From assembly GCA_026004735.1 (NCBI GenBank), contig BPJS01000001.1, positions 2,108,001 through 2,172,000 of the forward strand: a stretch of 64,000 nucleotides of DNA, written 5' to 3'. A program made the translations under genes and the position numbers. Positions within the stretch are counted from its first letter, which is position 1; every line of letters starts with the position of its first letter. Shown in pieces: positions 1 to 64,000 of this stretch. The notes under the pieces are model-generated. The model was not told where the DNA came from and made no database searches. It worked only from the letters and a program-made list of their open reading frames with translations. This DNA is from Isosphaeraceae bacterium. GTDB lineage: Bacteria; Planctomycetota; Planctomycetia; Isosphaerales; Isosphaeraceae.

Positions 1-52
1 CGGCGCCGCCGAGACGGGGATCGACGACTTCGTAGCACACGGCAATCTTCAT
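1..52 (-). CDS. Start of a GT4-like glycosyltransferase (partial)
   Basis: Only the first 17 codons lie in the window, reading MKIAVCYEVVDPRLGGA before the edge. A short Rossmann beta-strand followed by a PRLGGA loop is what the N-terminus of a GT4/GT-B glycosyltransferase looks like, but 17 residues cannot prove it. Its ATG overlaps the TGA of the WaaP-like kinase gene (ATGA at 52-49), so it is translationally coupled to it and most likely belongs to the same envelope-glycan operon. Confidence 0.45.
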   Translation of the reverse strand, partial: MKIAVCYEVVDPRLGGA

Positions 53-897
53 CGGCTGGCTCCGCGATTGTGTGCCCGATAGCGTGCGGCCTTGGCCTGG
101 ATCGCCAGGCGGTGGAGACGCTCGAATCGCAGCCGGGTCGCGCGGCGGTAGTGACGCCAGAATCGAAGCCGATCGCGCCGGTCGATTCCGGCAACGCCGT
201 CGGTCGAATAGAGCAACTGACCGAGGTCCTTCCAAAGCCAGCGCCACGCGGTCCAGCGATGCCGGGCCAGCCGCTGGAGGTCGATCAGGACCAGACGCTC
301 ATCGATCGGTCGCGAGGCGTCGGGGTCCAGAAAAACGTGGCAGAGGTACAGGTCTTTGTGGAAGAGCCGTTGCGTGTGGAGCCGGGCGACCAGCCGCGCT
401 AGCGCCCCGACTAGCGATCGCTTCAAACGGGCATATTCCGCCGGATCGAGCGTGCCGGCCAGCCGCGGTGCGGCCCGGTGTAGTTCCTCACCGGCGACCT
501 CGCGGACGATCAAGTAGCTACACACCGAGCCGTCACGCTCGACCCGCTCCCCGGCGGCGACCGTCTCCGGGACCGGGATGCCCAGCCGGCGCACTTGTTC
601 CAGGTTGCGCCATTCAGCGCCCGCCGGCGAGCTCGGCCCCGGCAGACCCAGTCCAGCCCGCCAGCGGCTCCACCACGGCCAGCGCTCGTGGCGCTTCAAG
701 TAGACAGAGATGGCTGACCCGCCAGCGTCGAGCCGGAGTCGTCCGGTCATCCGGCCCTGTTTGGCATGATACCGATCCACGGGAGCCAGCTCGTCGAGCG
801 GCTGATTCAGGCTCGTGGTCGCGAGCGTCTGGTAACGGGGATTGATCCACGCCCACTCCCAGCGCGGAGGATGCGCCACGCGACGGCTGGCGGTCAT
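49..897 (-). CDS. Lipopolysaccharide core kinase, WaaP/RfaP-like
   Basis: A 282-residue protein-kinase-like fold enzyme expected to phosphorylate a sugar (heptose or Kdo) of the LPS core at the inner membrane. Visible marks are YLKRHERW in the N-lobe, the catalytic HKDLYLCHVFLD (compare the HRDCYICH of E. coli WaaP) and the metal-binding LIDLQRL, plus a basic C-terminus. The frame is open for another 155 codons upstream, but those lie antisense-like inside the preceding gene; the chosen ATG at 897 forms an ATGA overlap with that gene's stop, mirrored at its own end with the next GT gene. WaaP-type kinases imply an outer membrane with LPS. The exact acceptor sugar is not knowable from sequence alone. 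Confidence 0.78.
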   Translation of the reverse strand: MTASRRVAHPPRWEWAWINPRYQTLATTSLNQPLDELAPVDRYHAKQGRMTGRLRLDAGGSAISVYLKRHERWPWWSRWRAGLGLPGPSSPAGAEWRNLEQVRRLGIPVPETVAAGERVERDGSVCSYLIVREVAGEELHRAAPRLAGTLDPAEYARLKRSLVGALARLVARLHTQRLFHKDLYLCHVFLDPDASRPIDERLVLIDLQRLARHRWTAWRWLWKDLGQLLYSTDGVAGIDRRDRLRFWRHYRRATRLRFERLHRLAIQAKAARYRAHNRGASR

Positions 898-2402
898 GCC
901 CCACCTCCCGACCCTAGCCAGCCGAAGACGCATACCGCATCCGTCTGAGAATCTCCAAACTCGGCGATGAGGCGGGTTCGCCCTTCGAGCCAGTCGTTCA
1001 ACATCCGCGCGCGGTGGCTGCCCGAAACCAGCTCGGCTTTCTCGACGATGACAAACGCCAGCCGTGGATCGGACTCCGCCTGGCCGAAATGCCAGGGTCC
1101 GTATGCGGGCAGGTCGGCGACAAACGCGGCCCAACCTCGGGTGTCGAGCACCGCGGAGCCCGCTGGAGCGACTCCCGCGAGCCAGCGGCCCGCTTCCCAG
1201 TGAGCGCGCCGGCTGGGGTGGCTCGGCTTGGCCTGAGCGGCCAGCCCTCCCGCCAACATGAGAATCAGCGCGAAGGATGCGGCGACTCGCCGCCTCCCGC
1301 CCTCGAGACGCAGCCAATCGCCAAGCCGTTCCAGAAGCCGCAACAGCCGCCAGCCCGCCCAAGGAAGGGTGACGACGACCGGCGTGAGCAGATACCTCAT
1401 GGAGAGGTATCCGAGTCGGGCGTGGTGGCGGATGAGCAGGACCAGGAAGACGAGCAAATATAGCCGCAGCGCGTCGCGGGTTCGCGACGGGGGCGCCAGC
1501 CAGGCGCCGGCGAGGATCAGCGGCGTCAGCACAATCCCTGTCAGCCGCAGCCAGGCGACCGCCAATTCCCGGAACGCCACGGAGAGCGGCTGAGGGCCCA
1601 GCTCGGGTTCTTCCTTGGGCGGGATCACCGCCCGGGTCGGTTCGGTTTTAGCCGCGGGCGGCGATGCAGGCGGCAGACCCAGCCCGATACGTAGGGCCAG
1701 CTTTTCGGAGACGCTGCCCTTGGTCACTGCGTAGCCCGCGATCAGCACCAGCATCGGCGCTGCGATCCAGGCTGCCTGCGGCCACGTCGGGCCTGGCTCA
1801 TGCCGGGGCCGCACCAGCGACCGGGTCAGCCCGATCAGCGCCAAGACCAGTCCGACGAGCGCTACCTCCGGTCGGGTCCAGTACCCCAGCCCGCACGCCA
1901 GACCGCTTCCCCAGGCGGCCCGAACCTTTCCCTGCTCTAGCCAGACGGAGCCTCGTTCCAGCGACGTCACCGCTAGCAACAGCGCGAGCGGATCGCTCAG
2001 GGTATCGCGGCCGAACTCCATGGGGATCGGCAGTAGGGTGGCCAGGAAGACCGTCAGCAGGCCGGCGCGCGCGCCATGGAGCCGCCGCGCAAGCAGAAAC
2101 AGGGGCAGAAGGGTGACGACCGAGCTGGCTGCCGAGACCCCCTGAGCCGCCAACCTCCAGGAATCGGGACCCGGCCCGGCGACTGCGCTGGCCAGCGGCT
2201 GCACCAGGGCAATCAGGGCCGGATAAAGCGGATGGTGGTCAGCGTTGCGGACGGCCGTTTTGAAGTCGGCCGTCTGGAACGCACGGGCGGTGCGGATGTA
2301 CTTGAGACCGTCCTGGGCAGGGAGCCGCGCGTGGCGGATCGCCGCCGCGTGGATAAGGGCGGACAGCGCCGCGACGGCAGCAAGTCCGACCCAGGCGCGC
2401 AC
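894..2402 (-). CDS. Polytopic membrane glycosyltransferase, GT39/PMT-like
   Basis: A 502-residue integral membrane protein. It starts with a transmembrane segment (about residues 5-22), then a periplasmic loop with the acidic QDG motif and HHPLYP (about residue 57), a pattern typical of dolichyl/polyprenyl-phosphate-sugar-dependent glycosyltransferases (PMT, ArnT, GT39/GT83). About ten further hydrophobic segments follow, and the last 100 residues are a soluble periplasmic-looking domain. It is coupled by ATGA overlap to the WaaP-like kinase, so a role in LPS core or glycolipid assembly is the natural inference. Donor and acceptor are unknown. Confidence 0.7.
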   Translation of the reverse strand: MRAWVGLAAVAALSALIHAAAIRHARLPAQDGLKYIRTARAFQTADFKTAVRNADHHPLYPALIALVQPLASAVAGPGPDSWRLAAQGVSAASSVVTLLPLFLLARRLHGARAGLLTVFLATLLPIPMEFGRDTLSDPLALLLAVTSLERGSVWLEQGKVRAAWGSGLACGLGYWTRPEVALVGLVLALIGLTRSLVRPRHEPGPTWPQAAWIAAPMLVLIAGYAVTKGSVSEKLALRIGLGLPPASPPAAKTEPTRAVIPPKEEPELGPQPLSVAFRELAVAWLRLTGIVLTPLILAGAWLAPPSRTRDALRLYLLVFLVLLIRHHARLGYLSMRYLLTPVVVTLPWAGWRLLRLLERLGDWLRLEGGRRRVAASFALILMLAGGLAAQAKPSHPSRRAHWEAGRWLAGVAPAGSAVLDTRGWAAFVADLPAYGPWHFGQAESDPRLAFVIVEKAELVSGSHRARMLNDWLEGRTRLIAEFGDSQTDAVCVFGWLGSGGGA

Positions 2403-2472
2403 GTGGCAACTCCTCCCTGACGATGCCGGCGGTCGGCCGGCCGCGGCTCAACCCTGAGCCGCGGGCCGCATT

Positions 2473-4026
2473 CTATCGAGCCGCTTCGCCTGGGCAATCC
2501 CAAGCTCGATGGTCCGGCTCGGGTTCTGGTGCGGCGGCGGGTTCGGGAGCGGCTGGAAGCGTCAGCCGAAAACAGGCGCCGACCGGTGTATCGACGAGCC
2601 TCACGGATCCTCCCTGTGCGGCCAGAGCCTCGCTGGCCAGGGCCAACCCCTGGCCGCGGCCGGGACCTTTGGTCGACACGTCGCGCTGGAACAGGCGGTC
2701 GCGTAACTCGGGTGGCACACCGGGTCCGGAATCCCGGATTTCCAGGATCGCCTGATCGGGGGTGCGGAGGGCGTGGATCCAGAGCGTCGGTTCGGGAGTC
2801 AGACGCATGGCTTCGACGGCGTTCTTGATCAGGTTGACCAACGCATGAAGCACGAGGCGGCGATCGCCCCAGGCGCGAGGATCCTGTCCCGGATTCGATC
2901 GCTCGAGCCGGACTCCGCTGGCCTCGAGCGCGGGCTTGAGGATGAGAATCGCCTCCTCGACGCAGTCGATCAGGCGAATCGCCTCGAGCTGGAGCGGCAC
3001 GGTCGATTGCTTCAGATAGGTATCGAGTTCACGGACGGTCAGCCCGATGAAACCCGCGCAGGCTTCAATCTGACGCCAGGCCTGGCTCGCCAGGGCGGTG
3101 CTGGCCGGCAACTCGGCGTCCAGCCCCAGCCCGCGGCGTGCCAGCTCGCGGCTCAAGGCGCGAACGACCCGCCGCCGCGCCGGGTCGTCCAGCTCGGAAC
3201 GGTCCAGAGCCGCTTCGACCACCCCAGGCAGCTCGGCGCAGAGCCGGTTCACCAACTGGATGTGAGCGTTCAGGTTGCGACCCTCGTTGGTCAGCACAAA
3301 GGCGACGTTGCCCAGCTCGTGGCAGGTCCGGTCGGCCAGTGCCAGAGTCGCTTCCCGCGCCGCCTGTCGTGCCGACTGCTTCCGGGACGTGTGGGCATGA
3401 AACGCCATAAACCCCAAGCAGAGCAAGGAATAGCCGGAGAGGCCCACCACGCCAACCAGCAGCCGGCGGTAGGCGGCTTCGAGATCGCGACCCAGGGTGA
3501 CCATCTCCGGGTCGGGTCGATAGGCCACATCGAGCCAGACGGCGGGCAAGGTCTCGGTCGGTTCGAGCAGATCGATTCGCGTCTGGCGCAGGGGTTGGGA
3601 GTCGACCCCCGTGCGAGCGCGCCAGCCGAGCGTCGAGCCGGAATCGTCCCGCGACAACTCGACGCGGAGGACGTCGATCAGCGGCGCGCGGGTATTCTGG
3701 CTTTCGAACCAGGCGCCGAGGCGGTCGATCGCCCGGCGTGCCCCGATCTCGCCCTCCCGGAGCCCGGCCGGCGACCGCCGCCAGGCTTCGGCCTCGTCGA
3801 CGAGGTTGCGGATGCTCAAATAGTCAGCCGAGGCCGTGCGAACCCAACGCCCGAGCAATTGGCGGGGCAGCTCATCGCGGAGCCGCTCAAGACGCCCGAA
3901 ATCCCGTCTGACGATCATCAACCCGAAGACGAACATCAAGAGCGACAGGGACGCGATCACCAGACCGGGAAGCCCCAACGCCTCCCGCAAGGCCGCGACC
4001 CACGCACCCAGGGTCGATCGAGTCAT
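2473..4026 (-). CDS. Sensor histidine kinase with periplasmic sensor domain
   Basis: A 517-residue membrane histidine kinase. Transmembrane segment 1 is at about 18-40, a periplasmic domain at 41-187 and transmembrane segment 2 at 188-210. The phosphoacceptor region has CHELGN (His236) and the ATPase domain has NLIKNAVEAM (398-407), DSGPGVP (432-438) and a G2 box GRGQGLAL near 456. The H-box is CHELGN rather than SHELRTPL, as in kinases of the HisKA-variant type. The start overlaps the stop of the periplasmic-binding-like gene by ATGA (4026-4023), so the two are a coupled pair and that protein is likely its ligand sensor. No response regulator is adjacent. The C-terminus is proline/alanine/glutamate rich. 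Confidence 0.88.
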   Translation of the reverse strand: MTRSTLGAWVAALREALGLPGLVIASLSLLMFVFGLMIVRRDFGRLERLRDELPRQLLGRWVRTASADYLSIRNLVDEAEAWRRSPAGLREGEIGARRAIDRLGAWFESQNTRAPLIDVLRVELSRDDSGSTLGWRARTGVDSQPLRQTRIDLLEPTETLPAVWLDVAYRPDPEMVTLGRDLEAAYRRLLVGVVGLSGYSLLCLGFMAFHAHTSRKQSARQAAREATLALADRTCHELGNVAFVLTNEGRNLNAHIQLVNRLCAELPGVVEAALDRSELDDPARRRVVRALSRELARRGLGLDAELPASTALASQAWRQIEACAGFIGLTVRELDTYLKQSTVPLQLEAIRLIDCVEEAILILKPALEASGVRLERSNPGQDPRAWGDRRLVLHALVNLIKNAVEAMRLTPEPTLWIHALRTPDQAILEIRDSGPGVPPELRDRLFQRDVSTKGPGRGQGLALASEALAAQGGSVRLVDTPVGACFRLTLPAAPEPAAAPEPEPDHRAWDCPGEAAR

Positions 4027-5369
4027 GGCGACTCCGGAGCCTTCCTGACTTGCCAGCCGTTGGCGCTATCCCAGCGGCGGCTCATCCAGCCGTCGGCTCC
4101 GGGCTGGTGGCCCCAAAGCTCCACCGGATCGGGCCGAAGCTCGTAGACGACACCCAGTTCCTCGCCGACGCGATCTCCGTCCCGGAATCGCAGGGAGCGG
4201 CCGATCGAACCCGGTTCGCCTGGCCGGATCTCGAGCCGGGCCAGCGCCGTGGCCAGATCGATCCCCGGACCGACATCCACGGCACGGGCCAGGGCGGCGA
4301 TCATCTCGGCCTCGATCCGCCCCCGATCCGACGGGTCGTCGCCATCGGCCTCGTTGATCGCCCCGGAGCTGACGCAGTAGACCGGAAAATCGACCTGCGT
4401 CGCCAGCTTGCGAAGACTGACCAGGCCCAAACCATCGCCCGAGAGGACCCGAATCCGCCGCGCCGATTCAGTCGAGACGGCACGATCCAGCGCCACGAGC
4501 AGCCGCTGCGCGGCCGTCCCCTGAAGCGTAACCAAAACCCAGACCGGGCGATCCCCCGAACCGGAGACCGCCTCGGCGATCGGAGCGACCAGGCGCTGCT
4601 CCTCAATGGTCGGGGCACCGATGACGAGGCTGCTATCGGTCGAGGTCTCCACACGTCGCCGCAGGCCCGCTAGACCGCGGCGATCCAGCACCTGCTCGAA
4701 GCACTCGGCCAGATCGACCGAGAACGGGTCCAGCGGGTCCACCAGAACAAACGCCTCGATGGCCGTGGGGTGATCTTTCGCGTTCAGATAGTCGATGACC
4801 AGCTCAGCCATCCGCAAATTGTTTAGACAAAAACGAAACGTGCGACCGGCGTGAATCTCCAGGAGGGGTGTCCGCCCTCCGGTCGCTTGAGGACCCGGAA
4901 CAAAGATGGCTGACGCCGCTGGGATCAACAGCGGCGGCCCGTTCTCCGCCACTTCCCCCAAAGTCCGAGCCAAGGTCCAGGTCAGGGCGGTGTTGGCCGA
5001 GCCGATGACCGCCTCCGGTGGCTGGGTCGATCGCAATAAGCTCCGCAAGCGTTCGGCCAATTCCCAACCACCGGCCGGATGATGCCAAATCAGATCGAGG
5101 CGGCGACCCGACGGCGTCCTCAGGCTGAGCCGATCCGGCGCTCCGGCTTCGAGCCGAACAACCCCCAACTCTGCGGCTCGGCGCGCACCCCGCCCCAGCG
5201 CATCCCACGAGGCCAGATCTGGCAGAAAGACGGCCACCTCGAGACGCGATCGAGTCGCCTCAGCCAAGTCGGGCAAACCGGCCGGCGCCAGCGCGTAGGC
5301 CACCAACCCAACCAGCGCCGCCGCGCCAACCAGAAACAGAGCCGAAATCGCTCGATTGCCTTCTGACAT
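4023..5369 (-). CDS. Periplasmic-binding-protein-like (type I fold) sensor
   Basis: A 448-residue protein with an N-terminal membrane anchor or uncleaved signal (about 8-30, ending in APAGLPDL) followed by a domain that resembles type-I periplasmic binding proteins (branched-chain amino acid or sugar receptors): alternating hydrophobic strands such as VAVFLPDL, LIWHHPAG, AVIGSANTA, AFVLVDPLDP, PVWVLVTLQG and IRVLSGDG. It is not beside any permease. Instead it is translationally coupled to a histidine kinase, which suggests ligand sensing rather than uptake (compare the LuxP-LuxQ and TorT-TorS arrangements). The ligand is unknown; the family assignment rests on fold-level pattern only. Confidence 0.62.
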   Translation of the reverse strand: MSEGNRAISALFLVGAAALVGLVAYALAPAGLPDLAEATRSRLEVAVFLPDLASWDALGRGARRAAELGVVRLEAGAPDRLSLRTPSGRRLDLIWHHPAGGWELAERLRSLLRSTQPPEAVIGSANTALTWTLARTLGEVAENGPPLLIPAASAIFVPGPQATGGRTPLLEIHAGRTFRFCLNNLRMAELVIDYLNAKDHPTAIEAFVLVDPLDPFSVDLAECFEQVLDRRGLAGLRRRVETSTDSSLVIGAPTIEEQRLVAPIAEAVSGSGDRPVWVLVTLQGTAAQRLLVALDRAVSTESARRIRVLSGDGLGLVSLRKLATQVDFPVYCVSSGAINEADGDDPSDRGRIEAEMIAALARAVDVGPGIDLATALARLEIRPGEPGSIGRSLRFRDGDRVGEELGVVYELRPDPVELWGHQPGADGWMSRRWDSANGWQVRKAPESP

Positions 5370-5619
5370 GAGTCAGACTCTCCCGTCCGACCCGACACAG
5401 CCGCCACCAAGCTCGAACCTGAAGAAGCTGGAAGCAACCGGAGTGCCAGAACGATCGGGACGCGACGCGGTTGCAATAGCTTTCTGAGAAGCGTGAGATG
5501 AATGCAGAAAAACGTCGAGCCGGCTGGGTTGTCCTGGCGTGGGTTTGCCGCGTGAGACTCCTGGCGTCATCACCAGCCAGGCGTTGTCTTGGGTGGTTCG
5601 AGAGAGGAGCCGGACCCCG

Positions 5620-6969
5620 ATGAGCAGCGTCCGAATCGCGAGTGTGTCGGGGTTGCGTGGTTTGGTTGGCCAGGGTCTCGACCCGATTGTGGTGGTTCAG
5701 TTTGCCGCCGCCTATGCGGCGGGTCAAACCGCGGGGCCGATTCTGGTGGGCCATGATGCGCGGCGAAGTGTCGCGCCGTTCCGGCAAGCGGTACTGGCTG
5801 GCTTGACGGCAAGCGGCCGCCGGGTCCAGGACGTAGGACCGGTGGCGACGCCGACGCTCGGTGTTCTGGTCACCAGCCGTCGCGCGGCTGGCGCTGTTCA
5901 GATCACGGCGTCGCATAATCCGCCCGAGTACAACGGGCTGAAGCTCTTCTCAGCCCAAGGGACCGTGCTCGGCCCCGAGGAAGGCCGCGCGGTCCTGGAG
6001 CGGATTGAGCGCGAGGAGTTCGCTTGGGTTGGTTGGGACCAGGTGGGCGACGTTGGCCAGCTCCTGGACCCAGACGAGGATCATCTCGAACGGGTTCTGG
6101 CCCAGGTGGATGTGGCGGCGATCCGAGCGCGGCGATTTCGGGTGGTGCTGGACTCGGCCCATGGGGCGGGTGGAAGGATTGGGGCGGAGCTTCTGCGGCG
6201 ATTAGGTTGCCAGATCACCGCGTTGGGCGGGGTCCCCGATGGTCTGTATGAGCACCCGCCCGAGCCGACCGAAGCCAATCTGCTCGGGTTCGCGGCGCTG
6301 GTGAAGGCCGTTCGTGCCGACATTGGCTTTGCGCAAGATCCGGACGCCGATCGGCTGGCGATTGTCGACGAGACCGGCCGGTATCTCGGCGAGGAGCTGA
6401 CGGTGACGCTGGCGGCGCTGCATCGGCTGGAACAGCAGCCTGGGCCGATCGCGGTCAATCTTTCGACCACCCGGCTAGTGGACGACGTGGCCGCGGCTTA
6501 CGGGGGTCGGGTGGTCCGATCGCCGGTCGGGGAGTATCACGTCGTTCGGGCGATGCTCGAATCGAACGCGGTCCTGGGCGGAGAGGGCAACGGCGGGGTG
6601 ATCGATCCCCGCGTGGTGCTCGTGCGGGATAGCCTGGGCGGGATGGCGCAGGTGCTCGACTTGCTGGCGCGTCGGGACCAGCGGCTGTCCGAAATTGTCG
6701 CGGACCTGCCGGCGTATTCGATGATCAAGACCCGCGTCCAGGTCGGGCCACAGGAATTGGCGCGGGCGTTCGACGGGATGATCTCCCGCCTGGGACCCGA
6801 GCGGATCGACACCCGGGACGGACTGCGGCTGGATTGGCCGGACCGCTGGATTCACGTCCGAGCCAGCAATACCGAACCGATCGCCCGGATCATCGCCGAG
6901 GCACCCGCCGAGGCAGACGCCATCGACCTGGCGCAACGAGCCGAGCGATGTCTCGAGGATCTACACTGA
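5620..6969 (+). CDS. glmM: Phosphoglucosamine/phosphohexomutase (GlmM/ManB family)
   Basis: A 449-residue alpha-D-phosphohexomutase interconverting hexose(amine)-6-P and -1-P. The phosphoserine loop TASHNPPEYNGLK, the metal-binding loop DPDADRLAIVDE, the sugar-binding GEGNGGVI and the C-terminal phosphate-binding RASNTEPIARI are all present in order. DPDADR and GEGNGGVI fit the archaeal-type phosphoglucosamine mutase better than E. coli GlmM, so substrate is uncertain (glucosamine-P, mannose-P or glucose-P). I start it at ATG 5620, preceded by AGAGAGGAG, rather than at an in-frame upstream ATG (5539) that adds a non-homologous 27 residues. Its stop overlaps the next ATG as TGATG, coupling it to a glycogen-synthase-type GT. 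Confidence 0.82.
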   Translation: MSSVRIASVSGLRGLVGQGLDPIVVVQFAAAYAAGQTAGPILVGHDARRSVAPFRQAVLAGLTASGRRVQDVGPVATPTLGVLVTSRRAAGAVQITASHNPPEYNGLKLFSAQGTVLGPEEGRAVLERIEREEFAWVGWDQVGDVGQLLDPDEDHLERVLAQVDVAAIRARRFRVVLDSAHGAGGRIGAELLRRLGCQITALGGVPDGLYEHPPEPTEANLLGFAALVKAVRADIGFAQDPDADRLAIVDETGRYLGEELTVTLAALHRLEQQPGPIAVNLSTTRLVDDVAAAYGGRVVRSPVGEYHVVRAMLESNAVLGGEGNGGVIDPRVVLVRDSLGGMAQVLDLLARRDQRLSEIVADLPAYSMIKTRVQVGPQELARAFDGMISRLGPERIDTRDGLRLDWPDRWIHVRASNTEPIARIIAEAPAEADAIDLAQRAERCLEDLH

Positions 6970-8189
6970 TGCGGATCGCCCTTCTCACCAACGAATACCC
7001 GCCGCACGTTTACGGAGGCGCGGGGGTGCACGTGGAATATCTGACCCGGGAGCTGGCCCGGGCCGAGCACGCCTGCCATAGCGTTCGTGTGCTCTGCTTC
7101 GGGGACCAGCGGATCGAGTCGGGAAATCTGACGGTCGAGGGAATCGAGGCGGAAACGCGGATCGAGGCCCGCGATCCACGGCATGTTAAGTTTTTTGACA
7201 CCCTGGTGCGCGATTTACGGATGGCCGGGATGTTGGACGACGTCGATATCGTCCATTGCCATACCTGGTACACGCATCTGGCCGGCTGTCTGGTCAAGCA
7301 GTTGACCGGGGCCAAGTTGGTGTTGACGACTCACTCCCTCGAGCCACACCGTCCCTGGAAGGTCGAGCAACTGGGGACGGCCTATCAGGGGAGTTCGTGG
7401 ATTGAACGGACGGCGTATCAAAACGCCGACGGGGTGATCGCCGTCTCCCAGTCGATGCGCGACGATGTCCACGACCTCTACGGCGTGTCGCTCGACAAGA
7501 TCCGGGTGATCCACAACGGGATCGACCTGGAGCAGTACCGGCCCCGGCCGGATCCGCGGGTGTTGCAACGGTACGGAATCCGCGAGGACGTACCATACAT
7601 ACTCTTTGTTGGTCGGATCACGCGGCAGAAGGGGATCATTCATCTGGTTGAAGCGATCGAGCACCTGCGTCCGGGGGTGCAGATCGTGCTCTGCGCCGGG
7701 GCACCTGACACGCCCGAGATCGGTCGAGAGATGGCCGAGCGGGTCGAGGCGGCCCGACAGCGGACGGACAATCCGATCGTTTGGATCGATCAGATGCTTC
7801 CAAAGGAAGAGGTGATCGCGCTGTACACGTCGGCGGCGGTTTTTGTCTGCCCGTCGGTCTACGAGCCGTTTGGGATTATCAACCTGGAGGCGATGGCTTG
7901 TGGAACGCCGGTGGTGGCGTCGGCCGTGGGAGGAATCAAGGAGGTGGTGGTCCCCGAACGAACCGGCCTGCTCGTTCCATTCGAGCCGCGCGGCGAGGCC
8001 GACTTCGAGCCGGCCGACCCCAGCCGGTTCAGCCGCGACCTGGCCGCCGCGATCAATCGTCTGCTCGAGGATCCCCAAAAACTCCGCCTGATGGGAGAGC
8101 GAGCCCGAGAACGCGTCGAGCATTACTTCAGTTGGACCAGCATCGCGCGGTTCACGCTCGACTTTTACTGGGACTTGACGCAATCCTAA
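6969..8189 (+). CDS. glgA: Glycogen synthase / GT4 alpha-glucosyltransferase (actinobacterial GlgA/GlgM type)
   Basis: A 406-residue GT-B enzyme. The N-terminus MRIALLTNEYPPHVYGGAG carries the nucleotide-sugar glycine loop; the C-lobe has LFVGRITRQKG and the E-x7-E region VYEPFGIINLEAMACG. The overall series (YPPHVYGGAGVH, HTWY, HSLEPHRPWK, GITRQKG) is characteristic of the short ADP-glucose-dependent enzymes of the Corynebacterium/Mycobacterium type, of which mycobacterial GlgM makes maltose-1-phosphate. So the product may be glycogen or maltose-1-P. It starts inside the stop of the phosphohexomutase (TGATG at 6967-6971), supporting joint production of alpha-glucan precursors. Confidence 0.8.
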   Translation: MRIALLTNEYPPHVYGGAGVHVEYLTRELARAEHACHSVRVLCFGDQRIESGNLTVEGIEAETRIEARDPRHVKFFDTLVRDLRMAGMLDDVDIVHCHTWYTHLAGCLVKQLTGAKLVLTTHSLEPHRPWKVEQLGTAYQGSSWIERTAYQNADGVIAVSQSMRDDVHDLYGVSLDKIRVIHNGIDLEQYRPRPDPRVLQRYGIREDVPYILFVGRITRQKGIIHLVEAIEHLRPGVQIVLCAGAPDTPEIGREMAERVEAARQRTDNPIVWIDQMLPKEEVIALYTSAAVFVCPSVYEPFGIINLEAMACGTPVVASAVGGIKEVVVPERTGLLVPFEPRGEADFEPADPSRFSRDLAAAINRLLEDPQKLRLMGERARERVEHYFSWTSIARFTLDFYWDLTQS

Positions 8190-8347
8190 TCTGAACTGAA
8201 GATCTGCTTAAGACTTCGGTTCTTGGCGTGTTGCACTCCAAAGGTCAATCGCCGGAATCTTCGCCGACCAACGATTCCCTTTCGGAGGGGGCGGAGTAGG
8301 ATTGGATAACCATTCGATCCGTCTGTGGTACCAGGTTTAGGGGTGGG

Positions 8348-8956
8348 ATGTCCGACACGACGTGGCAACGAGCGCGTGACCTGGGCGAGCGAGCCCGGAC
8401 GGCGATTCCAGCGGTCGCACTGGCGGTTGGGCTGGCGGCGCTCAGTGTGCAGGCGGCCGAGGGTCTGGTGGTCCGCGACATCCAGCGCTACTGCGTGGCC
8501 TGTTGGCGGAACGCCCGCATTGACCCGGTTTTCTGGGATGACTGTACGCAGGAAGTCTGTCTGCGGCTGCTGACCAAAGCATGCGCCGGTCAGTTGGACA
8601 TCAGGCAAGTCCTGGCGGAAGATACACCGGAGCGTCGAGAACTGGTCCGTGCGATCGACATGGTACGGAAGCGGGTGCAGCGGACGAAACGCCCGGCGAG
8701 CCTCGCTGAATCGATCGCGAGCGAGGGGCCTTTGCACGCCGAGCGGATTGAGCTGGGAGACCTGCTGCTGAGTGCGCGTCGGGCCGTGTTGACCGAACGC
8801 CAGGATCAGATCATCGAACTCTGGATGCGGGGCTGGACCATCCCCGAAATTGGAGAGCGGCTGGGATTACCCGCGAACCGGATTAGCGACGATAAGTACA
8901 AGGCGTTGCGTAAGTTACAGCGATATATCGAGGCCCGTTCGGGGGTTGAGGGCTGA
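8348..8956 (+). CDS. Sigma-70-like (ECF-type) regulatory protein
   Basis: A 202-residue protein. Residues about 40-80 (DIQRYCVACW... DDCTQEVCLRLL) resemble sigma region 2, where the acidic D-D-x-T-Q-E-V pattern is typical of ECF factors. Residues about 145-195 (LTERQDQIIELWMRGWTIPEIGERLGLPANRISDDKYKAL) form a region-4 helix-turn-helix. The first 35 residues are unusually hydrophobic (AIPAVALAVGLAALSV) for a sigma factor. No anti-sigma factor lies next to it, and the planctomycete ECF families often lack one. Either an alternative sigma factor or a sigma-derived DNA-binding regulator. Confidence 0.65.
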   Translation: MSDTTWQRARDLGERARTAIPAVALAVGLAALSVQAAEGLVVRDIQRYCVACWRNARIDPVFWDDCTQEVCLRLLTKACAGQLDIRQVLAEDTPERRELVRAIDMVRKRVQRTKRPASLAESIASEGPLHAERIELGDLLLSARRAVLTERQDQIIELWMRGWTIPEIGERLGLPANRISDDKYKALRKLQRYIEARSGVEG

Positions 8957-9075
8957 GGCGTAGCGGTCGGTCGTCGCGCGGTGGGTTGGGGTGGTCCGCC
9001 GGGGGCCTGATTGGTTGCGCGTGTTGGGGGAGGAGGGACGGAGTCGACCCGGGCCAAGTGCGGAGGGGGGCTACG

Positions 9076-10884
9076 ATGGTGACAACGCCGGCGAGCGAGG
9101 CGCCATTGACGGTTGAGCAGTTGCGGGATCGACAGATCCGCCAGGCCGAGGAGTTGCTCTTCGCGGGCGAGCCGCGAACCAGTTTCGCCAAGGCATTGTA
9201 TCGAGGCGAGTTTCGGGGATCGGACCTGTTTCCGTATCCGCGGCTTGATCCGAAGCGTGAAGCCGAAGCGCGTGAGGCCGTCGAGGCGGTACGAAAGTTT
9301 GCCCGGAGTCGGATTGACCCGGTGGCGATCGACCGCGAGGCGGACATACCGCGAGAGGTCATCGAGGGGTTGGGGCGGCTTGGGGTCTTAGGAATGACGG
9401 CGCCGGTGGCCTATGGCGGGCGTGGTTTCAATCAGATGCAGTATTGTCGGGTGATGGAGGTGATTGGCGGGCACGATGCGTCGACGGCGGTCTTTGTCAA
9501 TGCGCATCACTCGATCGGGATCCGGGCCCTGTTGCTTTTCGGTACGGATGAACAGAAAAGCCGCTGGCTTCCGCCGCTGGTTCGCGGAGAGAAGCTGGCG
9601 GCGTTTGCATTGACCGAAGAGCAAGCCGGTTCGGACGCCGCAAACGTTCAGACGACGGCCACGCCGACGCCGGACGGCGAAGCCTACATCCTGAATGGCG
9701 GCAAGCGATACATCACCAACGGTGGAATTGCCGACGTGCTGACGGTGATGGCGCGGACGCCGGATCCGGGGGGAGGGGAGTCGAAGATCACGGCGTTTCT
9801 GGTGACGCCGGATCTGCCGGGCTTCGAGGTGGTGCAGGCACGGAGGCCGAAATGCGGCATCCGGGGAACCGCGACGGGCCAGCTTGCGTTCCGTAATATG
9901 CGGGTGCCGGCATCGCAGATCTTGGGTCCGGTGGGGAAGGGGTTGCGGGTGGCGTTGACGGTTCTGGATTTTGGGCGGACGACGTTTGGGGCGTCGTGCA
10001 CTGGGGCGGCCAAGACGTGTCTGGAGGCCGCGGTCCGTCATGCGCGGTCGCGTCGTCAATTTGGGCGACCGATCGGAGAGTTTGAGCTGATTCAGAAGAA
10101 GATCGCGCGGATGGCCGCGTTGATCTACGCGATGGAGGCCACGACGTACCAGACGGCCGCGCTGATCGACTCCGGGGCCGAGGACTACATGCTCGAGACG
10201 GCAATCCTCAAGGTGTTTGCGACCGAGGCGCTCTGGGAGATCGTTTACGAGACGCTCCAGATCCACGGGGGTGAGGGGTACTTCCTCGACCAGCCTTACG
10301 AGCGCTGGATGCGGGATGCTCGGATCAACCAGATCGGCGAAGGGGCCAACGAGGTCTTGAGGTCGTTCATCGCGATGGTGGGGTTGCGGGATGTGGGCAA
10401 GGGTTTGCAGGAGTTGGCTGCGTCGATCAAGTCGCCCGGGCGGGCGTTGGGGGCGATGGCCGGCTTTACGGCGTCGCATCTGGACCGCTGGTTCCGGCGC
10501 CCCCGGATTCCGGTTCAGCATCCGATGCTCCGCGCGGAGGCCCGGGCCATGTCGCGCCGCGTGGTTCGCTTCGCGGACTGGTGCGAGCGAACCCTGATCG
10601 CCCATCGACGCGATCCGAACGCATTTCTGGACCGGCAGTTGGAGCAAGAGCGCATCGCCGAGGCGGCGATGGCGCTGGTGACATCGGCGTGTGTGCTGTC
10701 GCGGCTCGACGCGGAGGCGGTCGAGGGTGGGCAGACTTCCGCGCTGGGGGCAGGGCGGTTGTATCTGAGGCTAGCGGCCCGGCGGTTCGACGACGCGGTG
10801 CGGACCCGAAACCGCTCGGAAGACGAGGCCATTCGGCGGGTCGCCCGGGCGTATCTGGGGAGCGAGGCCGACTCGAGGGCCTGA
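9076..10884 (+). CDS. Acyl-CoA dehydrogenase, long (about 600-residue) form
   Basis: A 602-residue FAD enzyme for alpha,beta-dehydrogenation of an acyl-CoA. The acyl-CoA dehydrogenase core spans about residues 60-460: FALTEEQAGSDA (FAD/substrate loop), the middle beta-domain, RRQFGRPIGEFE, and IHGGEGYFLDQPYERWMRDARI followed by IGEGANE, whose Glu corresponds to the catalytic base position of MCAD. About 150 extra C-terminal residues form an all-helical extension, as in very-long-chain/ACAD9-type or FadE-like enzymes. The ATG at 9076 follows GGAGGGGG; an in-frame upstream start at 8986 only adds a low-complexity leader. It is preceded by the sigma-like gene by 119 bp and seems monocistronic. 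Confidence 0.88.
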   Translation: MVTTPASEAPLTVEQLRDRQIRQAEELLFAGEPRTSFAKALYRGEFRGSDLFPYPRLDPKREAEAREAVEAVRKFARSRIDPVAIDREADIPREVIEGLGRLGVLGMTAPVAYGGRGFNQMQYCRVMEVIGGHDASTAVFVNAHHSIGIRALLLFGTDEQKSRWLPPLVRGEKLAAFALTEEQAGSDAANVQTTATPTPDGEAYILNGGKRYITNGGIADVLTVMARTPDPGGGESKITAFLVTPDLPGFEVVQARRPKCGIRGTATGQLAFRNMRVPASQILGPVGKGLRVALTVLDFGRTTFGASCTGAAKTCLEAAVRHARSRRQFGRPIGEFELIQKKIARMAALIYAMEATTYQTAALIDSGAEDYMLETAILKVFATEALWEIVYETLQIHGGEGYFLDQPYERWMRDARINQIGEGANEVLRSFIAMVGLRDVGKGLQELAASIKSPGRALGAMAGFTASHLDRWFRRPRIPVQHPMLRAEARAMSRRVVRFADWCERTLIAHRRDPNAFLDRQLEQERIAEAAMALVTSACVLSRLDAEAVEGGQTSALGAGRLYLRLAARRFDDAVRTRNRSEDEAIRRVARAYLGSEADSRA

Positions 10885-10903
10885 GGCGTGGTCGAGCCAC
10901 GGC

Positions 10904-11215
10904 TCAGCCGCTGAGGTCAAGGGTGATCGAACCGTTGGGCTTGTTCAGTCGGCTGGTACCCTCCTGGTCAGCCGGTTTTCTCGGTCCGTAAAGGATGACC
11001 TGCATAGGAGTTCCGGAAGCGGGCGGGGAACCCAGGGGAAGATCGAGCAGGAAGCTGCCGTCGGGCTGGCGGTCGGCCGTGCCTTCGTCGATGGAGGATC
11101 TGCTGGAGTCGTCAACGATCGGTGGTGCGGGCTGCGAGATCCCAGAGCTACAGGGTTCCCCGTGGGCTTCGGGGAGCGCCTGGGAGGGACCAAGGGGGAG
11201 TTTATCGTGGGCCAT
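10904..11215 (-). CDS. Small hypothetical protein
   Basis: A 103-residue frame that fills the 550-bp gap between acyl-CoA dehydrogenase and a kinase. Codons mostly end in G or C as in genuine genes here. The protein is Pro/Ser rich at the front and has two related segments, DGSFLLDLPLG and NGSITLDLSG, separated by a VILYGPRK strand, which looks like a short beta-rich fold. I recognise no family. No clear Shine-Dalgarno is seen before the ATG at 11215, so it remains tentative; the alternative is that the gap is non-coding. Confidence 0.4.
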   Translation of the reverse strand: MAHDKLPLGPSQALPEAHGEPCSSGISQPAPPIVDDSSRSSIDEGTADRQPDGSFLLDLPLGSPPASGTPMQVILYGPRKPADQEGTSRLNKPNGSITLDLSG

Positions 11216-11377
11216 GACGACTTAAGGTCCACCGCGTTGGTACGGAGAAGGACAGTGACGGGTGCGGGGCTTGACGCACGGAACGACCGTCGGCGGGCGG
11301 AACACGATGGGTCGAAATGGCGGGAGGTGGGTTCGCACAGGCCCCGATGGTGTTCTAGGGTCTAGTGAGGAGCTGCT

Positions 11378-11425
11378 ATGGCAGGTCCGAGGGCAGGGCG
11401 ATTTGAACCCAGAAAGAACGCGTGA
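11378..11425 (+). CDS. Possible 15-codon upstream mini-ORF
   Basis: ATG at 11378 is preceded by a strong GAGGAG (11367-11372) at good spacing, and the frame closes with TGA after 15 codons, seven bases before the TTG start of the zinc-ribbon kinase. The peptide (MAGPRAGRFEPRKNA) matches nothing I know. It may be a leader peptide setting kinase translation, or the ribosome site may simply be a chance match. Confidence 0.25.
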   Translation: MAGPRAGRFEPRKNA

Positions 11426-11431
11426 CCGGGA

Positions 11432-12808
11432 TTGCGCATGACGGCATTTGCCCGAGTCTTTTGCCCTGAGTGTCTGAGGAGCGTTGAGCTCTCGGACGAG
11501 GGGCCATCGCCGCGGTGTCCGCAGTGTGGCTGTCGGATCGAAGAGCCGGATTTGGTCAACGGGGATGAGCCCTCGCCCCGCGACGATGCGCCGGATCTGA
11601 CGCCCGAGGAGCTTCGCGGTCTTGACGCGTATCGGTCTGAGCCGGTGGTTCCGGAAGTGGTGGGGCGGTTTCAGCTTCGAGAGTATCTGGGCGGCGGGGG
11701 GTATGGGCATGTGTATCGGGCTTACGACCCGCGGCTGGATCGTGAGGTCGCGCTGAAGGTCTTGAAGGAGGCGGCGCCGTCGGCGCGTAAGATTGAACGA
11801 TTCTTTCGAGAGGCTCGGGCGGCGGCCCAACTGGATCATCCGAACATCGTCGGGTTGTTGGACGCGGGGCGGGACGGCTCTCGCTGTTGGATTGCGTATG
11901 GGTACGTGGCGGGGCGGACGCTGGCCGATGTCTGCCGGGAGGGGCCGTTGCCCGCGCGGCGTGCGGCGGAGATTTGCTGGTCGCTGGCTGATGCCTTGGA
12001 GCATGCGCACCAAAGGGGGGTGTTTCACCGTGACTTGAAGCCATCCAACATCTTGTTAGACGGTCGCGGTCAGCCGCGGTTGACCGATTTTGGCCTAGCG
12101 CGACGGATCACGGCGGATCCGACGATGACGCAGGACGGGTTTATCATCGGGACGCCAGCCTATATGAGTCCGGAGCAGGCGGCTGGCCTGGGGCATGTGG
12201 TGGACGCGCGGAGTGACGTGTACAGCCTGGGCGTGGTGCTGTTCGAGATGCTGTGCGGGCGCAGGCCGGCGGACCTGCCGAGCGAGGCGCCGACCTGGAG
12301 GCATGAGATGCCGAAGGCTGTCAGTTCACCGCGTCTGGTGGTTCCGTCCACGCCACGAGCGCTGGACCGGATTTGCCGGCGGGCGTTGACAGCCGATCCG
12401 TCGGAGCGGTTTCCCTCGGCGCGAGCGATGGCGGACGAGTTGTTGCACTGGCTCGAGCGTCGCCCGAAACCACCCCTGGCCCGAAGCATACCGTTGCTGG
12501 CGTGCCTGGTGACGACGTTGACGCTCTGGTCCCGGGGCGGACCCGCACGCGTTACGCCGCCGCGGCCGGCCGACGGCTTGGTTCCGAGCCAGGGCGTCAC
12601 GCGGATTTTGGTTGAACCGTCGGAGGGGGTTCGACCCGGGCCGGTGGTACTGCCCGGGGGGCGGGTCGGCCACGAGCCGGGCTGTCCGGCGCTGCGGGCA
12701 GTGCCGCCGGAGCTTTGGGTGCGGGTCGAGGGATTGCCTGCCGAGGTTCGGCGAACGATTCGAGACTGCGTCCTTTGCCGGGATGGGGCGGGCGACCGGT
12801 CTCATTGA
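11432..12808 (+). CDS. Zinc-ribbon Ser/Thr protein kinase
   Basis: A 458-residue Hanks-type kinase. Residues about 10-35 form a zinc ribbon (CPEC ... CPQCGC); the kinase domain spans about 78-340 with glycine loop LGGGGYGHVYRA, VALKVL, HRDLKPSN, DFGLA, GTPAYMSPEQ and DVYSLG. A single transmembrane segment (about 355-370, SIPLLACLVTTLTLW) precedes a short extracytoplasmic tail with a Cys pair (CVLC) near the end. The usual sensor repeats of planctomycete kinases are missing; the tail is only about 90 residues. TTG at 11432 and ATG at 11438 are both possible starts. Substrate unknown. Confidence 0.87.
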   Translation: MRMTAFARVFCPECLRSVELSDEGPSPRCPQCGCRIEEPDLVNGDEPSPRDDAPDLTPEELRGLDAYRSEPVVPEVVGRFQLREYLGGGGYGHVYRAYDPRLDREVALKVLKEAAPSARKIERFFREARAAAQLDHPNIVGLLDAGRDGSRCWIAYGYVAGRTLADVCREGPLPARRAAEICWSLADALEHAHQRGVFHRDLKPSNILLDGRGQPRLTDFGLARRITADPTMTQDGFIIGTPAYMSPEQAAGLGHVVDARSDVYSLGVVLFEMLCGRRPADLPSEAPTWRHEMPKAVSSPRLVVPSTPRALDRICRRALTADPSERFPSARAMADELLHWLERRPKPPLARSIPLLACLVTTLTLWSRGGPARVTPPRPADGLVPSQGVTRILVEPSEGVRPGPVVLPGGRVGHEPGCPALRAVPPELWVRVEGLPAEVRRTIRDCVLCRDGAGDRSH

Positions 12809-12894
12809 GTCGGCAGGCCGGCTGGTTGCTTGGACGAGAGAGCTTGGGTCGGCGATGATCGAGGGACCGGACCCTGGATCGAGAGCCGCATCCG

Positions 12895-14244
12895 ATGCTA
12901 TCGCCCTGGCTGCTGGTTGTGTTTGTCGTGTTGGTGGCGTTGTTGGCCAGTCTGGTGGGCTGGCGTTCGCGGCAGGCGCAGATCGAGGTGACGCGCATGC
13001 TCCGCAACCTGGAGGCGGGGCGGCCGGTACGTAGGCTGGTCGGGCTTTATCCAGGAGCGTCGGCCAAGCTGGTGGCGACGTTCAATGAGGTGGGGCCGGA
13101 GCTTCAGGCGCGGCAAGAGCGTCTGGAGGCCGACCGTCATCTGCTCGAGATCGTTCTGGAAGGGATGACTGAGGGCGTTCTGGCGGTGGATGGGCGTCGG
13201 CGGATCCTGTTCGCCAACGCAGCCGCGCAGGATTTGCTGCGGATTGGGGAGCCGGGAGCGGGCCGGTTGCTCGCCGAGGTGGTTCGAAGCCCGGGGCTGC
13301 AGCACGCGGTGGAGGCGACGCTGGAATCGGACCGTCCGCACGAAGAGGAAATCCATCTGAGGCGGCCGGACGACAAGTCGGGGCGGCAGCGCGTCCGCAT
13401 TCTGAGCGTTCGCGGCCAGCGGCTGGCCGGGTCGGCTGGGGCCGTGCTGGTTCTGCACGACGTGACCAATTTGCGTCAGCTCGAACGGATGCGGCAGGAT
13501 TTTGTGGCCAATGCGTCGCACGAACTGAAAACGCCCCTGGCCGCGATTCAGGCCCTGACGGAGACCCTGATCGATGGGGCGATCGACGACGAGAACGTCA
13601 ACCGGGATTATCTACGGCGGATCGAAGAGCAGACGCAGCGGCTGCTCGACCTGGTGATCGACATGCTCCGGCTGGCCCGACTCGATGCCGGCCAGGAGAC
13701 GTTCCGGCATCGACCGTTGCCGGTCGTCGAAGTGCTCCGGGCCTGTTACGACAACCACCAAGGGCGGGCTCTTGCGCGCAACCAGCGGCTGTCGCTGCAC
13801 ACGGGCAACCTGGACTATTCCGTCCAGGTGCTCGCCGACGCGGAGGCAATCCGGCAGATTCTCGACAACCTAATCGACAACGCGATCAAATACACGCCCG
13901 AGGGGGGCCGCGTGCAGCTGAAAGCCAGCGCGACGGCCGACCGGGTTCAGATCGAGGTGGCCGACACGGGGATTGGGATTCCGCGGGAGGAGCTGCCGCG
14001 GATCTTTGAGCGGTTTTACCGGGTAGCCAAGGGACGCGACCGGTCGATGGGAGGGACCGGTCTGGGACTTTCGATCGTCCGGCACATGGTACAGGCCCTG
14101 GGTGGCCGGATCAGCGTGGAGAGCCGGGTCAATGCCGGCAGCGTCTTCCGGGTCGATCTGCCGCGCTACCAGGCGGCCGCCCCGGTCGCCGACGCCCCGG
14201 GAGTCAGCCCAGGAGCAGGATCCCTGACGGGGTCGGGACCGTGA
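12895..14244 (+). CDS. phoR: Phosphate-sensing histidine kinase PhoR
   Basis: A 449-residue membrane kinase that would phosphorylate PhoB under phosphate limitation. One N-terminal transmembrane segment (4-22) is followed by a cytoplasmic linker, a PAS domain (about 80-195, EGMTEGVLAVD ... VLHDVT), HisKA with SHELKTPL (His209), N-box NLIDNAIKY (325-333), ADTGIGIP and GGTGLGLSI. There is only one membrane pass and no periplasmic domain, as in PhoR proteins that read the state of the Pst transporter. It sits directly upstream of pstS with the Pho-box-like repeats between, and phoB closes the cluster, so the assignment is context-supported. Confidence 0.92.
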   Translation: MLSPWLLVVFVVLVALLASLVGWRSRQAQIEVTRMLRNLEAGRPVRRLVGLYPGASAKLVATFNEVGPELQARQERLEADRHLLEIVLEGMTEGVLAVDGRRRILFANAAAQDLLRIGEPGAGRLLAEVVRSPGLQHAVEATLESDRPHEEEIHLRRPDDKSGRQRVRILSVRGQRLAGSAGAVLVLHDVTNLRQLERMRQDFVANASHELKTPLAAIQALTETLIDGAIDDENVNRDYLRRIEEQTQRLLDLVIDMLRLARLDAGQETFRHRPLPVVEVLRACYDNHQGRALARNQRLSLHTGNLDYSVQVLADAEAIRQILDNLIDNAIKYTPEGGRVQLKASATADRVQIEVADTGIGIPREELPRIFERFYRVAKGRDRSMGGTGLGLSIVRHMVQALGGRISVESRVNAGSVFRVDLPRYQAAAPVADAPGVSPGAGSLTGSGP

Positions 14245-14259
14245 AATTCGCGGCCTGAT

Positions 14260-14296
14260 CTCACAAAATCTTCACATGCGCTCGTTACGCTAATCT
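14260..14296 (+). promoter_or_regulatory. Pho-box-like direct repeats and -10 before pstS
   Basis: Three 11-bp units run in register: CTCACA-N5 (14260), TTCACA-N5 (14271) and the weaker TCGTTA-N5 (14282). Direct TTCACA-type repeats at 11-bp period are how PhoB/PhoP binds DNA. A -10-like TAATCT follows at 14291-14296, so the repeats would replace a -35 element. This is a candidate autoregulated Pst promoter about 70 bp before the pstS ATG. Confidence 0.6.
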
Positions 14297-14365
14297 GGAT
14301 CGAGAATGAGAGATCGACCAACGTGCGTCATTGACTGCGAGCTTGACCCTGGGAAGGCTGACACG

Positions 14366-15445
14366 ATGCGAATCGGATGGACGGCGGCACTGGTCTCTGT
14401 TCTTGGGCTCACGGTCAGCCTCACGGGTTGCGGGGGCGATGGGGCGTCGTCCTCCGGCGGCGGGGCGTCGGGGGGGCGTGACGACGCGATCGTGATCGAC
14501 GGCTCGAGCACGGTCTACCGGATCAGTCGAGCGGCCCAACTCGACTACAAGAAGGTCGACCCGGGCCTTCGGATCAACGTGGCCAATCACGGCACGGGCG
14601 GCGGCTTTGACCGCTATATGCAAGGCGAGGTCGACATAATCGACGCGTCGCGGGACGCGAAGCCCGAGGAAACCTCCAAGGCCGAGGAACTGGGTTTGCC
14701 CTGGACGCGATTTCTCGTGGCATATGACGGCATTACGGTCGTGGTGAATCCCCAAAACGATTTTGTGAAGAGCCTGACGGTCGAACAGTTGAGGAGCCTC
14801 TTCGCGCCTGATGGGACGGCCCGGACCTGGAAGGACCTGGATCCGAGTTGGCCCGATCGAAAGATTGTCCTCTACGCCCCCGGCACAGCGTCGGGAACAT
14901 TTGACTTCTTCGTGGAGGCGGTGGTCGGCAAGGGGGTCAAAACGAACCGCAGCGACGTCCAGGCCAGCGAGGAAGACAATGTGCTCGTGATGGGAATCGC
15001 CGGGGACCCGGATGGTCTGGGTTACTTCGGCTTTGCCTATTACCAGGCGAATAAGGACAAGCTGCGGGCCATTCCGATCCAGGAGACGGCCACGGCGCCG
15101 GCGGTGGAGCCGACCCACGAGACCATCCTGTCCGGGCAGTACAAGCCGCTGTCCCGCCCGCTCTATATCTTTGTCAAGAATGACCTGCTCAAACGGGAAC
15201 GAGCGGCCCGGTTTGTGGCGCACTATCTTGAGAATGCGGCACGATTTGCGGAGAGCGCTGGATACGTGGCGCCGACTGAGAAGGATCTGGCGGAGAATGC
15301 CGAGCGGTTTCGCCAGGCCAGCGGTGGGCGGATCGAGGGCGGGTCTGGTTCCCAAAATGCTGCCGACGCGCGGCTTGTTCCCGCCGATAGCCGGCAGACC
15401 GCGGGCGGGTCAGGTTTGCGTGCTGACGGCCGCCCCACGGCTTGA
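14366..15445 (+). CDS. pstS: Phosphate ABC transporter substrate-binding lipoprotein PstS
   Basis: A 359-residue periplasmic phosphate receptor. The lipoprotein signal ends in LTGC (Cys22) and is followed by a Ser/Gly linker. Binding-site hallmarks include DGSSTVYRIS near the front, NHGTGGGFDRY, DASRDAKPEE and PGTASGTFDFF, as expected for PstS. The ATG at 14366 has GGGAAGG upstream; an earlier in-frame ATG (14306) would put 20 polar residues before the signal peptide and is rejected. First gene of pstSCAB. The last 40 residues are a low-complexity Gly/Arg/Ala tail beyond the usual fold. Confidence 0.94.
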   Translation: MRIGWTAALVSVLGLTVSLTGCGGDGASSSGGGASGGRDDAIVIDGSSTVYRISRAAQLDYKKVDPGLRINVANHGTGGGFDRYMQGEVDIIDASRDAKPEETSKAEELGLPWTRFLVAYDGITVVVNPQNDFVKSLTVEQLRSLFAPDGTARTWKDLDPSWPDRKIVLYAPGTASGTFDFFVEAVVGKGVKTNRSDVQASEEDNVLVMGIAGDPDGLGYFGFAYYQANKDKLRAIPIQETATAPAVEPTHETILSGQYKPLSRPLYIFVKNDLLKRERAARFVAHYLENAARFAESAGYVAPTEKDLAENAERFRQASGGRIEGGSGSQNAADARLVPADSRQTAGGSGLRADGRPTA

Positions 15446-15471
15446 GCGTCTCGCCGGGGATCCAGGGTGCG

Positions 15472-16419
15472 ATGGCGGGTATCACAGGCGCATCGGCGCA
15501 ACAATCTGACCCGAAGTGGGGGCCTCCTTCGTGGCTGCGCCGGGTTGAGGGGAGGGTCGTATTTGGTCTGCTGATTGTCTGCGCGCTGGTCACGGTGCTG
15601 ACGACCGTTGGGATTGTGATCATTCTGATTGGGGAGTCGATCCGGTTTTTTCAGGTTTCGGGAGTGAGTCCGATCCGGTTTGTGTTGGGGCGTGATGTGA
15701 GTCCGCCTCATTTTGGCATCCTGTCGCTGATCTGTGGGACGACGCTGATCGCCGCGGGTTCGTCGTTGATCGCCTTGCCGATTGGTCTCCTCAGCGCAAT
15801 TTACTTGAGCGAGTATGCGCCCCGCGCGGTCCGCGGGGTTTTGAAGCCGACGCTGGAGTTGCTCGCGGGCGTTCCGACGATTGTTTACGGCTTTCTGGCG
15901 CTTCAATTGGTGACGCCGACTCTGCGGGCCTTGCTCAGCCCGTTCGGGCTGGCGGTGCAGCAGTTCAACGCACTCAGCGCATGCATCGTCGTCGGGGTGA
16001 TGATCATTCCGATGGTGTCGTCGCTGAGCGAGGACGTACTCTCGGCGGTGCCGGCCGGCCTACGCGAGGCGGCGTATGGCCTGGGGGCGACCAAGTTTGA
16101 GGTTTCGACTCGGGTCGTGCTGCCGGCGGCGCTGTCTGGGGTGCTCGCCTCATTCATCCTGGCGATCAGCCGGGCGGTGGGGGAGACGATGGCGGTGGTG
16201 TTGGCGGCCGGCCAGGTGCCGAACTTGACGCTGAATCCGCTGGTCTCGATGCAGACGATGACGGCCTACATCGTGGCGGTGGTCGGCGGTGAAGAGACGC
16301 CTGGATCACCCAAGTCGTTGTCGTTGTTTGCCGTGGGAATGGTTCTGTTTCTGGCGACCCTGGGTATGAATCTGGTTTCGCGGCTCATTCTGAGCCGGTA
16401 TCGGGAGATTTATCATTGA
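15472..16419 (+). CDS. pstC: Phosphate ABC transporter permease PstC
   Basis: A 315-residue inner-membrane permease with about six transmembrane segments and the binding-protein-dependent transport loop (EAAYGLGATKFEVSTRVVLPAALSG) that contacts PstB. AISRAVGETMAV is a PstC/PstA family signature. ATG 15472 is preceded by AGGG; an alternative TTG at 15442 overlaps the pstS stop as TTGA, exactly like the junction between pstC and pstA, and would add ten residues. Partner of PstA in the channel. Confidence 0.93.
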   Translation: MAGITGASAQQSDPKWGPPSWLRRVEGRVVFGLLIVCALVTVLTTVGIVIILIGESIRFFQVSGVSPIRFVLGRDVSPPHFGILSLICGTTLIAAGSSLIALPIGLLSAIYLSEYAPRAVRGVLKPTLELLAGVPTIVYGFLALQLVTPTLRALLSPFGLAVQQFNALSACIVVGVMIIPMVSSLSEDVLSAVPAGLREAAYGLGATKFEVSTRVVLPAALSGVLASFILAISRAVGETMAVVLAAGQVPNLTLNPLVSMQTMTAYIVAVVGGEETPGSPKSLSLFAVGMVLFLATLGMNLVSRLILSRYREIYH

Positions 16420-17384
16420 GTTCGGCGGGCATTCAGTCGGCGATCGACGCGATGTATGCGCCTGCCGGATGGGTGCGGCATGCGGCACGCGTGGTGTTCG
16501 CCGTGGCCTGTTTTCTGGCGACCCTAACCGGGGTTGTGGTGCTGTCGATCCTGCTAGGTTCGGTGGTGGCCGCGGCGCTGGGTCAGACGGAGGGCCGGCC
16601 CTGGTATGATCTGGGCAGCAATCTGAGGGAGCTGGCGGCGTTGCTGGTTCGACTGGTGCGGGCCGATCCGGGGGAGACGGCGGCCGTTTCGGGCTTCCGG
16701 GTGGGCGTGATCAGCAGTCTGTGGCTGCTGGCGCTGGTGACGTTGTTCGCGGTACCGGTGGGGATTGGTGCGGCAGTTTACTTGGAGGAATACGCCCGGC
16801 CGGGTCGGCTCAAGTCGATCGTGGAGACCAATATCGCCAATCTGGCGGGAGTCCCGTCGATTGTTTACGGGATTCTCGGGCTGACGGTTTTCGTGCGGGC
16901 CTTCGGCTTTCGGCCGTTTGCGTTGGGGTATTCGCTTTGGTCGGGCGCTCTGACGCTCGGCTTGCTGGTGCTCCCAACCATCATCATCGCGGCGCAGGAG
17001 GCGTTGCGCGCTGTTCCGCCGTCGCTACGGCAAGCTTCGCTGGCGTTGGGAGCGACGCGTTGGCAGACCGTCCGGGATCATGTGATCCCGTCCGCGGCGC
17101 CCGGGATCCTGACCGGGGTGATTCTGGCGATTTCGCGGGCAATCGGCGAAACGGCGCCGGTTCTGATGGTGACTCAGGCGACCTCGCTCCTGGATCCGCC
17201 CCGGGGTCCGTGGGATTCCTACGCTCCGCTCCCGTTGGAGATTTACAATTACGCGCGGTTTCCCACGGCCGATTATCAGGCCCTGGCAGCCGGCGGGATC
17301 TTGCTGCTGTTGATGCTCTTACTCTCCTTGAACGGGATTGCGATCTTCCTCCGCAACTGGTACGGCCGGCATCCGCGAGGCTGA
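16416..17384 (+). CDS. pstA: Phosphate ABC transporter permease PstA
   Basis: A 322-residue permease, the second channel half. Six hydrophobic segments and the EAA loop (RQASLALGATRWQTVRDHVIPSAAPG) are visible, with ISRAIGETAPVLMV as the family signature. The best-coupled start is TTG 16416, overlapping the pstC stop (TTGA); ATG 16452 is an alternative that still retains all membrane segments. A longer cytoplasmic insertion around residues 50-85 (LGSNLRELAALLVRLVRADPG) separates segments 1 and 2. Confidence 0.93.
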   Translation: MSSAGIQSAIDAMYAPAGWVRHAARVVFAVACFLATLTGVVVLSILLGSVVAAALGQTEGRPWYDLGSNLRELAALLVRLVRADPGETAAVSGFRVGVISSLWLLALVTLFAVPVGIGAAVYLEEYARPGRLKSIVETNIANLAGVPSIVYGILGLTVFVRAFGFRPFALGYSLWSGALTLGLLVLPTIIIAAQEALRAVPPSLRQASLALGATRWQTVRDHVIPSAAPGILTGVILAISRAIGETAPVLMVTQATSLLDPPRGPWDSYAPLPLEIYNYARFPTADYQALAAGGILLLLMLLLSLNGIAIFLRNWYGRHPRG

Positions 17385-17411
17385 GCCTGGCACGGAGAGG
17401 GTTACCGGGTT

Positions 17412-18296
17412 GTGCATCCGATGAACGTAAATCCGTCGATATCGACCGCTCCGCGTGAATCCTCCGCTTCGTCGGCCGCTTCCGGCATGGGTCCGTCGTC
17501 CGTGTCGGAGGAAAGCGGCGTGGCGCTGTCGATTCGTGCTCTGAATGTCTGGTATGGCACGGCTCATGCGCTCAAGGACATCGACCTGGATATTCCGCGG
17601 AATCGGATCACGGCGCTAATCGGCCCCTCCGGCTGCGGAAAGAGCACCCTGCTTCGGTGCCTGAACCGGATGAACGACCTGATTCCGAATGCGCGGGTCG
17701 AGGGTCAGATTCTGTTTGACGGCGAAGACATTCTCGGCAAGGACATCGATTCGGTCCGGCTTCGCCGGCGGATCGGGATGGTCTTTCAGCGACCGAATCC
17801 GTTCCCCAAGAGCATCTACGAGAATGTGGCCTGGGGGGCGAAGATCAACGGTTATCGGGGCGACCTGGATGAGCTGGTCGAGACCTCGCTGCGGCGTGCC
17901 GCGCTCTGGGACGAGGTCAAAGGGAAGCTCCGGACATCGGGACTGGCACTCTCAGGCGGTCAGCAACAGCGGCTCTGCATCGCGCGAACTCTGGCCGTGC
18001 AGCCCGAAGTGATCTTGATGGACGAGCCGTGTTCGGCCCTCGACCCGATCGCGACGCGGAGCGTCGAAGACCTGATGGACGAATTGAAGCGAGAGTACAC
18101 GATCGTCATCGTCACCCACAACATGCAGCAAGCGCGGCGAGCCAGCGACCTGACCGTCTGCATGATGCTCGACGATCAGGCTTCGCTGGCCGGGCATCGG
18201 ACGGGCATCGTCGCCGAGGCCAACGCAACCGACATCTTGTTCACCAATCCGCGAGATCCTCGTACGGAAGCCTACATCACGGGTCGGATCGGCTGA
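17412..18296 (+). CDS. pstB: Phosphate ABC transporter ATPase PstB
   Basis: A 294-residue ATPase energising PstSCA. Walker [10 protein letters not shown], the Q-loop ([16 protein letters not shown], a PstB hallmark), signature LSGGQQQR, Walker B VILMDEP and the switch VTHNM are intact. It carries a Ser/Ala-rich N-terminal extension of about 35 residues not found in E. coli PstB. GTG 17412 is preceded by GAGAGGG at ten bases; ATG 17421 is a close alternative. phoB follows after 37 bp; no phoU is found in the cluster. Confidence 0.95.
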
Positions 18297-18333
18297 ACGA
18301 TCGACCCGCTTATCCCCCTGGCCTGCCTTCGCC

Positions 18334-19041
18334 ATGTCGAAGCCCAAGATTTTGATCATTGAGGATGAACGATCACTGGTCGAGCCGCTCGCCTACCGGC
18401 TGGAGCGGGAAGGTTATGAAATCCTCGTCGCCTACGATGGGCTGGATGGGCAACGTCAGGCCGAGCTGAAGCGGCCCGACCTGATTGTTCTCGATTTGAT
18501 GCTTCCGGTTCGGCCCGGCCTGGAGGTGGCCCGCGAGCTCCGCAGCAATCCCGCTACCCGTAATATCGCGATCATCATGGTGACGGCCAAGTCGGAGGAA
18601 ACCGATCAGTTGATCGGATTCGCCGTGGGTGCCGACGACTATGTGACCAAGCCCTACAGCGTGCGTGTTCTCGTCGAGCGAATTAAGAAGGAGCTGAGGC
18701 GGCGTCAAGAACGGGAGTCGGCGCCGGATTCCTCGATCCTGGAATGCCAAGGTGTCCGGATCGACCGGACGCGGCACCGGGCCAGCGTCGACGATGTGGA
18801 GCTGGCCCTGACGCCGACCGAATTCCGGCTTCTGGAGACGCTGCTCCGCCACCCCGGGCGGGCCTTCACCCGTCACGAGCTGATGGATGCCGCGATTGGC
18901 ACCGACGCCGTGGTCCTGGAGCGGACGATTGACGTGCACGTCAAAAGTCTGCGACGCAAGCTGGCGCGGGCCGCTGATCTGCTGGAAACGGTCCGCGGCG
19001 TCGGCTACCGTTTCCGCGAGACGCCGATCACCTCCAGTTGA
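18334..19041 (+). CDS. phoB: Phosphate regulon response regulator PhoB
   Basis: A 235-residue OmpR/PhoB-family regulator. The receiver has the acidic pair DE (11-12), phosphoacceptor Asp54 in IVLDLML, Thr84 and Lys106 (TKPYS). The winged-helix output domain (about 130-230) has LTPTEFRLLETLLRHPGRAF, VLERTIDVHVKSLRRKL and VRGVGYRF. Partner of PhoR; encoded last in the phoR-pstSCAB-phoB set. Its last 12 codons overlap the 3' end of the convergent csrA gene. Confidence 0.93.
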   Translation: MSKPKILIIEDERSLVEPLAYRLEREGYEILVAYDGLDGQRQAELKRPDLIVLDLMLPVRPGLEVARELRSNPATRNIAIIMVTAKSEETDQLIGFAVGADDYVTKPYSVRVLVERIKKELRRRQERESAPDSSILECQGVRIDRTRHRASVDDVELALTPTEFRLLETLLRHPGRAFTRHELMDAAIGTDAVVLERTIDVHVKSLRRKLARAADLLETVRGVGYRFRETPITSS

Positions 19042-19226
19042 GCCGGCGACGACGACGTACCAAGCCGACCCCGCTCACGATCGCGGAGCTCGCCCCGCAC
19101 GATCGCAACATCGGCCGGAGCCTCAATCCCCAAGCGCACCTGCCCGCCCCCGATCCGAAGCACCGTCACGCTGATGCCGTCGCCGATGTAAAGCTTCTCA
19201 GCCACCTTGCGGGTCAACACGAGCAT
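19005..19226 (-). CDS. csrA: Carbon storage regulator CsrA, C-terminally extended
   Basis: A 73-residue RNA-binding translational regulator that blocks ribosome access at GGA-containing leaders. MLVLTRKVAEKLYIGDGISVTVLRIGGGQVRLGIEAPADVAIVRGEL is the standard five-strand fold; the last 20 or so residues (GTSSSPAQLEVIGVSRKR) extend past the usual 61-65. The ATG follows AAGGGGACC. It is convergent with phoB and their 3' ends overlap by 37 bp, which would produce complementary mRNA tails. Confidence 0.92.
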   Translation of the reverse strand: MLVLTRKVAEKLYIGDGISVTVLRIGGGQVRLGIEAPADVAIVRGELRDRERGRLGTSSSPAQLEVIGVSRKR

Positions 19227-19401
19227 CCGTCGGTCCCCTTTCTCGATCCCTCAGAGGTCGTCGCGTGTCCAGGCAGAACCGCGCGGACCAAGGGTGTCGG
19301 CCCAGCCGGTTCGTCTGCTCCTCTGATGGCAATCTAGAACCGATTTGCGGAGGTGCGAACCGCTCGTGGAACAAAGGGCAATACCAGACAACTCGGAGCC
19401 G

Positions 19402-19430
19402 TTGGCTTTCCGCGCCCGTTCGCTCATAAT
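19402..19430 (+). promoter_or_regulatory. Promoter candidate for trxB
   Basis: TTGGCT (19402-19407), 17-bp spacer, CATAAT (19425-19430): a near-consensus sigma-70 pair about 60 bp before the trxB ATG. It lies between csrA (minus) and trxB (plus). Confidence 0.55.
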
Positions 19431-19491
19431 AAGAGCTCACTCCGAGCGTGTTCGGATCACCGAAAGAATTGTTCAAGCAACGACTTAAGTC

Positions 19492-20520
19492 ATGACCCAC
19501 ACCACCGTCTTGATTCTCGGCTCGGGTTCGGCCGGGTTGACGGCCGCCCTCTATGCGGCGCGAGCGAACCTGGCTCCCATCGTCCTGGAAGGAAAGGAAC
19601 CTGGGGGACAATTGACGCTGACGACGGAAGTGGAGAATTTTCCCGGCTTCCCCGAGGGCGTCATGGGTCCGGAGCTGATGGACCTGATGCGAAAACAGGC
19701 GCAGCGCTTTGGGGCGCAGACCCGGTTTGAGACGGCCCTGGAGTGTGATCTGTCGAGTCGTCCGTTTCGGGTCCGGGCGACGACGGATCCCAGCGGCGAT
19801 CCCAGCGGCGAGAAGCAGGACTATACGGCTGATGCGTTGATTGTGGCGACCGGGGCCTCGGCGCGGTGGTTGGAAATCCCCAGCGAGCGGCCGTTCCGGG
19901 GCAGCGGGGTCAGCACCTGTGCGACCTGCGACGGGGCGTTTTATCGGAACAAGCCGATCGCCGTCGTAGGTGGCGGCGACTCGGCGGTCGAGGAGGCGAC
20001 GTTTCTGACCCGGTTTGCCTCCAAGGTGACGCTGATCCATCGCCGCGACCAGTTGCGGGCCTCAAAAGTCATGCAACAGCGTTTGTTTGCGAACCCGAAG
20101 ATCGAGGTGGTCTGGAATGCAGTGGTGGACGAGGTGCAAGGCGAACTGGAGCCACATCGCAAAGTGACGGGGGTGGTGCTCAAGTCGACGGTCGACGGAT
20201 CCACCCGGCTGCTCCCGATCGAGGGGCTGTTCCTGGCGATTGGGCACACGCCGAATACGTCGATTTTTCAGGGGCAACTTGCGACGACACGGGCCGGTTA
20301 CCTCTTGAACCGGACGGCCCTGGCCTGGGACAACCACGACGCCCCTGAGGGAATCTCGCTGGCGGACTTTCCCAACTATGGAACGGCCACCAACGTGGCT
20401 GGGGTATTTGCCTGCGGAGACGTGGTGGATACCCATTACCGACAGGCGATCACCGCCGCCGGCTCGGGGTGTGCGGCGGCAATGGATTGCGAGAAGTGGC
20501 TGGAGGCTCAGCATCATTAG
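19492..20520 (+). CDS. trxB: Thioredoxin reductase
   Basis: A 342-residue FAD/NADPH flavoprotein that reduces thioredoxin. The FAD-binding LGSGSAGLTAALYAAR, redox-active CATC (143-146) in STCATCDGAF, NADPH motif VVGGGDSAVEEA and the C-terminal FAD motif GVFACGDVVD are all intact. A Gly/Ser/Asp insertion near residues 100-108 contains a direct GDPSG repeat, slightly longer than in E. coli TrxB. No thioredoxin gene is adjacent. Confidence 0.94.
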   Translation: MTHTTVLILGSGSAGLTAALYAARANLAPIVLEGKEPGGQLTLTTEVENFPGFPEGVMGPELMDLMRKQAQRFGAQTRFETALECDLSSRPFRVRATTDPSGDPSGEKQDYTADALIVATGASARWLEIPSERPFRGSGVSTCATCDGAFYRNKPIAVVGGGDSAVEEATFLTRFASKVTLIHRRDQLRASKVMQQRLFANPKIEVVWNAVVDEVQGELEPHRKVTGVVLKSTVDGSTRLLPIEGLFLAIGHTPNTSIFQGQLATTRAGYLLNRTALAWDNHDAPEGISLADFPNYGTATNVAGVFACGDVVDTHYRQAITAAGSGCAAAMDCEKWLEAQHH

Positions 20521-20539
20521 GCAGCCGTTTCGGCGCCCG

Positions 20540-20568
20540 GTGACGCGGCGTGAGGCTGGGCGTAGAAT
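20540..20568 (+). promoter_or_regulatory. Promoter candidate for ftsH
   Basis: GTGACG (20540-20545), a 17-bp spacer and TAGAAT (20563-20568), about 60 bp before the ftsH ATG. Two hexamers at ideal spacing, the -35 matching TTGACA at four of six bases. Confidence 0.4.
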
Positions 20569-20630
20569 AATTGTGCCCGCTTAGCCAGCCTGTGAATTTC
20601 CCTTGCGACTCGACGGATAGACCGATTCCC

Positions 20631-22610
20631 ATGACCGACAACCGGAAGTCACCAGAGCCGCCCCGCCGCCCCGAGCCACGGCGGAGCAATGGTGGAACCT
20701 CAACCCCGACGCCGCCCTGGCTCTGGCTGCTGCTGGTTTCGGTCATCGGCCTGATCCTCTACATGACCAAGCCCGAAAAGGGGCTGGTGACCTACGACTG
20801 GTTCCTCGAGCAGGTCGAGCGCGACAACATCAAGAGTGTGTTGATTCAGGGGACCGAAATCCGAGGGGAGTTGAGGCGGGAAACCCCCTACGACGTCACC
20901 GAGTCGCGCTCAGAGCGGCTGACGACGTTTAAGACATACTTCCCATCGGAACACCAGATCCAGCCGGTGCTCGATCGCTTCGCCGAGTACAAAAAGGAAA
21001 AACGGGAGCCGGTCCGGATCGAGGTGGATCAATCGCAGGGGGCCAGCTCGTTCCTTTGGTTTACGTTCTTGATGCCGACGTTGCTGTTTTTTGGCCTGCT
21101 TTATTTGATGATGCGGCGGGCCAGGGATCAGTTTGACGGGGGGATACTCGGCAATTTTGTCAAAAGCCCAGCGCGGCGGCATGACAAGTCGAAGCAGCGG
21201 ACCACGTTTGAAGAAGTGGCGGGTCTGGAGAACGCCAAGTACGAGCTTCAGGAGATTGTCGATTTTCTGAAGAATCCCGAGAAGTTTCAGCGGCTTGGGG
21301 GGCGGATCCCCAAGGGTGTCCTGCTCAATGGACCGCCGGGCACGGGTAAGACGCTGCTGGCTCGGGCCGTGGCCGGCGAGGCTGGGGTACCGTTTTACTC
21401 GATCTCGGGCAGTGAATTCATTCAGATGTTTGTCGGCGTCGGCGCCAGCCGGGTCCGGGATATGTTCAAGACGGCCAAGGAGAATTCGCCGTGTATTTTG
21501 TTTATTGACGAGATCGACGCGGTGGGTCGGATCCGGGGGGCAGGTCTGGGCGGCGGCCACGACGAGCGGGAGCAGACGCTCAATCAGATCTTGACAGAGA
21601 TGGACGGGTTCACGCCCAGCGAGACGGTGATTGTGCTGGCGGCAACCAACCGGCCCGACGTGCTCGACCCGGCGCTTTTGCGTCCCGGTCGGTTTGACCG
21701 CCATGTAACGGTTGATCTGCCGACCAAGAAGGGCCGACTCGACATCCTCAAGGTCCATACCCGCAAAGTCCCACTAGCGCCCGACGTGGATCTCGAAGAA
21801 ATCGCCCGGGGGACCGTCGGGATGAGCGGCGCGGACCTGGCCAACCTGGTCAATGAAGCCGCCTTGCTCGCAACGCGAGAGAACAAAGACGCGGTAACGG
21901 CGAGCGACTTCGAGGCCGCCCGCGACAAGATTCTCATGGGTGCCAAGCGCGAGGAATTCATCACCGCTCGCGACAAGCGGGCGACGGCCTATCATGAAGT
22001 CGGCCACGCCCTGGTGGGCTGGCTGACCCCGGGGACGGACCCGGTCCACAAGGTGACGATCATCCCCCGCGGCCGGTCGCTGGGCGTGACCCAGTTTCTG
22101 CCCGAGGAAGATCGGGTAGGTTATACACAAAGTCAGGTGACGGCCCGGCTTGCGGTCGCCATGGGCGGACGTGCCGCGGAACGGCTGATTTACAACGATC
22201 TTTCGACCGGAGCGGCCCAGGATCTGGATCATGCCACCCGGCTGGCGCGACGGATGGTGACTCAGTGGGGCATGAGCGAGCGGATCGGCCCGGTCTCGTT
22301 CAAGACGACCGATGAGCATCCGTTTCTGGGTCGGGAGATTGCCGAGCCCCGTGACCATTCTGAGCATACGGCCCAGGTGATCGACGAAGAGGTCTCTCGA
22401 ATCCTCCGCGATGCCGACGAGTACGCCTATCGGCTGCTGGAGGAGCACCGCGAGGAGATGGAGCGGCTGGCCGAGGCGCTCATTGAGCGAGAAGTGCTTT
22501 CGGACGAGGAGATTGAGCAGTTGATTGGCAAGCGGGTCGGCGCCGCGTCGGATGCACCTTCGGTGACGATCGCTCCGAGCCTCGATCCGTCGGGCGCACC
22601 GACCGCCTGA
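20631..22610 (+). CDS. ftsH: ATP-dependent zinc metalloprotease FtsH
   Basis: A 659-residue membrane AAA+ protease that degrades damaged membrane proteins and regulators. Two transmembrane segments (about 29-45 and 141-160) flank a periplasmic domain; Walker A GPPGTGKT (234-241), Walker B FIDEID (291-296), the second region of homology ending RPGRFDR, and zinc-binding HEVGH (455-459) are intact. Because the N-terminus is Pro/Arg rich, ATG 20631 is chosen over an in-frame TTG at 20571. The tail beyond the protease domain is short and acidic/hydrophobic. Confidence 0.95.
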
Positions 22611-22722
22611 GCGTGGGGCAGGCCCAACGGTGTTCGGCCCTTGACCTTGCTCGCAAAGCGCTTCAGACTACGCGGCCGGGCGTTTTCTTGAGCAGGGCAT
22701 TTCCTCTTGAAGGCTGTGGGCC

Positions 22723-23697
22723 ATGGCCGCCGAACGTGCCGTCGTTTCCGCTGGAGTGGTTGTCGCCGATCATCTTTGTGCGCCGATCGATCGGCTCCCG
22801 GCCCCTGGGGAGCTGGTCAAGGCCGACGAATTGGTTCTCCACATCGGCGGCGGCGCCTGCAACGCGGCGATGGACCTGGCGCGGCTGGGGGTGAAATCGG
22901 CCGTCTGCGGTCGGGTCGGTGACGACATCTTCGGCCGGTTCGTCTCCGAGACCCTCCAGGGGCAGGGGATCGACTGCTCGAGCCTGCGAATCGACCCTGA
23001 GCGGGCGACGAGCCAGACGCTGATCGTCAACGTCAAGGGCCAGGACCGGCGGTTCATCCACAGTTTCGGGGCCAACGAAGGCTTTACGATCGCCGACCTG
23101 GATGCAGCGCTCGATCCCCGGCCCCGAGTCGTGTTCATCGGCTATTTTCTGATCCTGCCCCACCTGGACGGCGAGGCACTGGCAGATCGCTTTCGCCGCT
23201 TGCGTGCCCAGGGGACCCTGACCGTGCTCGACGTCGCCTGCCCGGGGCAATCGCCAGACTACCTGGAGCGGCTGCGCCCGGTCTTGCCGCATACCGACGT
23301 TTTTTTGCCCAATACCGATGAGGCGGCCCTGATCCTCGGCGAGACCGACCCCATACGTCAGGCGCTGGCGTTCCGACAGTTGGGAGCCAGGCGAGTCGTG
23401 ATCACCCTGGGAGAGAGGGGCGCGATCTCGGTCTCCGAGGAGCTCAGCGTGCGGTTAGGGACCTTTCCGGTCGAGGCGGTCGACGCGACTGGCGGCGGCG
23501 ACGCCTTCGACGCTGGCTATATCGTGGGGCTGCTCGAAGGTCGCGACGAGATCGGCTGCCTGACCCTAGCCAGCGCGATCGGGGCGAGCTGCATCCGGGC
23601 CGTTGGCGCGACCACGGGTGTCTTCACCCGGGCCGAGGCTGACGCCTTTCTGGCCACCCACCATTTGCCGATTGAGCGAATCGTCATCGGCGGCTAA
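22723..23697 (+). CDS. PfkB-family carbohydrate kinase
   Basis: A 324-residue ribokinase-like sugar/nucleoside kinase. The N-terminal GGGACNAAMDLARLG (first PfkB signature) and the C-terminal DATGGGDAFDAGY (second signature with the catalytic Asp) are intact. The substrate (ribose, fructose, adenosine or another sugar) cannot be read from the sequence. Located downstream of ftsH by 112 bp with no clear terminator between. Confidence 0.88.
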   Translation: MAAERAVVSAGVVVADHLCAPIDRLPAPGELVKADELVLHIGGGACNAAMDLARLGVKSAVCGRVGDDIFGRFVSETLQGQGIDCSSLRIDPERATSQTLIVNVKGQDRRFIHSFGANEGFTIADLDAALDPRPRVVFIGYFLILPHLDGEALADRFRRLRAQGTLTVLDVACPGQSPDYLERLRPVLPHTDVFLPNTDEAALILGETDPIRQALAFRQLGARRVVITLGERGAISVSEELSVRLGTFPVEAVDATGGGDAFDAGYIVGLLEGRDEIGCLTLASAIGASCIRAVGATTGVFTRAEADAFLATHHLPIERIVIGG

Positions 23698-23799
23698 AGC
23701 GATCGCGGGAACGCCGAATCGAGCCGGATGCTCCGGCGCCGGCGGGCAGAACGGGAACCACTTCCCCCCTGACGGCCTGGGAGTGGGTCGAGGAGTGGC

Positions 23800-24222
23800 T
23801 CAGATGTCCACGATCACCCGAGCTGCGTACCCATGGTCGGTCGGGCGAATCTCGGCGCCATGGTGGGTCACAGCCTTCACTTCGTGGTCGAGCACGTGCC
23901 GTTGGCGGTCGATCGGCTCCCCGAAAAGGTTTGCTTTAAGCCGCGGCGGCCGTTGTTCGACGGAGACAGCGAAGCGGGCGTAGACCTCGTGGTTGGTTTC
24001 GATCAAGAAGAGCACTTCCGATAGCCAACCGATCAGCAGATCGGTCAGATCCTGGGCTGTAAGGCGGACGGTCCGCTCGCTCGATTCGCGGATTGTTTCG
24101 GGGTTGGCGACGACCAGGGAGACCAGACCCTGGGCCGCCGTGGCAAACAGGTCGTCCAGGGAGTCGGCCTCGACCTCCATACCGAGATCGGCCGTGTGGT
24201 CGAAGGTGCGGAAGCGTCCCAT
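23800..24222 (-). CDS. Archease
   Basis: A 140-residue archease, the protein that helps RtcB RNA ligase reload GTP in tRNA splicing or RNA repair. The family's opening FDHTADLGMEVEA, the acidic DLLIGWLSEVLFLIE, the C-terminal VKAVTHHG and the end RVIVDI are all visible. The rtcB partner is not in this window, so the pair is either distant or absent. It is divergent from the TPR-like gene, sharing a 47-bp start region. Confidence 0.9.
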   Translation of the reverse strand: MGRFRTFDHTADLGMEVEADSLDDLFATAAQGLVSLVVANPETIRESSERTVRLTAQDLTDLLIGWLSEVLFLIETNHEVYARFAVSVEQRPPRLKANLFGEPIDRQRHVLDHEVKAVTHHGAEIRPTDHGYAARVIVDI

Positions 24223-24269
24223 CAGTCTCTCCCCTTCAGGAGTGTCCTTGAGCAGCGCGACTTTCTAAG

Positions 24270-24845
24270 ATGAGAGCGGATCGAGGAAAGACACACCGGA
24301 CGCGCCGAACCGAACCTATGCCACCTTCACGCCGACGCCCGGGGCGACGCGGGCCAGGGTCCGCCGGAGGCCGACCGCCGAAGACGGGCGGTGGGCTGGG
24401 CGTGCGTGCGGTCGGACCGGGCCGGTTCGAGCTGACGCATCCGCCCTGCGTCGCGGAACGCGAGGACGATTATGCGGAGGCGATGGAGGTCTGGCGATCG
24501 GGCGAGCCTGAGGAGGCCCGGGAGATTTTGCGATTCGCCTTGGAAGGATGTGGCGATAACCTTTGGATTCATGTAGCGCTGGGTCGGTTGGCGGAGCAGA
24601 TGGGCGATGACGCGCTGGCCCAAGGGCATTATGGCTATGCCGTGGAGCTGGCGCGCCGACCGGTGGAGGGTCTAGCGCCGGGATCGCTGGATCCGGGGCT
24701 CAAGGCAAACCAGCCATTCTATGATGCCTGCGCGGGTCTGGCGGCGGTTCTGGAACGCCAGGGCAAGAGGGCAGCCGCCGAGGCGATTCGGGGGCTGGCC
24801 CGTCGACTTGGCCAGAGAGGTGGTCGCGGCCGACCGATCGAGTGA
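24270..24845 (+). CDS. TPR-like hypothetical protein with basic N-terminus
   Basis: A 191-residue protein. The first 50 residues are a basic Arg/Gly/Pro tail (RRRPGRRGPG); residues about 65-185 are helical with TPR-like spacing (DYAEAMEVWRSGEPEEAREILRFAL, LWIHVALGRLAEQMGDDALAQGHYGYAVELA, FYDACAGLAAVLERQGKRAAA). An in-frame ATG at 24318 is an alternative start; neither has a clear ribosome site. Function unknown; probably a protein-protein scaffold. Confidence 0.7.
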   Translation: MRADRGKTHRTRRTEPMPPSRRRPGRRGPGSAGGRPPKTGGGLGVRAVGPGRFELTHPPCVAEREDDYAEAMEVWRSGEPEEAREILRFALEGCGDNLWIHVALGRLAEQMGDDALAQGHYGYAVELARRPVEGLAPGSLDPGLKANQPFYDACAGLAAVLERQGKRAAAEAIRGLARRLGQRGGRGRPIE

Positions 24846-24895
24846 GATTGTAAGATTTTCCCTTATTTTTCTGGGTGTTTTGTCATTTTTCCCTA

Positions 24896-24922
24896 TTGCG
24901 ACGTTTGGCGGTTGCCTATAGA
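24896..24922 (+). promoter_or_regulatory. Weak promoter candidate for ispE
   Basis: A locally AT-rich stretch (24846-24925) ends in TTGCGA (24896-24901) and TATAGA (24917-24922). The 15-bp spacer is short, so this is only a candidate for driving ispE-spoVG. Confidence 0.3.
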
Positions 24923-25008
24923 AGCTGGGTCAAGTGAGGCCACGGTTCGCCGCGGGCCTGGGACTCGAGACAGGCGCATCCCCCGGACGTCGGCGGTGGC
25001 TGGGCACC

Positions 25009-25908
25009 ATGATCGTCCGCGAGATACCTGATGGGATCGAGGCCCTTGCTCCGGCCAAGCTCAACCTGTTTCTGGAGGTTCACGGCAAGCGGGCCGACGG
25101 CTACCACGAGCTAGAGACTCTGATGGTGGCCGTCGACTGGTATGACACGCTGCGATTTCGTTCGGACCCTTCGGGCGCGATAGCGCTGGTCAGCGACGAC
25201 CCGGACCTGCCGATCGATCGTTCGAATCTGGTCGTGCGTGCGGCCGAGGTGCTGCAAGAGGCGATCGGGATCCGGTCGGGCGCGGCGATCAGGCTGACGA
25301 AGCGGATTCCGGCCCAGTCCGGGCTGGGGGGTGGTTCGAGCGATGCGGCGGCGACGCTCGTCGCGCTCAACCGGCTCTGGAGCTGTGGGCTGGACCTCAT
25401 GGATCTGGAACGACTGGGCGCGGGTCTGGGCAGCGACGTCCCGTTTTTTCTGCGAGGCGGAGCGGCGGTTTGTCGTGGTCGAGGCGAACAGGTGGAGCCG
25501 ATTGCGATTCCCCGGCCGTTGCACTTTGTGATTGTGCGACCAGCGGTGGGAGTCAGCACGGCCGAGGTCTATCGGCGGTTTGAGAGGACTGGCCCCATTC
25601 ACCCGATGGAGGAAAGCCTGAAGGCCTGGCGGCAGGTCGATATTGCTCGTCTGGGCCGCTCGCTGTTCAACCGGCTCCAAGAGACCGCGGAGCGGCTTGT
25701 TCCCGAGCTGACGCAGGTCCGGGATGCCCTGAAGTCCCTAGGCTCGTTGATTGACGGGCAGCTAATGAGCGGGAGCGGCTCGGCCTACTTCGGCTTGTGC
25801 CGCGACCGGGAGACGGCTCAGGCCGTCGCCCGACACTTTGAGACCCTCGGGCAGGGAAGCGTCCGAGCGGTGATGTGCGGACCCTTAGAACGAGACTCGA
25901 CGCCCTGA
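25009..25908 (+). CDS. ispE: 4-diphosphocytidyl-2-C-methyl-D-erythritol kinase
   Basis: A 299-residue GHMP kinase of the MEP isoprenoid pathway. The N-terminal APAKLNLFLEVHGKRADGYHEL is the IspE hallmark, PAQSGLGGGSSDAA the ATP-binding loop and LMSGSGSAYFGLC the C-terminal GHMP motif. ATG 25009 is preferred to an earlier in-frame start (24934) that would sit in the promoter-like region. It lies 17 bp before spoVG, a pairing also found in Gram-positive bacteria. Confidence 0.93.
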   Translation: MIVREIPDGIEALAPAKLNLFLEVHGKRADGYHELETLMVAVDWYDTLRFRSDPSGAIALVSDDPDLPIDRSNLVVRAAEVLQEAIGIRSGAAIRLTKRIPAQSGLGGGSSDAAATLVALNRLWSCGLDLMDLERLGAGLGSDVPFFLRGGAAVCRGRGEQVEPIAIPRPLHFVIVRPAVGVSTAEVYRRFERTGPIHPMEESLKAWRQVDIARLGRSLFNRLQETAERLVPELTQVRDALKSLGSLIDGQLMSGSGSAYFGLCRDRETAQAVARHFETLGQGSVRAVMCGPLERDSTP

Positions 25909-25910
25909 GT

Positions 25911-25917
25911 AAAGGAG
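25911..25917 (+). promoter_or_regulatory. Ribosome binding site fixing the spoVG GTG start
   Basis: AAAGGAG eight bases before GTG 25926. It decides the start of spoVG, whose first residues then read MEITEVRIKL as in the family. Confidence 0.8.
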
Positions 25918-25925
25918 TACCGGCC

Positions 25926-26564
25926 GTGGAGATCACCGAAGTTCGCATCAAGCTCATGGAGGACAACTCCGGGAGCAACGAGCGCCTCCAGGCGTTTTGC
26001 AGCATCACCTTCGACGACATGTTCGTCATTCGCGACCTGAAGATCATTGAGGGCGCGAAGGGCTTCTTTGTCGCGATGCCTAGCCGCAAGCTGAGCGATC
26101 GATGCAGCCATTGCGGCACGAAGAATCATCTGCGGTCGCGGTTTTGCAACCACTGCGGCAGCCGACTCGACGAAAATCGGGCGTTGCGGGACAGTGATGG
26201 CCGGGCCAAGCTTCACGCCGACATTGCCCACCCGATCAACTCGGCATGCCGGGAGAAGATTCAGAACGCCGTTCTGGCCTCGTACGCCGAGGAGCTGGAG
26301 CGTTCCAAGCTTCCGGGGTATGTTTCCCGGTACGACGATTTCGACGATCTCGACTTCGAAAGCAATCCCTACGAGACGCCGCTGCCGGCAGTCGGCCCGG
26401 TTGATTCCGGGCTTCGCCGCGGACCGTTGCGTGGTCATACGCAGCATGCCCGGGCGTCGATTCTGAGGGGACCGCATGCCCCGTCGCGTCGCGACGGAGC
26501 GGAGCGGATCGCCACCGATGATCCTCACCACCGGGGCGAGAGCAGCTTCGGGGCCGGTCTCTGA
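25926..26564 (+). CDS. spoVG: SpoVG-family protein with inserted zinc ribbon and long tail
   Basis: A 212-residue protein, over twice the usual 85-97. Residues 2-55 (EITEVRIKL ... FVIRDLKIIEG ... FFVAMPSRK) and 95-103 (LHADIAHPIN) are the SpoVG fold, which in Staphylococcus and Borrelia binds nucleic acid. Between them sits a zinc ribbon with Cys pairs 60/63 and 74/77. After the core come an acidic stretch (DDFDDLDFE) and a disordered basic tail. Such a fused form is known in planctomycetes as far as I recall. ispE lies directly upstream and a strong terminator directly downstream. Confidence 0.9.
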   Translation: MEITEVRIKLMEDNSGSNERLQAFCSITFDDMFVIRDLKIIEGAKGFFVAMPSRKLSDRCSHCGTKNHLRSRFCNHCGSRLDENRALRDSDGRAKLHADIAHPINSACREKIQNAVLASYAEELERSKLPGYVSRYDDFDDLDFESNPYETPLPAVGPVDSGLRRGPLRGHTQHARASILRGPHAPSRRDGAERIATDDPHHRGESSFGAGL

Positions 26565-26604
26565 CCGGACCGTCCGCGTGCCGGACGACGCTCGTTCCCC
26601 ACGG

Positions 26605-26640
26605 CCACGGTGCGCACGGGCGCACCGTGGCTCTTTTTTG
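26605..26640 (+). terminator. Intrinsic terminator after spoVG
   Basis: An 11-bp perfect stem (26605-26615 with 26620-26630, loop ACGG) followed by CTCTTTTTT. It closes the ispE-spoVG unit and isolates the alpha/beta hydrolase gene. Confidence 0.92.
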
Positions 26641-26700
26641 GGGAGGCCCGGACGGGCGGAGGGTGGTGAGTGGCGTTTCGGGCCGGTTCAATGTTGGCAT

Positions 26701-27624
26701 ATGACAAGCAGCCAGTGGCGAATAAACGCGATTTGGAACAGGCTGCGCAGACTGGTCGGGCTGGCGGCGCTGGTCTACCTCGGCCTCGTGGTGATGCTCT
26801 ACGCGTTCCAGACTCATCTGATTTTCCCGGGCAGTGCCACTCAGGGCCATCCGGCATCTCGGCTGATCCCGCCGCGGGGTTGCGAGCTGCTCCGGATTCG
26901 CACCTCGACCGGAGCCTGGATCAGAGCGCTGTTTGGGCCCGCGCTGAGTCGGGACGGTCTTCCGGACTCCGAGGCTCCGACCCGGCCGACGATCCTCTTC
27001 TTTTACGGGAATGGGATGTGCCTGGCGACGTCGCTCGGCGAGTTTGAGGCGTTTCGGCGGCTGGGAGCAAATGTGCTAATCCCGGACTACCTAGGATATG
27101 GTCTGAGCCAGGGCGAGCCTTCCGAAGCCGGCTGTTACGCCACGGCTGAGGCCTGTTACGAGGCGTTGCGGAGCCGTCGGGATGTCGATCCTGACCGAAT
27201 TGTCGCCGCGGGCTGGTCGCTGGGCGGGGCAGTCGCGATCGATCTGGCCGCACGACGGCCGACGGCAGGTCTAGCGGTGTTCAGCTCGTTTACCTCGCTG
27301 GCAGAGGTCGTCCGGGGCTATTTGCCTTGGGTGCCGGCTGGTTGGCTGTTGCGTCATCGATTTGAGAGTGAGCGAAAGATCAGCAGGGTCAGGTGCCCGA
27401 TCCTGATCGGGCATAGCCGGGACGATGAGCTGATTCGGTTCGCAATGGCGGAGCGTCTGGCTCATGCCGCGGGCGGCCCGGTTGAGCTGATCGCCATCGA
27501 CGGTGCGCCGCACAACGCCTTTTTTGATGTGGGCTGGCCCTCGGTTGAGGAGGGGATGATCCGGTTGTTGGGTCGCGTTGCGGGAGAGAATGGAGAGCTC
27601 GGAAGTAAAGCGGACGCTAGGTAG
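26701..27624 (+). CDS. Membrane-anchored alpha/beta hydrolase (BEM46/ABHD-like)
   Basis: A 307-residue serine hydrolase. An N-terminal hydrophobic anchor (about 16-37, LVGLAALVYLGLVVMLYAFQ) precedes QTHLIFPG, a start typical of the BEM46/YfhR family. The nucleophile elbow is GWSLGG, the acid lies in HSRDDELI, and the catalytic His in APHNAFFD. FFYGNGMC forms the oxyanion region. Substrate unknown. ATG 26701 lies after the spoVG terminator, 61 bp beyond it. Confidence 0.85.
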   Translation: MTSSQWRINAIWNRLRRLVGLAALVYLGLVVMLYAFQTHLIFPGSATQGHPASRLIPPRGCELLRIRTSTGAWIRALFGPALSRDGLPDSEAPTRPTILFFYGNGMCLATSLGEFEAFRRLGANVLIPDYLGYGLSQGEPSEAGCYATAEACYEALRSRRDVDPDRIVAAGWSLGGAVAIDLAARRPTAGLAVFSSFTSLAEVVRGYLPWVPAGWLLRHRFESERKISRVRCPILIGHSRDDELIRFAMAERLAHAAGGPVELIAIDGAPHNAFFDVGWPSVEEGMIRLLGRVAGENGELGSKADAR

Positions 27625-27763
27625 TCGGGGTCCGTCTGGTCGGGATGCGTCCTGGGGGGCAGGGGCCGGACCAAGGGCGGACAGAACGGGCTGGATGGGT
27701 GCGAGCCGGCTTGGTGCGCGGTAGCCTGGGCAGCGAGGCTCGAAGCTCGGGAGCGAACCAACG

Positions 27764-28600
27764 ATGTCGGAGCGACTGCGGATCCTGGAACGGTTGCGGG
27801 CCAAGCGCGCCCAGGGGCTGCCGATTCTGGGAGGAGGGGCGGGTACGGGCCTGTCGGCCAAGTGCGAGGAGGCCGGGGGCATCGACCTGATCGTGATCTA
27901 CAACTCGGGCCGGTATCGGATGGCCGGCTGTGGGTCGCTGGCGGGCATGATGCCCTATGGTAATGCCAATCGCGTCGTCCTCGAGATGGCTCCGGAAGTA
28001 CTGGGAGCTGTCCGCCAGACGCCCGTTCTGGCAGGGGTCTGCGGGACCGACCCGTTCCTGCGCCGAACGGCCTTCCTGAAACGACTGATCGAACTGGGGC
28101 TGGCGGGAATCCAAAATTTCCCGACCGTGGGCCTGATCGACGGCGTGTTTCGCCAGAATCTGGAAGAAACGGGCATGAGCTATGCGTTGGAGGTGGAGCT
28201 GATCGCCGAGGCACGGCGGTTGGATCTGCTGACAACTCCCTATGTGTTCGACGCCGATCAGGCGGTCGCTATGACCGAAGCGGGAGCGGATTTGCTGGTC
28301 GGGCATATGGGTTTGACCACCAAGGGGACGATTGGAGCACGGACCGCCAAGACGTTGGATCAGTGTGTTGAGGAACTGGGCGCGATCGTGGCGGCGGCAC
28401 GCTCGGTCCGCCACGACGTCCTGATTCTGTGCCACGGAGGCCCGATTGCCGAGCCTGGGGATGCGGCGTACGTCCTGGAGCGCTGTCCTGGCATGGACGG
28501 CTTCTACGGGGCCAGCTCGATGGAACGGCTCCCAACCGAACGGGCGATCACCGAGCAGGTGCGGCGGTTTGCCGCGGTCCGGCCAAGGAACCAGACCTGA
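27764..28600 (+). CDS. TIM-barrel PEP-hydrolase-family protein
   Basis: A 278-residue member of the phosphoenolpyruvate hydrolase-like TIM-barrel family (Pfam PEP_hydrolase). [72 protein letters not shown] and [15 protein letters not shown] are characteristic. The next gene is Tm-1-like and lies 15 bp downstream; together they correspond to the two halves of the plant Tm-1 protein. Catalytic role not established. Confidence 0.85.
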
Positions 28601-28615
28601 GACGAACGAGGTCCA

Positions 28616-29878
28616 GTGGCGATGCCCGCGATCGTGATTGGCACGCTCGATACCAAAGCCGAAGAGGTGGGATTCGTCCGTTCGGCGTTGGAATCGGCTG
28701 GATATGAGGTGCTGGTGATCGACGTAGGCACGGGGTCGGAGCCGAGGTTGGCCGCAGACATCACGCGTGAGGCGGTGCTCCGCGCGGCCGGGACGACGCT
28801 GGCCGATGTTCAGTCGCGGGGCAATCGGGGCGAAGCCGTTGCCGCGGCGGCGCGGGGAGTTGCGGAGGTGGTCGCCGGGTTGTGGGAGACGGGGCGGGTC
28901 GAGGGTGTGATCGCGCTGGGCGGGTCGGCGGGAACGTCGATCGGCTCGGCCGCCATGCGGGTTCTTCCGCTCGGTGTACCCAAGGTTTTGGTGAGCACGC
29001 TCGCCAGTGGCCAGACCCGGCCGTATGTAGGGGGATCGGATCTGGTGATGGTTCCGTCGGTCTGCGACCTGGCGGGGTTGAACCGGATCAGCCGGGTGGT
29101 GTTGAGTAACGCGGTCTCTGCCTTGATGGGGATGATGGCCGGTCGGCGCGGAGCGGGTGCGAGGGAGGAATTGAGCCGCCCGCTGGTGACGGCGACGATG
29201 TTTGGCGTCACGACGCCGTGTGTCACGGCCGCGCGTCGGCGGCTTGAGGCGGCCGGCTATGAAGTGGTTGTCTTTCACGCCACAGGGGTGGGTGGCCAGG
29301 CCATGGAGAGCCTGATCCGCGAGGGCCGGGTGTCGGCCGTGTTGGATCTAACCACGACCGAGCTAGCCGATGAAATCGCCGGCGGTGTGATGTCGGCCGG
29401 GCCGGAACGGCTCAGTGCGGCGGTGGTGGCGCGGATTCCTCAAGTGGTCTCGGTTGGGGCGGTCGACATGGTCAATTTCGGTCCCCCCGAGACGGTTCCG
29501 GAGCGATACCGATCGCGCCGCTTGCATCGGCACAATCCCCAGGTCACGCTGATGCGAACCACGATCGAGGAGAATGGGGCGATCGGGCGCCGGCTGGCCG
29601 AGGCCCTCCGGCTGGCTCAGGTGCCGACCGTCGTCCTGCTTCCCCTGCGAGGGGTCTCCGCGCTGGACGCGCCGGGGCAGCCGTTTCATGATCCGACGGC
29701 CGATCAGGCCCTGTTCGAGGCGATCAGCGCGGGTCTGGCTGGCCATCCCAGTGTACGGATCGTCGAAGTGGACGCGCATATCAACGACCCGGCCTTTTCG
29801 GACCGAGCCGCCGCCGAATTGATCCGGCTGCACGAAGCGGTCGATCCGAAGCGGGTAGAGAACGGGAGCCGACCGTGA
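28616..29878 (+). CDS. Tm-1-like ATP-binding protein (UPF0261)
   Basis: A 420-residue UPF0261/Tm-1 family protein. MPAIVIGTLDTKAEEVGF at the start, GGSAGTSIGSAAMRVLPLGVPKVLVST, GVTTPCVTAARRRLEAAGYEV, VFHATGVGGQAME and LDLTTTELADEIAGG are family blocks; the plant homolog binds ATP and tobamovirus helicase. GTG 28616 and ATG 28622 both serve as start. Its end overlaps the acyl-AMP ligase start (GTGA at 29875-29878), so the three genes look like an operon. Confidence 0.88.
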   Translation: MAMPAIVIGTLDTKAEEVGFVRSALESAGYEVLVIDVGTGSEPRLAADITREAVLRAAGTTLADVQSRGNRGEAVAAAARGVAEVVAGLWETGRVEGVIALGGSAGTSIGSAAMRVLPLGVPKVLVSTLASGQTRPYVGGSDLVMVPSVCDLAGLNRISRVVLSNAVSALMGMMAGRRGAGAREELSRPLVTATMFGVTTPCVTAARRRLEAAGYEVVVFHATGVGGQAMESLIREGRVSAVLDLTTTELADEIAGGVMSAGPERLSAAVVARIPQVVSVGAVDMVNFGPPETVPERYRSRRLHRHNPQVTLMRTTIEENGAIGRRLAEALRLAQVPTVVLLPLRGVSALDAPGQPFHDPTADQALFEAISAGLAGHPSVRIVEVDAHINDPAFSDRAAAELIRLHEAVDPKRVENGSRP

Positions 29879-31536
29879 GCCAGTCATCCTCGTTCACCGA
29901 CCCGACGATTCCGCCGCTTGCCCCGCTTCCCAAGGGCTGGCGATCGCTGGCGCATGCCTTCTGGCACAGTTCGCGGCAGCGATCGCGCGCGTGGGCTCTG
30001 GCCGACAGTACGGGTGTTCGGCTGAATTACCGTGAGGCACGACGCCGGGCCGTGGCCCTGGCGCGGGTGCTGGACCGAACAATCGGGCCGGCCCAGCACG
30101 TTGGCATCTTGCTGCCGCCGACAGTCCCGGCCGCGATCACCAACGTGGCACTGAGCTTGCTCGGCCGGATCCCGGTCAATCTGAATTACACCTCCTCGGA
30201 CGCGATCCTCAACGAGGCGATTCGCCAGGCGGCCATTACAGACGTTGTGACCTCGCAGCAAGCGATGGCCCGGTTTGGCCTGAAACCGGCGGCGAGGCTC
30301 CTCCACTTGGAGGACGTTCCACGACGGGTGACCTGGGCCGACAAACTCCTGGCCGCGCTGTCGGATGGGGCGCCTCGCGGCGTGCTCGCCCCGTGGTTGC
30401 CCGGACTGGCGGGCCAGCGGCTCGAGGAACCGGCGACCGTGATCTTCACCTCGGGGTCGACGGGCGACCCGAAAGGCGTCGTGCTCACGCACCGTAACGT
30501 CCTCTCCAACGCCCTGGGGATTGAGCAGCAGATTCATCTCCAGCCAGACGATGTCATTCTTGGCATTTTGCCATTCTTTCATTCGTTCGGATTTACGGTC
30601 ACGCTTTGGACGGTACTTGCGCTTGGGAAAATGGGGGTCTATCATTTCAATCCGCTGGATGCCCGTACGATCGGGAAGCTCTGTGCGCAGCACAAGGCCA
30701 CCGTGATGGCGGCGACGCCGACGTTCATGCGCAGCTATCTCCAACGATGCGGCCCAGAGCAGTTCGCCTCGATCCGGTTGTTGATTCTGGGGGCCGAGAA
30801 GCTCAAGCCGGAGCTCGCCGCGGAGATCGAGCGGACGCTGGGAATCCGGCCCCTGGAGGGGTATGGCTGCACCGAGACGGGACCGGTCGTGTCGGTGAAT
30901 GTACCCGGCGAGCTCGAGCTGGCCGACGGCCGCCGGATCGTCGGCTATCGCCTGGGCACGGTGGGCAGACCGCTGCCCGGGACGTCGGTCCGGATCGTTG
31001 ACCCCGAGACCGGCGCGGATCTGCCCCGGGGTCAGGAGGGACTGATTCTCGTCAAAGGCCCGCAAGTGATGGCCGGCTATCTGAATCGCCCCGACCTGAC
31101 CGAACCGGTGCTCCGGGATGGTTGGTACCGAACTGGTGATCTGGGCTACCTCAACGCGGATGGCTTTCTCTCGATTACGGATCGGATCAGCCGCTTTTCC
31201 AAGGTTGGCGGTGAGATGGTTCCGCACGGCAAGGTGGAGGCGGCCCTGGTCGCGGCCTGCGGCGAGCCAGCGCCTCATCTGGCGGTCACCGCCGTTCCCG
31301 ATCCGCAGCGCGGCGAGCGGCTGGTCGTCGTCCATACCGGATTGCCGCTAGAGCCCCGAGAGCTTTGCCGCCGGCTCCAGGATTCAGGCTTGCCTCGGCT
31401 CTGGATTCCCTCGCCCGACGACTTTCTTCAGGTGGATGAATTGCCCGTGCTCGGCACCGGGAAGCTCGACTTGCGAGCCACGCGTAAGCTGGCCGTCGAA
31501 CGTCTGGGCTTGGAGACGACGCCCGGGCGGGCCTGA
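29875..31536 (+). CDS. Acyl-AMP ligase (Aas/fatty acyl-CoA-synthetase-like)
   Basis: A 553-residue ANL-superfamily adenylating enzyme. The core motifs are TVIFTSGSTGDPKGVVLTH (A3/A4), the family's YGCTETGPVVSVN (A5), GWYRTGDLGYLN (A7) and the lysine-bearing GTGKLDLRAT (A10). The closest pattern I recognise is the acyl-ACP synthetase half of Aas. It may activate a fatty or organic acid made or used by the preceding two genes. GTG start in a four-base overlap (GTGA). Confidence 0.88.
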   Translation: MSQSSSFTDPTIPPLAPLPKGWRSLAHAFWHSSRQRSRAWALADSTGVRLNYREARRRAVALARVLDRTIGPAQHVGILLPPTVPAAITNVALSLLGRIPVNLNYTSSDAILNEAIRQAAITDVVTSQQAMARFGLKPAARLLHLEDVPRRVTWADKLLAALSDGAPRGVLAPWLPGLAGQRLEEPATVIFTSGSTGDPKGVVLTHRNVLSNALGIEQQIHLQPDDVILGILPFFHSFGFTVTLWTVLALGKMGVYHFNPLDARTIGKLCAQHKATVMAATPTFMRSYLQRCGPEQFASIRLLILGAEKLKPELAAEIERTLGIRPLEGYGCTETGPVVSVNVPGELELADGRRIVGYRLGTVGRPLPGTSVRIVDPETGADLPRGQEGLILVKGPQVMAGYLNRPDLTEPVLRDGWYRTGDLGYLNADGFLSITDRISRFSKVGGEMVPHGKVEAALVAACGEPAPHLAVTAVPDPQRGERLVVVHTGLPLEPRELCRRLQDSGLPRLWIPSPDDFLQVDELPVLGTGKLDLRATRKLAVERLGLETTPGRA

Positions 31537-31644
31537 TTCACCCGGCTGCGTACGTGGCCGACGCAGTCCTACCCCTCCCCTCGAGCCACCCCCGGGGGAA
31601 TAATAGAATAGGTTTGCAGTCACCCAAGCCTCTGCGGGAAGGGC

Positions 31645-32937
31645 ATGAACATCGTTCTTGAGGTCATCTCGGGCCCGCAGCAGGGTCGGGAATATGTCTT
31701 CGATCGGCACGCGACCTTCAGCGTGGGTCGATCCCCGGAGACAACGTTTCCCGTCCCAGACGATCCGTTTTTCTCCCGGCATCATTTTTTGATTGAGTTC
31801 AACCCGCCACTCTGCCTCCTGAAAGACACCGGGAGCACCAACGGGACGAAGGTCAACGGCCAGCGGGTTACTGAGGTCCGGCTCCGCCACGGGGACGTCA
31901 TTTCGGCGGGAAAGAGTGCGTTTCGGATCCGAGTGGAAGGGACCTCGGAGCGGCTCAGCCTGATCCGCTGCCGGGTCTGCCGGGCTCCAGCGGGCGACGA
32001 CGTCGCGGTGCTCGAGAGCAATCCGGGCGAGGAGGGCGAGGTCAGCTGGCTTTGCCGCCAATGCGTTGAGCAAGGCCGGCGCTTTCCCCCACCGCCGACA
32101 GGTTACTGGATCGAACGACGGATCGGTGGCGGGGGGATGGGCGAAGTCTTCAAGGCCCGCCAGCTCGAGACCGGCCGTACGGTCGCCATCAAGATGATGA
32201 TCCCCAACGCCGCCAGCAGCGAGCGTGCGCGCAAATACTTTCAGCGCGAAATCGCCGTGCTCCGCAAGTTGCGCCATCCGAACATCGTCGAATTCTATGA
32301 GATGTATGAATCGTTCGGCCTGTTCCACCTGATCATGGAATATGTCGATGGTCAGGATGCGCTCACCTGGGCCGAGGGATTCGCCAGGCGGCCTCCGATC
32401 GCGGCCGTCGCCGAGGTCGGTCTCCAACTGCTCGCCGCTTTGAGCCACGCTCACGCCCAGGGATTTGTCCACCGGGATGTCAAGCCCTCCAACCTCCTCC
32501 TGTCTGGCCCACGGCTCCGACCCCGGGTCAAACTGTCCGACTTTGGCCTCGCCAAGAGCTTCCGCGACGATGCGGGCTTCGCTGGGCTGACCCATCAGGG
32601 CGACGTCGGCGGATCGGTCGGCTTCGTCTCACCCGATCATATCCGCGACTTCCGCGAGGTCAGGGAACCGGCTGATATCTACGGGGCTGGCGTCACGCTC
32701 TACTACCTGCTCACCGGTGCGTTTCCCTATCTGGATTTCGACCCATCCTCGGTCAAGGCCTACGCGATGATCCTGGAGCATCCGAGCGTGCCGGCACGCG
32801 TCCACCGCAAGGATGTGCCCGAAGGCCTCGATCGGGTCCTCCGCAAGTGTCTGGAAAAACACCCAAACGATCGCTGGAGGTCGGCTCAGGCTCTGGCCGA
32901 CGCCATCCGCCCGTTTGCCGAACAATCCGCCGGTTGA
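31645..32937 (+). CDS. FHA-domain Ser/Thr kinase with internal zinc finger
   Basis: A 430-residue kinase. Residues 1-95 form an FHA phosphothreonine-binding domain (FSVGRSPE, FSRHHFLIEF, DTGSTNGTKVNG). Then a Cys4-like module CRVC ... CRQC (about 110-145), then the kinase domain (about 155-430) with IGGGGMGEVFKA, VAIKMM, HRDVKPSN and DFGLAK. It has no transmembrane segment, so the kinase is cytoplasmic. FHA-before-kinase is less common than the reverse order. Substrate unknown; no phosphatase is adjacent. Confidence 0.9.
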   Translation: MNIVLEVISGPQQGREYVFDRHATFSVGRSPETTFPVPDDPFFSRHHFLIEFNPPLCLLKDTGSTNGTKVNGQRVTEVRLRHGDVISAGKSAFRIRVEGTSERLSLIRCRVCRAPAGDDVAVLESNPGEEGEVSWLCRQCVEQGRRFPPPPTGYWIERRIGGGGMGEVFKARQLETGRTVAIKMMIPNAASSERARKYFQREIAVLRKLRHPNIVEFYEMYESFGLFHLIMEYVDGQDALTWAEGFARRPPIAAVAEVGLQLLAALSHAHAQGFVHRDVKPSNLLLSGPRLRPRVKLSDFGLAKSFRDDAGFAGLTHQGDVGGSVGFVSPDHIRDFREVREPADIYGAGVTLYYLLTGAFPYLDFDPSSVKAYAMILEHPSVPARVHRKDVPEGLDRVLRKCLEKHPNDRWRSAQALADAIRPFAEQSAG

Positions 32938-33179
32938 CAAACTCGCGAATGAGCCTTCCCGGCCCCAGCGACCCCGGACGGAACTCAAGGCGTCCGAGCG
33001 AGCCGCGCCATGGCGAGGAATCTGAATCGGACTCGGTACTCAGCCGAAGTCCGCGTCAGGCTCGCTCCGAGGCCAGAGGTCTGATATGATAAATTTGTTT
33101 TTGGGATTCGCTTCGTCTTGAGCGTCCTGGCGTTGGTTCTCTTCGATACATACACTGATTTGAATTTCACCAAGAATCG

Positions 33180-34088
33180 ATGATTGTTCGTTCGGCCACG
33201 ATTGTCGGGGTGGGGTTGATCGGGGGCTCGCTGGGGCTCGCTTTGAAGGCGCGCGGATTGGTGGAGCGAGTCATCGGGCTGGGTCGCGACCCGGAACGGC
33301 TCGAGCTGGCCCGCCGCCGGGGCGCGATCGACCGGGCGGTCCTGGATCCCGCCGCGGCTTTTGGCGACTCGGACTTGGCCGTGATTTGCACGCCGGTTTC
33401 TCAGATCGTGGAGCAAGCCTGTCTGGCGGGGGCGCATGGCCCAGCCCACCTGGTCGTGACCGACGTGGGCAGCACCAAGCGGGGAATTGTGGCCGATCTG
33501 GAGCGTGAGCCGTCGCTTCGGGGCCGATTCGTAGGCGCCCATCCGATCGCGGGGTCGGAACGGAGCGGGGTGGAACATGCCGACGGCGACCTGTTCCAAG
33601 GCGCTCCTTGCGTGATCACGCCCGGGGATTCGGCGAGCGATCAGGCGGTCCAGCAGGTCGCCGCGTTATGGCATTCCGTCGGGTCTCGAGTGCGGATCAT
33701 GGCTCCGGCCGAACATGACCGAGCCTTGACACTGGTCAGTCATCTGCCCCATGCTCTGGCGGCGGCGCTGGTGCATCTGGTCGACGCCGAGGATGCGTCG
33801 CTGGCTGGTGGGGCCTACCGCGACGTCTCTCGAATCGCTGCCTCGGACGAGGCCGTCTGGACCGATATCTTTCTGGCCAATCGCGAGGCGATGCTCGACG
33901 CCCTAGCACGCTTTAGCGATCAACTGGCCGAGTTTCGCCGGCTTCTCGATCGCGCTGATCGCAGGGGCCTGAGCCAGTGGTGGCGAACGGCACAGATGCG
34001 GCGGCGCGATTGGTCCCCGGGACCGGACCGTGAATCGTCGCCTCGGCCTCCGGCCGGAATCCCCGCCTCCGGAGCCGATCCCCGATGA
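33180..34088 (+). CDS. tyrA: Prephenate dehydrogenase
   Basis: A 302-residue NAD-dependent enzyme for tyrosine synthesis. The dinucleotide motif GVGLIGGSLGLAL is at the front; VVTDVGSTKRGI, GAHPIAGSERSGV and the C-terminal HLPHALAAALV with DVSRIAASD are TyrA blocks. No ACT domain is fused. A -10-like TATGAT (33085) lies in an AT-rich leader, and no clear Shine-Dalgarno precedes the ATG. The stop overlaps purL as ATGA. Confidence 0.9.
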   Translation: MIVRSATIVGVGLIGGSLGLALKARGLVERVIGLGRDPERLELARRRGAIDRAVLDPAAAFGDSDLAVICTPVSQIVEQACLAGAHGPAHLVVTDVGSTKRGIVADLEREPSLRGRFVGAHPIAGSERSGVEHADGDLFQGAPCVITPGDSASDQAVQQVAALWHSVGSRVRIMAPAEHDRALTLVSHLPHALAAALVHLVDAEDASLAGGAYRDVSRIAASDEAVWTDIFLANREAMLDALARFSDQLAEFRRLLDRADRRGLSQWWRTAQMRRRDWSPGPDRESSPRPPAGIPASGADPR

Positions 34089-36967
34089 CGAACCGCCTCT
34101 GGCACATTCGCCTGGACCTGGAGCCTGAGGCCAGCGATCACGAAGGCCAGCGCGTGGTTCGCGAGGCCAGCGAATTGCATCTCGTAGGTTCGTGGCAGGT
34201 CCGGGCGAGCCGCGGATTTCTCGTCGAGGGCGTCTTGTCCGCCGACGTGGCGCAGCAGCTTGCCGACACGGTCCTTCGCGACGCCGTCCTGGAGCGGGCG
34301 ATCGTAATCGCGTGTGGCCCGAACGCCGCTGCCGACCCCGATGAGGGATGGGTTCACGTCCTCCCCAAGCCGGGCGTGACCGACCCCGAGGGCGAGACCG
34401 CCCGGGCCTTGCTTCGGGACCTGGGTTACGCGGTCGAGCAGGTTCGGACGATTCGCTCGTATCGGATCGATGGTCCTGCCGATAAGCTACCGGAGCTGAT
34501 CCGCCGGGTGCTGGTCCACGATGCGGTCGAAACTTGCGTCGTCGGACCGATTCGATTCGAGCGCCTCGGCCTGGGCGGCAGCTACCGTTTTCAGAGGATC
34601 GACGTCCCCTTGCGGGGGCGAAGCGATGCCGAGCTGATGCGGATCAGCCGCGAGGGTCAGCTCGCGCTCTCGCTCGACGAGATGCGGGCGATCCAGGCCC
34701 ATTTCGACGCACTGGGCCGCGATCCGACTGACTGCGAACTGGAGACGATCGCCCAGACCTGGAGCGAGCATTGTTCGCACAAGACGCTTCGGGGGTTGAT
34801 CGACTTCGAAGGGGAACGGATCGACAATCTGCTCAAGTCGACCATTTTCGCGGCCACCCAGGAATTGGGCCTCGACTGGCTTGTCTCGGTCTTCGCGGAC
34901 AACTCCGGGGTTGTCCGGTTTGATGAGGAGCACGACGTCTGCTTCAAGGTCGAGACGCACAACCATCCCTCGGCGATCGACCCCTACGGCGGCGCCAATA
35001 CCGGCATTGGCGGCGTGATCCGCGACCCGCTGGGAACCGGCCTCGGAGCCAAGCCGATTTGCAACACGGATGTCTTCTGCGTGGCCCCGCCGGATACCGC
35101 TCCTGAGTCGCTGCCGCCAGGGGTGCTTCCTCCCCGTGGCGTCTTGCGTGGAGTGGTGGCCGGGGTGCGGGATTACGGAAACCGGATGGGGATACCGACC
35201 GTCAACGGGGCGGTCGTGGTGCATCCGAGTTATCTAGCCAATCCGCTGGTGTTCTGTGGGACCGTGGGAGTCATGCCGCGGGGTTGCGCGGAGAAGCGCG
35301 TAGAACCGGGCGATTTGATCGTGGCGATCGGGGGCCGGACCGGTCGCGACGGGATTCATGGCGCGACCTTCAGTTCGCTCGAACTGACCAGCGAAAGTGA
35401 CGAAACCTCAGGCGGCGCGGTCCAGATCGGCAACCCGATCGTCGAGAAGATGGTCCTCGACGTGGTCCTGCAAGCTCGCGATCGGCGGCTGTTCCGCTCG
35501 ATTACCGATTGCGGAGCGGGCGGCTTTTCGTCGGCGATCGGCGAGATGGGCGCTGAAGTGGGCGCTGAGGTCGAGCTGGACCGTGCCCCGTTGAAGTATG
35601 CCGGCCTCTCCTACACCGAGATCTGGATCTCGGAAGCGCAGGAGCGCATGGTCCTGGCCGTTCCGCCGGAGTCCTGGGAGGCCTTCTCTGCACTCTGCGC
35701 GGCGGAGCAGGTGGAAGCCACCTGTCTCGGCCGGTTCATTGACTCGGGGCGTTTGACGCTCCGCTACCAGGGCGAAGTGGTCGCCGACCTCGACATGGAG
35801 TTTCTCCATCACGGCCGGCCCAAGGTTGTGCGGAGAGCCGAACGACCGCCCCGGCCGACACCTGCGCCCGTCGTTTTTCCCGAGCGTAGCGAATATAACG
35901 CCGATCTGCTCGGCCTGCTGCACGACTGGAATGTAGCGAGCAAGGAATGGATCATCCGCCAGTACGATCACGAAGTTCAGGCACGCACGGTCATCAAGCC
36001 GCTGGTTGGGGAATGTGAGGACGGGCCGGGCGACGCCGCCGTGATTCTGCCGGTGCGCGGTTCGCGGCGCGGGCTGGCGATCGCCTGCGGCATCCATCCC
36101 CGGCTGGGCGAAATCGACGCATACGCCATGGCCGCGCATGTCATAGACGAGGCGATCCGCAACTGCGTGGCCGTTGGGGCCGATCCCGACCGGATCGCGC
36201 TGCTTGACAATTTCTGCTGGGGAAACCCCGAGCGTGCCAGCACACTGGGCTCGCTCGTGCTGGCCGCGCGGGCTTGCCACGACTACGCTCTGGCCTTCGG
36301 GACGCCCTTCATCTCGGGAAAGGACAGTCTGTATAACGAATTCAAGGTAAACGAGCAGTCGATCGCGATTCCGCCCACCCTGCTGATCAGCGCTCTGGGC
36401 CAGGTGCCCGATGTCGGGCGGTGCGTCACGATGGACTTGAAGGAGCCGGGGAATCTGCTGATCCTGCTCGGGCAGACCCGCGGCGAACTGGGGGGCTCGC
36501 TCTGGCTCGAGCATCTGGGTCAGGCATCGGCGGAGGTTGCCCCGGTCGATGCGCGATCGGCGCGCACGCTCTATCGGGTCGTTCACCAGGCGATCGCCGA
36601 GGGACTGATCCGTGCCTGCCACGACCTGAGCGAAGGGGGGCTGGCGGTCGCCGTCGCCGAAATGGCGATCGCTGGGCGGCTCGGTGCACACCTGACGCTG
36701 GACGAGGGACCGCTGCCCGACGCGGTCCAGCTCTTCGCCGAATCGCCCTCACGGCTGCTCGTAGAAGTGCGGCCGGGAGAGGTTCACCGTCTGCTTGATT
36801 GGATGAAGGAGGCTGGGGTCGTGGCTCGGCCCATCGGCCGGGTTAGCGACCCGCCGGAGCGACGGCTCCGGATTGACGGCTTTGCGGGTCGGACCCGAGT
36901 CGATCTCTCGGTCGATCAACTCCAGAGTGCCTGGCAACGCCCCGTGACTGATGACTCCGCAGGTTGA
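34085..36967 (+). CDS. purL: Phosphoribosylformylglycinamidine synthase, PurS-PurL fusion
   Basis: A 960-residue enzyme of purine synthesis. The catalytic part has TWSEHCSHKT, HNHPSAIDPYGGANTGIGG, IGGRTGRDGIHGAT and, in the second half, HDLSEGGLAVAVAEMAIAG. The N-terminal 150 residues are unusual for the PurL of the PurSQL system: they contain a PurS-like unit (WVHVLPKPGVTDPEGET ... VRTIRSYRI) preceded by a second, more divergent ferredoxin-like half. It lacks the amidotransferase domain of large PurL; that is supplied by purQ one gene on. Start overlaps the tyrA stop (ATGA). Confidence 0.93.
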   Translation: MTNRLWHIRLDLEPEASDHEGQRVVREASELHLVGSWQVRASRGFLVEGVLSADVAQQLADTVLRDAVLERAIVIACGPNAAADPDEGWVHVLPKPGVTDPEGETARALLRDLGYAVEQVRTIRSYRIDGPADKLPELIRRVLVHDAVETCVVGPIRFERLGLGGSYRFQRIDVPLRGRSDAELMRISREGQLALSLDEMRAIQAHFDALGRDPTDCELETIAQTWSEHCSHKTLRGLIDFEGERIDNLLKSTIFAATQELGLDWLVSVFADNSGVVRFDEEHDVCFKVETHNHPSAIDPYGGANTGIGGVIRDPLGTGLGAKPICNTDVFCVAPPDTAPESLPPGVLPPRGVLRGVVAGVRDYGNRMGIPTVNGAVVVHPSYLANPLVFCGTVGVMPRGCAEKRVEPGDLIVAIGGRTGRDGIHGATFSSLELTSESDETSGGAVQIGNPIVEKMVLDVVLQARDRRLFRSITDCGAGGFSSAIGEMGAEVGAEVELDRAPLKYAGLSYTEIWISEAQERMVLAVPPESWEAFSALCAAEQVEATCLGRFIDSGRLTLRYQGEVVADLDMEFLHHGRPKVVRRAERPPRPTPAPVVFPERSEYNADLLGLLHDWNVASKEWIIRQYDHEVQARTVIKPLVGECEDGPGDAAVILPVRGSRRGLAIACGIHPRLGEIDAYAMAAHVIDEAIRNCVAVGADPDRIALLDNFCWGNPERASTLGSLVLAARACHDYALAFGTPFISGKDSLYNEFKVNEQSIAIPPTLLISALGQVPDVGRCVTMDLKEPGNLLILLGQTRGELGGSLWLEHLGQASAEVAPVDARSARTLYRVVHQAIAEGLIRACHDLSEGGLAVAVAEMAIAGRLGAHLTLDEGPLPDAVQLFAESPSRLLVEVRPGEVHRLLDWMKEAGVVARPIGRVSDPPERRLRIDGFAGRTRVDLSVDQLQSAWQRPVTDDSAG

Positions 36968-36996
36968 CTGACCGCCCGTTTGAGAGGGAATCCACC

Positions 36997-37824
36997 ATGC
37001 TTCGATTTGTCACGTTCGTAGACGGCTCGAACCTGGACGGCGTGTTGAAACACCTCAATCTGCGTGTCGACGATTATGGATCCTTTTACCGGCACATCTT
37101 CGACCGCAGCGTCCATGAGTGGGGCCGTACTTTCGCTGAAGGCTCGCCCTGGCCGCCGGCCCAGCATGCCCGGATTTATTGGTATGTCGTCGGGAAGCTC
37201 GACGAGTGGGATCTGAACGACCCCAAGGCCGAGGCGCGGTTGCGGAGCCGGTTCGAGCTCAACACGCGGCTTCGCGATAGCTATATCGACGAGGTGATCC
37301 GCCGCAATCCGGATTGCCCGGTCGATCGCCGGCTCGATGAAGCCTGGAACCTCTGCTTCAACGAAACGCGCGAGTGGTACGAGGGCAAACGGCGGGCGCT
37401 GGAACGCAAGAAGCGGTTTTACCACGGAGTCCAGGCCGCGACGGACTTCGTCGAGATCCGTCAGGAGGGTCATTGGAAGATCGACCTTCTGCACCACTCG
37501 GTGACTGAGAAGGGCTTGGATACCTCGCTGGCCGTGGACATGATCGCCTTGCTCGACACGTACGACGTGGCGCTGCTCGTCTCGGGCGACGCGGACGGGA
37601 TCCCCGGCATCGCCTACGTGAAGAATCGTGCCAAGCATGTCGGCGTCATCGAGTTTCGCCGCGGCTCCCAGGCCGACTTCGCGGGCAAGGGGGCTTCGTC
37701 ACGGCTCAAGATCGCCGCCGACTTCGTCGTTCAGGTTTACGAGGCCGACCTGGTCCGCCGCAACCTGGCCTATCGGGCCGAGCCTGAGTTTGGGGCTCCG
37801 CCGCCAAGCGAGGCGGCCTACTAA
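36997..37824 (+). CDS. NYN-domain (PIN-like) protein between purL and purQ
   Basis: A 275-residue NYN/PIN-like domain protein, expected to be an RNA-directed nuclease. The opening FVDGSNLD supplies the first acidic residue, and ALLVSGDADGIPGIAYVKNRAKHVGVIEFR the second cluster (SGDAD) as in LabA/NYN proteins; KIDLLHH contributes a third acid. Residues 60-180 hold a charged helical insert. GAGAGGG precedes the ATG by eight bases. The site between purL and purQ, just 30 bp after purL, suggests regulation of purine or RNA metabolism, but no direct evidence. Confidence 0.8.
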   Translation: MLRFVTFVDGSNLDGVLKHLNLRVDDYGSFYRHIFDRSVHEWGRTFAEGSPWPPAQHARIYWYVVGKLDEWDLNDPKAEARLRSRFELNTRLRDSYIDEVIRRNPDCPVDRRLDEAWNLCFNETREWYEGKRRALERKKRFYHGVQAATDFVEIRQEGHWKIDLLHHSVTEKGLDTSLAVDMIALLDTYDVALLVSGDADGIPGIAYVKNRAKHVGVIEFRRGSQADFAGKGASSRLKIAADFVVQVYEADLVRRNLAYRAEPEFGAPPPSEAAY

Positions 37825-37922
37825 GCCGCAGCGCGTCTCCGTATCCGCCGCTGGTCGAAATCGTCAGTCTGGGCTCTCCCCGATGCTCTCCTCGCCGTGT
37901 TGCCACTGAGGTCCGTTTGACG

Positions 37923-38696
37923 ATGCCTTCACCCCGCGTCCTGGTCGTTCGCGCCCCGGGCACGAACTGCGACGAGGAGACCGCCTATGCCTGGCAGCTC
38001 GCCGGAGCACGCCCCGAGATCTGGCACATTGCCCGGGTGCTCGATGATCCCCCAGCGCTTCGGCAGTTTCAGATCCTGACGATTCCCGGTGGATTCTCGT
38101 ACGGCGACGACCTGGGAGCCGGTCGGGTCCTGGCCACTCGGTTGGGCCAGATCCTGGCCGAAGGAGTCCGCGACCTCTGTGAGCGGGGCGGGCTGGTTCT
38201 TGGCATTTGCAACGGATTCCAGGTCCTGGTCCGCTCGGGGTTGCTGCCGGGCGATCCTCGGCTGGGTCCCGCGACCTTGGCCCGTAACGACAGTGGTCAG
38301 TTCGAGGATCGTTGGACGCGGCTGCGCCCCACGCCGGGCCGGACCCCGTTCCTCACCGACGACCAACCCATCTCCATGCCCGCGGCTCACGGCGAGGGCA
38401 AATTCCTGATGAGCAACTCAGACGCCCTAGATCGTCTCGAATCGGCTGGCCTGGCCGTGCTCCACTACGTCGACCGCGACGGTCAACCGACTTTGGACTA
38501 TCCAGCAAATCCGAGCGGCACCTCTCGTGGCATCGCTGGGATCTGCGACCCGACCGGACGCATCCTGGGGCTGATGCCCCACCCCGAGCGCAACGTCCTC
38601 CCCTGGCACGATCCCGGCTGGACCCGGCGCCGATCACTGCCGGTGGCGGGGGCGGGCCTTCGCCTGTTTCGCAATGCCGTCCAAGCCTTCGACTAG
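37923..38696 (+). CDS. purQ: Phosphoribosylformylglycinamidine synthase, glutaminase subunit
   Basis: A 257-residue class-I glutamine amidotransferase that supplies ammonia to PurL. The nucleophile Cys96 sits in GICNGFQVL, with oxyanion-side [12 protein letters not shown]; the His-Glu pair is MPHPERN near the end. [11 protein letters not shown] at the front is a PurQ signature. ATG 37923 is chosen; a TTG at 37917 is just upstream. Confidence 0.94.
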
Positions 38697-38755
38697 AATC
38701 GGCCGTCGGATTGCGAAGTCCAACCGCTTCGTGGTTCTTGATTGGCACGACCGCC

Positions 38756-40249
38756 GTGGCCGCTGAACCTCGCACGCCAGAATGGGTTGCCGACGCAATC
38801 TTTTACCAGATCTTTCCCGATCGGTTTGCGCGCAGCCTGACCGTCCCCAAGCCGTCGAATCTTCAGCCCTGGGGATCGACTCCGACCTACCACGGCTACA
38901 TGGGCGGCGACCTGGTGGGCGTTGTCGAGCGGCTCGACTATCTATGCGACCTCGGAATCAACGCGATCTATTTCACGCCGATTTTTCAGTCGGCCTCAAA
39001 CCATCGCTACCACACCCACGACTACGAGAAGGTCGACCCGATGCTCGGGGGCAACGAAGCCCTGCGGCGGCTGATCGACGCAGCCCACGGCCGAGGGATC
39101 CGGGTCGTCCTGGACGGTGTGTTCAATCATGCCAGTCGGGGCTTCTTCCAGTTCCACGACATCCTCGAAAACGGCGCCGATTCGGCGTATCTCGACTGGT
39201 TCGAGGTCCGCGGTTTCCCGCTTCATGCCTACAGCTCGGATCATCCGCCCAACTACGCGGCCTGGTGGAACCTGCCCGCCCTTCCGAAGTTCAATATCCG
39301 CACGCCCGCCGTCCGCGAATTTCTCTGGGAAACCGGTCGGCGCTGGATCGAGTTTGGGATCGACGGCTGGCGGCTCGATGTCCCCAACGAGATCGACGAC
39401 GATTCGTTTTGGCGCGAATTCCGGAGGCGGATCAAGGCCGCCAACCCCGAGGCCTACATCGTCGGTGAGGTCTGGCACGAGTCGCAACGCTGGCTGCAGG
39501 GCGACATGTGGGACGCCGTCATGAACTACCTGTTCACACGCGCCTGCATCGGGTTTTTCATCGGGCAGGATGTCGACCGCGGCGAGCTGGATCGCACGGT
39601 TCTCTCCGCGGCGCGGCCGCTCGACGCCGCGGCGTTCAGTCAAGAGATCCGCCGAATGCTCGGCTTGTATCACCCGGCTGTCAACCTCGTCATGCTCAAT
39701 CTGCTCGACAGCCACGACATGGCCCGCTTCGTCACTCTGGCTCGTGGCGACACGACCGCACTGCGGCTGGCCACCGTCTTTCAGATGACCTACGTCGGCG
39801 CGCCTTCGATCTTCTACGGAGACGAGATCGGGCTTTCCGGTGGACACGATCCGTTGAATCGAGCCGCCTTCCCCTGGGATCAAGCCCGATGGGACCTGCC
39901 GCTTTTCCACCATTTTCAACGGCTGATCGCCCTGCGGCATGCAAGCCCCGCCTTGCGCCGCGGATCGTTCACGACGCTGCTGGCCGACGCCGGCATCCTG
40001 GCCTACCTCCGCCGCCATCAGGACGATACCGTGCTGGTCGCCATCAATACCGAGGACCGTCCTCGGGCCGTCAACATCTCGGCCCGCCGGCAGATCCCGG
40101 ACGAAGCGGAGCTGGACGAGGTCTGGGCCTCGAATTCGCTTAAGGCCGAAGCGGGCGTGTTTCGCCACGTCGAATTGCCCGCGCGTTCCGCGCGGATCTT
40201 TCGGGCCCAAGGGCTGGCTCCCGCGTCCGCTCCGCCCGACTGGCCATGA
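38756..40249 (+). CDS. GH13 alpha-amylase / neopullulanase-like
   Basis: A 497-residue alpha-glucan hydrolase. The four conserved GH13 regions are [22 protein letters not shown] (nucleophile Asp), IVGEVWHES (acid/base Glu) and [27 protein letters not shown] at the start matches neopullulanase/cyclomaltodextrinase enzymes. GTG 38756 is the best start I can see; TTG 38738 is possible; frame continues upstream through purQ but only as overlap. No signal peptide is visible, so it is probably cytoplasmic. Its stop overlaps the methyltransferase (ATGA). Confidence 0.85.
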
Positions 40250-41073
40250 CCCCGATTCCCCGATCGATGGCCGCTCAACCGCCACCCGACTGGTGTCTCC
40301 CCACGGGGGTCGACGCTCCGCTTTGGGCCTACGCCCACAGCGAGCGGCTGGCTCTCGAAGACGACGGCTACTTCGCCGGCCACCCGCTCTTGAACGCCGA
40401 CCTGGACTACGTCCTGTCCCGGCTGCGGCCGCCGGGTGTCGTGGCCGACCTGGGTTGCGGAACCGGACGCGCGGCTCTGGCGCTCGCAGCCCGGGGCTTT
40501 GAGATCCTGGCGGTCGACCTCTCACCGGCCATGCTCCGCCACCTCGCGGCCCAAGCCCGCAGGAATCAGCTCCCGATCCTGGCGATTCGTGGCAACCTTT
40601 GCGATCTTCGGACGATTCGGTCCGAGTCTTGCGACGCCGCGCTCCTGCTCTTTAGCACCCTCGGCATGATCCGCGGGCGTGCCGCCCGTCGGCGGGCGCT
40701 GGCCCAGGCCGCTCAGATCGTCAAGCCCAGCGGCCGCTTGATTCTTCACGCCCACAACCTCTGGCACAACCTGCGACAGCCCGGAGGCCGAAGCTGGCTG
40801 GCGTCCCAGTGGTTGATGCTGGCGCTCGATCCCGATCGCGCCGGCGACCGCCCGATGACCTACCGCGGCATCCCCAACCTGATCGTTCACCAGTACCGCT
40901 ACCGCGAGCTGCGAGCCGACCTGTTGGCATCGGGCTGGACGATCGTCGATCAGACCGCGCTCGACGCCGTCACGGCCCGGCCCATCCGCTGGCCAGGGCT
41001 GCTTCCCTCCCTGCGAGCCGGCGGATGGCTCGTCACGGCGCAACGCACCGCGCGAATCAAGAGTCTGGCCTAG
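40246..41073 (+). CDS. SAM-dependent methyltransferase, class I
   Basis: A 275-residue Rossmann methyltransferase. SAM motif [17 protein letters not shown], then [14 protein letters not shown] and [13 protein letters not shown]. The C-terminal half is less familiar, with basic and aromatic clusters. It is translationally coupled to the amylase (ATGA at 40246-40249), though no functional link is obvious. Substrate unknown. Confidence 0.82.
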
Positions 41074-41138
41074 CGGCCCGTTCCGTCGTAGGCTGCCGAG
41101 AGCAAGACTTGTTCCGATCCGTCGACCGGAGCTACGCC

Positions 41139-42479
41139 ATGACTCCTTCGCGCCGCGGCCTCTACCGCGCGACATTTGCTGGTCTGACCGCCCTGAGCGC
41201 TTCCCGCGTGATGGGTGCCAACGAGCGGATCCGTCTGGGATTGATCGGGCTTGGCAATCGCGGCGACCAGGTCCTTTCGGCGTTCCTCGAACACCCCGAT
41301 TGTCAGGTCGTCGCCCTATGCGACCTGTGGGAACCGTACCGCCAGTACGCTGCGAGCCGCGTGGGCGGCGACCCGCTCTCGGTCAAGGATTACCGCCGGC
41401 TGCTCGACCAGCAGGACGTCGATGCCGTTGTCATTTGTACGCCAGATCACTGGCACGCGCTCCAGACCATCCACGCCTGCCAGGCTGGCAAAGATGTTTA
41501 TGTCGAGAAACCATTGTCCGTCTCGGTCGTCGAAGGTCGGCGGATGATCCAGCACGCCGAGAAGCACGGCCGGGTCGTCCAGGTGGGGATTCAGCGTCTC
41601 TCCAGTGCCCTGGGCAAAGAGGTAAGCTCACTGATCCAATCCGGCGAATTGGGCAAGATCACGGCCGTCCGCGCCTTTCATATCCAGAACGAATGGCCCC
41701 ATGGGATCGGCCGTCCCGAGGACGGCACGCCGCCCGACGGCTTCGACTGGGATGCCTGGCAAGGCCCGGCGCCGGAGCGTCCCTACAATGTGAATCGGAC
41801 CTTCTACCGTTTTCGCTGGTTCGACGATTATTCCGGAGGCCAGCTCACCAACTTTGGAGTGCATTACCTGGCTTCGATCCACTGGGCGCTGGGCGTCGAG
41901 GCTCCGTTGTCGGTCACGGCCATCGGTGGCAAGTTCGCCGATTACGACAATCGCGAGATACCCGACACGCTCGAGGTGCTCTGGCATTATCCGGGCGACG
42001 TTCTGGTCAGCTTCACGCAGTTCAATAGCTCGGCGGCGCCGGCTTCCGCTCGTCCCTGCGAGATTGAATTCCGCGGCACCAAGGGAACGCTCTACCTGGA
42101 TCTGAATGGATACGAGGTGGCCCCCGAGTCGATCATTCCCCGCGAGTTTCCAGCGCGTACGCCACTCAACCGCAGTCTCGAACGCGGCTACCACGTCGGG
42201 GCGAGTCCCCAGATCGAGCCGCGTAAGGTCAGAGGCCGGATTCGCGACGCCGATCACGCCCGTGACTTCCTCGATCGGGTCCGCGATCGACGCACCCCGA
42301 GCTGCCCGCTTGAGTTCGCCCACCGTGCGACCAGCGCTGCCTTGATCGGCCGAATTGCCCTACGGTGCCGTGCCTTGCTCGATTGGGATGCCGCATCCGA
42401 AGAGTTCACCAATCACGAAGAGGCCAACCGCCACCTGATGGTCGCCTATCGGCCTCCCTACCAGCTTCCGCCGGTTTAG
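41139..42479 (+). CDS. Gfo/Idh/MocA oxidoreductase with Tat-like N-terminus
   Basis: A 446-residue NAD(P)-binding sugar dehydrogenase family member. The N-terminal twin-arginine-like RRGLYRATFAGLTALS precedes the Rossmann GLIGLGNRGDQVL; the family motif VYVEKPLSVSVVEG carries the EKP lysine, and the C-terminal half is the alpha/beta domain. Such exported or membrane-associated forms are extremely common in planctomycetes. The likely role is oxidation of a sugar derivative; substrate unknown. Confidence 0.87.
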   Translation: MTPSRRGLYRATFAGLTALSASRVMGANERIRLGLIGLGNRGDQVLSAFLEHPDCQVVALCDLWEPYRQYAASRVGGDPLSVKDYRRLLDQQDVDAVVICTPDHWHALQTIHACQAGKDVYVEKPLSVSVVEGRRMIQHAEKHGRVVQVGIQRLSSALGKEVSSLIQSGELGKITAVRAFHIQNEWPHGIGRPEDGTPPDGFDWDAWQGPAPERPYNVNRTFYRFRWFDDYSGGQLTNFGVHYLASIHWALGVEAPLSVTAIGGKFADYDNREIPDTLEVLWHYPGDVLVSFTQFNSSAAPASARPCEIEFRGTKGTLYLDLNGYEVAPESIIPREFPARTPLNRSLERGYHVGASPQIEPRKVRGRIRDADHARDFLDRVRDRRTPSCPLEFAHRATSAALIGRIALRCRALLDWDAASEEFTNHEEANRHLMVAYRPPYQLPPV

Positions 42480-42595
42480 TCGGGCCGGCCGAGCCGCTTT
42501 GACCCACTCAGCCCGAACCTCCTAGAATCGTTCGTTCAGCCCTCATCCCAACGTCGTTGCGGCCCGGCCGCCGCTCTCGGGGAATCACTCCGGCC

Positions 42596-43528
42596 ATGGC
42601 CACGGACATCCGGCTCAAAGAATCGCTTGCCACGCTGGTCACCCGCCTGGTCGATACCTACGAGGCGTGCGGCCCGATCCACCACCTGGGTCACTCGCCG
42701 CTGCCGAGCTACGCCGAGATCGTCGAGATTCTCAAGGATCTCCGGGAATTGCTCTATCCGGGTTACGGACGCCGCCAAAACCTCCACCTGGGTAACGTCT
42801 CCTACCACGTCGGCGACCTGGTCGACTCGCTCCATGACCGCCTGACCGTGCAGATCGCGCGTGCCCTTCGCCACGACTGCACCGCCCCGGAACCCGAGAC
42901 GGATTACGAGGCCCAGGCTCAGCACATGGCCATGGCCCTGCTCGACCGACTCCCGGAGCTGCGGTCCGTTCTGGCCGACGACGCCCAGGCTGCCTACGAC
43001 GGCGATCCGGCCGCCAAGGGCCTTGACGAGATCGTCTTCTGCTATCCCGGCTTCGCTGCCGTAACCGTCTACCGAATCGCCCATGTACTGCATGAGTTGG
43101 GCGTTCCCCTGATTCCCCGCATGATGACCGAGTACGCCCACTCGAAGACCGGTATCGACATCCACCCCGGCGCGACGATCGGACGCCGGTTTTTTATCGA
43201 CCACGGAACCGGCGTCGTCATCGGCGAAACCACTCGGATTGGCGAGGGAGTCAAGCTCTATCAGGGCGTCACCCTCGGAGCCTTGAGCTTTCCCAAGGAC
43301 GAGCAGGGCCAACTGGTCCGAGATCGCAAACGCCACCCAACGATCGAGGACGGCGTCGTCATCTACGCCAACGCCACCATCCTGGGCGGCGATACCATCA
43401 TCGGCCGCGGATCAATCATCGGCTCCTCGGTCTGGCTGACCCGAAGTGTTCAGCCGTATACTACCGTCACGATCGAAAACCCTCGGCTCCGCGAACGGCG
43501 CCCGGGCGATCAGGGTTCCCCGCCCTGA
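42596..43528 (+). CDS. cysE: Serine O-acetyltransferase
   Basis: A 310-residue cysteine-biosynthesis enzyme making O-acetylserine. After a helical N-terminal domain, the left-handed beta-helix has [46 protein letters not shown], a CysE/EpsC hexapeptide core. The tail is a poorly conserved RPGDQGSPP. It is longer at the front than the 170-residue short form, resembling EpsC types. Two hairpins with U tracts follow. Confidence 0.88.
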
Positions 43529-43626
43529 GTGAACGTCTTTTTTTCACTTTTTTGGGAACGGTCTGGTCTGGCCCAGCTAATTGGGGTTGGGGGAAGGTTC
43601 CCCGGCCCGGCAATCCGATTGGTTCT

Positions 43627-43657
43627 CCGGAAAAGTTCCCGGCTTTTCCGGATTTTT
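43627..43657 (+). terminator. Intrinsic terminator 1 after cysE
   Basis: CCGGAAAAG (43627-43635) pairs with CTTTTCCGG (43643-43651), loop TTCCCGG, followed by TTTTT. First of two tandem hairpins between cysE and the convergent DUF1501 gene. Confidence 0.75.
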
Positions 43658-43682
43658 CTCGGGTTGTTCCGTGGTCCGAGTG

Positions 43683-43716
43683 ACCGGCCGGCGACGCTGC
43701 CGGCCGGTTTTTTTTT
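43683..43716 (+). terminator. Intrinsic terminator 2 after cysE
   Basis: A perfect 10-bp GC stem (43683-43692 with 43699-43708, loop GACGCT) followed by nine T. It ends four bases before the stop of the convergent DUF1501 gene. Confidence 0.9.
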
Positions 43717-43719
43717 GAG

Positions 43720-45174
43720 TCAGGCAAGGATTGGGCGGATCACCCGTCCGTGGTCCAGGTCGAGCCGTTTGTATCCGGGCACCTCGAGACGCCGCGAATC
43801 CAGCCCGAGCTGGTGCAGCACTGTGGCATGGATGTCGGTGACGTAGTGGCGATCCTCGACGGCGTGATGGCCGAGTTCGTCGGTTGCCCCGTGGACAACC
43901 CCGCCCCGGATCCCACCTCCGGCCATCCAAACCGAGAAGCCAAACGGGTGGTGATCGCGGCCGTCGCCACCCTGGGCGCCTGGCGTGCGACCAAACTCCG
44001 TGGCCCAGACGACGATCGTCTCCTCGAGCAGACCTCGGCGCTTCAGGTCGCGGAGCAGTCCGGCGATCGGGCGGTCCACCTGGGCGCAGGTCCGGGCATG
44101 GTTCACCTTTAACGCGCCATGGGCATCCCAGGCGCCGGCCCCTCCGTCGGAGCCATGAAAGACCTGGACAAATCGGACTCCCCGCTCCACCAGCCGCCGC
44201 GCTGCCAAGCAGAGCTGGCCGAAGGGACGCGTGGCGTCGTCGTCGAGACCGTAGAGCGAGCGCGTGGCTGCCGACTCCGAGTCAAACGTCACGACCTCGG
44301 GAACGGCGAGCTGCATTCGTGCCGCTAGCTCGTAGGACTGGATCCGCGCGCGGAGCGCGGCATCTTGGGGTCGGCGTTCGGCCGCTAGCCGATTCAAGCG
44401 CCCGATGAATTCAAACTGGGCCGCCTGCTCCTCACGATAGACCGAGCGATCCGGGGTCGCAAACGGAAGCGGCTGCTTGGGATCGACCTCCAAAACCACT
44501 CCGTCGTGCTCGGGGCCGAGATAACTGGCGCCGTGGCCGTTCATCCCTCCGCAGCAATCGGCGATCGGCTGGCCCAGGACCACAAACTGCGGCAGGTTCT
44601 CGTTGAGCGTCCCGAGGCCGTAGTGAATCCAGGAGCCGATCGTGGGAAACGGACCCTCCAGCGCATGGCGCCCGGTATGAAACTGAAGCTGCGCTCCGTG
44701 GTCGTTGTCGGTGGTCCACATCGAGCGGATGATCGCCAGATCATCCACACACTCCCCTACGTGGGGCCACCAATCCGAGACCTCGATCCCCGCCTGGCCA
44801 CGCTTCCTGAAGCCAACCTGCGGAGCGAACAACGTCGGCTGAACCTTATGATTGCCCTCCAGGAATTCCCGGAGATTCTTCTTACCGTAAGGGCTATCCA
44901 AGATTGAGCCATACGGAGAGTCGGTATAGCTCTTGCCGGAGTATTTGATCAGCTCGGGTTTGGGGTCGAAACTCTCCAGGTGGCTGACACCGCCCACCAT
45001 GAAGAGCCAGATGACCGAACGGGCTTTGGGAGGAAAATGCGGACTCCCGTCCGGCGGCGACCAGGGTTGCCCATCGATGGTCCGACCGATGCCGTCTCGA
45101 TGCAGCATGGCTCCGAGAGCCAAGCCGGCGAAGCCCATTCCCAGGTCGGCGAGGAAGCCACGGCGATGAATCAT
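43720..45174 (-). CDS. DUF1501 planctomycete Tat-exported protein
   Basis: A 484-residue DUF1501 protein. A twin-arginine signal (HRRGFLADLGMGFAGLALGAML) is followed by SVIWLFMVGGVSHLESFDPKPEL, YLGPEHDGVV and GLLEETIVVWATEFGRTPGAQGGDGRDHHPFGFSVWMAGGGIRGG, the sulfatase/alkaline-phosphatase-like C-terminal block. Role unknown; paired nearly always with a PSD1-type protein as here. ATG 45174 follows GAGAGG; an earlier in-frame ATG (45237) overlaps the upstream gene and would bury the Tat signal. Confidence 0.9.
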   Translation of the reverse strand: MIHRRGFLADLGMGFAGLALGAMLHRDGIGRTIDGQPWSPPDGSPHFPPKARSVIWLFMVGGVSHLESFDPKPELIKYSGKSYTDSPYGSILDSPYGKKNLREFLEGNHKVQPTLFAPQVGFRKRGQAGIEVSDWWPHVGECVDDLAIIRSMWTTDNDHGAQLQFHTGRHALEGPFPTIGSWIHYGLGTLNENLPQFVVLGQPIADCCGGMNGHGASYLGPEHDGVVLEVDPKQPLPFATPDRSVYREEQAAQFEFIGRLNRLAAERRPQDAALRARIQSYELAARMQLAVPEVVTFDSESAATRSLYGLDDDATRPFGQLCLAARRLVERGVRFVQVFHGSDGGAGAWDAHGALKVNHARTCAQVDRPIAGLLRDLKRRGLLEETIVVWATEFGRTPGAQGGDGRDHHPFGFSVWMAGGGIRGGVVHGATDELGHHAVEDRHYVTDIHATVLHQLGLDSRRLEVPGYKRLDLDHGRVIRPILA

Positions 45175-45214
45175 GGATCGGGGCCTCTCGGCGCGGTTCG
45201 CCTTGCGGCGAACC

Positions 45215-47884
45215 TCAGCGGATCGTGACGAAGTCATGATGGTTAAAGAGAACGAGAATCAGATTTTCTCGCGCCCGTTGTCTGGGATCGGGCGAAGGCG
45301 GCACCGCGGGTTGTGCGCCCTCGGTAAAGCCAGAGAGGGACGACGGGTCGGCCAGCCGTTGGGCCTGCTCCCTCAAAAAACTCTGGCAGGCGGCATCCTC
45401 CGCCCCAGTGGGCGCCCGACCCAGCACTTGGTCGAACGCTCGGGAGATGAACTCGCGGTCGTCATCGCCAACCTTTTCTGTCAGGCGGCCAGCGAGCCGC
45501 CGCGACTCGCCCAGCGCCAGCGTGCTATTGATCAGTGCAAGGGCCTGCTGGGGCATGATGCTCACGTCGCGGCGATAACACGACGTGACGTTCGCCGAGT
45601 CGAACAGCCTCAGAAACGTCACCCGCTTCTCCTTGGCATGCCGGAAATAAAGGCTGCGTCGCCGGTTGGTCAGTCCCAGGGCCGGATCGAGGTCCGGGCC
45701 GCCCAGGGTCTGGTCCAGCTCGCCGGAAGCCCAGAGCAGATTGTCCCGGACTAGCTCCGCTTCGAGCCGCCGTGGATTCATCCGCCAGTAGGTCGCGTTG
45801 GTCGGATCGAGCCGCTCGGCGGCCGTATCGGCGTGGTCCGAGGCCATCCGATAAGTTGCGCTGGTAACAATGAGCCGATGCAGGTGCTTCAGACTCCAGC
45901 CGTGTTCAACGAACTCGACGGCCAGCCAGTCGAGCAACTCGGGGTGGGTGGGTCGCGAGCCGCTCATGCCCAGGTTGAAGACGGTCTCCACGAGCGGCTT
46001 GCCGAAATGACGAGCCCAGACATGATTGACGGCGACGCGAGCCGTCAGCGGGTTGTTCCGGTCGGTCACCCACCGAGCCAGAGCTGTCCGACGGCCCGTG
46101 CTGGTTGCCGGATACACGGGCGCGATCGGCGTGTACTCGGCCGAGGTCTTGGACAGGGCGACGCGCGCCGCCTCGCGGGCCTGATGCGCGGCTTCCAACT
46201 GCTTATTCAACGGGTCCAGTTCCTTGCGGGCTTCCTCTGACCCGGCCGAAGCCTCCGCCTCAAGCCGCGAACGCTTCAAGGCCAGTCGCAGAGACTCGGC
46301 CTCAGCGCGGAGAAATTTGGCGCGTCGCTCCAACTCGGAGGCCCGATAGCTCTCGATCTCGGCGCGCTTGGAATCCGGGACCGAGCCGTAGCGTGCATCG
46401 TCCGCGGCGATCCGCGCTTCGAGCGCCTCGCGCTCAGCAATCGCGGCGGTCCAGTCGGCCAAGGCGCGATCACGATCCTCCTGAAGCCGGACGGCATCGG
46501 CCGATCCTGGACGCGCTTCGACATATCTCAAAAGGATACGTTGAAGCCGGTCATGGGCCGCACGGACAGCCTCCTGGGCTTGCGAACGTAAATCGGAGCG
46601 CACCTCGGGTACGAGTCCGAGCACATAGGCTCGCGGCGGCAAGGCGATGGGCTCCGGTTCCGGTAGGGAGCCCAGGAACGCGGGCACCGCGGGTTTAAGG
46701 GGGTGCTCTTTGTCGGGTTCCTTTTCGTCGCCGCGATGAAACAGATACGTCGGGGCGTCGGCCTTCGCGTCGTAGACGCGTACTAGGCCGTCCTTGGGTT
46801 GGAACGGCTGGCCCGGCGGAGGATCGGTCCGTACGTCGTGCGGCTCGAAGATCGCCCGAAGGCGGTAATAATCGACCTGGGAGATCGGATCATATTTATG
46901 GTCGTGGCAGCGAGCGCAATTGAACGTCAGGCCGAGGAATGCCTTGCCGGTGTGTTCAATCGTCAGGTCGAGCCAGACGTTGCGATTGAACTTGTACCAG
47001 TTTCGGACCAGGTAGCCCGTCGCACGCAAAGTCGAGGGGTCGTCCGGGGCGAGTTCGTCGCCGGCGAGCATCTCGGCGAGCATGCGGTCGTAGGGTTTGT
47101 CGGCGTTGAGCGACTCGATCAGCCAATCGCGCCAGCGCCAGATATGCGGCTGGCTCTCGCGCACTTCCTGGCCAAAGCCGTCCCAGTCGCTGTATCGCCA
47201 GATATCGAGCCAATGGCGCCCCCAGCGTTCACCGTAGGCCGGGCTGGCCAGTAATTGTTCGACGGCCTGCTCGTACGCATCCGGCGACGGGTCCGACTCA
47301 AAGGCGCGAACGGCCTCGGGCGTGGGCGCCAAACCGGTCAAGTCCATGCTGACACGGCGGAGCAGCGTGGCCCGGTCAGCCTCCGGCGCTGGGCTTAAGC
47401 CTTGCGCATCCCGGGCTGCGGCGATCCAATGGTCCACCGGATTGCGTACCCAGGCCAGATCCGCGACGGCCGGCAGCGCCGCCTTGACCGGGGGACGAAA
47501 TGCCCAGTGCGTCCGGGGGTCCTCCTGCGGCGCCTCGTCCTCAGGAGCCTCCGCCCCGGCCGCGATCCAGGCGCGCAGGGTCTCGACCTCTCCGGCCGAC
47601 AACGGCTCCCCCTCGGGCGGCATCCGGATCGGCCCCTCACCGCCGACAACCTCCAGCAGGTAACTCTCCTCCGGCCGACCCGGTTCGATGGCCGGCCCAC
47701 TATCGCCCCCGACACGCAAGCCGGCCGCTGTATCGAGCCGCAGGCCGGACTTTTGCTGGAGCGCCCCGTGACAGGCCACGCACCGCCTCGCCAGGATCGG
47801 CTTGACCTCACGCACGTAGTCCGGCCCCTCAGCGGCCCCTGAGACCGCCACCAACAGAATCCCCAAAGACTGCGCGAGATTCAT
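45215..47884 (-). CDS. PSD1-type protein: cytochrome c, DUF1549 and DUF1553
   Basis: An 889-residue exported planctomycete protein. After a signal peptide (LGILLVAVSGAAEG), a haem-c-like CVACH motif lies at residues 35-39 (YVREVKPILARRCVACHG). DUF1549 contains the second CARCHDHKYDPI motif and RWGRHWLDIWRYSD; a Glu/Arg/Ala-rich helical segment leads to DUF1553 (RRTALARWVTDRNNPLTARVAVNHVWARHFGK ... DVSIMPQQALALINS). Its stop (45215) lies just upstream of the DUF1501 start at 45174. Function is not established; proposals involve extracytoplasmic electron transfer or polysaccharide degradation. Confidence 0.92.
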   Translation of the reverse strand: MNLAQSLGILLVAVSGAAEGPDYVREVKPILARRCVACHGALQQKSGLRLDTAAGLRVGGDSGPAIEPGRPEESYLLEVVGGEGPIRMPPEGEPLSAGEVETLRAWIAAGAEAPEDEAPQEDPRTHWAFRPPVKAALPAVADLAWVRNPVDHWIAAARDAQGLSPAPEADRATLLRRVSMDLTGLAPTPEAVRAFESDPSPDAYEQAVEQLLASPAYGERWGRHWLDIWRYSDWDGFGQEVRESQPHIWRWRDWLIESLNADKPYDRMLAEMLAGDELAPDDPSTLRATGYLVRNWYKFNRNVWLDLTIEHTGKAFLGLTFNCARCHDHKYDPISQVDYYRLRAIFEPHDVRTDPPPGQPFQPKDGLVRVYDAKADAPTYLFHRGDEKEPDKEHPLKPAVPAFLGSLPEPEPIALPPRAYVLGLVPEVRSDLRSQAQEAVRAAHDRLQRILLRYVEARPGSADAVRLQEDRDRALADWTAAIAEREALEARIAADDARYGSVPDSKRAEIESYRASELERRAKFLRAEAESLRLALKRSRLEAEASAGSEEARKELDPLNKQLEAAHQAREAARVALSKTSAEYTPIAPVYPATSTGRRTALARWVTDRNNPLTARVAVNHVWARHFGKPLVETVFNLGMSGSRPTHPELLDWLAVEFVEHGWSLKHLHRLIVTSATYRMASDHADTAAERLDPTNATYWRMNPRRLEAELVRDNLLWASGELDQTLGGPDLDPALGLTNRRRSLYFRHAKEKRVTFLRLFDSANVTSCYRRDVSIMPQQALALINSTLALGESRRLAGRLTEKVGDDDREFISRAFDQVLGRAPTGAEDAACQSFLREQAQRLADPSSLSGFTEGAQPAVPPSPDPRQRARENLILVLFNHHDFVTIR

Positions 47885-48013
47885 CGAGCCGGCTCTCAAA
47901 ACCGCCCCAGAGAGACGCCAAACACTTGTTTAAACTATCGGACGCCCGTCTCCGAGGCAATCGTTTCTCGGGTTCGGTTGCGGTCCGCGCTCGACCGGTC
48001 CGCGTCTTGTGCC

Positions 48014-51000
48014 TCAGGAGCTGTGTTTGTGGGGCTGGCTGGGGGTGGTCGAGCGATTTTCGGGGCCGTCGAGTTCGCCGGAGGAGTAAGTCGGGGCCGA
48101 CGGAGCCGGGCGGGCTTGGATTCTCCCAGATAGCTGGCTCTGGATCGAGTCGAGCCAGGCCTGGTCGGGCAGTTGGTAAGGCCGGAACTTTTCGAGGGTC
48201 CCGCGATCCTCGCTCGCGAACAGGGCGCGATGGGGTCCGAGGCGATTGGCCAGCGGCGTGTCGAGGAGGTTGGTTGAGTCGTTGGCCGACATCTGGAACA
48301 GGACCCGCATTTCAAACTCACGCAGGCTTGAGCGGTCGAAGACGCGTTGCAGGTTGTTCAGCGTATCGGACCAGATGATCAGGTGGATCCCAAGAGCCGG
48401 ACCCTCGCGGAGCAGCTCGGCGAGTTGCTCGCCTCGGTGTGTCTGGTCGGCGCGGCCGAAGGAGAAGTCATCGCTGCGGCGGAGTTGGCGGAAGCGAGAG
48501 GCGTCGAAGAGGAAGACGAACCACGAGTTGCGGACCAGGGGGTGGGATTGGCGGCGGGCCAGCTCGTCGGCCAGTTGCTGGAGGATCGAGTCGACCTGGC
48601 TGGGGCCTCCGAGCAGGCTGGGATGGGGCACACACGCAGCGATTCTACGCAGACGAGCTTCGTCGGGGTGGTCTTCAGGCGTGGCATCGAGGATGGCGAA
48701 TGAGGCCGCCTCGGGAGGGAGTTGGGCGGCCAGGCTGAGCAAGGCGGCGGCGAAGATGCCGCGTGCGGCATCGGCATCCTGGCCGACCAGCAAGAGGTTG
48801 TGGCCGCCCTGGCGGCGAAAGACGGCCGCGGTTGGATCCTTGATCGCCACGGCTTCGCCGAGCCAGGCCAGCGGGGCGCGGGGAGGCGGTTCGGGCCAGG
48901 TGTCCGCGTCCAGCAGGGCGCGGAGCGAGGCCAGGCGACGGATGTCGGAAGGAACGTTGCCCTCGAAGACGATCCGGGGCCGGGCCGGACGAGCGCCCTG
49001 CGCGGCGTCGAACTGGCGGAGCCGCTCTAGATATTCAGCGCGCTGGGACTCGGGGAGCCAGACGACCTGGAAGACGTGATTCCCCTCGACCATGCCGTTG
49101 GCGTCGTTGTAGATCGCCTCGCCGGGACGTGTCAGCAGCCGGGCCGCGGCGTTTTCCTCGCTCAGAATCAGGTGGGCATCGGATTCACTGCATTGCAGAG
49201 CGATCCGGACTCCCATCTGGCCCAGCGTGCTCCGCGCCAGGCTGAACGCGCCGCCCAGCGTCTGCGAGCCGAGCAAGACGTGGATTCCGAAGGCGCGGCC
49301 TTGGCGGACCAGTCGATCAAGCAGCAAGGCCGCTTCCTGAGCCAGCCGATCGTCGTCAACGAAAAATTCCTGAAACTCATCAACGATCAGGAGGACGCGG
49401 GGAAGGGGGGGAGCCTGGGGAATCGCACGATACGCAGCCAGGTCCGGCACATTGTGCGCGCGAAACAGCTCCCCGCGACGTCGCAGCTCTTCGTCGAGCC
49501 GCTGGAGCACGCTGACCCCGAACTCCCGCTCGCTCTCGATGGCGATCACACGCGCGTGGGGTAGTTCGTGCTCGGCGTAGGTTTTGAACTCGACGCCTTT
49601 CTTGAAGTCGATCAAGTAGAACTCGAGCTGGTCGGGTCCGTAGATCAGGGCGGCGTTGGTAATCAGGGCGTGCAGCAGAGTCGATTTCCCCGACCCGGTG
49701 CGGCCCGCGATGAGGGCGTGTTGCGAGGTGCCGCGGCCGAGCTGAAGGGCCTGGAGCCTGGTAGCGCCCGAGCGGCCCAGCGGGACGTCAATCCCCTCGC
49801 GGGTATCGCCGGTCCACCACCGTTCGGTGGGCGGCGCGACGACGTCGAAGGGAACCTCGACCCGGCCCGCGCGGCGCGCAGCCTCGCCGAAGCGATGCAG
49901 AATCGGCGTCAGCCGCTCGTCGGGCGGCGGCCGGTCCGGTGTAAACGCAAAGGACGCAAACCGCGGATGATCCCAGACGAACCGAGATTCGTCCGCACGC
50001 CAGACCAGCCGCTGCGCCTGCTGGGACAACTCGGCGACCGAGATCGTCCGCGGTAACGGCTGGTCCTCGTCAACCAGAATCAGCAGATGAACCCCGCACC
50101 GCGAACCACCTGCGGCGATGCTGGCCAGCCGCTGGGCCGACGACTCGTGAAATCCCGCGGGAAAGTGGGAGATGACTAGAACACGGTAAGGCTCGGCCAC
50201 GACTCCCGCGTCGCGGTTGTATTCCTCCAGGTTCGCGTATTCATTTCTCAAGAACTGCTGAATCACATGCTCCATGTGCAGCGAGAGATCCGCCAGCCGC
50301 TGTTCGATCTGTTGCGGCTCAGTCCAGATCCGGCTGGTGACCAGCAGCTCGGAGTAGTCGGCCAGGTGCATGAAGGCCGCGAAGTGACGCCCCAGACCGA
50401 CCGGGTCGATCAGCGTAAACCGAACCTTGCCCGGCGGCAGGCTGGTCAGCCAACGCAGCATCGTACCCTGGAGCACCGCCACTCCCTCTTCCTTGCCGGC
50501 TCCCCCGGCACGGACGACCAGCGATGCGCGGTCGGGAAAGGTCAGCAGGGCCGGTAGCTCCCAGCCACCGCGAGCCGTTTCCTGGAGCCGCTCATCCCGG
50601 GAGATTCCGTGAGGGACCAAACGCGGGTCGATCCGCACGGTTCCAAACCGGATGGCCGGCGGAACATCTTCGGGCAACGGAGGGACTTCAGCCGGCTGCT
50701 CCCAGTCCCAGGAGCGGGCCTGGACCTCGGCGACGACCCGAGCGGCCAGTGTGTCGAGCCGCTCCAGACCGCCGGTCCAGGTGGCGACCAGTTCGTCCCA
50801 GTCCTGCCCGCGTCGGGCTTCAGCCTCGGCGTGGTGGGTGCGGAGCTGATGCTCGATGCGCTGGGTTTCTTGCTCGAACCAGCGCTGCAACTGATCTTTT
50901 CGTTGGGTCAGTTCGCGGGTCCGCTGCTCCGTGGCCTGGGCCTTGACCTGTTCAGCCCGCTCGATCCGCTGGCGCGCGGATGCTTCGAGTTCCGCGAGGC

Positions 51001-52030
51001 CCGCGTCGCGGGCTGCCTCGGCGGCCTGCACCCGCTGTCGGACTCTTTCCTCCAACTCGCGGATTTCCTGGTCTCGTTTCTGGCGTAGCCGTTCGATTCG
51101 TTCCTGGCTGATTCGCCGGTTCTCGGCGATCGACGCCGTCAATTGGCCGCGGAGCTGGATCCGATCCCGGTCGAGCTGGGGGATGGCCGCCCGGAGAGCC
51201 CGACGCGCCCGCCCGCGCAGGAGTATAGCGGCCAGAGCAACCACTCCGAGCGCGCCTCCCACCGCGGCGCCGGCACCCGCCGGCCAGCCCAGAAACCAGA
51301 GGGCCGGTCCGATCAAGACAACGAGCGCCGCAGCCCCGAGCACGGCCAGCCCCGACCAGTCCACGATTTTGGGCAACCGCATCGCCTCGATGGCCAGCCA
51401 ACGTTGCTGGGCCACTGCCAACGCGGCGCGGAGATCCTCCAAGTCGGCTGGTCCGGGTGGAGGAACCGGTTCCGGCTCCGGAAATGGGCCAAAACCTCGA
51501 AGCCGGTCCCGCTGGGCCAACGCCGCCGCGTCGAGCGCGTCGAGTTCCTCAAGCTCTGTCACCAATGCCTTATCGAGGCTCTCGAACCGCTCGCGTTCGG
51601 CCCGCTCCGACGATTCGAAGAGTGTTTCGGCCTCCCAACGTCCCTGTTCGCGTGCCGAGCGGGCCTCCTCGATCGCCTGCTGAGTTTGACGAATCAGTTC
51701 CTCTTTGCGTGCCTTGAGGTCGGCCTGCGCTGTCTGAATCGCCTGCGAGCAGGCCGCGGTCAGGTCGCGGAGCGACGCTTCGGCGAATTGCTCGATCGCG
51801 ACCTGTTCGGACTGGAATCGCGACCGCGCGGCAGCCATCTGTTGGCGATACTCGGCTTCCGCCGCACGGATTCTGCTGGCGTAGCGTCGATCTCGTTCCT
51901 GCTCGAGCCGGTCCCGTTCGGCAGCAAGCCGCGAGAATTCCGGCGGTATCTGCTCGGGGAGTTGATACCAGGCCGGGTCGCGGTCGCGGGGGGGTGCGGT
52001 CGGTTCGACTGGCTTGGTGTCCTGGTTCAT
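48014..52030 (-). CDS. ESX/T7SS-like FtsK/EccC ATPase with coiled-coil N-terminus
   Basis: A 1338-residue putative secretion ATPase. Residues 30-175 and 285-410 are long charged coiled coils flanking two transmembrane segments (224-272). Then three FtsK/SpoIIIE-like modules: the first (about 470-740) lacks a clear Walker A; the second has Walker A GRTGSGKS (776-783) and Walker B LLIVDEF (880-886); the third (about 1060-1310) retains LLLVGQDADAAR in place of Walker A. One active and two degenerate ATPase modules resemble EccC/EssC, whose N-terminus however has other domains. Its ATG directly abuts the stop (TAG) of the small helical gene, and a WXG100-like gene starts the operon. Confidence 0.85.
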   Translation of the reverse strand: MNQDTKPVEPTAPPRDRDPAWYQLPEQIPPEFSRLAAERDRLEQERDRRYASRIRAAEAEYRQQMAAARSRFQSEQVAIEQFAEASLRDLTAACSQAIQTAQADLKARKEELIRQTQQAIEEARSAREQGRWEAETLFESSERAERERFESLDKALVTELEELDALDAAALAQRDRLRGFGPFPEPEPVPPPGPADLEDLRAALAVAQQRWLAIEAMRLPKIVDWSGLAVLGAAALVVLIGPALWFLGWPAGAGAAVGGALGVVALAAILLRGRARRALRAAIPQLDRDRIQLRGQLTASIAENRRISQERIERLRQKRDQEIRELEERVRQRVQAAEAARDAGLAELEASARQRIERAEQVKAQATEQRTRELTQRKDQLQRWFEQETQRIEHQLRTHHAEAEARRGQDWDELVATWTGGLERLDTLAARVVAEVQARSWDWEQPAEVPPLPEDVPPAIRFGTVRIDPRLVPHGISRDERLQETARGGWELPALLTFPDRASLVVRAGGAGKEEGVAVLQGTMLRWLTSLPPGKVRFTLIDPVGLGRHFAAFMHLADYSELLVTSRIWTEPQQIEQRLADLSLHMEHVIQQFLRNEYANLEEYNRDAGVVAEPYRVLVISHFPAGFHESSAQRLASIAAGGSRCGVHLLILVDEDQPLPRTISVAELSQQAQRLVWRADESRFVWDHPRFASFAFTPDRPPPDERLTPILHRFGEAARRAGRVEVPFDVVAPPTERWWTGDTREGIDVPLGRSGATRLQALQLGRGTSQHALIAGRTGSGKSTLLHALITNAALIYGPDQLEFYLIDFKKGVEFKTYAEHELPHARVIAIESEREFGVSVLQRLDEELRRRGELFRAHNVPDLAAYRAIPQAPPLPRVLLIVDEFQEFFVDDDRLAQEAALLLDRLVRQGRAFGIHVLLGSQTLGGAFSLARSTLGQMGVRIALQCSESDAHLILSEENAAARLLTRPGEAIYNDANGMVEGNHVFQVVWLPESQRAEYLERLRQFDAAQGARPARPRIVFEGNVPSDIRRLASLRALLDADTWPEPPPRAPLAWLGEAVAIKDPTAAVFRRQGGHNLLLVGQDADAARGIFAAALLSLAAQLPPEAASFAILDATPEDHPDEARLRRIAACVPHPSLLGGPSQVDSILQQLADELARRQSHPLVRNSWFVFLFDASRFRQLRRSDDFSFGRADQTHRGEQLAELLREGPALGIHLIIWSDTLNNLQRVFDRSSLREFEMRVLFQMSANDSTNLLDTPLANRLGPHRALFASEDRGTLEKFRPYQLPDQAWLDSIQSQLSGRIQARPAPSAPTYSSGELDGPENRSTTPSQPHKHSS

Positions 52031-52261
52031 CTACTCCCCGTCGCTCGTGTCGAAGCAATCGCGGTGGATGCGCGCCAGCAGGTCGGCCAGTTCATCCATC
52101 GCCCGCAGAGCGGTTTGGGCCTTCTCAAGCAGGGGCGTCAACTCGTGCTCTTGGATATCTTGCCGCACTTGGTCGCGCCATTCCGACTCGGTACCGTCCC
52201 ACACCTCGCGCAGCGTCTTGATCGCGTGCTTCAGTTTGGGAATCCCAGCGCCGAAATACAT
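52031..52261 (-). CDS. Small helical protein of the ESX-like operon
   Basis: A 76-residue acidic helical protein, MYFGAGIPKLKHAIKTLREVW at the start, then WDGTESEWRDQV and a second helix rich in Leu and Ala ending CFDTSDGE. The length, the helix-turn-helix layout and the W-x3-6-W-R-D pattern are like a second WXG-type partner, though the WXG sequence itself is not exact. GAGGG precedes the ATG; the gene begins 11 bases after the previous stop and ends one base before the ATPase ATG. Confidence 0.72.
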   Translation of the reverse strand: MYFGAGIPKLKHAIKTLREVWDGTESEWRDQVRQDIQEHELTPLLEKAQTALRAMDELADLLARIHRDCFDTSDGE

Positions 52262-52271
52262 GGACCAGCCC

Positions 52272-52838
52272 TCAGGACTCCGGCGTCGGGGTACTCTTGG
52301 TCGAGGCAGCGGGCGGGGGCGATTGGAGTGGCTGCGCAAGCTCGGCTGCATACTGCTCCAGCGCGGCGATCATCCGATCCAGCCGAGCGAGCGTGTGCCG
52401 AACGTCGCTCTCCAATGCATCCGAGAGCGGCTGGACGGCCGCGCGATACTGCTGGATGGCGTGCTGAAGCGGACCGACCCACTTCCGGACCCGCTCGAGC
52501 ATCTTCTCGGCCCGCTCGAGCCGGCGGGTCATGTCACGCACGTGCTCGCGAGGTTCGCTCAAGTTGGCCTCATTACCAAACATTTGTGAGGTCCGCTTGC
52601 GAAACAGCTCCGACTTGGCCTGCGCGAGCTGATCGCGGCACCGGTGGATCTCGGCTTGCCAGTACATCCTCCGTTCCTGGGTCAGCCAGCTCACGATCCG
52701 GGTGATTTCCATCTCCGTCGCGGCCAGCGCGTTCCGCACGTCCTCAGCAAAACGCCCGTAAGCCGCGTGCACATCCCGCAGCGGTTGGATCGCTCGAACG
52801 TCCACGGGGAGAGACATGGGCGCCAGTCCCGTCGTCAA
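52272..52838 (-). CDS. Helical/coiled-coil protein of the ESX-like operon
   Basis: A 188-residue mostly helical protein with heptads (EMEITRIVSWLTQERRMYWQ, RRLERAEKMLERVRKWV, DALESDVRHTLARLDRMIAALEQYAAEL) and a short Pro/Ser/Thr tail. Start ATG 52838 overlaps the WXG100 gene stop (ATGA); an in-frame ATG at 52817 is also possible. No known family recognised; by place it is a substrate, chaperone or adaptor of the ATPase. Confidence 0.75.
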   Translation of the reverse strand: MTTGLAPMSLPVDVRAIQPLRDVHAAYGRFAEDVRNALAATEMEITRIVSWLTQERRMYWQAEIHRCRDQLAQAKSELFRKRTSQMFGNEANLSEPREHVRDMTRRLERAEKMLERVRKWVGPLQHAIQQYRAAVQPLSDALESDVRHTLARLDRMIAALEQYAAELAQPLQSPPPAASTKSTPTPES

Positions 52839-53107
52839 CGCTGGCGGAGATACTCTTCAGCGCGTTCCGCCTTGCGAATCAGAAACGGAACATACTGCTC
52901 GGAGATCTCCAGAAATTTTCCGATCGTGGCCAGCGTTTTCTCGAACTCTTCGACAAATTTGTCATGCTCACGATCCCGCCACGACTGCGAGAGCGCACCC
53001 AGTTGACTCTGGAGACCGCCGCTCATCGTTTGAAGCTGGGCGTTGAACGACTTGAGCACCGATGCGAACCGCCGCAGCTCGGCCGGATCGACGTGGGCAT
53101 GCGACAT
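52835..53107 (-). CDS. WXG100-like protein (ESX substrate candidate)
   Basis: A 90-residue helical-hairpin protein. Two helices (about 8-40 and 48-85) are joined by a turn with SWRDREHDKFVEEFEKT, where W-R-D stands for the W-x-G of classical WXG100 proteins. Length, lack of Cys and position before an FtsK/EccC-like ATPase support a T7SS target. The RBS GAGAGGG (53116-53122) lies eight bases before the ATG; an earlier in-frame start is rejected as it adds a basic tail. Confidence 0.8.
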   Translation of the reverse strand: MSHAHVDPAELRRFASVLKSFNAQLQTMSGGLQSQLGALSQSWRDREHDKFVEEFEKTLATIGKFLEISEQYVPFLIRKAERAEEYLRQR

Positions 53108-53203
53108 TGAGAATACCCTCTCAGAGCGTATCTTCAGCCTAATGGATGGCTTGAACTCGGTAAAGCAACGATCCCGGCTGGTTCGAGACACGCTCGACGG
53201 CTC

Positions 53204-53229
53204 CGGTTCAGGCGTCTGGGCCTGAACCG
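53204..53229 (-). terminator. Stem-loop between acyl-CoA synthetase and the ESX-like operon
   Basis: CGGTTCAGGC (53204-53213) pairs perfectly with 53220-53229, loop GTCTGG. It lies 120 bp past the stop of the minus-strand synthetase gene. There is no U tract, so it is a possible terminator or mRNA-end hairpin, not a proven one. Confidence 0.4.
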
Positions 53230-53351
53230 CTCGCCAACCGCGCCGGGAGATCGCCGATCGGCCGCTCGCGTCCTAGCGCCTCGGCGACACGGCTTCAGTC
53301 AGCTTCGGCCCGCGCGGGTCGAGAGAGGGATCGCCTCGCAGGTGGCCCGAC

Positions 53352-55322
53352 TCAGCCAGGTGCCGCCTGAGGATCGGAACTCGGCGGGGGTGCCACCGTT
53401 TTGAACTGTTCGAGGGACGAAGGATTCTCCAGGTTAGACAGATCGCCGAGTGGAAGGTTGAGCAGCCGTGCCCGGATCGCACGGCGAAGAATCTTGGCAT
53501 TCCGAGTTCGGGGCAATTCGCTGACGAACCGTACCTCTTCGGGAGCGAACGAGCGGCCGAGGGAGTCGCGGACGCGCTGGCGGATCGACTCGCCGGTTGT
53601 CTCGTCGGCAACCACTCCCGGCCGCGGCACAACGAAGCACCAGACCGCCTCCCCCTTGACCGGGTGAGGCATGCCGATGGCTGCGCACTCCGCGGCGGCC
53701 CCGTGGTCGACGACCACCGACTCGATCTCAGCGGGGCCGATCCGCTTGCCGGCCACGTTGAGCGTGTCGTCGCTCCGGCCGTGGAGGTACCAAAGGCCAT
53801 CCTCGTCGATCGACGCCCAGTCGCCGTGGGTCCAGAGGCCGTCGAACCGGCTCCAATACGTCTGTAGGTAGCGATCGGGGTCGTTCCATAGTCCGCGGGT
53901 CATCCCGGGCCAGGGCTGTCGGCACACCAACTCGCCGACTGCGCCTCGGAGTGACCGACCCGAGGGGTCGACGACATCGACCGCCATCCCCAGGGCCGGT
54001 CCGCCCAGGGTGCAGGGCCGCAAGGGCGTGATCGGCAGGGGCGAGAGGAAGCAGGCGCCGACTTCGGTCCCGCCTGACAGGTTGATGATCGGGCAGCGGC
54101 CGCCCCCCACGGTCTCCAAATACCACCGCCACGGACCGGGATTCCAAGGCTCGCCGGTCGACGCCAGGATTCGCAGCCCCGAAAGATCATGGCTCCGAAC
54201 CGGTTCTTCGCCATGGCGCATGGCGGCCCGGACGAAGGTGGGGGACAGCCCGAGAATCGTCACCCCGTGCCGTTCCACCAGCGACCAGATCCGGTCCGGG
54301 CCGGGGGATTCCGCCGCACCGTCGTATAAGACGAGCGTACCGCCGGCAGCCAGGGCCCCAACCACCGCCCACGGCCCCATGATCCAGCCGAGGTCGGTCA
54401 TCCAGTAGAGCCGATCGGCGGCCGTCAGATCGGTCTGAAACGCGGCTTCTTGGGCGACCTTGACCAGGAAGCCCCCGTGCACGTGGACGGCACCCTTGGG
54501 CCGGCCGGTCGTGCCGGACGTATAGGCGATCAGAAACGGATCCTCGGCATCCATCTCGATCGATTCGGGCCGGCTGCCTGCGTCCTGCCGCAACGAATCC
54601 CAGTCGTGGTCGCGCCCGGCGACCCAGGGTATTTCGTTCCGAATCCGCCGTACGACCACGACGTGGCGCACACTCGGACAATGGGCCAGGGCGGCGTCGG
54701 CGGTCGCCTTGATCGGGACGATCTGACCCTTGCGGCGGACTCCGTCGGCCGTCACCAGCGCCACGGCCTGGCAATCATTCAACCGCGCCGCCACGGCCTC
54801 GCCCCCAAACCCCGAGAAAATCGGAACCGCCACCGCTCCCAGCCGGGCTACCGCCAGAAACGCGGCGACTGCCTCCGCGTGAAGCGGGAGGAAGAGGCCG
54901 ACTCGGTCGCCGCGACTGACCCCCAAGTCCGCAAGTGCTGCCGTCCAGCAGCCCATCTCTTCATGGAGCTGCGCGTAGGTCCATGAAGTCACTGAACCAT
55001 CCTCGCTCTCCGCGACCAACGCGGGCCGCTCGGCCGAGGCCGGCAGATGCCGATCGACCAGACTTTCCGTCAGGTTCAACCGCCCCCCAACGAACCAGCA
55101 CGTCCACGGCGCTCCGGCCGAATCGTCGCGCACGGTGTGGTACGGCCTGGTGAAGACCAGGCCCAGTTCTCGCACCACCGCATCCCAAAACCAGCACGGC
55201 TCCTGAATCGATCGCTCGATCAACTCCTGCCGGCCGGGCAGGTCATGCCGTCGCATGAATCGGGCGACGTTGCTGCGCTCGAGCTGTTCGCTGCTGGGCG
55301 TCCAGGCGTAGGGTTCGCTCAT
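53352..55322 (-). CDS. Acyl-CoA synthetase (acetoacetyl-/acetyl-CoA-like)
   Basis: A 656-residue adenylating enzyme. DPFLIAYTSGTTGRPKGAVHVHG, LRILASTGEPWNPGPW, the family's TEVGACFLSP, GLWTHGDWASIDEDGLWYLHGRSDDTLNVAGKRIGPAEIE and a lysine near the end (RTRNAKILRR) are ANL motifs; the N-terminal part resembles acetyl/acetoacetyl-CoA synthetases. As last gene of the homogentisate operon it may activate the acetoacetate released by the fumarylacetoacetase step. ATG 55322 overlaps the flavin-reductase stop (ATGA). Confidence 0.85.
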   Translation of the reverse strand: MSEPYAWTPSSEQLERSNVARFMRRHDLPGRQELIERSIQEPCWFWDAVVRELGLVFTRPYHTVRDDSAGAPWTCWFVGGRLNLTESLVDRHLPASAERPALVAESEDGSVTSWTYAQLHEEMGCWTAALADLGVSRGDRVGLFLPLHAEAVAAFLAVARLGAVAVPIFSGFGGEAVAARLNDCQAVALVTADGVRRKGQIVPIKATADAALAHCPSVRHVVVVRRIRNEIPWVAGRDHDWDSLRQDAGSRPESIEMDAEDPFLIAYTSGTTGRPKGAVHVHGGFLVKVAQEAAFQTDLTAADRLYWMTDLGWIMGPWAVVGALAAGGTLVLYDGAAESPGPDRIWSLVERHGVTILGLSPTFVRAAMRHGEEPVRSHDLSGLRILASTGEPWNPGPWRWYLETVGGGRCPIINLSGGTEVGACFLSPLPITPLRPCTLGGPALGMAVDVVDPSGRSLRGAVGELVCRQPWPGMTRGLWNDPDRYLQTYWSRFDGLWTHGDWASIDEDGLWYLHGRSDDTLNVAGKRIGPAEIESVVVDHGAAAECAAIGMPHPVKGEAVWCFVVPRPGVVADETTGESIRQRVRDSLGRSFAPEEVRFVSELPRTRNAKILRRAIRARLLNLPLGDLSNLENPSSLEQFKTVAPPPSSDPQAAPG

Positions 55323-55978
55323 TGTCGCGGATCCCCAGCGGGACCGGCCGGAGGTTGCGAGTCGGGGGGACGCTCCGGTCTTCGAAGTGTGAACAGATCG
55401 GTCGATCGGCAGTAAAAATCGCCGCCGAGGCGCGCGACGGCCCGGAGCTTGCGGGGATCGACCGATCCGGCTTGATCGAGCACCGCGTCGTCGACATGGA
55501 TCAAAACGACCCGGCCGATCACCAAGTTGGCCGCGATCGGCCCCTCCCCGTACGAGCGGATCTCGACGACCTGGCACTCCAAGTGGGCTGGCGAGGCCGC
55601 CACCCGTGGCGGGCGGACCCGCTCGGACGGCGCCAGGGCCAGCCCGAGCCGATCCGCCTCGTTCACCCCCCGCGGATAATCCGCCGAACTGGCATTGACC
55701 GAATCGACCAGATCCTCGACGGCCAGATTGATAACAAACTCGCCCGTTGACCGGACATTTTCGAGCGTGTCCTTGGCCGTGCCATCGCGACGCAGCGTTG
55801 GCGAAAAGACGACAATCGGTGGGTTGGCTCCAAACACATTGAAGAAGCTGAACGGTGCGAGGTTGATCCGACCTTCCGGGTCAATGCTCGTCACCCAGGC
55901 GATCGGCCGTGGAACGACCAGCTCGATCAACGCCCGGTAGACCCGCACCACCTCCGCCTGACCGGGATCGAGAATCAT
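55319..55978 (-). CDS. Flavin reductase / FMN-binding split-barrel protein
   Basis: A 219-residue member of the flavin reductase-like family. VPRPIAWVTSIDPEGRINLAPFSFFN and VFSPTLRRDGTAKDTLENVRSTGEFVINL are its hallmarks. It may supply reduced flavin or act on a pathway intermediate. It is inserted between hmgA (12-bp gap) and an acyl-CoA synthetase (ATGA overlap), so co-expressed with tyrosine catabolism. No flavin-dependent monooxygenase partner is present in the operon. The last 25 residues are Pro/Arg rich. Confidence 0.85.
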   Translation of the reverse strand: MILDPGQAEVVRVYRALIELVVPRPIAWVTSIDPEGRINLAPFSFFNVFGANPPIVVFSPTLRRDGTAKDTLENVRSTGEFVINLAVEDLVDSVNASSADYPRGVNEADRLGLALAPSERVRPPRVAASPAHLECQVVEIRSYGEGPIAANLVIGRVVLIHVDDAVLDQAGSVDPRKLRAVARLGGDFYCRSTDLFTLRRPERPPDSQPPAGPAGDPRQ

Positions 55979-55990
55979 GGATCAACGGCC

Positions 55991-57184
55991 TCAATCGAGC
56001 CAAGAGCGGGGATACTCAGGGTCGTCCAGGTCCAGGGCCGCGCTGGTCAGTTGCAGCGGCGCCTCGGTGTCGATCATCACGGCCAGTTCATCGGTTCGAA
56101 CCGCGTGCCGGCTGGCCGCGATCGTTCCCGGATGCGGGCCGTGGGGAATGCCCCGCGGATGAAGCGTAACCGAGGCCGCCTCGACCCCGCGCCGGCTGCC
56201 AAATTGCCCGGCTACGTAATAAAGGACTTCGTCGGCCTGAACGTTCGAGTGCGCGTAGGGCACCTTGATCGCCTCGGGATGGGTATCGAGCAGACGCGGC
56301 GCAAAGGTGCAGACCACGAAACCATCAGATTCAAACGTCTGATGCACCGGCGGCGGCTGGTGCACCGTGCCCGTGATCGGTTCAAAGTCCAACGCATGGA
56401 AGGCGTACGGGTAGACCACTCCGTCCCACCCGACGACGTCAAACGGATCGCTCGCCAGGACGTACCGCGTCCGCCGCCATCCGTCCTGGATCAGGACACT
56501 GGTCTCTTCCTCGCGGTCGACCGGCTCAACCCAGACCGGACCGCGGAGGTCCCGTTCCGAATAAGGCGCGCCCAGCCGGAGCTGACCATCGGGATTGAGG
56601 TACCGCCGCGGAACCGCGATCGTGCCTCGGCCCTCAACGATCAGCAGATCCGCCTCGTCGATCTTCTCAAAGTCGAGCCGATACGTCGTGCAGCGAGGAA
56701 TCACCAAGTAGTCGAACGGGCCAAACGCGACGACACCGAGCGGGCAGGAGAGGATGCCTCTGCCAGCATGAACGAAGATCAGTTCGTCGGCATCCGCGTG
56801 ACGAAACAGCTCTGACTGCGGGCTTTCCGGACGACAGCGCGAAATCACGACGTCGCGATTGAGCAGCAACGCCACCCGTCCGGTGATGGGATCGCCCCAG
56901 CGCGCCATCGATCCGGTTCGCAGGTGGTGATGCCGCAACACCGTATCGTCGGCCAGCGGTGCTTCGACCCACCCGGCGGCCTCGATCCGTCGAACCCGGG
57001 TCGGCGGTCGCAGATGATAGAGAATGCTGTAGCCGCGGCTGAAACCGGCCAGCGTGATAACCTCTTCGTAGTAAATCCCCTCGCCTCGATGGCCGCTGTC
57101 GGTGCGGCGGTGGACTACGTGCCGTTTGGGGGGAACTCGACCGAGTCGGAGATAGGGCGGCATAAGATCGGCCCCGGCGACCAT
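55991..57184 (-). CDS. hmgA: Homogentisate 1,2-dioxygenase
   Basis: A 397-residue non-haem iron enzyme that opens homogentisate to maleylacetoacetate. GEGIYYEEVITLAGFSRGYSILYHLRPPT at the front, then VGWDGVVYPYAFHALDFEPITGTVHQPPPVHQTFESDGFVVCTFAPRLLDTHP, YAHSNVQADEVLYYVAGQF and HPRGIPHGPHPG form the cupin metal-binding part (His, Glu, His). ATG 57184 lies two bases after the previous stop; ATG 57163 is an alternative. Confidence 0.92.
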   Translation of the reverse strand: MVAGADLMPPYLRLGRVPPKRHVVHRRTDSGHRGEGIYYEEVITLAGFSRGYSILYHLRPPTRVRRIEAAGWVEAPLADDTVLRHHHLRTGSMARWGDPITGRVALLLNRDVVISRCRPESPQSELFRHADADELIFVHAGRGILSCPLGVVAFGPFDYLVIPRCTTYRLDFEKIDEADLLIVEGRGTIAVPRRYLNPDGQLRLGAPYSERDLRGPVWVEPVDREEETSVLIQDGWRRTRYVLASDPFDVVGWDGVVYPYAFHALDFEPITGTVHQPPPVHQTFESDGFVVCTFAPRLLDTHPEAIKVPYAHSNVQADEVLYYVAGQFGSRRGVEAASVTLHPRGIPHGPHPGTIAASRHAVRTDELAVMIDTEAPLQLTSAALDLDDPEYPRSWLD

Positions 57185-57186
57185 TC

Positions 57187-57900
57187 TTAGCGGTGCGCGA
57201 CAATTCGATTGGTCAGACGCCCCAGTCGTTCCACCTCCAGTTCGACGCGATCTCCCGGCCTTAACCAGCCGCCGACGCTCTCAGGCGTCAGCTCAAGGAT
57301 GCAACCGCTCCCGACGGTTCCCGATCCGAGCACATCCCCGGGCCGAAGCACCGAATCGCGGCTGGCGTGGGCCAGCAACTGGGGCCAGGTCCAATACATC
57401 GTAGCCGCATTGCCCCGGCTGAGCTCGCGGCCGTTGACGCGGGCAGTCATCCACAGATCGAGCCGCCCCCCCACGTACCGATCCCTGAGCTTCTCAAACG
57501 GCACCAGTGTCGGTCCCAGGCTGGTTGCGAAATCCTTGCCCTTGGACGGCCCGAGCCCCACTTTCATCTCCAGGGCTTGCAAATCCCGCGCGCTCCAGTC
57601 ATTCATGATCGTGAAGCCGGCGACGACTTCCATCGCCCGATCATCGGCGGGCAGATCGCGGCACTCCTGGCCGATGACGCAGGCCAGCTCCAACTCGTAG
57701 TCCAAGGCCGACGAACCCCGCGGCGCGCAGACCTCCGCACCATCGCCGACGACCGTTGCCGGATTACCGAAGTAGAACACCGGAATCTGATACCACTCGG
57801 GCACCATATCCAGACCGCGTTGCGCCCGGCAGCGGCGGACGTGCTCCTCGAAGGCGTAAAAATCGCGGAGACTGGCGACCGGTGGCAGCGGTCCGGACAT
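57187..57900 (-). CDS. Fumarylacetoacetate hydrolase family protein
   Basis: A 237-residue FAH-family enzyme. ALDYELELACVIGQ, GFTIMNDWSARDLQ and KGKDFATSLGPTLV carry the metal and catalytic residues; GDVLGSGTVGSGCILELTP is the C-terminal loop. In tyrosine catabolism it should cleave fumarylacetoacetate to fumarate and acetoacetate. No maleylacetoacetate isomerase gene is adjacent. Start at 57900 leaves a 25-bp gap after hpd; an earlier ATG (57969) would overlap hpd by 44 bp and is rejected. Confidence 0.85.
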   Translation of the reverse strand: MSGPLPPVASLRDFYAFEEHVRRCRAQRGLDMVPEWYQIPVFYFGNPATVVGDGAEVCAPRGSSALDYELELACVIGQECRDLPADDRAMEVVAGFTIMNDWSARDLQALEMKVGLGPSKGKDFATSLGPTLVPFEKLRDRYVGGRLDLWMTARVNGRELSRGNAATMYWTWPQLLAHASRDSVLRPGDVLGSGTVGSGCILELTPESVGGWLRPGDRVELEVERLGRLTNRIVAHR

Positions 57901-57925
57901 GGTCGGGAGACCCTCTCGGCTCGTT

Positions 57926-59032
57926 TCAGAGCGTTCCCCGGCGGGCCTGCTCGCGCTCGATGGCTTCAAAGAGCGCCTTGAAATTCCCCTTGCCGAAACT
58001 TTGGGCTCCCCGCCGCTGGATGATCTCGAAGAACAGGGTCGGCCGATCCTCGACCGGCTTCGTGAAAATCTGGAGCAGATAGCCTTCCTCGTCCCGATCC
58101 ACCAGAATCCCCAGCTCCCGCAACGCTCCGAGATCCTCGCGGATCGGGCCGACTCGAGCGGTCAGGTCGTCGTAGTAAGCCGGCGGGACGGTCAAGAACG
58201 AGACGTCGTTGGCACGCATCGCCCGGACGCTCGCCACGATATCGCGGGTCGCCATGGCGACATGCTGGACCCCGGGTCCGTGGTGAAACTGGAGGTATTC
58301 GGCGATCTGAGACCGCCGCCGGCCCGTGGCCGGTTCATTGATCGGCAGCTTGATCCGACGCCGCCCATCGGCCACCACCCGCGACATCAGCGCCGAGTAT
58401 TCGGTGCTAATGTCCTTGTCATCAAACGACGCAAACAGACTGAATCCCAAGACCTGCTCGTGCCAGCGGACCCAATGCTCCATCTGCCCTTGCTCGACGT
58501 TGGCCACGATATGGTCAATGACTCGCAGCCCGACCGGACGGAACGACTCAGGCGCGTACCGACCCGGTTCGATCGGCCGAAATCCCGGCGCAAAGACACC
58601 GCGATACTCCGTGCGGTCCACAAACCCATACCGCACATCTCCGTAAGCCATGATCTCGGCGTACGCGTAGCTGCCGTGCTCATCCTCACGCACCGACGGC
58701 TCAACCACACCGATCGCGCCCCGGGCAACCGCCGCCTCATAGGCCAGCGGGACACTCTGAACCTCAAAGGCAATCGTTCGTACCGAATCCCCGTGGGCTA
58801 CCAGCCGCGCATTGTCCGGGTGCTCCGCCGTCAGCGGTGAGGTCACCACGAATGTGATCTCGCCTTGTCGCAGAACATAACCCGCCGTATCCCGGACCTG
58901 CGTCTCCAGGCCCATGTAACCAACCACGTCGAAGCCGAACGCGTTCCGGTAAAAGAACGCCGACTGTCGGGCGTTGCCCACAACGAGATGGACGTGGTCG
59001 ATGCCTACCAGAGGAACGTCCGGTGTCGGCAT
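57926..59032 (-). CDS. hpd: 4-hydroxyphenylpyruvate dioxygenase
   Basis: A 368-residue iron enzyme converting 4-hydroxyphenylpyruvate to homogentisate. DHVHLVVGNARQSAFFYRNAFGF starts the N-terminal barrel; DHIVANVEQG, the Fe site HHGPGVQHVAM and the C-terminal FFEIIQRRGAQSFGKGNFKALFEAIEREQ are diagnostic, with GNF and the closing helix. It is the first gene of a five-gene minus-strand operon for tyrosine/phenylalanine catabolism. Confidence 0.94.
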   Translation of the reverse strand: MPTPDVPLVGIDHVHLVVGNARQSAFFYRNAFGFDVVGYMGLETQVRDTAGYVLRQGEITFVVTSPLTAEHPDNARLVAHGDSVRTIAFEVQSVPLAYEAAVARGAIGVVEPSVREDEHGSYAYAEIMAYGDVRYGFVDRTEYRGVFAPGFRPIEPGRYAPESFRPVGLRVIDHIVANVEQGQMEHWVRWHEQVLGFSLFASFDDKDISTEYSALMSRVVADGRRRIKLPINEPATGRRRSQIAEYLQFHHGPGVQHVAMATRDIVASVRAMRANDVSFLTVPPAYYDDLTARVGPIREDLGALRELGILVDRDEEGYLLQIFTKPVEDRPTLFFEIIQRRGAQSFGKGNFKALFEAIEREQARRGTL

Positions 59033-59280
59033 GGTAAAGGTTCCGTCGCTCGGTCATCCGCAGGCTTCTAACGCTTACTCTATCCAAAGCCGATGGCTCG
59101 AGCGAATCCGAATATCCGGCTCGCCACAAGCGTCAATGCCCACGGCCCGAAACTTCCGGACGAGGCCCGATCGGCTGCACCTGGTCGATTTCAACCGGCT
59201 GCCCCCGGAATCACGCGTCGGTTCCGGAGCAGTGACTCAGATGCCCCCCCACCCCCGCCGATCTCGCCGGCAGGCCGTTC

Positions 59281-59544
59281 TCACCCCGCGCGAGCCTCCA
59301 ACTCCTTGAGCAAGGGCATCAGCAGCGACGCGTCACGCCGCGAGAGCAGATGCTCAATCCGCGACTCCGGCACCTCCAGCGCTTTCAGGTGGGCCGCCAC
59401 CTGCGCCCAAAGCCGATCCCGCCGCTTGCCCTCCGCCAGGTAGATCTCGGTCACCAGCTCCGAGAGCCGCTGAAACTTGATCGCATCGAAATTCCGGTAG
59501 TAGCGATCGATAATCTTTTTCTGATAGGGCGTGTAGTCGGCCAT
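59281..59544 (-). CDS. Small conserved hypothetical protein
   Basis: An 87-residue helical protein, MADYTPYQKKIIDRYYRNFDAI, then LSELVTEIYLAEGKRRDRLWAQVAAHLKALEVPESRIEHLLSRRDASLLMPLLKELEA. The style is like a small cytosolic planctomycete conserved protein. No function is known to me. Convincing composition and a clean ATG argue for a real gene. Confidence 0.72.
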   Translation of the reverse strand: MADYTPYQKKIIDRYYRNFDAIKFQRLSELVTEIYLAEGKRRDRLWAQVAAHLKALEVPESRIEHLLSRRDASLLMPLLKELEARAG

Positions 59545-59655
59545 CAGCGGCGCTCCCAGAACCTCGACGCATCCTCAACGATCCTAGCACCATCCTGGCG
59601 GGCGAGCCCAGCCGACTCCACCGCCCTGCACCCAAGCACAACCGCTAGCCTGGCT

Positions 59656-61296
59656 TCACCGCGCTGCCGCGACGGCTGCCGCCAGCTCGTCGAGATCCGC
59701 GTCCCAACGCACAGCCCGATCGAGCCGTTGGCTGGCCCAACCCGGAGCAGCCGCGGCAGACTTCTTGATCCGCACCGTCGCCGGGCGTTCCCCAACCCGC
59801 GACGACCCACCCTCGTCGGCTGCAGCCACCGCCGCCCGACGCCGCCAGGCCGCCGGACCACGCGGCGCGACCACCGGGCTTGAAGCCGACGACGCCGGCG
59901 GCTCGATCCGCCGCCTGACCCGCACCGTCGCGGCCGACTCAGCCGACGATCCCGCCGGGTTGATGTCGCCCAGAACCAGATCAACCCGACGCTCCTGCGC
60001 TCTCCGGGCAATGAACTCGGGCACGCGGGTCAGCGGATCCCCGAGCCGAGCCAGCCTCCGCTCCTGTGCGACGCGGTCAGCCGCGGAAAACGACGAGGCA
60101 TCCCGTACAAAGATGATCTTGCCCGACTCGAACGGAACCGCTTGGCCGGTCGTCGGGTCGTTGTAAATCCCGGTGATCGCGGCAAACTGCTGACCCGGCG
60201 GAAAATCGAGCTCGTCGCCGCGGAAGACATAGGTGACGTCGAGGAACTCATCCCGATTGGCGCGGAGCCGGAAGAAGAACGTGGGCTCAGCGCCGCCGAA
60301 CCGCACCGAGTCGTTATCAATCCGCCGGACATCAAATCCGCTGGTGCCAAAGATCGTCACCCGCACGAAATTCGGGTGCGCTATGTTGACATGGCGGTGC
60401 TGGTGCGGATTGACCAGCACCGGCGGCGACAGCGGAGGACATTCGTCCGACGGCGGTTCCACGCCGAAGGTGACCGGCGTCGATCGGATGAACAGCTCGG
60501 GGGTGAAGTCGTCGGCCGAACCAGCGAACGCTCCCACGCCCAGAACCGTTGTCGCGGTCAGGGGCGTGCCAGTCTGTTCGAGATACAGCTCCGAAAATCG
60601 GATGATTTTGAACTCGAACGCCCCTCGGGTCGGGTCGGTGTCCTGGTAGAAGGCAAAACCGGTGTGGTCTTGCAGGGGCGTCCCGAATGCCGGGGCCGTG
60701 GTCGAGGGGTTGAGCGGGTTTGGGATAGCCTGGGCCACCTGGAAGAGCTTGCCCGCGCCGGGGTCGTTCGAGATCCCCGCCACGATATCCGGGATCGTAT
60801 CGTTGTTGAGATCCAGGAAGATCGCCATCGTCTCGGAGCCGCCCAGGGTCGGGAAGTCCTGGAACAACGGCTGGACGGCCAAGACCGCCGGGTCGACCGT
60901 CCCGCCGTTGAGGTTGTTATCCGCGTCGCCGGCGATCACCGGGAATTCGGGAATCGTCTTCTGATTGCCGGGTTGACCCAGAGCGACGTCCAGGACGTCC
61001 ATCGCGGGGTCGTACTTCAGTCGGATCGAGCTGATGTCGAACCCTGAAACCTTGATCAGGGCGGCCAGCGCGGGGTCCGGCGGCACGATCCGGTTCGGGT
61101 TGTTGATGATGACGGTACCTGGGGAACCATTGTCGGGAATATCGGCTACAGCGTTTCCAGTGAAGTTGACGCTCAGCAGTTGCCGATGATCCAACTGTTC
61201 CAGATGCCGCAGGACGCAGGGTCGCTGACGCACTGCGCCCCTGATCCGGCGACGCCATCGCTGGAGGCCGTTGAGAACGTTGCGGAGGAAGTTCAT
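59656..61296 (-). CDS. Exported surface protein with LEPR-type N-terminus
   Basis: A 546-residue predicted extracellular protein. The basic N-terminus (RWRRRIRGAVRQRP) followed by HLEQLDHRQLLSV is the planctomycete LEPR-type export motif. Residues about 42-200 share a domain with the divergent PEP-CTERM gene (FTGN 45-48, SIRLKYD 90-96, IAGDADNN 121-128, LGGSET 151-156) and have Ca-binding-like DADNN and DLNNDTIPD runs. A second beta domain lies at about 295-395 (VRVTIFGTSGFDVRRI, FFRLRANRDEFLDVTYVF). The last 130 residues are Arg/Ala-rich low complexity. AAAGGAAG precedes the ATG. Confidence 0.75.
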   Translation of the reverse strand: MNFLRNVLNGLQRWRRRIRGAVRQRPCVLRHLEQLDHRQLLSVNFTGNAVADIPDNGSPGTVIINNPNRIVPPDPALAALIKVSGFDISSIRLKYDPAMDVLDVALGQPGNQKTIPEFPVIAGDADNNLNGGTVDPAVLAVQPLFQDFPTLGGSETMAIFLDLNNDTIPDIVAGISNDPGAGKLFQVAQAIPNPLNPSTTAPAFGTPLQDHTGFAFYQDTDPTRGAFEFKIIRFSELYLEQTGTPLTATTVLGVGAFAGSADDFTPELFIRSTPVTFGVEPPSDECPPLSPPVLVNPHQHRHVNIAHPNFVRVTIFGTSGFDVRRIDNDSVRFGGAEPTFFFRLRANRDEFLDVTYVFRGDELDFPPGQQFAAITGIYNDPTTGQAVPFESGKIIFVRDASSFSAADRVAQERRLARLGDPLTRVPEFIARRAQERRVDLVLGDINPAGSSAESAATVRVRRRIEPPASSASSPVVAPRGPAAWRRRAAVAAADEGGSSRVGERPATVRIKKSAAAAPGWASQRLDRAVRWDADLDELAAAVAAAR

Positions 61297-61401
61297 CGCG
61301 CCAGCTTCCTTTCTGCGGGGACGAAGGCCCCAGCCGGGGCCGCTCGCTCATGCGCGGGAAGGGACCCGGCCTCCGAATCGGCGGCCGGTCGCGGATTCGA
61401 G

Positions 61402-61430
61402 TTGACGTCCAGATGGGCTCCGCGTAGATA
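61402..61430 (+). promoter_or_regulatory. Promoter candidate for the PEP-CTERM gene
   Basis: TTGACG (61402-61407), 17-bp spacer, TAGATA (61425-61430). A strong GGGAGGAGA RBS (61452-61460) lies before ATG 61467. It sits in the 170-bp divergent region shared with the LEPR-type gene. Confidence 0.5.
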
Positions 61431-61466
61431 TGTCGCTCCGGAACTCGACGCGGGAGGAGACGCGTT

Positions 61467-62342
61467 ATGATTCGCCCTGTCAGGGAACGACAAGCCCTGG
61501 GCCTGTTGCTGATGCTCGGGCTCGGGCTGATGGGACCCCAAGCCCTCGCCGGTCCGCTGATCACGGCCGGCCCCGTCAATCCGGCTTCGTTCACCGGTAA
61601 CGTCGAAGTCGACTTCCCTTCGACCAAGGTCGGCGTCATTACGCTGGTCAACCCCCGCTATCCGACCCAAAATCCGGAAGCCTTCATCGCCCAGCACGGC
61701 TTGAGCACGGGCTGGTCGATCAAAGACATCCGGCTGATGTACGACGATGTGGCCGACCGCCTGTTCGTCGGGGTCAACTTTTTCGGAATCGCCGGTGACG
61801 CCGATTCGAACGGTAATCCCGGAACCGTCTCGCCCCAGGCCGCTGCCAAGGGTGCCATCGACCTGCCGAGCCTCGGAGGCCGCGAGTCGATCACCGTCGG
61901 CCTGGACATGACCAAGTCCGGCCGACCGACGATCCTGGCCGGCGTCCCCGGCGACAAACGCCAAGCTGGGCCAGGCTTGAACGGCTTTTCCGTCTCCGCG
62001 TTTGCGAACGTTAACGCCGGCATCGCCAACAGTTACGGCCTGCCGCTGTCGCTCCACCAGGGCACGCTCTACTTCGACCCATCGCCGCAACACCCGGACT
62101 TCATCTTCTCGATCAACAACTTCAGCAAATTGCCCGGCTACGACCCGGACAACGGCTTCGGCCTGATCGCCTTTGCGGGCACGCCCGATGATACGTTCGA
62201 GGAAGAAGGTGTGCTGTTCTCGGACGTAGCGTTCGGACGCATCCCCGAACCGGCGACAGTGCTCGCCTGGTCGGTCGCGTTGGTCGCCGCGGCGGCCTGG
62301 CGACACCGATCCCGCCGCCACGCGGACCGCTCCGCGTCCTGA
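61467..62342 (+). CDS. PEP-CTERM surface protein sharing a domain with its neighbour
   Basis: A 291-residue exported protein. Signal peptide about 8-29 (LGLLLMLGLGLMGPQALA). A beta-rich domain about 40-250 with FTGN (42-45), DIRLMYD (87-93), IAGDADSN (108-115) and LGGRES (136-141) aligns with the divergent gene product. The C-terminus IPEPATVLAWSVALVAAAAWRHRSRR is a full PEP-CTERM tag (PEP motif, membrane helix, basic tail), implying sorting by an exosortase, not found here. Function of the domain unknown. Confidence 0.85.
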   Translation: MIRPVRERQALGLLLMLGLGLMGPQALAGPLITAGPVNPASFTGNVEVDFPSTKVGVITLVNPRYPTQNPEAFIAQHGLSTGWSIKDIRLMYDDVADRLFVGVNFFGIAGDADSNGNPGTVSPQAAAKGAIDLPSLGGRESITVGLDMTKSGRPTILAGVPGDKRQAGPGLNGFSVSAFANVNAGIANSYGLPLSLHQGTLYFDPSPQHPDFIFSINNFSKLPGYDPDNGFGLIAFAGTPDDTFEEEGVLFSDVAFGRIPEPATVLAWSVALVAAAAWRHRSRRHADRSAS

Positions 62343-62390
62343 ACCCCCATCCCTGACCATCCCTGGCCACTCCTTCCAAGCCGTCTGCTC

Positions 62391-62424
62391 GGGCGGGCAC
62401 TGCCGATAGTCGCAGCGCCCGCCC
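62391..62424 (+). terminator. GC-rich hairpin after the PEP-CTERM gene
   Basis: GGGCGGGC (62391-62398) pairs with 62417-62424 and CTGC (62400-62403) with GCAG (62412-62415) around an A/C mismatch; an 8-nt loop is left. Only a weak U-run (TTACTGTTT) follows. Likely transcript end. Confidence 0.45.
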
Positions 62425-63024
62425 TTACTGTTTCGGCCCCGCCCACCCGGCACCCACGCGGCTTTATCCGGTTCCTTACTCCGGGCGTCGATTCCGTCGC
62501 TTGAGCCCGCAGAGTCCGCCTCTCTTGCCAACGCCCTCTCGCTCCCAAGCAACCCGCGGGACTGTCCGCCCCACCGTCTGGCGATCGCGACGGTTCCGGC
62601 CACCCCCGGGCCTGACTCGCTCAGGCCATCGCGCCGAACCGTCCGCCTCAACGATTTCGTGCTTACACCCCCCCCAGACAGCCTATTCGGCCCAGATTCT
62701 CTCTGGTTCCGGCCTCCTCGTGATCCGAGATCGCGCCTGGTGACCCCGCAACCGGACCTCCGAGTGTTACGACCAAGCTGGCTGCGGTCGTTTCCTCTCT
62801 ACCTGGACGGCTGCTTCGCATTCTGATCCGGGAGCTCGTCGGCCGTCGTGGTCCGAATGCGCCAGGTTGGCCTTCTCTCCGCGAGCCGACGTCCGGTCTT
62901 AACAAACAGGAAGGGGGGGGGGGACGACATGCGGCGTCGCCCTCTGGATCACTCGGTCGGCGGGCCGATCGACGCGCTGGGAGGCGTGGATCGGTCCCAG
63001 CCCGATCTCAGACCCGGCGAGAGG
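62425..63024. other. Gene-poor stretch between PEP-CTERM and DUF2256 genes
   Basis: About 600 bases with no convincing gene. Only an 11-G run at 62913-62923 stands out, five bases before an ATG at 62929 that opens a frame running antisense to the two following minus genes, so I do not call it. C-rich stretch near 62670. Nothing else seen. Confidence 0.5.
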
Positions 63025-63180
63025 TTAGCTGGGCGGCGGGGACGGCCGCCCCGTCCGCCGACACCGTTCCGAACAATAGATCACGAGCTCCCAGTCCCGG
63101 AGCCACTTACGGCGCCAAGAGAAGGGACGCCCGCACGTCGGGCAGGTTTTCGTCGGCAAGAGCGGCTTGCGACGCGCCAT
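63025..63180 (-). CDS. DUF2256 zinc-binding mini-protein
   Basis: A 51-residue basic protein, easily missed because of its size. Reading MARRKPLLPTKTCPTCGRPF then SWRRKWLRDWELVIYCSERCRR, it has two Cys pairs (CPTC and CSERC) and the W-R-R-K-W pattern of DUF2256, a small bacterial family with no known function. The ending RTGRPSPPPS is short. The ATG lies 84 bp beyond the end of the following gene (minus strand order: Gfo/Idh/MocA then this gene), with a perfect palindrome between. Confidence 0.82.
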   Translation of the reverse strand: MARRKPLLPTKTCPTCGRPFSWRRKWLRDWELVIYCSERCRRTGRPSPPPS

Positions 63181-63209
63181 GAAACCGCTGCGGGCCGGGC
63201 TGGTGACGC

Positions 63210-63237
63210 CACCCGGCCGGACCGGTCCGGCCGGGTG
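63210..63237. repeat. Perfect 28-nt palindrome
   Basis: A fully self-complementary GC-rich 28-base sequence, centre between 63223 and 63224, between the Gfo/Idh/MocA stop and the DUF2256 ATG on the minus strand. It could fold as a hairpin terminator without U tract or act as a protein-binding site. Confidence 0.7.
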
Positions 63238-63264
63238 CTGAAGTCGGTTGACTCGGAGTCGGTG

Positions 63265-64000
63265 TCAAACGGTCCAGGGATGACGGTACGACCGGTCGAG
63301 CCAGAGGTTCGCCTGCTCGTTCTTGGGGAAGATCTCTTTTTCGGGGTCGTACTCCAGGTCCGTCCGCAGCCACATGCAGAGGTTGGCGGCGTGAACGGTG
63401 GCCATCGAGTGATGCATCACCTCGGCGTTGGCGACCGGCTGCTGGCGGCTCTTGACGCAATCGAAGAAGTTCCGCACATGATCGAGCGCCCGGCCGGTCT
63501 TTTCTTTGTATTCGGCGACCAATTTCTTTCCTTCCTCGAGCAGGGCCGGCGAGGACACCTCGGTTTCCTTGTAGCCATCGGCGCAGGAAGCCGTGCCTTC
63601 GTCGCCCTCGAAGGTCATCCCGCACGAGCCTTTCCAACCCTCGCGCTGGAGGATCATCCGGGTGCCGCAGGCGAACTCGGTGACCATGCCGTCGCCGCTC
63701 TCGTTGTCGACGAAATGGTAGAGGACCGGCGAGGTGTTCAGGCAATTGATGCCGGCCTGGCCCTGGGCGAAGGTATGGGCGCCCCATTCGCCGATGCAAC
63801 TGGTGTGGAAGTCATAATGACCGCGCCAGCCGCCGTTAACGTACTCGGCGTTATAGGGCCGGGCCGGGCACGGTCCGAGCCAGGCGTCCCAGTCCACCTC
63901 CTCCTTGGGCGGCAGGGGTTGCGCCGGCAGCCAGTCACGACGCATGTAGGCATCGTCCCACGGAGCGATGTGCGCGCGGACGGTGTGAACCTTGCCCAGC
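63265..64000 (-). CDS. Gfo/Idh/MocA oxidoreductase, C-terminal part (start outside window)
   Basis: The frame stays open through the window edge, so only about 245 C-terminal residues are seen (LGKVHTVRAHIAPWDDAYM at the edge end). GKVHTVRAHI is the typical strand leading into the C-terminal domain; then WDAWLGPCPARPYN, the substrate-side GGWRGHYDFHTSCIGEWGAHTFAQ, and the end HVRNFFDCVKSRQQPVANAEVMHHSMATVHAANL are characteristic. Sugar substrate unknown. A second copy of the family lies at 41.1-42.5 kb. Confidence 0.85.
   Translation of the reverse strand, partial: LGKVHTVRAHIAPWDDAYMRRDWLPAQPLPPKEEVDWDAWLGPCPARPYNAEYVNGGWRGHYDFHTSCIGEWGAHTFAQGQAGINCLNTSPVLYHFVDNESGDGMVTEFACGTRMILQREGWKGSCGMTFEGDEGTASCADGYKETEVSSPALLEEGKKLVAEYKEKTGRALDHVRNFFDCVKSRQQPVANAEVMHHSMATVHAANLCMWLRTDLEYDPEKEIFPKNEQANLWLDRSYRHPWTV

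What the first reader, a model, noticed from the sequence alone, without database searches (positions are those of the whole stretch)
48014..53107. Compact ESX/type-VII-secretion-like operon in a planctomycete
Four minus-strand genes are tightly joined: WXG100-like (90 aa), coiled-coil protein (188 aa, ATGA overlap), small helical protein (76 aa, 11-bp gap), and an FtsK/EccC-like ATPase (1338 aa, directly abutting). This is seen in sequence. WXG100 with a three-module FtsK-type ATPase is the minimal hallmark of type VII secretion. Absent nearby: EccB, EccD, EccE, mycosin, EsaA/EssA/EssB, EsxA paralogues. A secretion system in an envelope with an outer membrane needing only one motor would be new. 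Inference: either a minimal ESX-like exporter or another use of the motor.
Basis: partly seen in the sequence, partly recalled or inferred. Interest (0 to 1): 0.85.

Follow-up and report, generated by a model that had tools for sequence, protein, structure and literature searches.

The report
Planctomycete type VII-like export motor
Four linked genes encode two small hairpin proteins, a long helical rod and a membrane-anchored motor related to type VII secretion ATPases; the set is kept in many planctomycetes, even where the genes are scattered, and probably moves its own helical proteins across the inner membrane, but secretion has not been shown.

Summary
In detail: a tight minus-strand operon, wxg (90 aa), cc (181 aa), small (76 aa), ATPase (1338 aa). 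wxg passes Pfam WXG100, has W-R-D in place of W-x-G, and its nearest solved relative is H. pylori HP0062. small is probably a second WXG-like hairpin. The ATPase folds like EccC, only the middle of three modules keeps Walker motifs, and a conserved membrane hairpin interrupts its coiled coil. cc is modelled as a two-helix rod without a toxin domain.

The kind is known: a 2012 footnote names planctomycetes, and a 2024 paper describes related operons with two WXG100 proteins and a coiled-coil nuclease. Plasmid relatives lack the hairpin; some carry toxin and immunity genes.

New here: all four genes in 53 of 81 loci; wxg and ATPase in exactly the same 19 of 149 phylum genomes, even where wxg, cc and ATPase lie at three separate loci; the membrane anchor; no effector domain. 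This points to a maintained chromosomal system. EssB is absent; the EccB test is inconclusive; the one YukD is unlinked and does not track the unit. Export is inferred, not shown. New variant of a known kind.

The parts
52835..53107 (-). wxg: WXG100-family hairpin protein, 90 aa, W-R-D at the turn, C-terminus EEYLRQR
   Evidence: PF06013 30.8 bits over cut-off 27.3; profile hits HP0062 3fx7 E 4.5e-10 and EsxB 4e-8; WRD in 53 of 53 homologues
52272..52817 (-). cc: 181-aa antiparallel two-helix rod (helices 7-79 and 87-161), low-confidence tail
   Evidence: AlphaFold2 mean pLDDT 90; found in 66 of 81 loci; no family over its cut-off, no solved relative by sequence
52031..52261 (-). small: 76-aa probable second WXG-like hairpin with W-x-D
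   Evidence: profile-profile match to wxg at the Trp turn, prob 74%, E 2.8e-5 for that one comparison; W-x-D in 52 of 52 homologues; no fold was predicted
48014..52030 (-). EccC/EssC-like FtsK ATPase, 1338 aa
   Evidence: PF01580 E 4.5e-34; best NCBIfam EccCa 112.7 bits, below its cut-off of 509; model of residues 464-1338 matches EccC 4nh0 E 3e-28, FtsK only 6e-11
51203..51370 (-). transmembrane hairpin of the ATPase (residues 221-276) inside the coiled coil
   Evidence: hydropathy, present in the homologues sampled; no such hairpin in five plasmid relatives by the same measure
49052..49777 (-). middle (only active) ATPase module (about residues 752-993): AGRTGSGKST and LLIVDEFQEFF
   Evidence: P-loop and Walker B residues invariant or nearly so; modules 1 and 3 lack a Walker A motif

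Best explanation
It is a chromosomal, membrane-anchored planctomycete branch of the 'WXG100 plus middle-active EssC-like ATPase' family. Shown: the four genes, their families, the predicted ATPase fold and its single intact active site, the membrane hairpin (by hydropathy), and conserved co-occurrence. Inferred: the ATPase sits in the inner membrane by its hairpin, oligomerises as FtsK-family motors do, and its one active module drives export of the wxg/small hairpins, with the cc rod as adaptor or as a substrate that in some mobile relatives carries a toxin domain. The planctomycete version has lost, or never had, the toxin, so it more likely serves an envelope or surface function than killing. 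How anything would cross the outer membrane is unknown.
For: EccC/EssC relation by sequence and fold. WXG100 relation and HP0062/EsxB as nearest structures. Same gene order in 53 of 81 loci. In 149 phylum genomes wxg and the long-match ATPase occur in exactly the same 19 (15 genera), cc in 18 of them (Fisher p about 2e-24, not corrected for relatedness), and in G024, G087, G105 and G137 they sit at three separate loci, so function rather than transfer as a block keeps them together. A Helicobacter plasmid relative has, between its WXG-like gene and its ATPase, an HNH nuclease and a SUKH immunity protein. Long proteins beside the Rhodococcus and Deinococcus ATPases resemble cc (0 of 300 shuffles score as high).
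Against: No secretion data. No EssB (positive control rings); no EccB hit (control did not ring, so inconclusive); no other gene is conserved beside the unit. The WXG protein has no YxxxD/E signal in any of 53 homologues. The Caballeronia and Helicobacter proteins in the cc position do not match cc convincingly (2 of 300 and 272 of 300 shuffles score as high), and coiled-coil composition can mislead in such comparisons.
Confidence: 0.55

Rival explanations
1. It is an FtsK-like DNA-handling machine: the motor acts on DNA and the hairpins and the rod organise it, for chromosome or envelope-linked DNA work.
For: FtsK/SpoIIIE superfamily; the cc rod is nearest in fold to SMC coiled coils, at insignificant E-values; some mobile relatives lie near helicase genes.
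Against: EccC and EssC match better than FtsK in sequence and fold; the genome has a separate canonical FtsK at C1:853843; WXG100 partners are typical of protein export.
Confidence: 0.12
2. It is a conflict or defence module that acts inside the cell or delivers effectors, as proposed for the CoCoNuT/TerY-associated versions, with effectors encoded elsewhere.
For: Mobile relatives with nuclease, immunity, TerD, VWA, CARF, kinase and phosphatase genes; a protein kinase gene near the unit in 12 loci, mostly upstream and divergent (no background rate was measured).
Against: One cc and one wxg per positive genome; no orphan toxin-fused copy was seen at E<=1e-3 (the only extra matches are a weak cc match in G100, not followed up, and a weak second wxg match beside the unit in G110); no toxin or immunity gene recurs in the flanks; PADLOC matches are confined to FtsK-type or coiled-coil stretches.
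Confidence: 0.2
3. It is a complete minimal ESX exporter: one motor suffices for secretion across the whole envelope.
For: No other T7SS gene is linked; wxg and ATPase track each other exactly.
Against: Only inner-membrane anchoring is evident; nothing here accounts for the outer membrane; missing-component tests were few and partly inconclusive.
Confidence: 0.13

Closest known systems
Solo WXG plus YueA-like three-module ATPase, 'mobile versions of T7SS' (Zhang et al. 2012, PMC3482391, Table 1 footnote 6)
   Same: WXG protein with a distinct ATPase whose middle FtsK/HerA domain alone is active; planctomycetes named
   Different: The footnote gives no gene set, membrane anchor or distribution; here the unit is chromosomal, single copy and not evidently mobile
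EssC-like ATPase with two WXG100 proteins in Type III-A CoCoNuT extensions (PMC11090510)
   Same: Three ATPase domains with only the central active, long N-terminal coiled coil, two WXG100 proteins (one without WxG), a coiled-coil protein
   Different: There the coiled coil is fused to a D-ExK nuclease, a DNA-mimic-like protein follows, and the ATPase has no transmembrane helices; here a hairpin is conserved and there is no nuclease
H. pylori HP0062/HP0066 WXG100 cluster (PMC4978471, PMC3397514)
   Same: HP0062 is the nearest solved structure, with the same WRD turn, and is clustered with an FtsK/SpoIIIE gene
   Different: The H. pylori WXG100 cluster includes an HNH-family nuclease; no toxin gene is found here
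T7SSa/T7SSb (EccC/EssC, EsxA/EsxB)
   Same: WXG100 hairpin plus membrane-bound FtsK-like ATPase
   Different: No EssB, no linked YukD or EccD, a coiled coil around the membrane hairpin, only one intact ATPase module

Membership tests
Type VII secretion system (T7SSa/b) | WXG100-family protein | tested here: met
   PF06013 over its cut-off; but TIGR03930 at 27.8 bits is below its cut-off of 44.85
Type VII secretion system (T7SSa/b) | EccC/EssC equivalog ATPase | tested here: not met
   112.7, 96.5 and 94 bits against cut-offs of 509, 347 and 778; related, but not a member by these models
Type VII secretion system (T7SSa/b) | Membrane-bound ATPase | tested here: met
   conserved hydrophobic hairpin at residues 221-276; prediction only
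Type VII secretion system (T7SSa/b) | EssB/YukC | tested here: not met
   no match in the whole genome; B. subtilis control rings
Type VII secretion system (T7SSa/b) | EccB and EccD membrane components | tested here: inconclusive
   EccB none, but no control rang; EccD only a 17.6-bit ubiquitin-domain match, no control rang
Type VII secretion system (T7SSa/b) | YukD/EsaB ubiquitin-like component | tested here: not met
   one YukD in the genome, unlinked, in an E2-E1-JAB operon; of the 19 genomes with wxg only 4 have a YukD match
Type VII secretion system (T7SSa/b) | YxxxD/E secretion signal (T7SSa) | tested here: not met
   0 of 53 wxg homologues have it in the last 20 residues; cc and small were not tested for it
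Type VII secretion system (T7SSa/b) | Secretion of the WXG protein | not testable with these tools
   needs an experiment
Solo WXG plus middle-active EssC-like ATPase family | Three FtsK modules, only the middle active | tested here: met
   alignment of 77 homologues; fold
Solo WXG plus middle-active EssC-like ATPase family | Solo WXG gene with the ATPase | tested here: met
Solo WXG plus middle-active EssC-like ATPase family | Mobile element | tested here: not met
   chromosomal, single copy, scattered loci in relatives; no mobility gene recurs in the flanks
CoCoNuT-associated WXG/ATPase operon | Coiled coil fused to a nuclease; ATPase without transmembrane helices | tested here: not met
   cc has no Pfam domain over its cut-off; hairpin present

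The most novel reading that the evidence does not exclude
A maintained exporter of a diderm phylum: a T7SS-related, membrane-anchored motor with one active ATPase module that exports two WXG-like hairpins and a rod to the periplasm or surface, domesticated from (or ancestral to) toxin-delivery modules.
Probability: 0.3. Interest if true: 0.75.

Novelty: new variant of a known kind. Interest (0 to 1): 0.5.

Why it matters
It would place a maintained type VII-like motor in an outer-membrane phylum that includes genetically tractable members, where the literature found here holds only a table footnote, and would make testable whether WXG100/ATPase pairs can export on their own and what they do when no toxin is attached.

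Tried and rejected
YukD/E2/E1/JAB operon as partner: rejected as obligatory (E2 in 6 of 19; YukD in 4 of 19). Conserved flanking genes: none except a fairly frequent kinase, for which no background rate was measured. Defence-family membership: PADLOC hits are to FtsK-type or coiled-coil stretches only. Orphan toxin-fused cc or wxg proteins: none seen. Similarity of cc to the Caballeronia and Helicobacter proteins in its position: not convincing (2 of 300 and 272 of 300 shuffles score as high). cc fold search: only generic coiled coils, all E > 0.04. A first phylum search failed on the machine and was repeated with fewer genomes.

Full report
The window encodes, on the minus strand, wxg (53107-52835), cc (52817-52272), small (52261-52031) and an ATPase (52030-48014). 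Upstream lies an acetyl-CoA synthetase-like gene and downstream a gene with planctomycete cytochrome C, DUF1549 and DUF1553 domains, both on the same strand, 244 and 114 bp away.

Identity. wxg passes the Pfam WXG100 cut-off (30.8 against 27.3 bits), not the stricter TIGR03930 (27.8 against 44.85). A profile of its family finds H. pylori HP0062 (3fx7, E 4.5e-10) and EsxB. HP0062 is a crystallised helical hairpin with the same WRD turn, in a cluster with an FtsK/SpoIIIE gene (PMC3397514). All 53 homologues have WRD and none has YxxxD/E in the last 20 residues. small aligns with wxg at the Trp turn (prob 74%, E 2.8e-5 for that one comparison), and 52 of 52 homologues have W-x-D; its fold was not predicted. 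cc is modelled as two antiparallel helices of about 73 and 75 residues (pLDDT 90), without solved relatives by sequence or significant fold matches.

ATPase. It has an FtsK_SpoIIIE domain and is closer to EccC/EssC than to FtsK. The model of residues 464-1338 (mean pLDDT 82, pTM 0.65) matches EccC 4nh0 at E 3e-28 over 893 alignment columns, TM-score 0.38-0.39, against 6e-11 for FtsK; the low TM-score means that the relative placement of the modules is uncertain. In an alignment of 77 homologues only the middle module keeps Walker A and B, and a hydrophobic hairpin near residues 221-276 is present in the homologues sampled. Five plasmid relatives show no such hairpin by the same measure.

Distribution. 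The search for related loci reported 476 relatives and kept the best 80, nearly all named as planctomycetes. All four genes are together in 53 of 81 loci; most others are truncated contigs, a wxg-less clade in which the named members are mostly Isosphaeraceae, or loci with a lone ATPase. In 149 phylum genomes the ATPase (as long, strong matches) and wxg occur in the same 19, cc in 18 of these plus one weak match elsewhere. In four same-class genomes wxg, cc and ATPase lie at three separate places, with small beside cc in G024 and G137. The genomes are related, so the p-value overstates the case, but 15 genera and scattered loci argue for joint function.

Relatives and literature. Plasmids of Caballeronia, Helicobacter, Rhodococcus and Deinococcus carry relatives of the ATPase; WXG-like small proteins lie beside it in Caballeronia, Helicobacter, Rhodococcus and, more weakly, Deinococcus. 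The Helicobacter one has an HNH nuclease and a SUKH immunity protein. cc resembles the long Rhodococcus and Deinococcus proteins (0 of 300 shuffles score as high), but not convincingly those of Caballeronia or Helicobacter. The kind was noted in 2012 in planctomycetes (PMC3482391), in H. pylori in 2016 (PMC4978471) and in CoCoNuT operons in 2024 (PMC11090510).

Missing parts. EssB: none, with a valid control. EccB: none, without a valid control. YukD: one, unlinked, in a YukD-E2-E1-JAB operon, and YukD and E2 do not track the unit across the phylum.

Structure jobs.

Conclusion. A membrane-anchored planctomycete variant, without an effector domain, of a known WXG100/ATPase family; probably an exporter of its own helical proteins. 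Secretion, topology and substrates are inferred.

Noticed in passing
own genome G000:C1:4199452-4203031 (L098:6453-10032): A four-gene operon of a YukD ubiquitin-like protein (54 bits), a ubiquitin-conjugating E2, a ThiF E1 and a JAB peptidase: a likely bacterial ubiquitin-like conjugation system, unlinked to the unit.
   Followed up: partly
L107 (MT836827.1): A human-fecal 'phage' record carries a ThiF gene, an FtsK relative of the ATPase and a 349-aa protein with a WXG-like N-terminus and a metallopeptidase-like motif, near a recombinase-like gene.
   Followed up: partly
L159 (G107:C1:7877000-7890000): Here wxg is followed by a separate 119-aa protein with two hydrophobic stretches and then a shorter ATPase, as if the membrane hairpin were split off.
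   Followed up: no
L045, L063, L077: A clade with a lone ATPase gene next to a GNAT-like acetyltransferase gene, without wxg, cc or small detected at the locus.
   Followed up: no
window 55319-59032: Flavin reductase, FAA hydrolase and glyoxalase/dioxygenase-superfamily genes: looks like an aromatic (homogentisate-type) catabolic cluster; the 397-aa gene in it has no Pfam match at E<=1e-10.
   Followed up: partly
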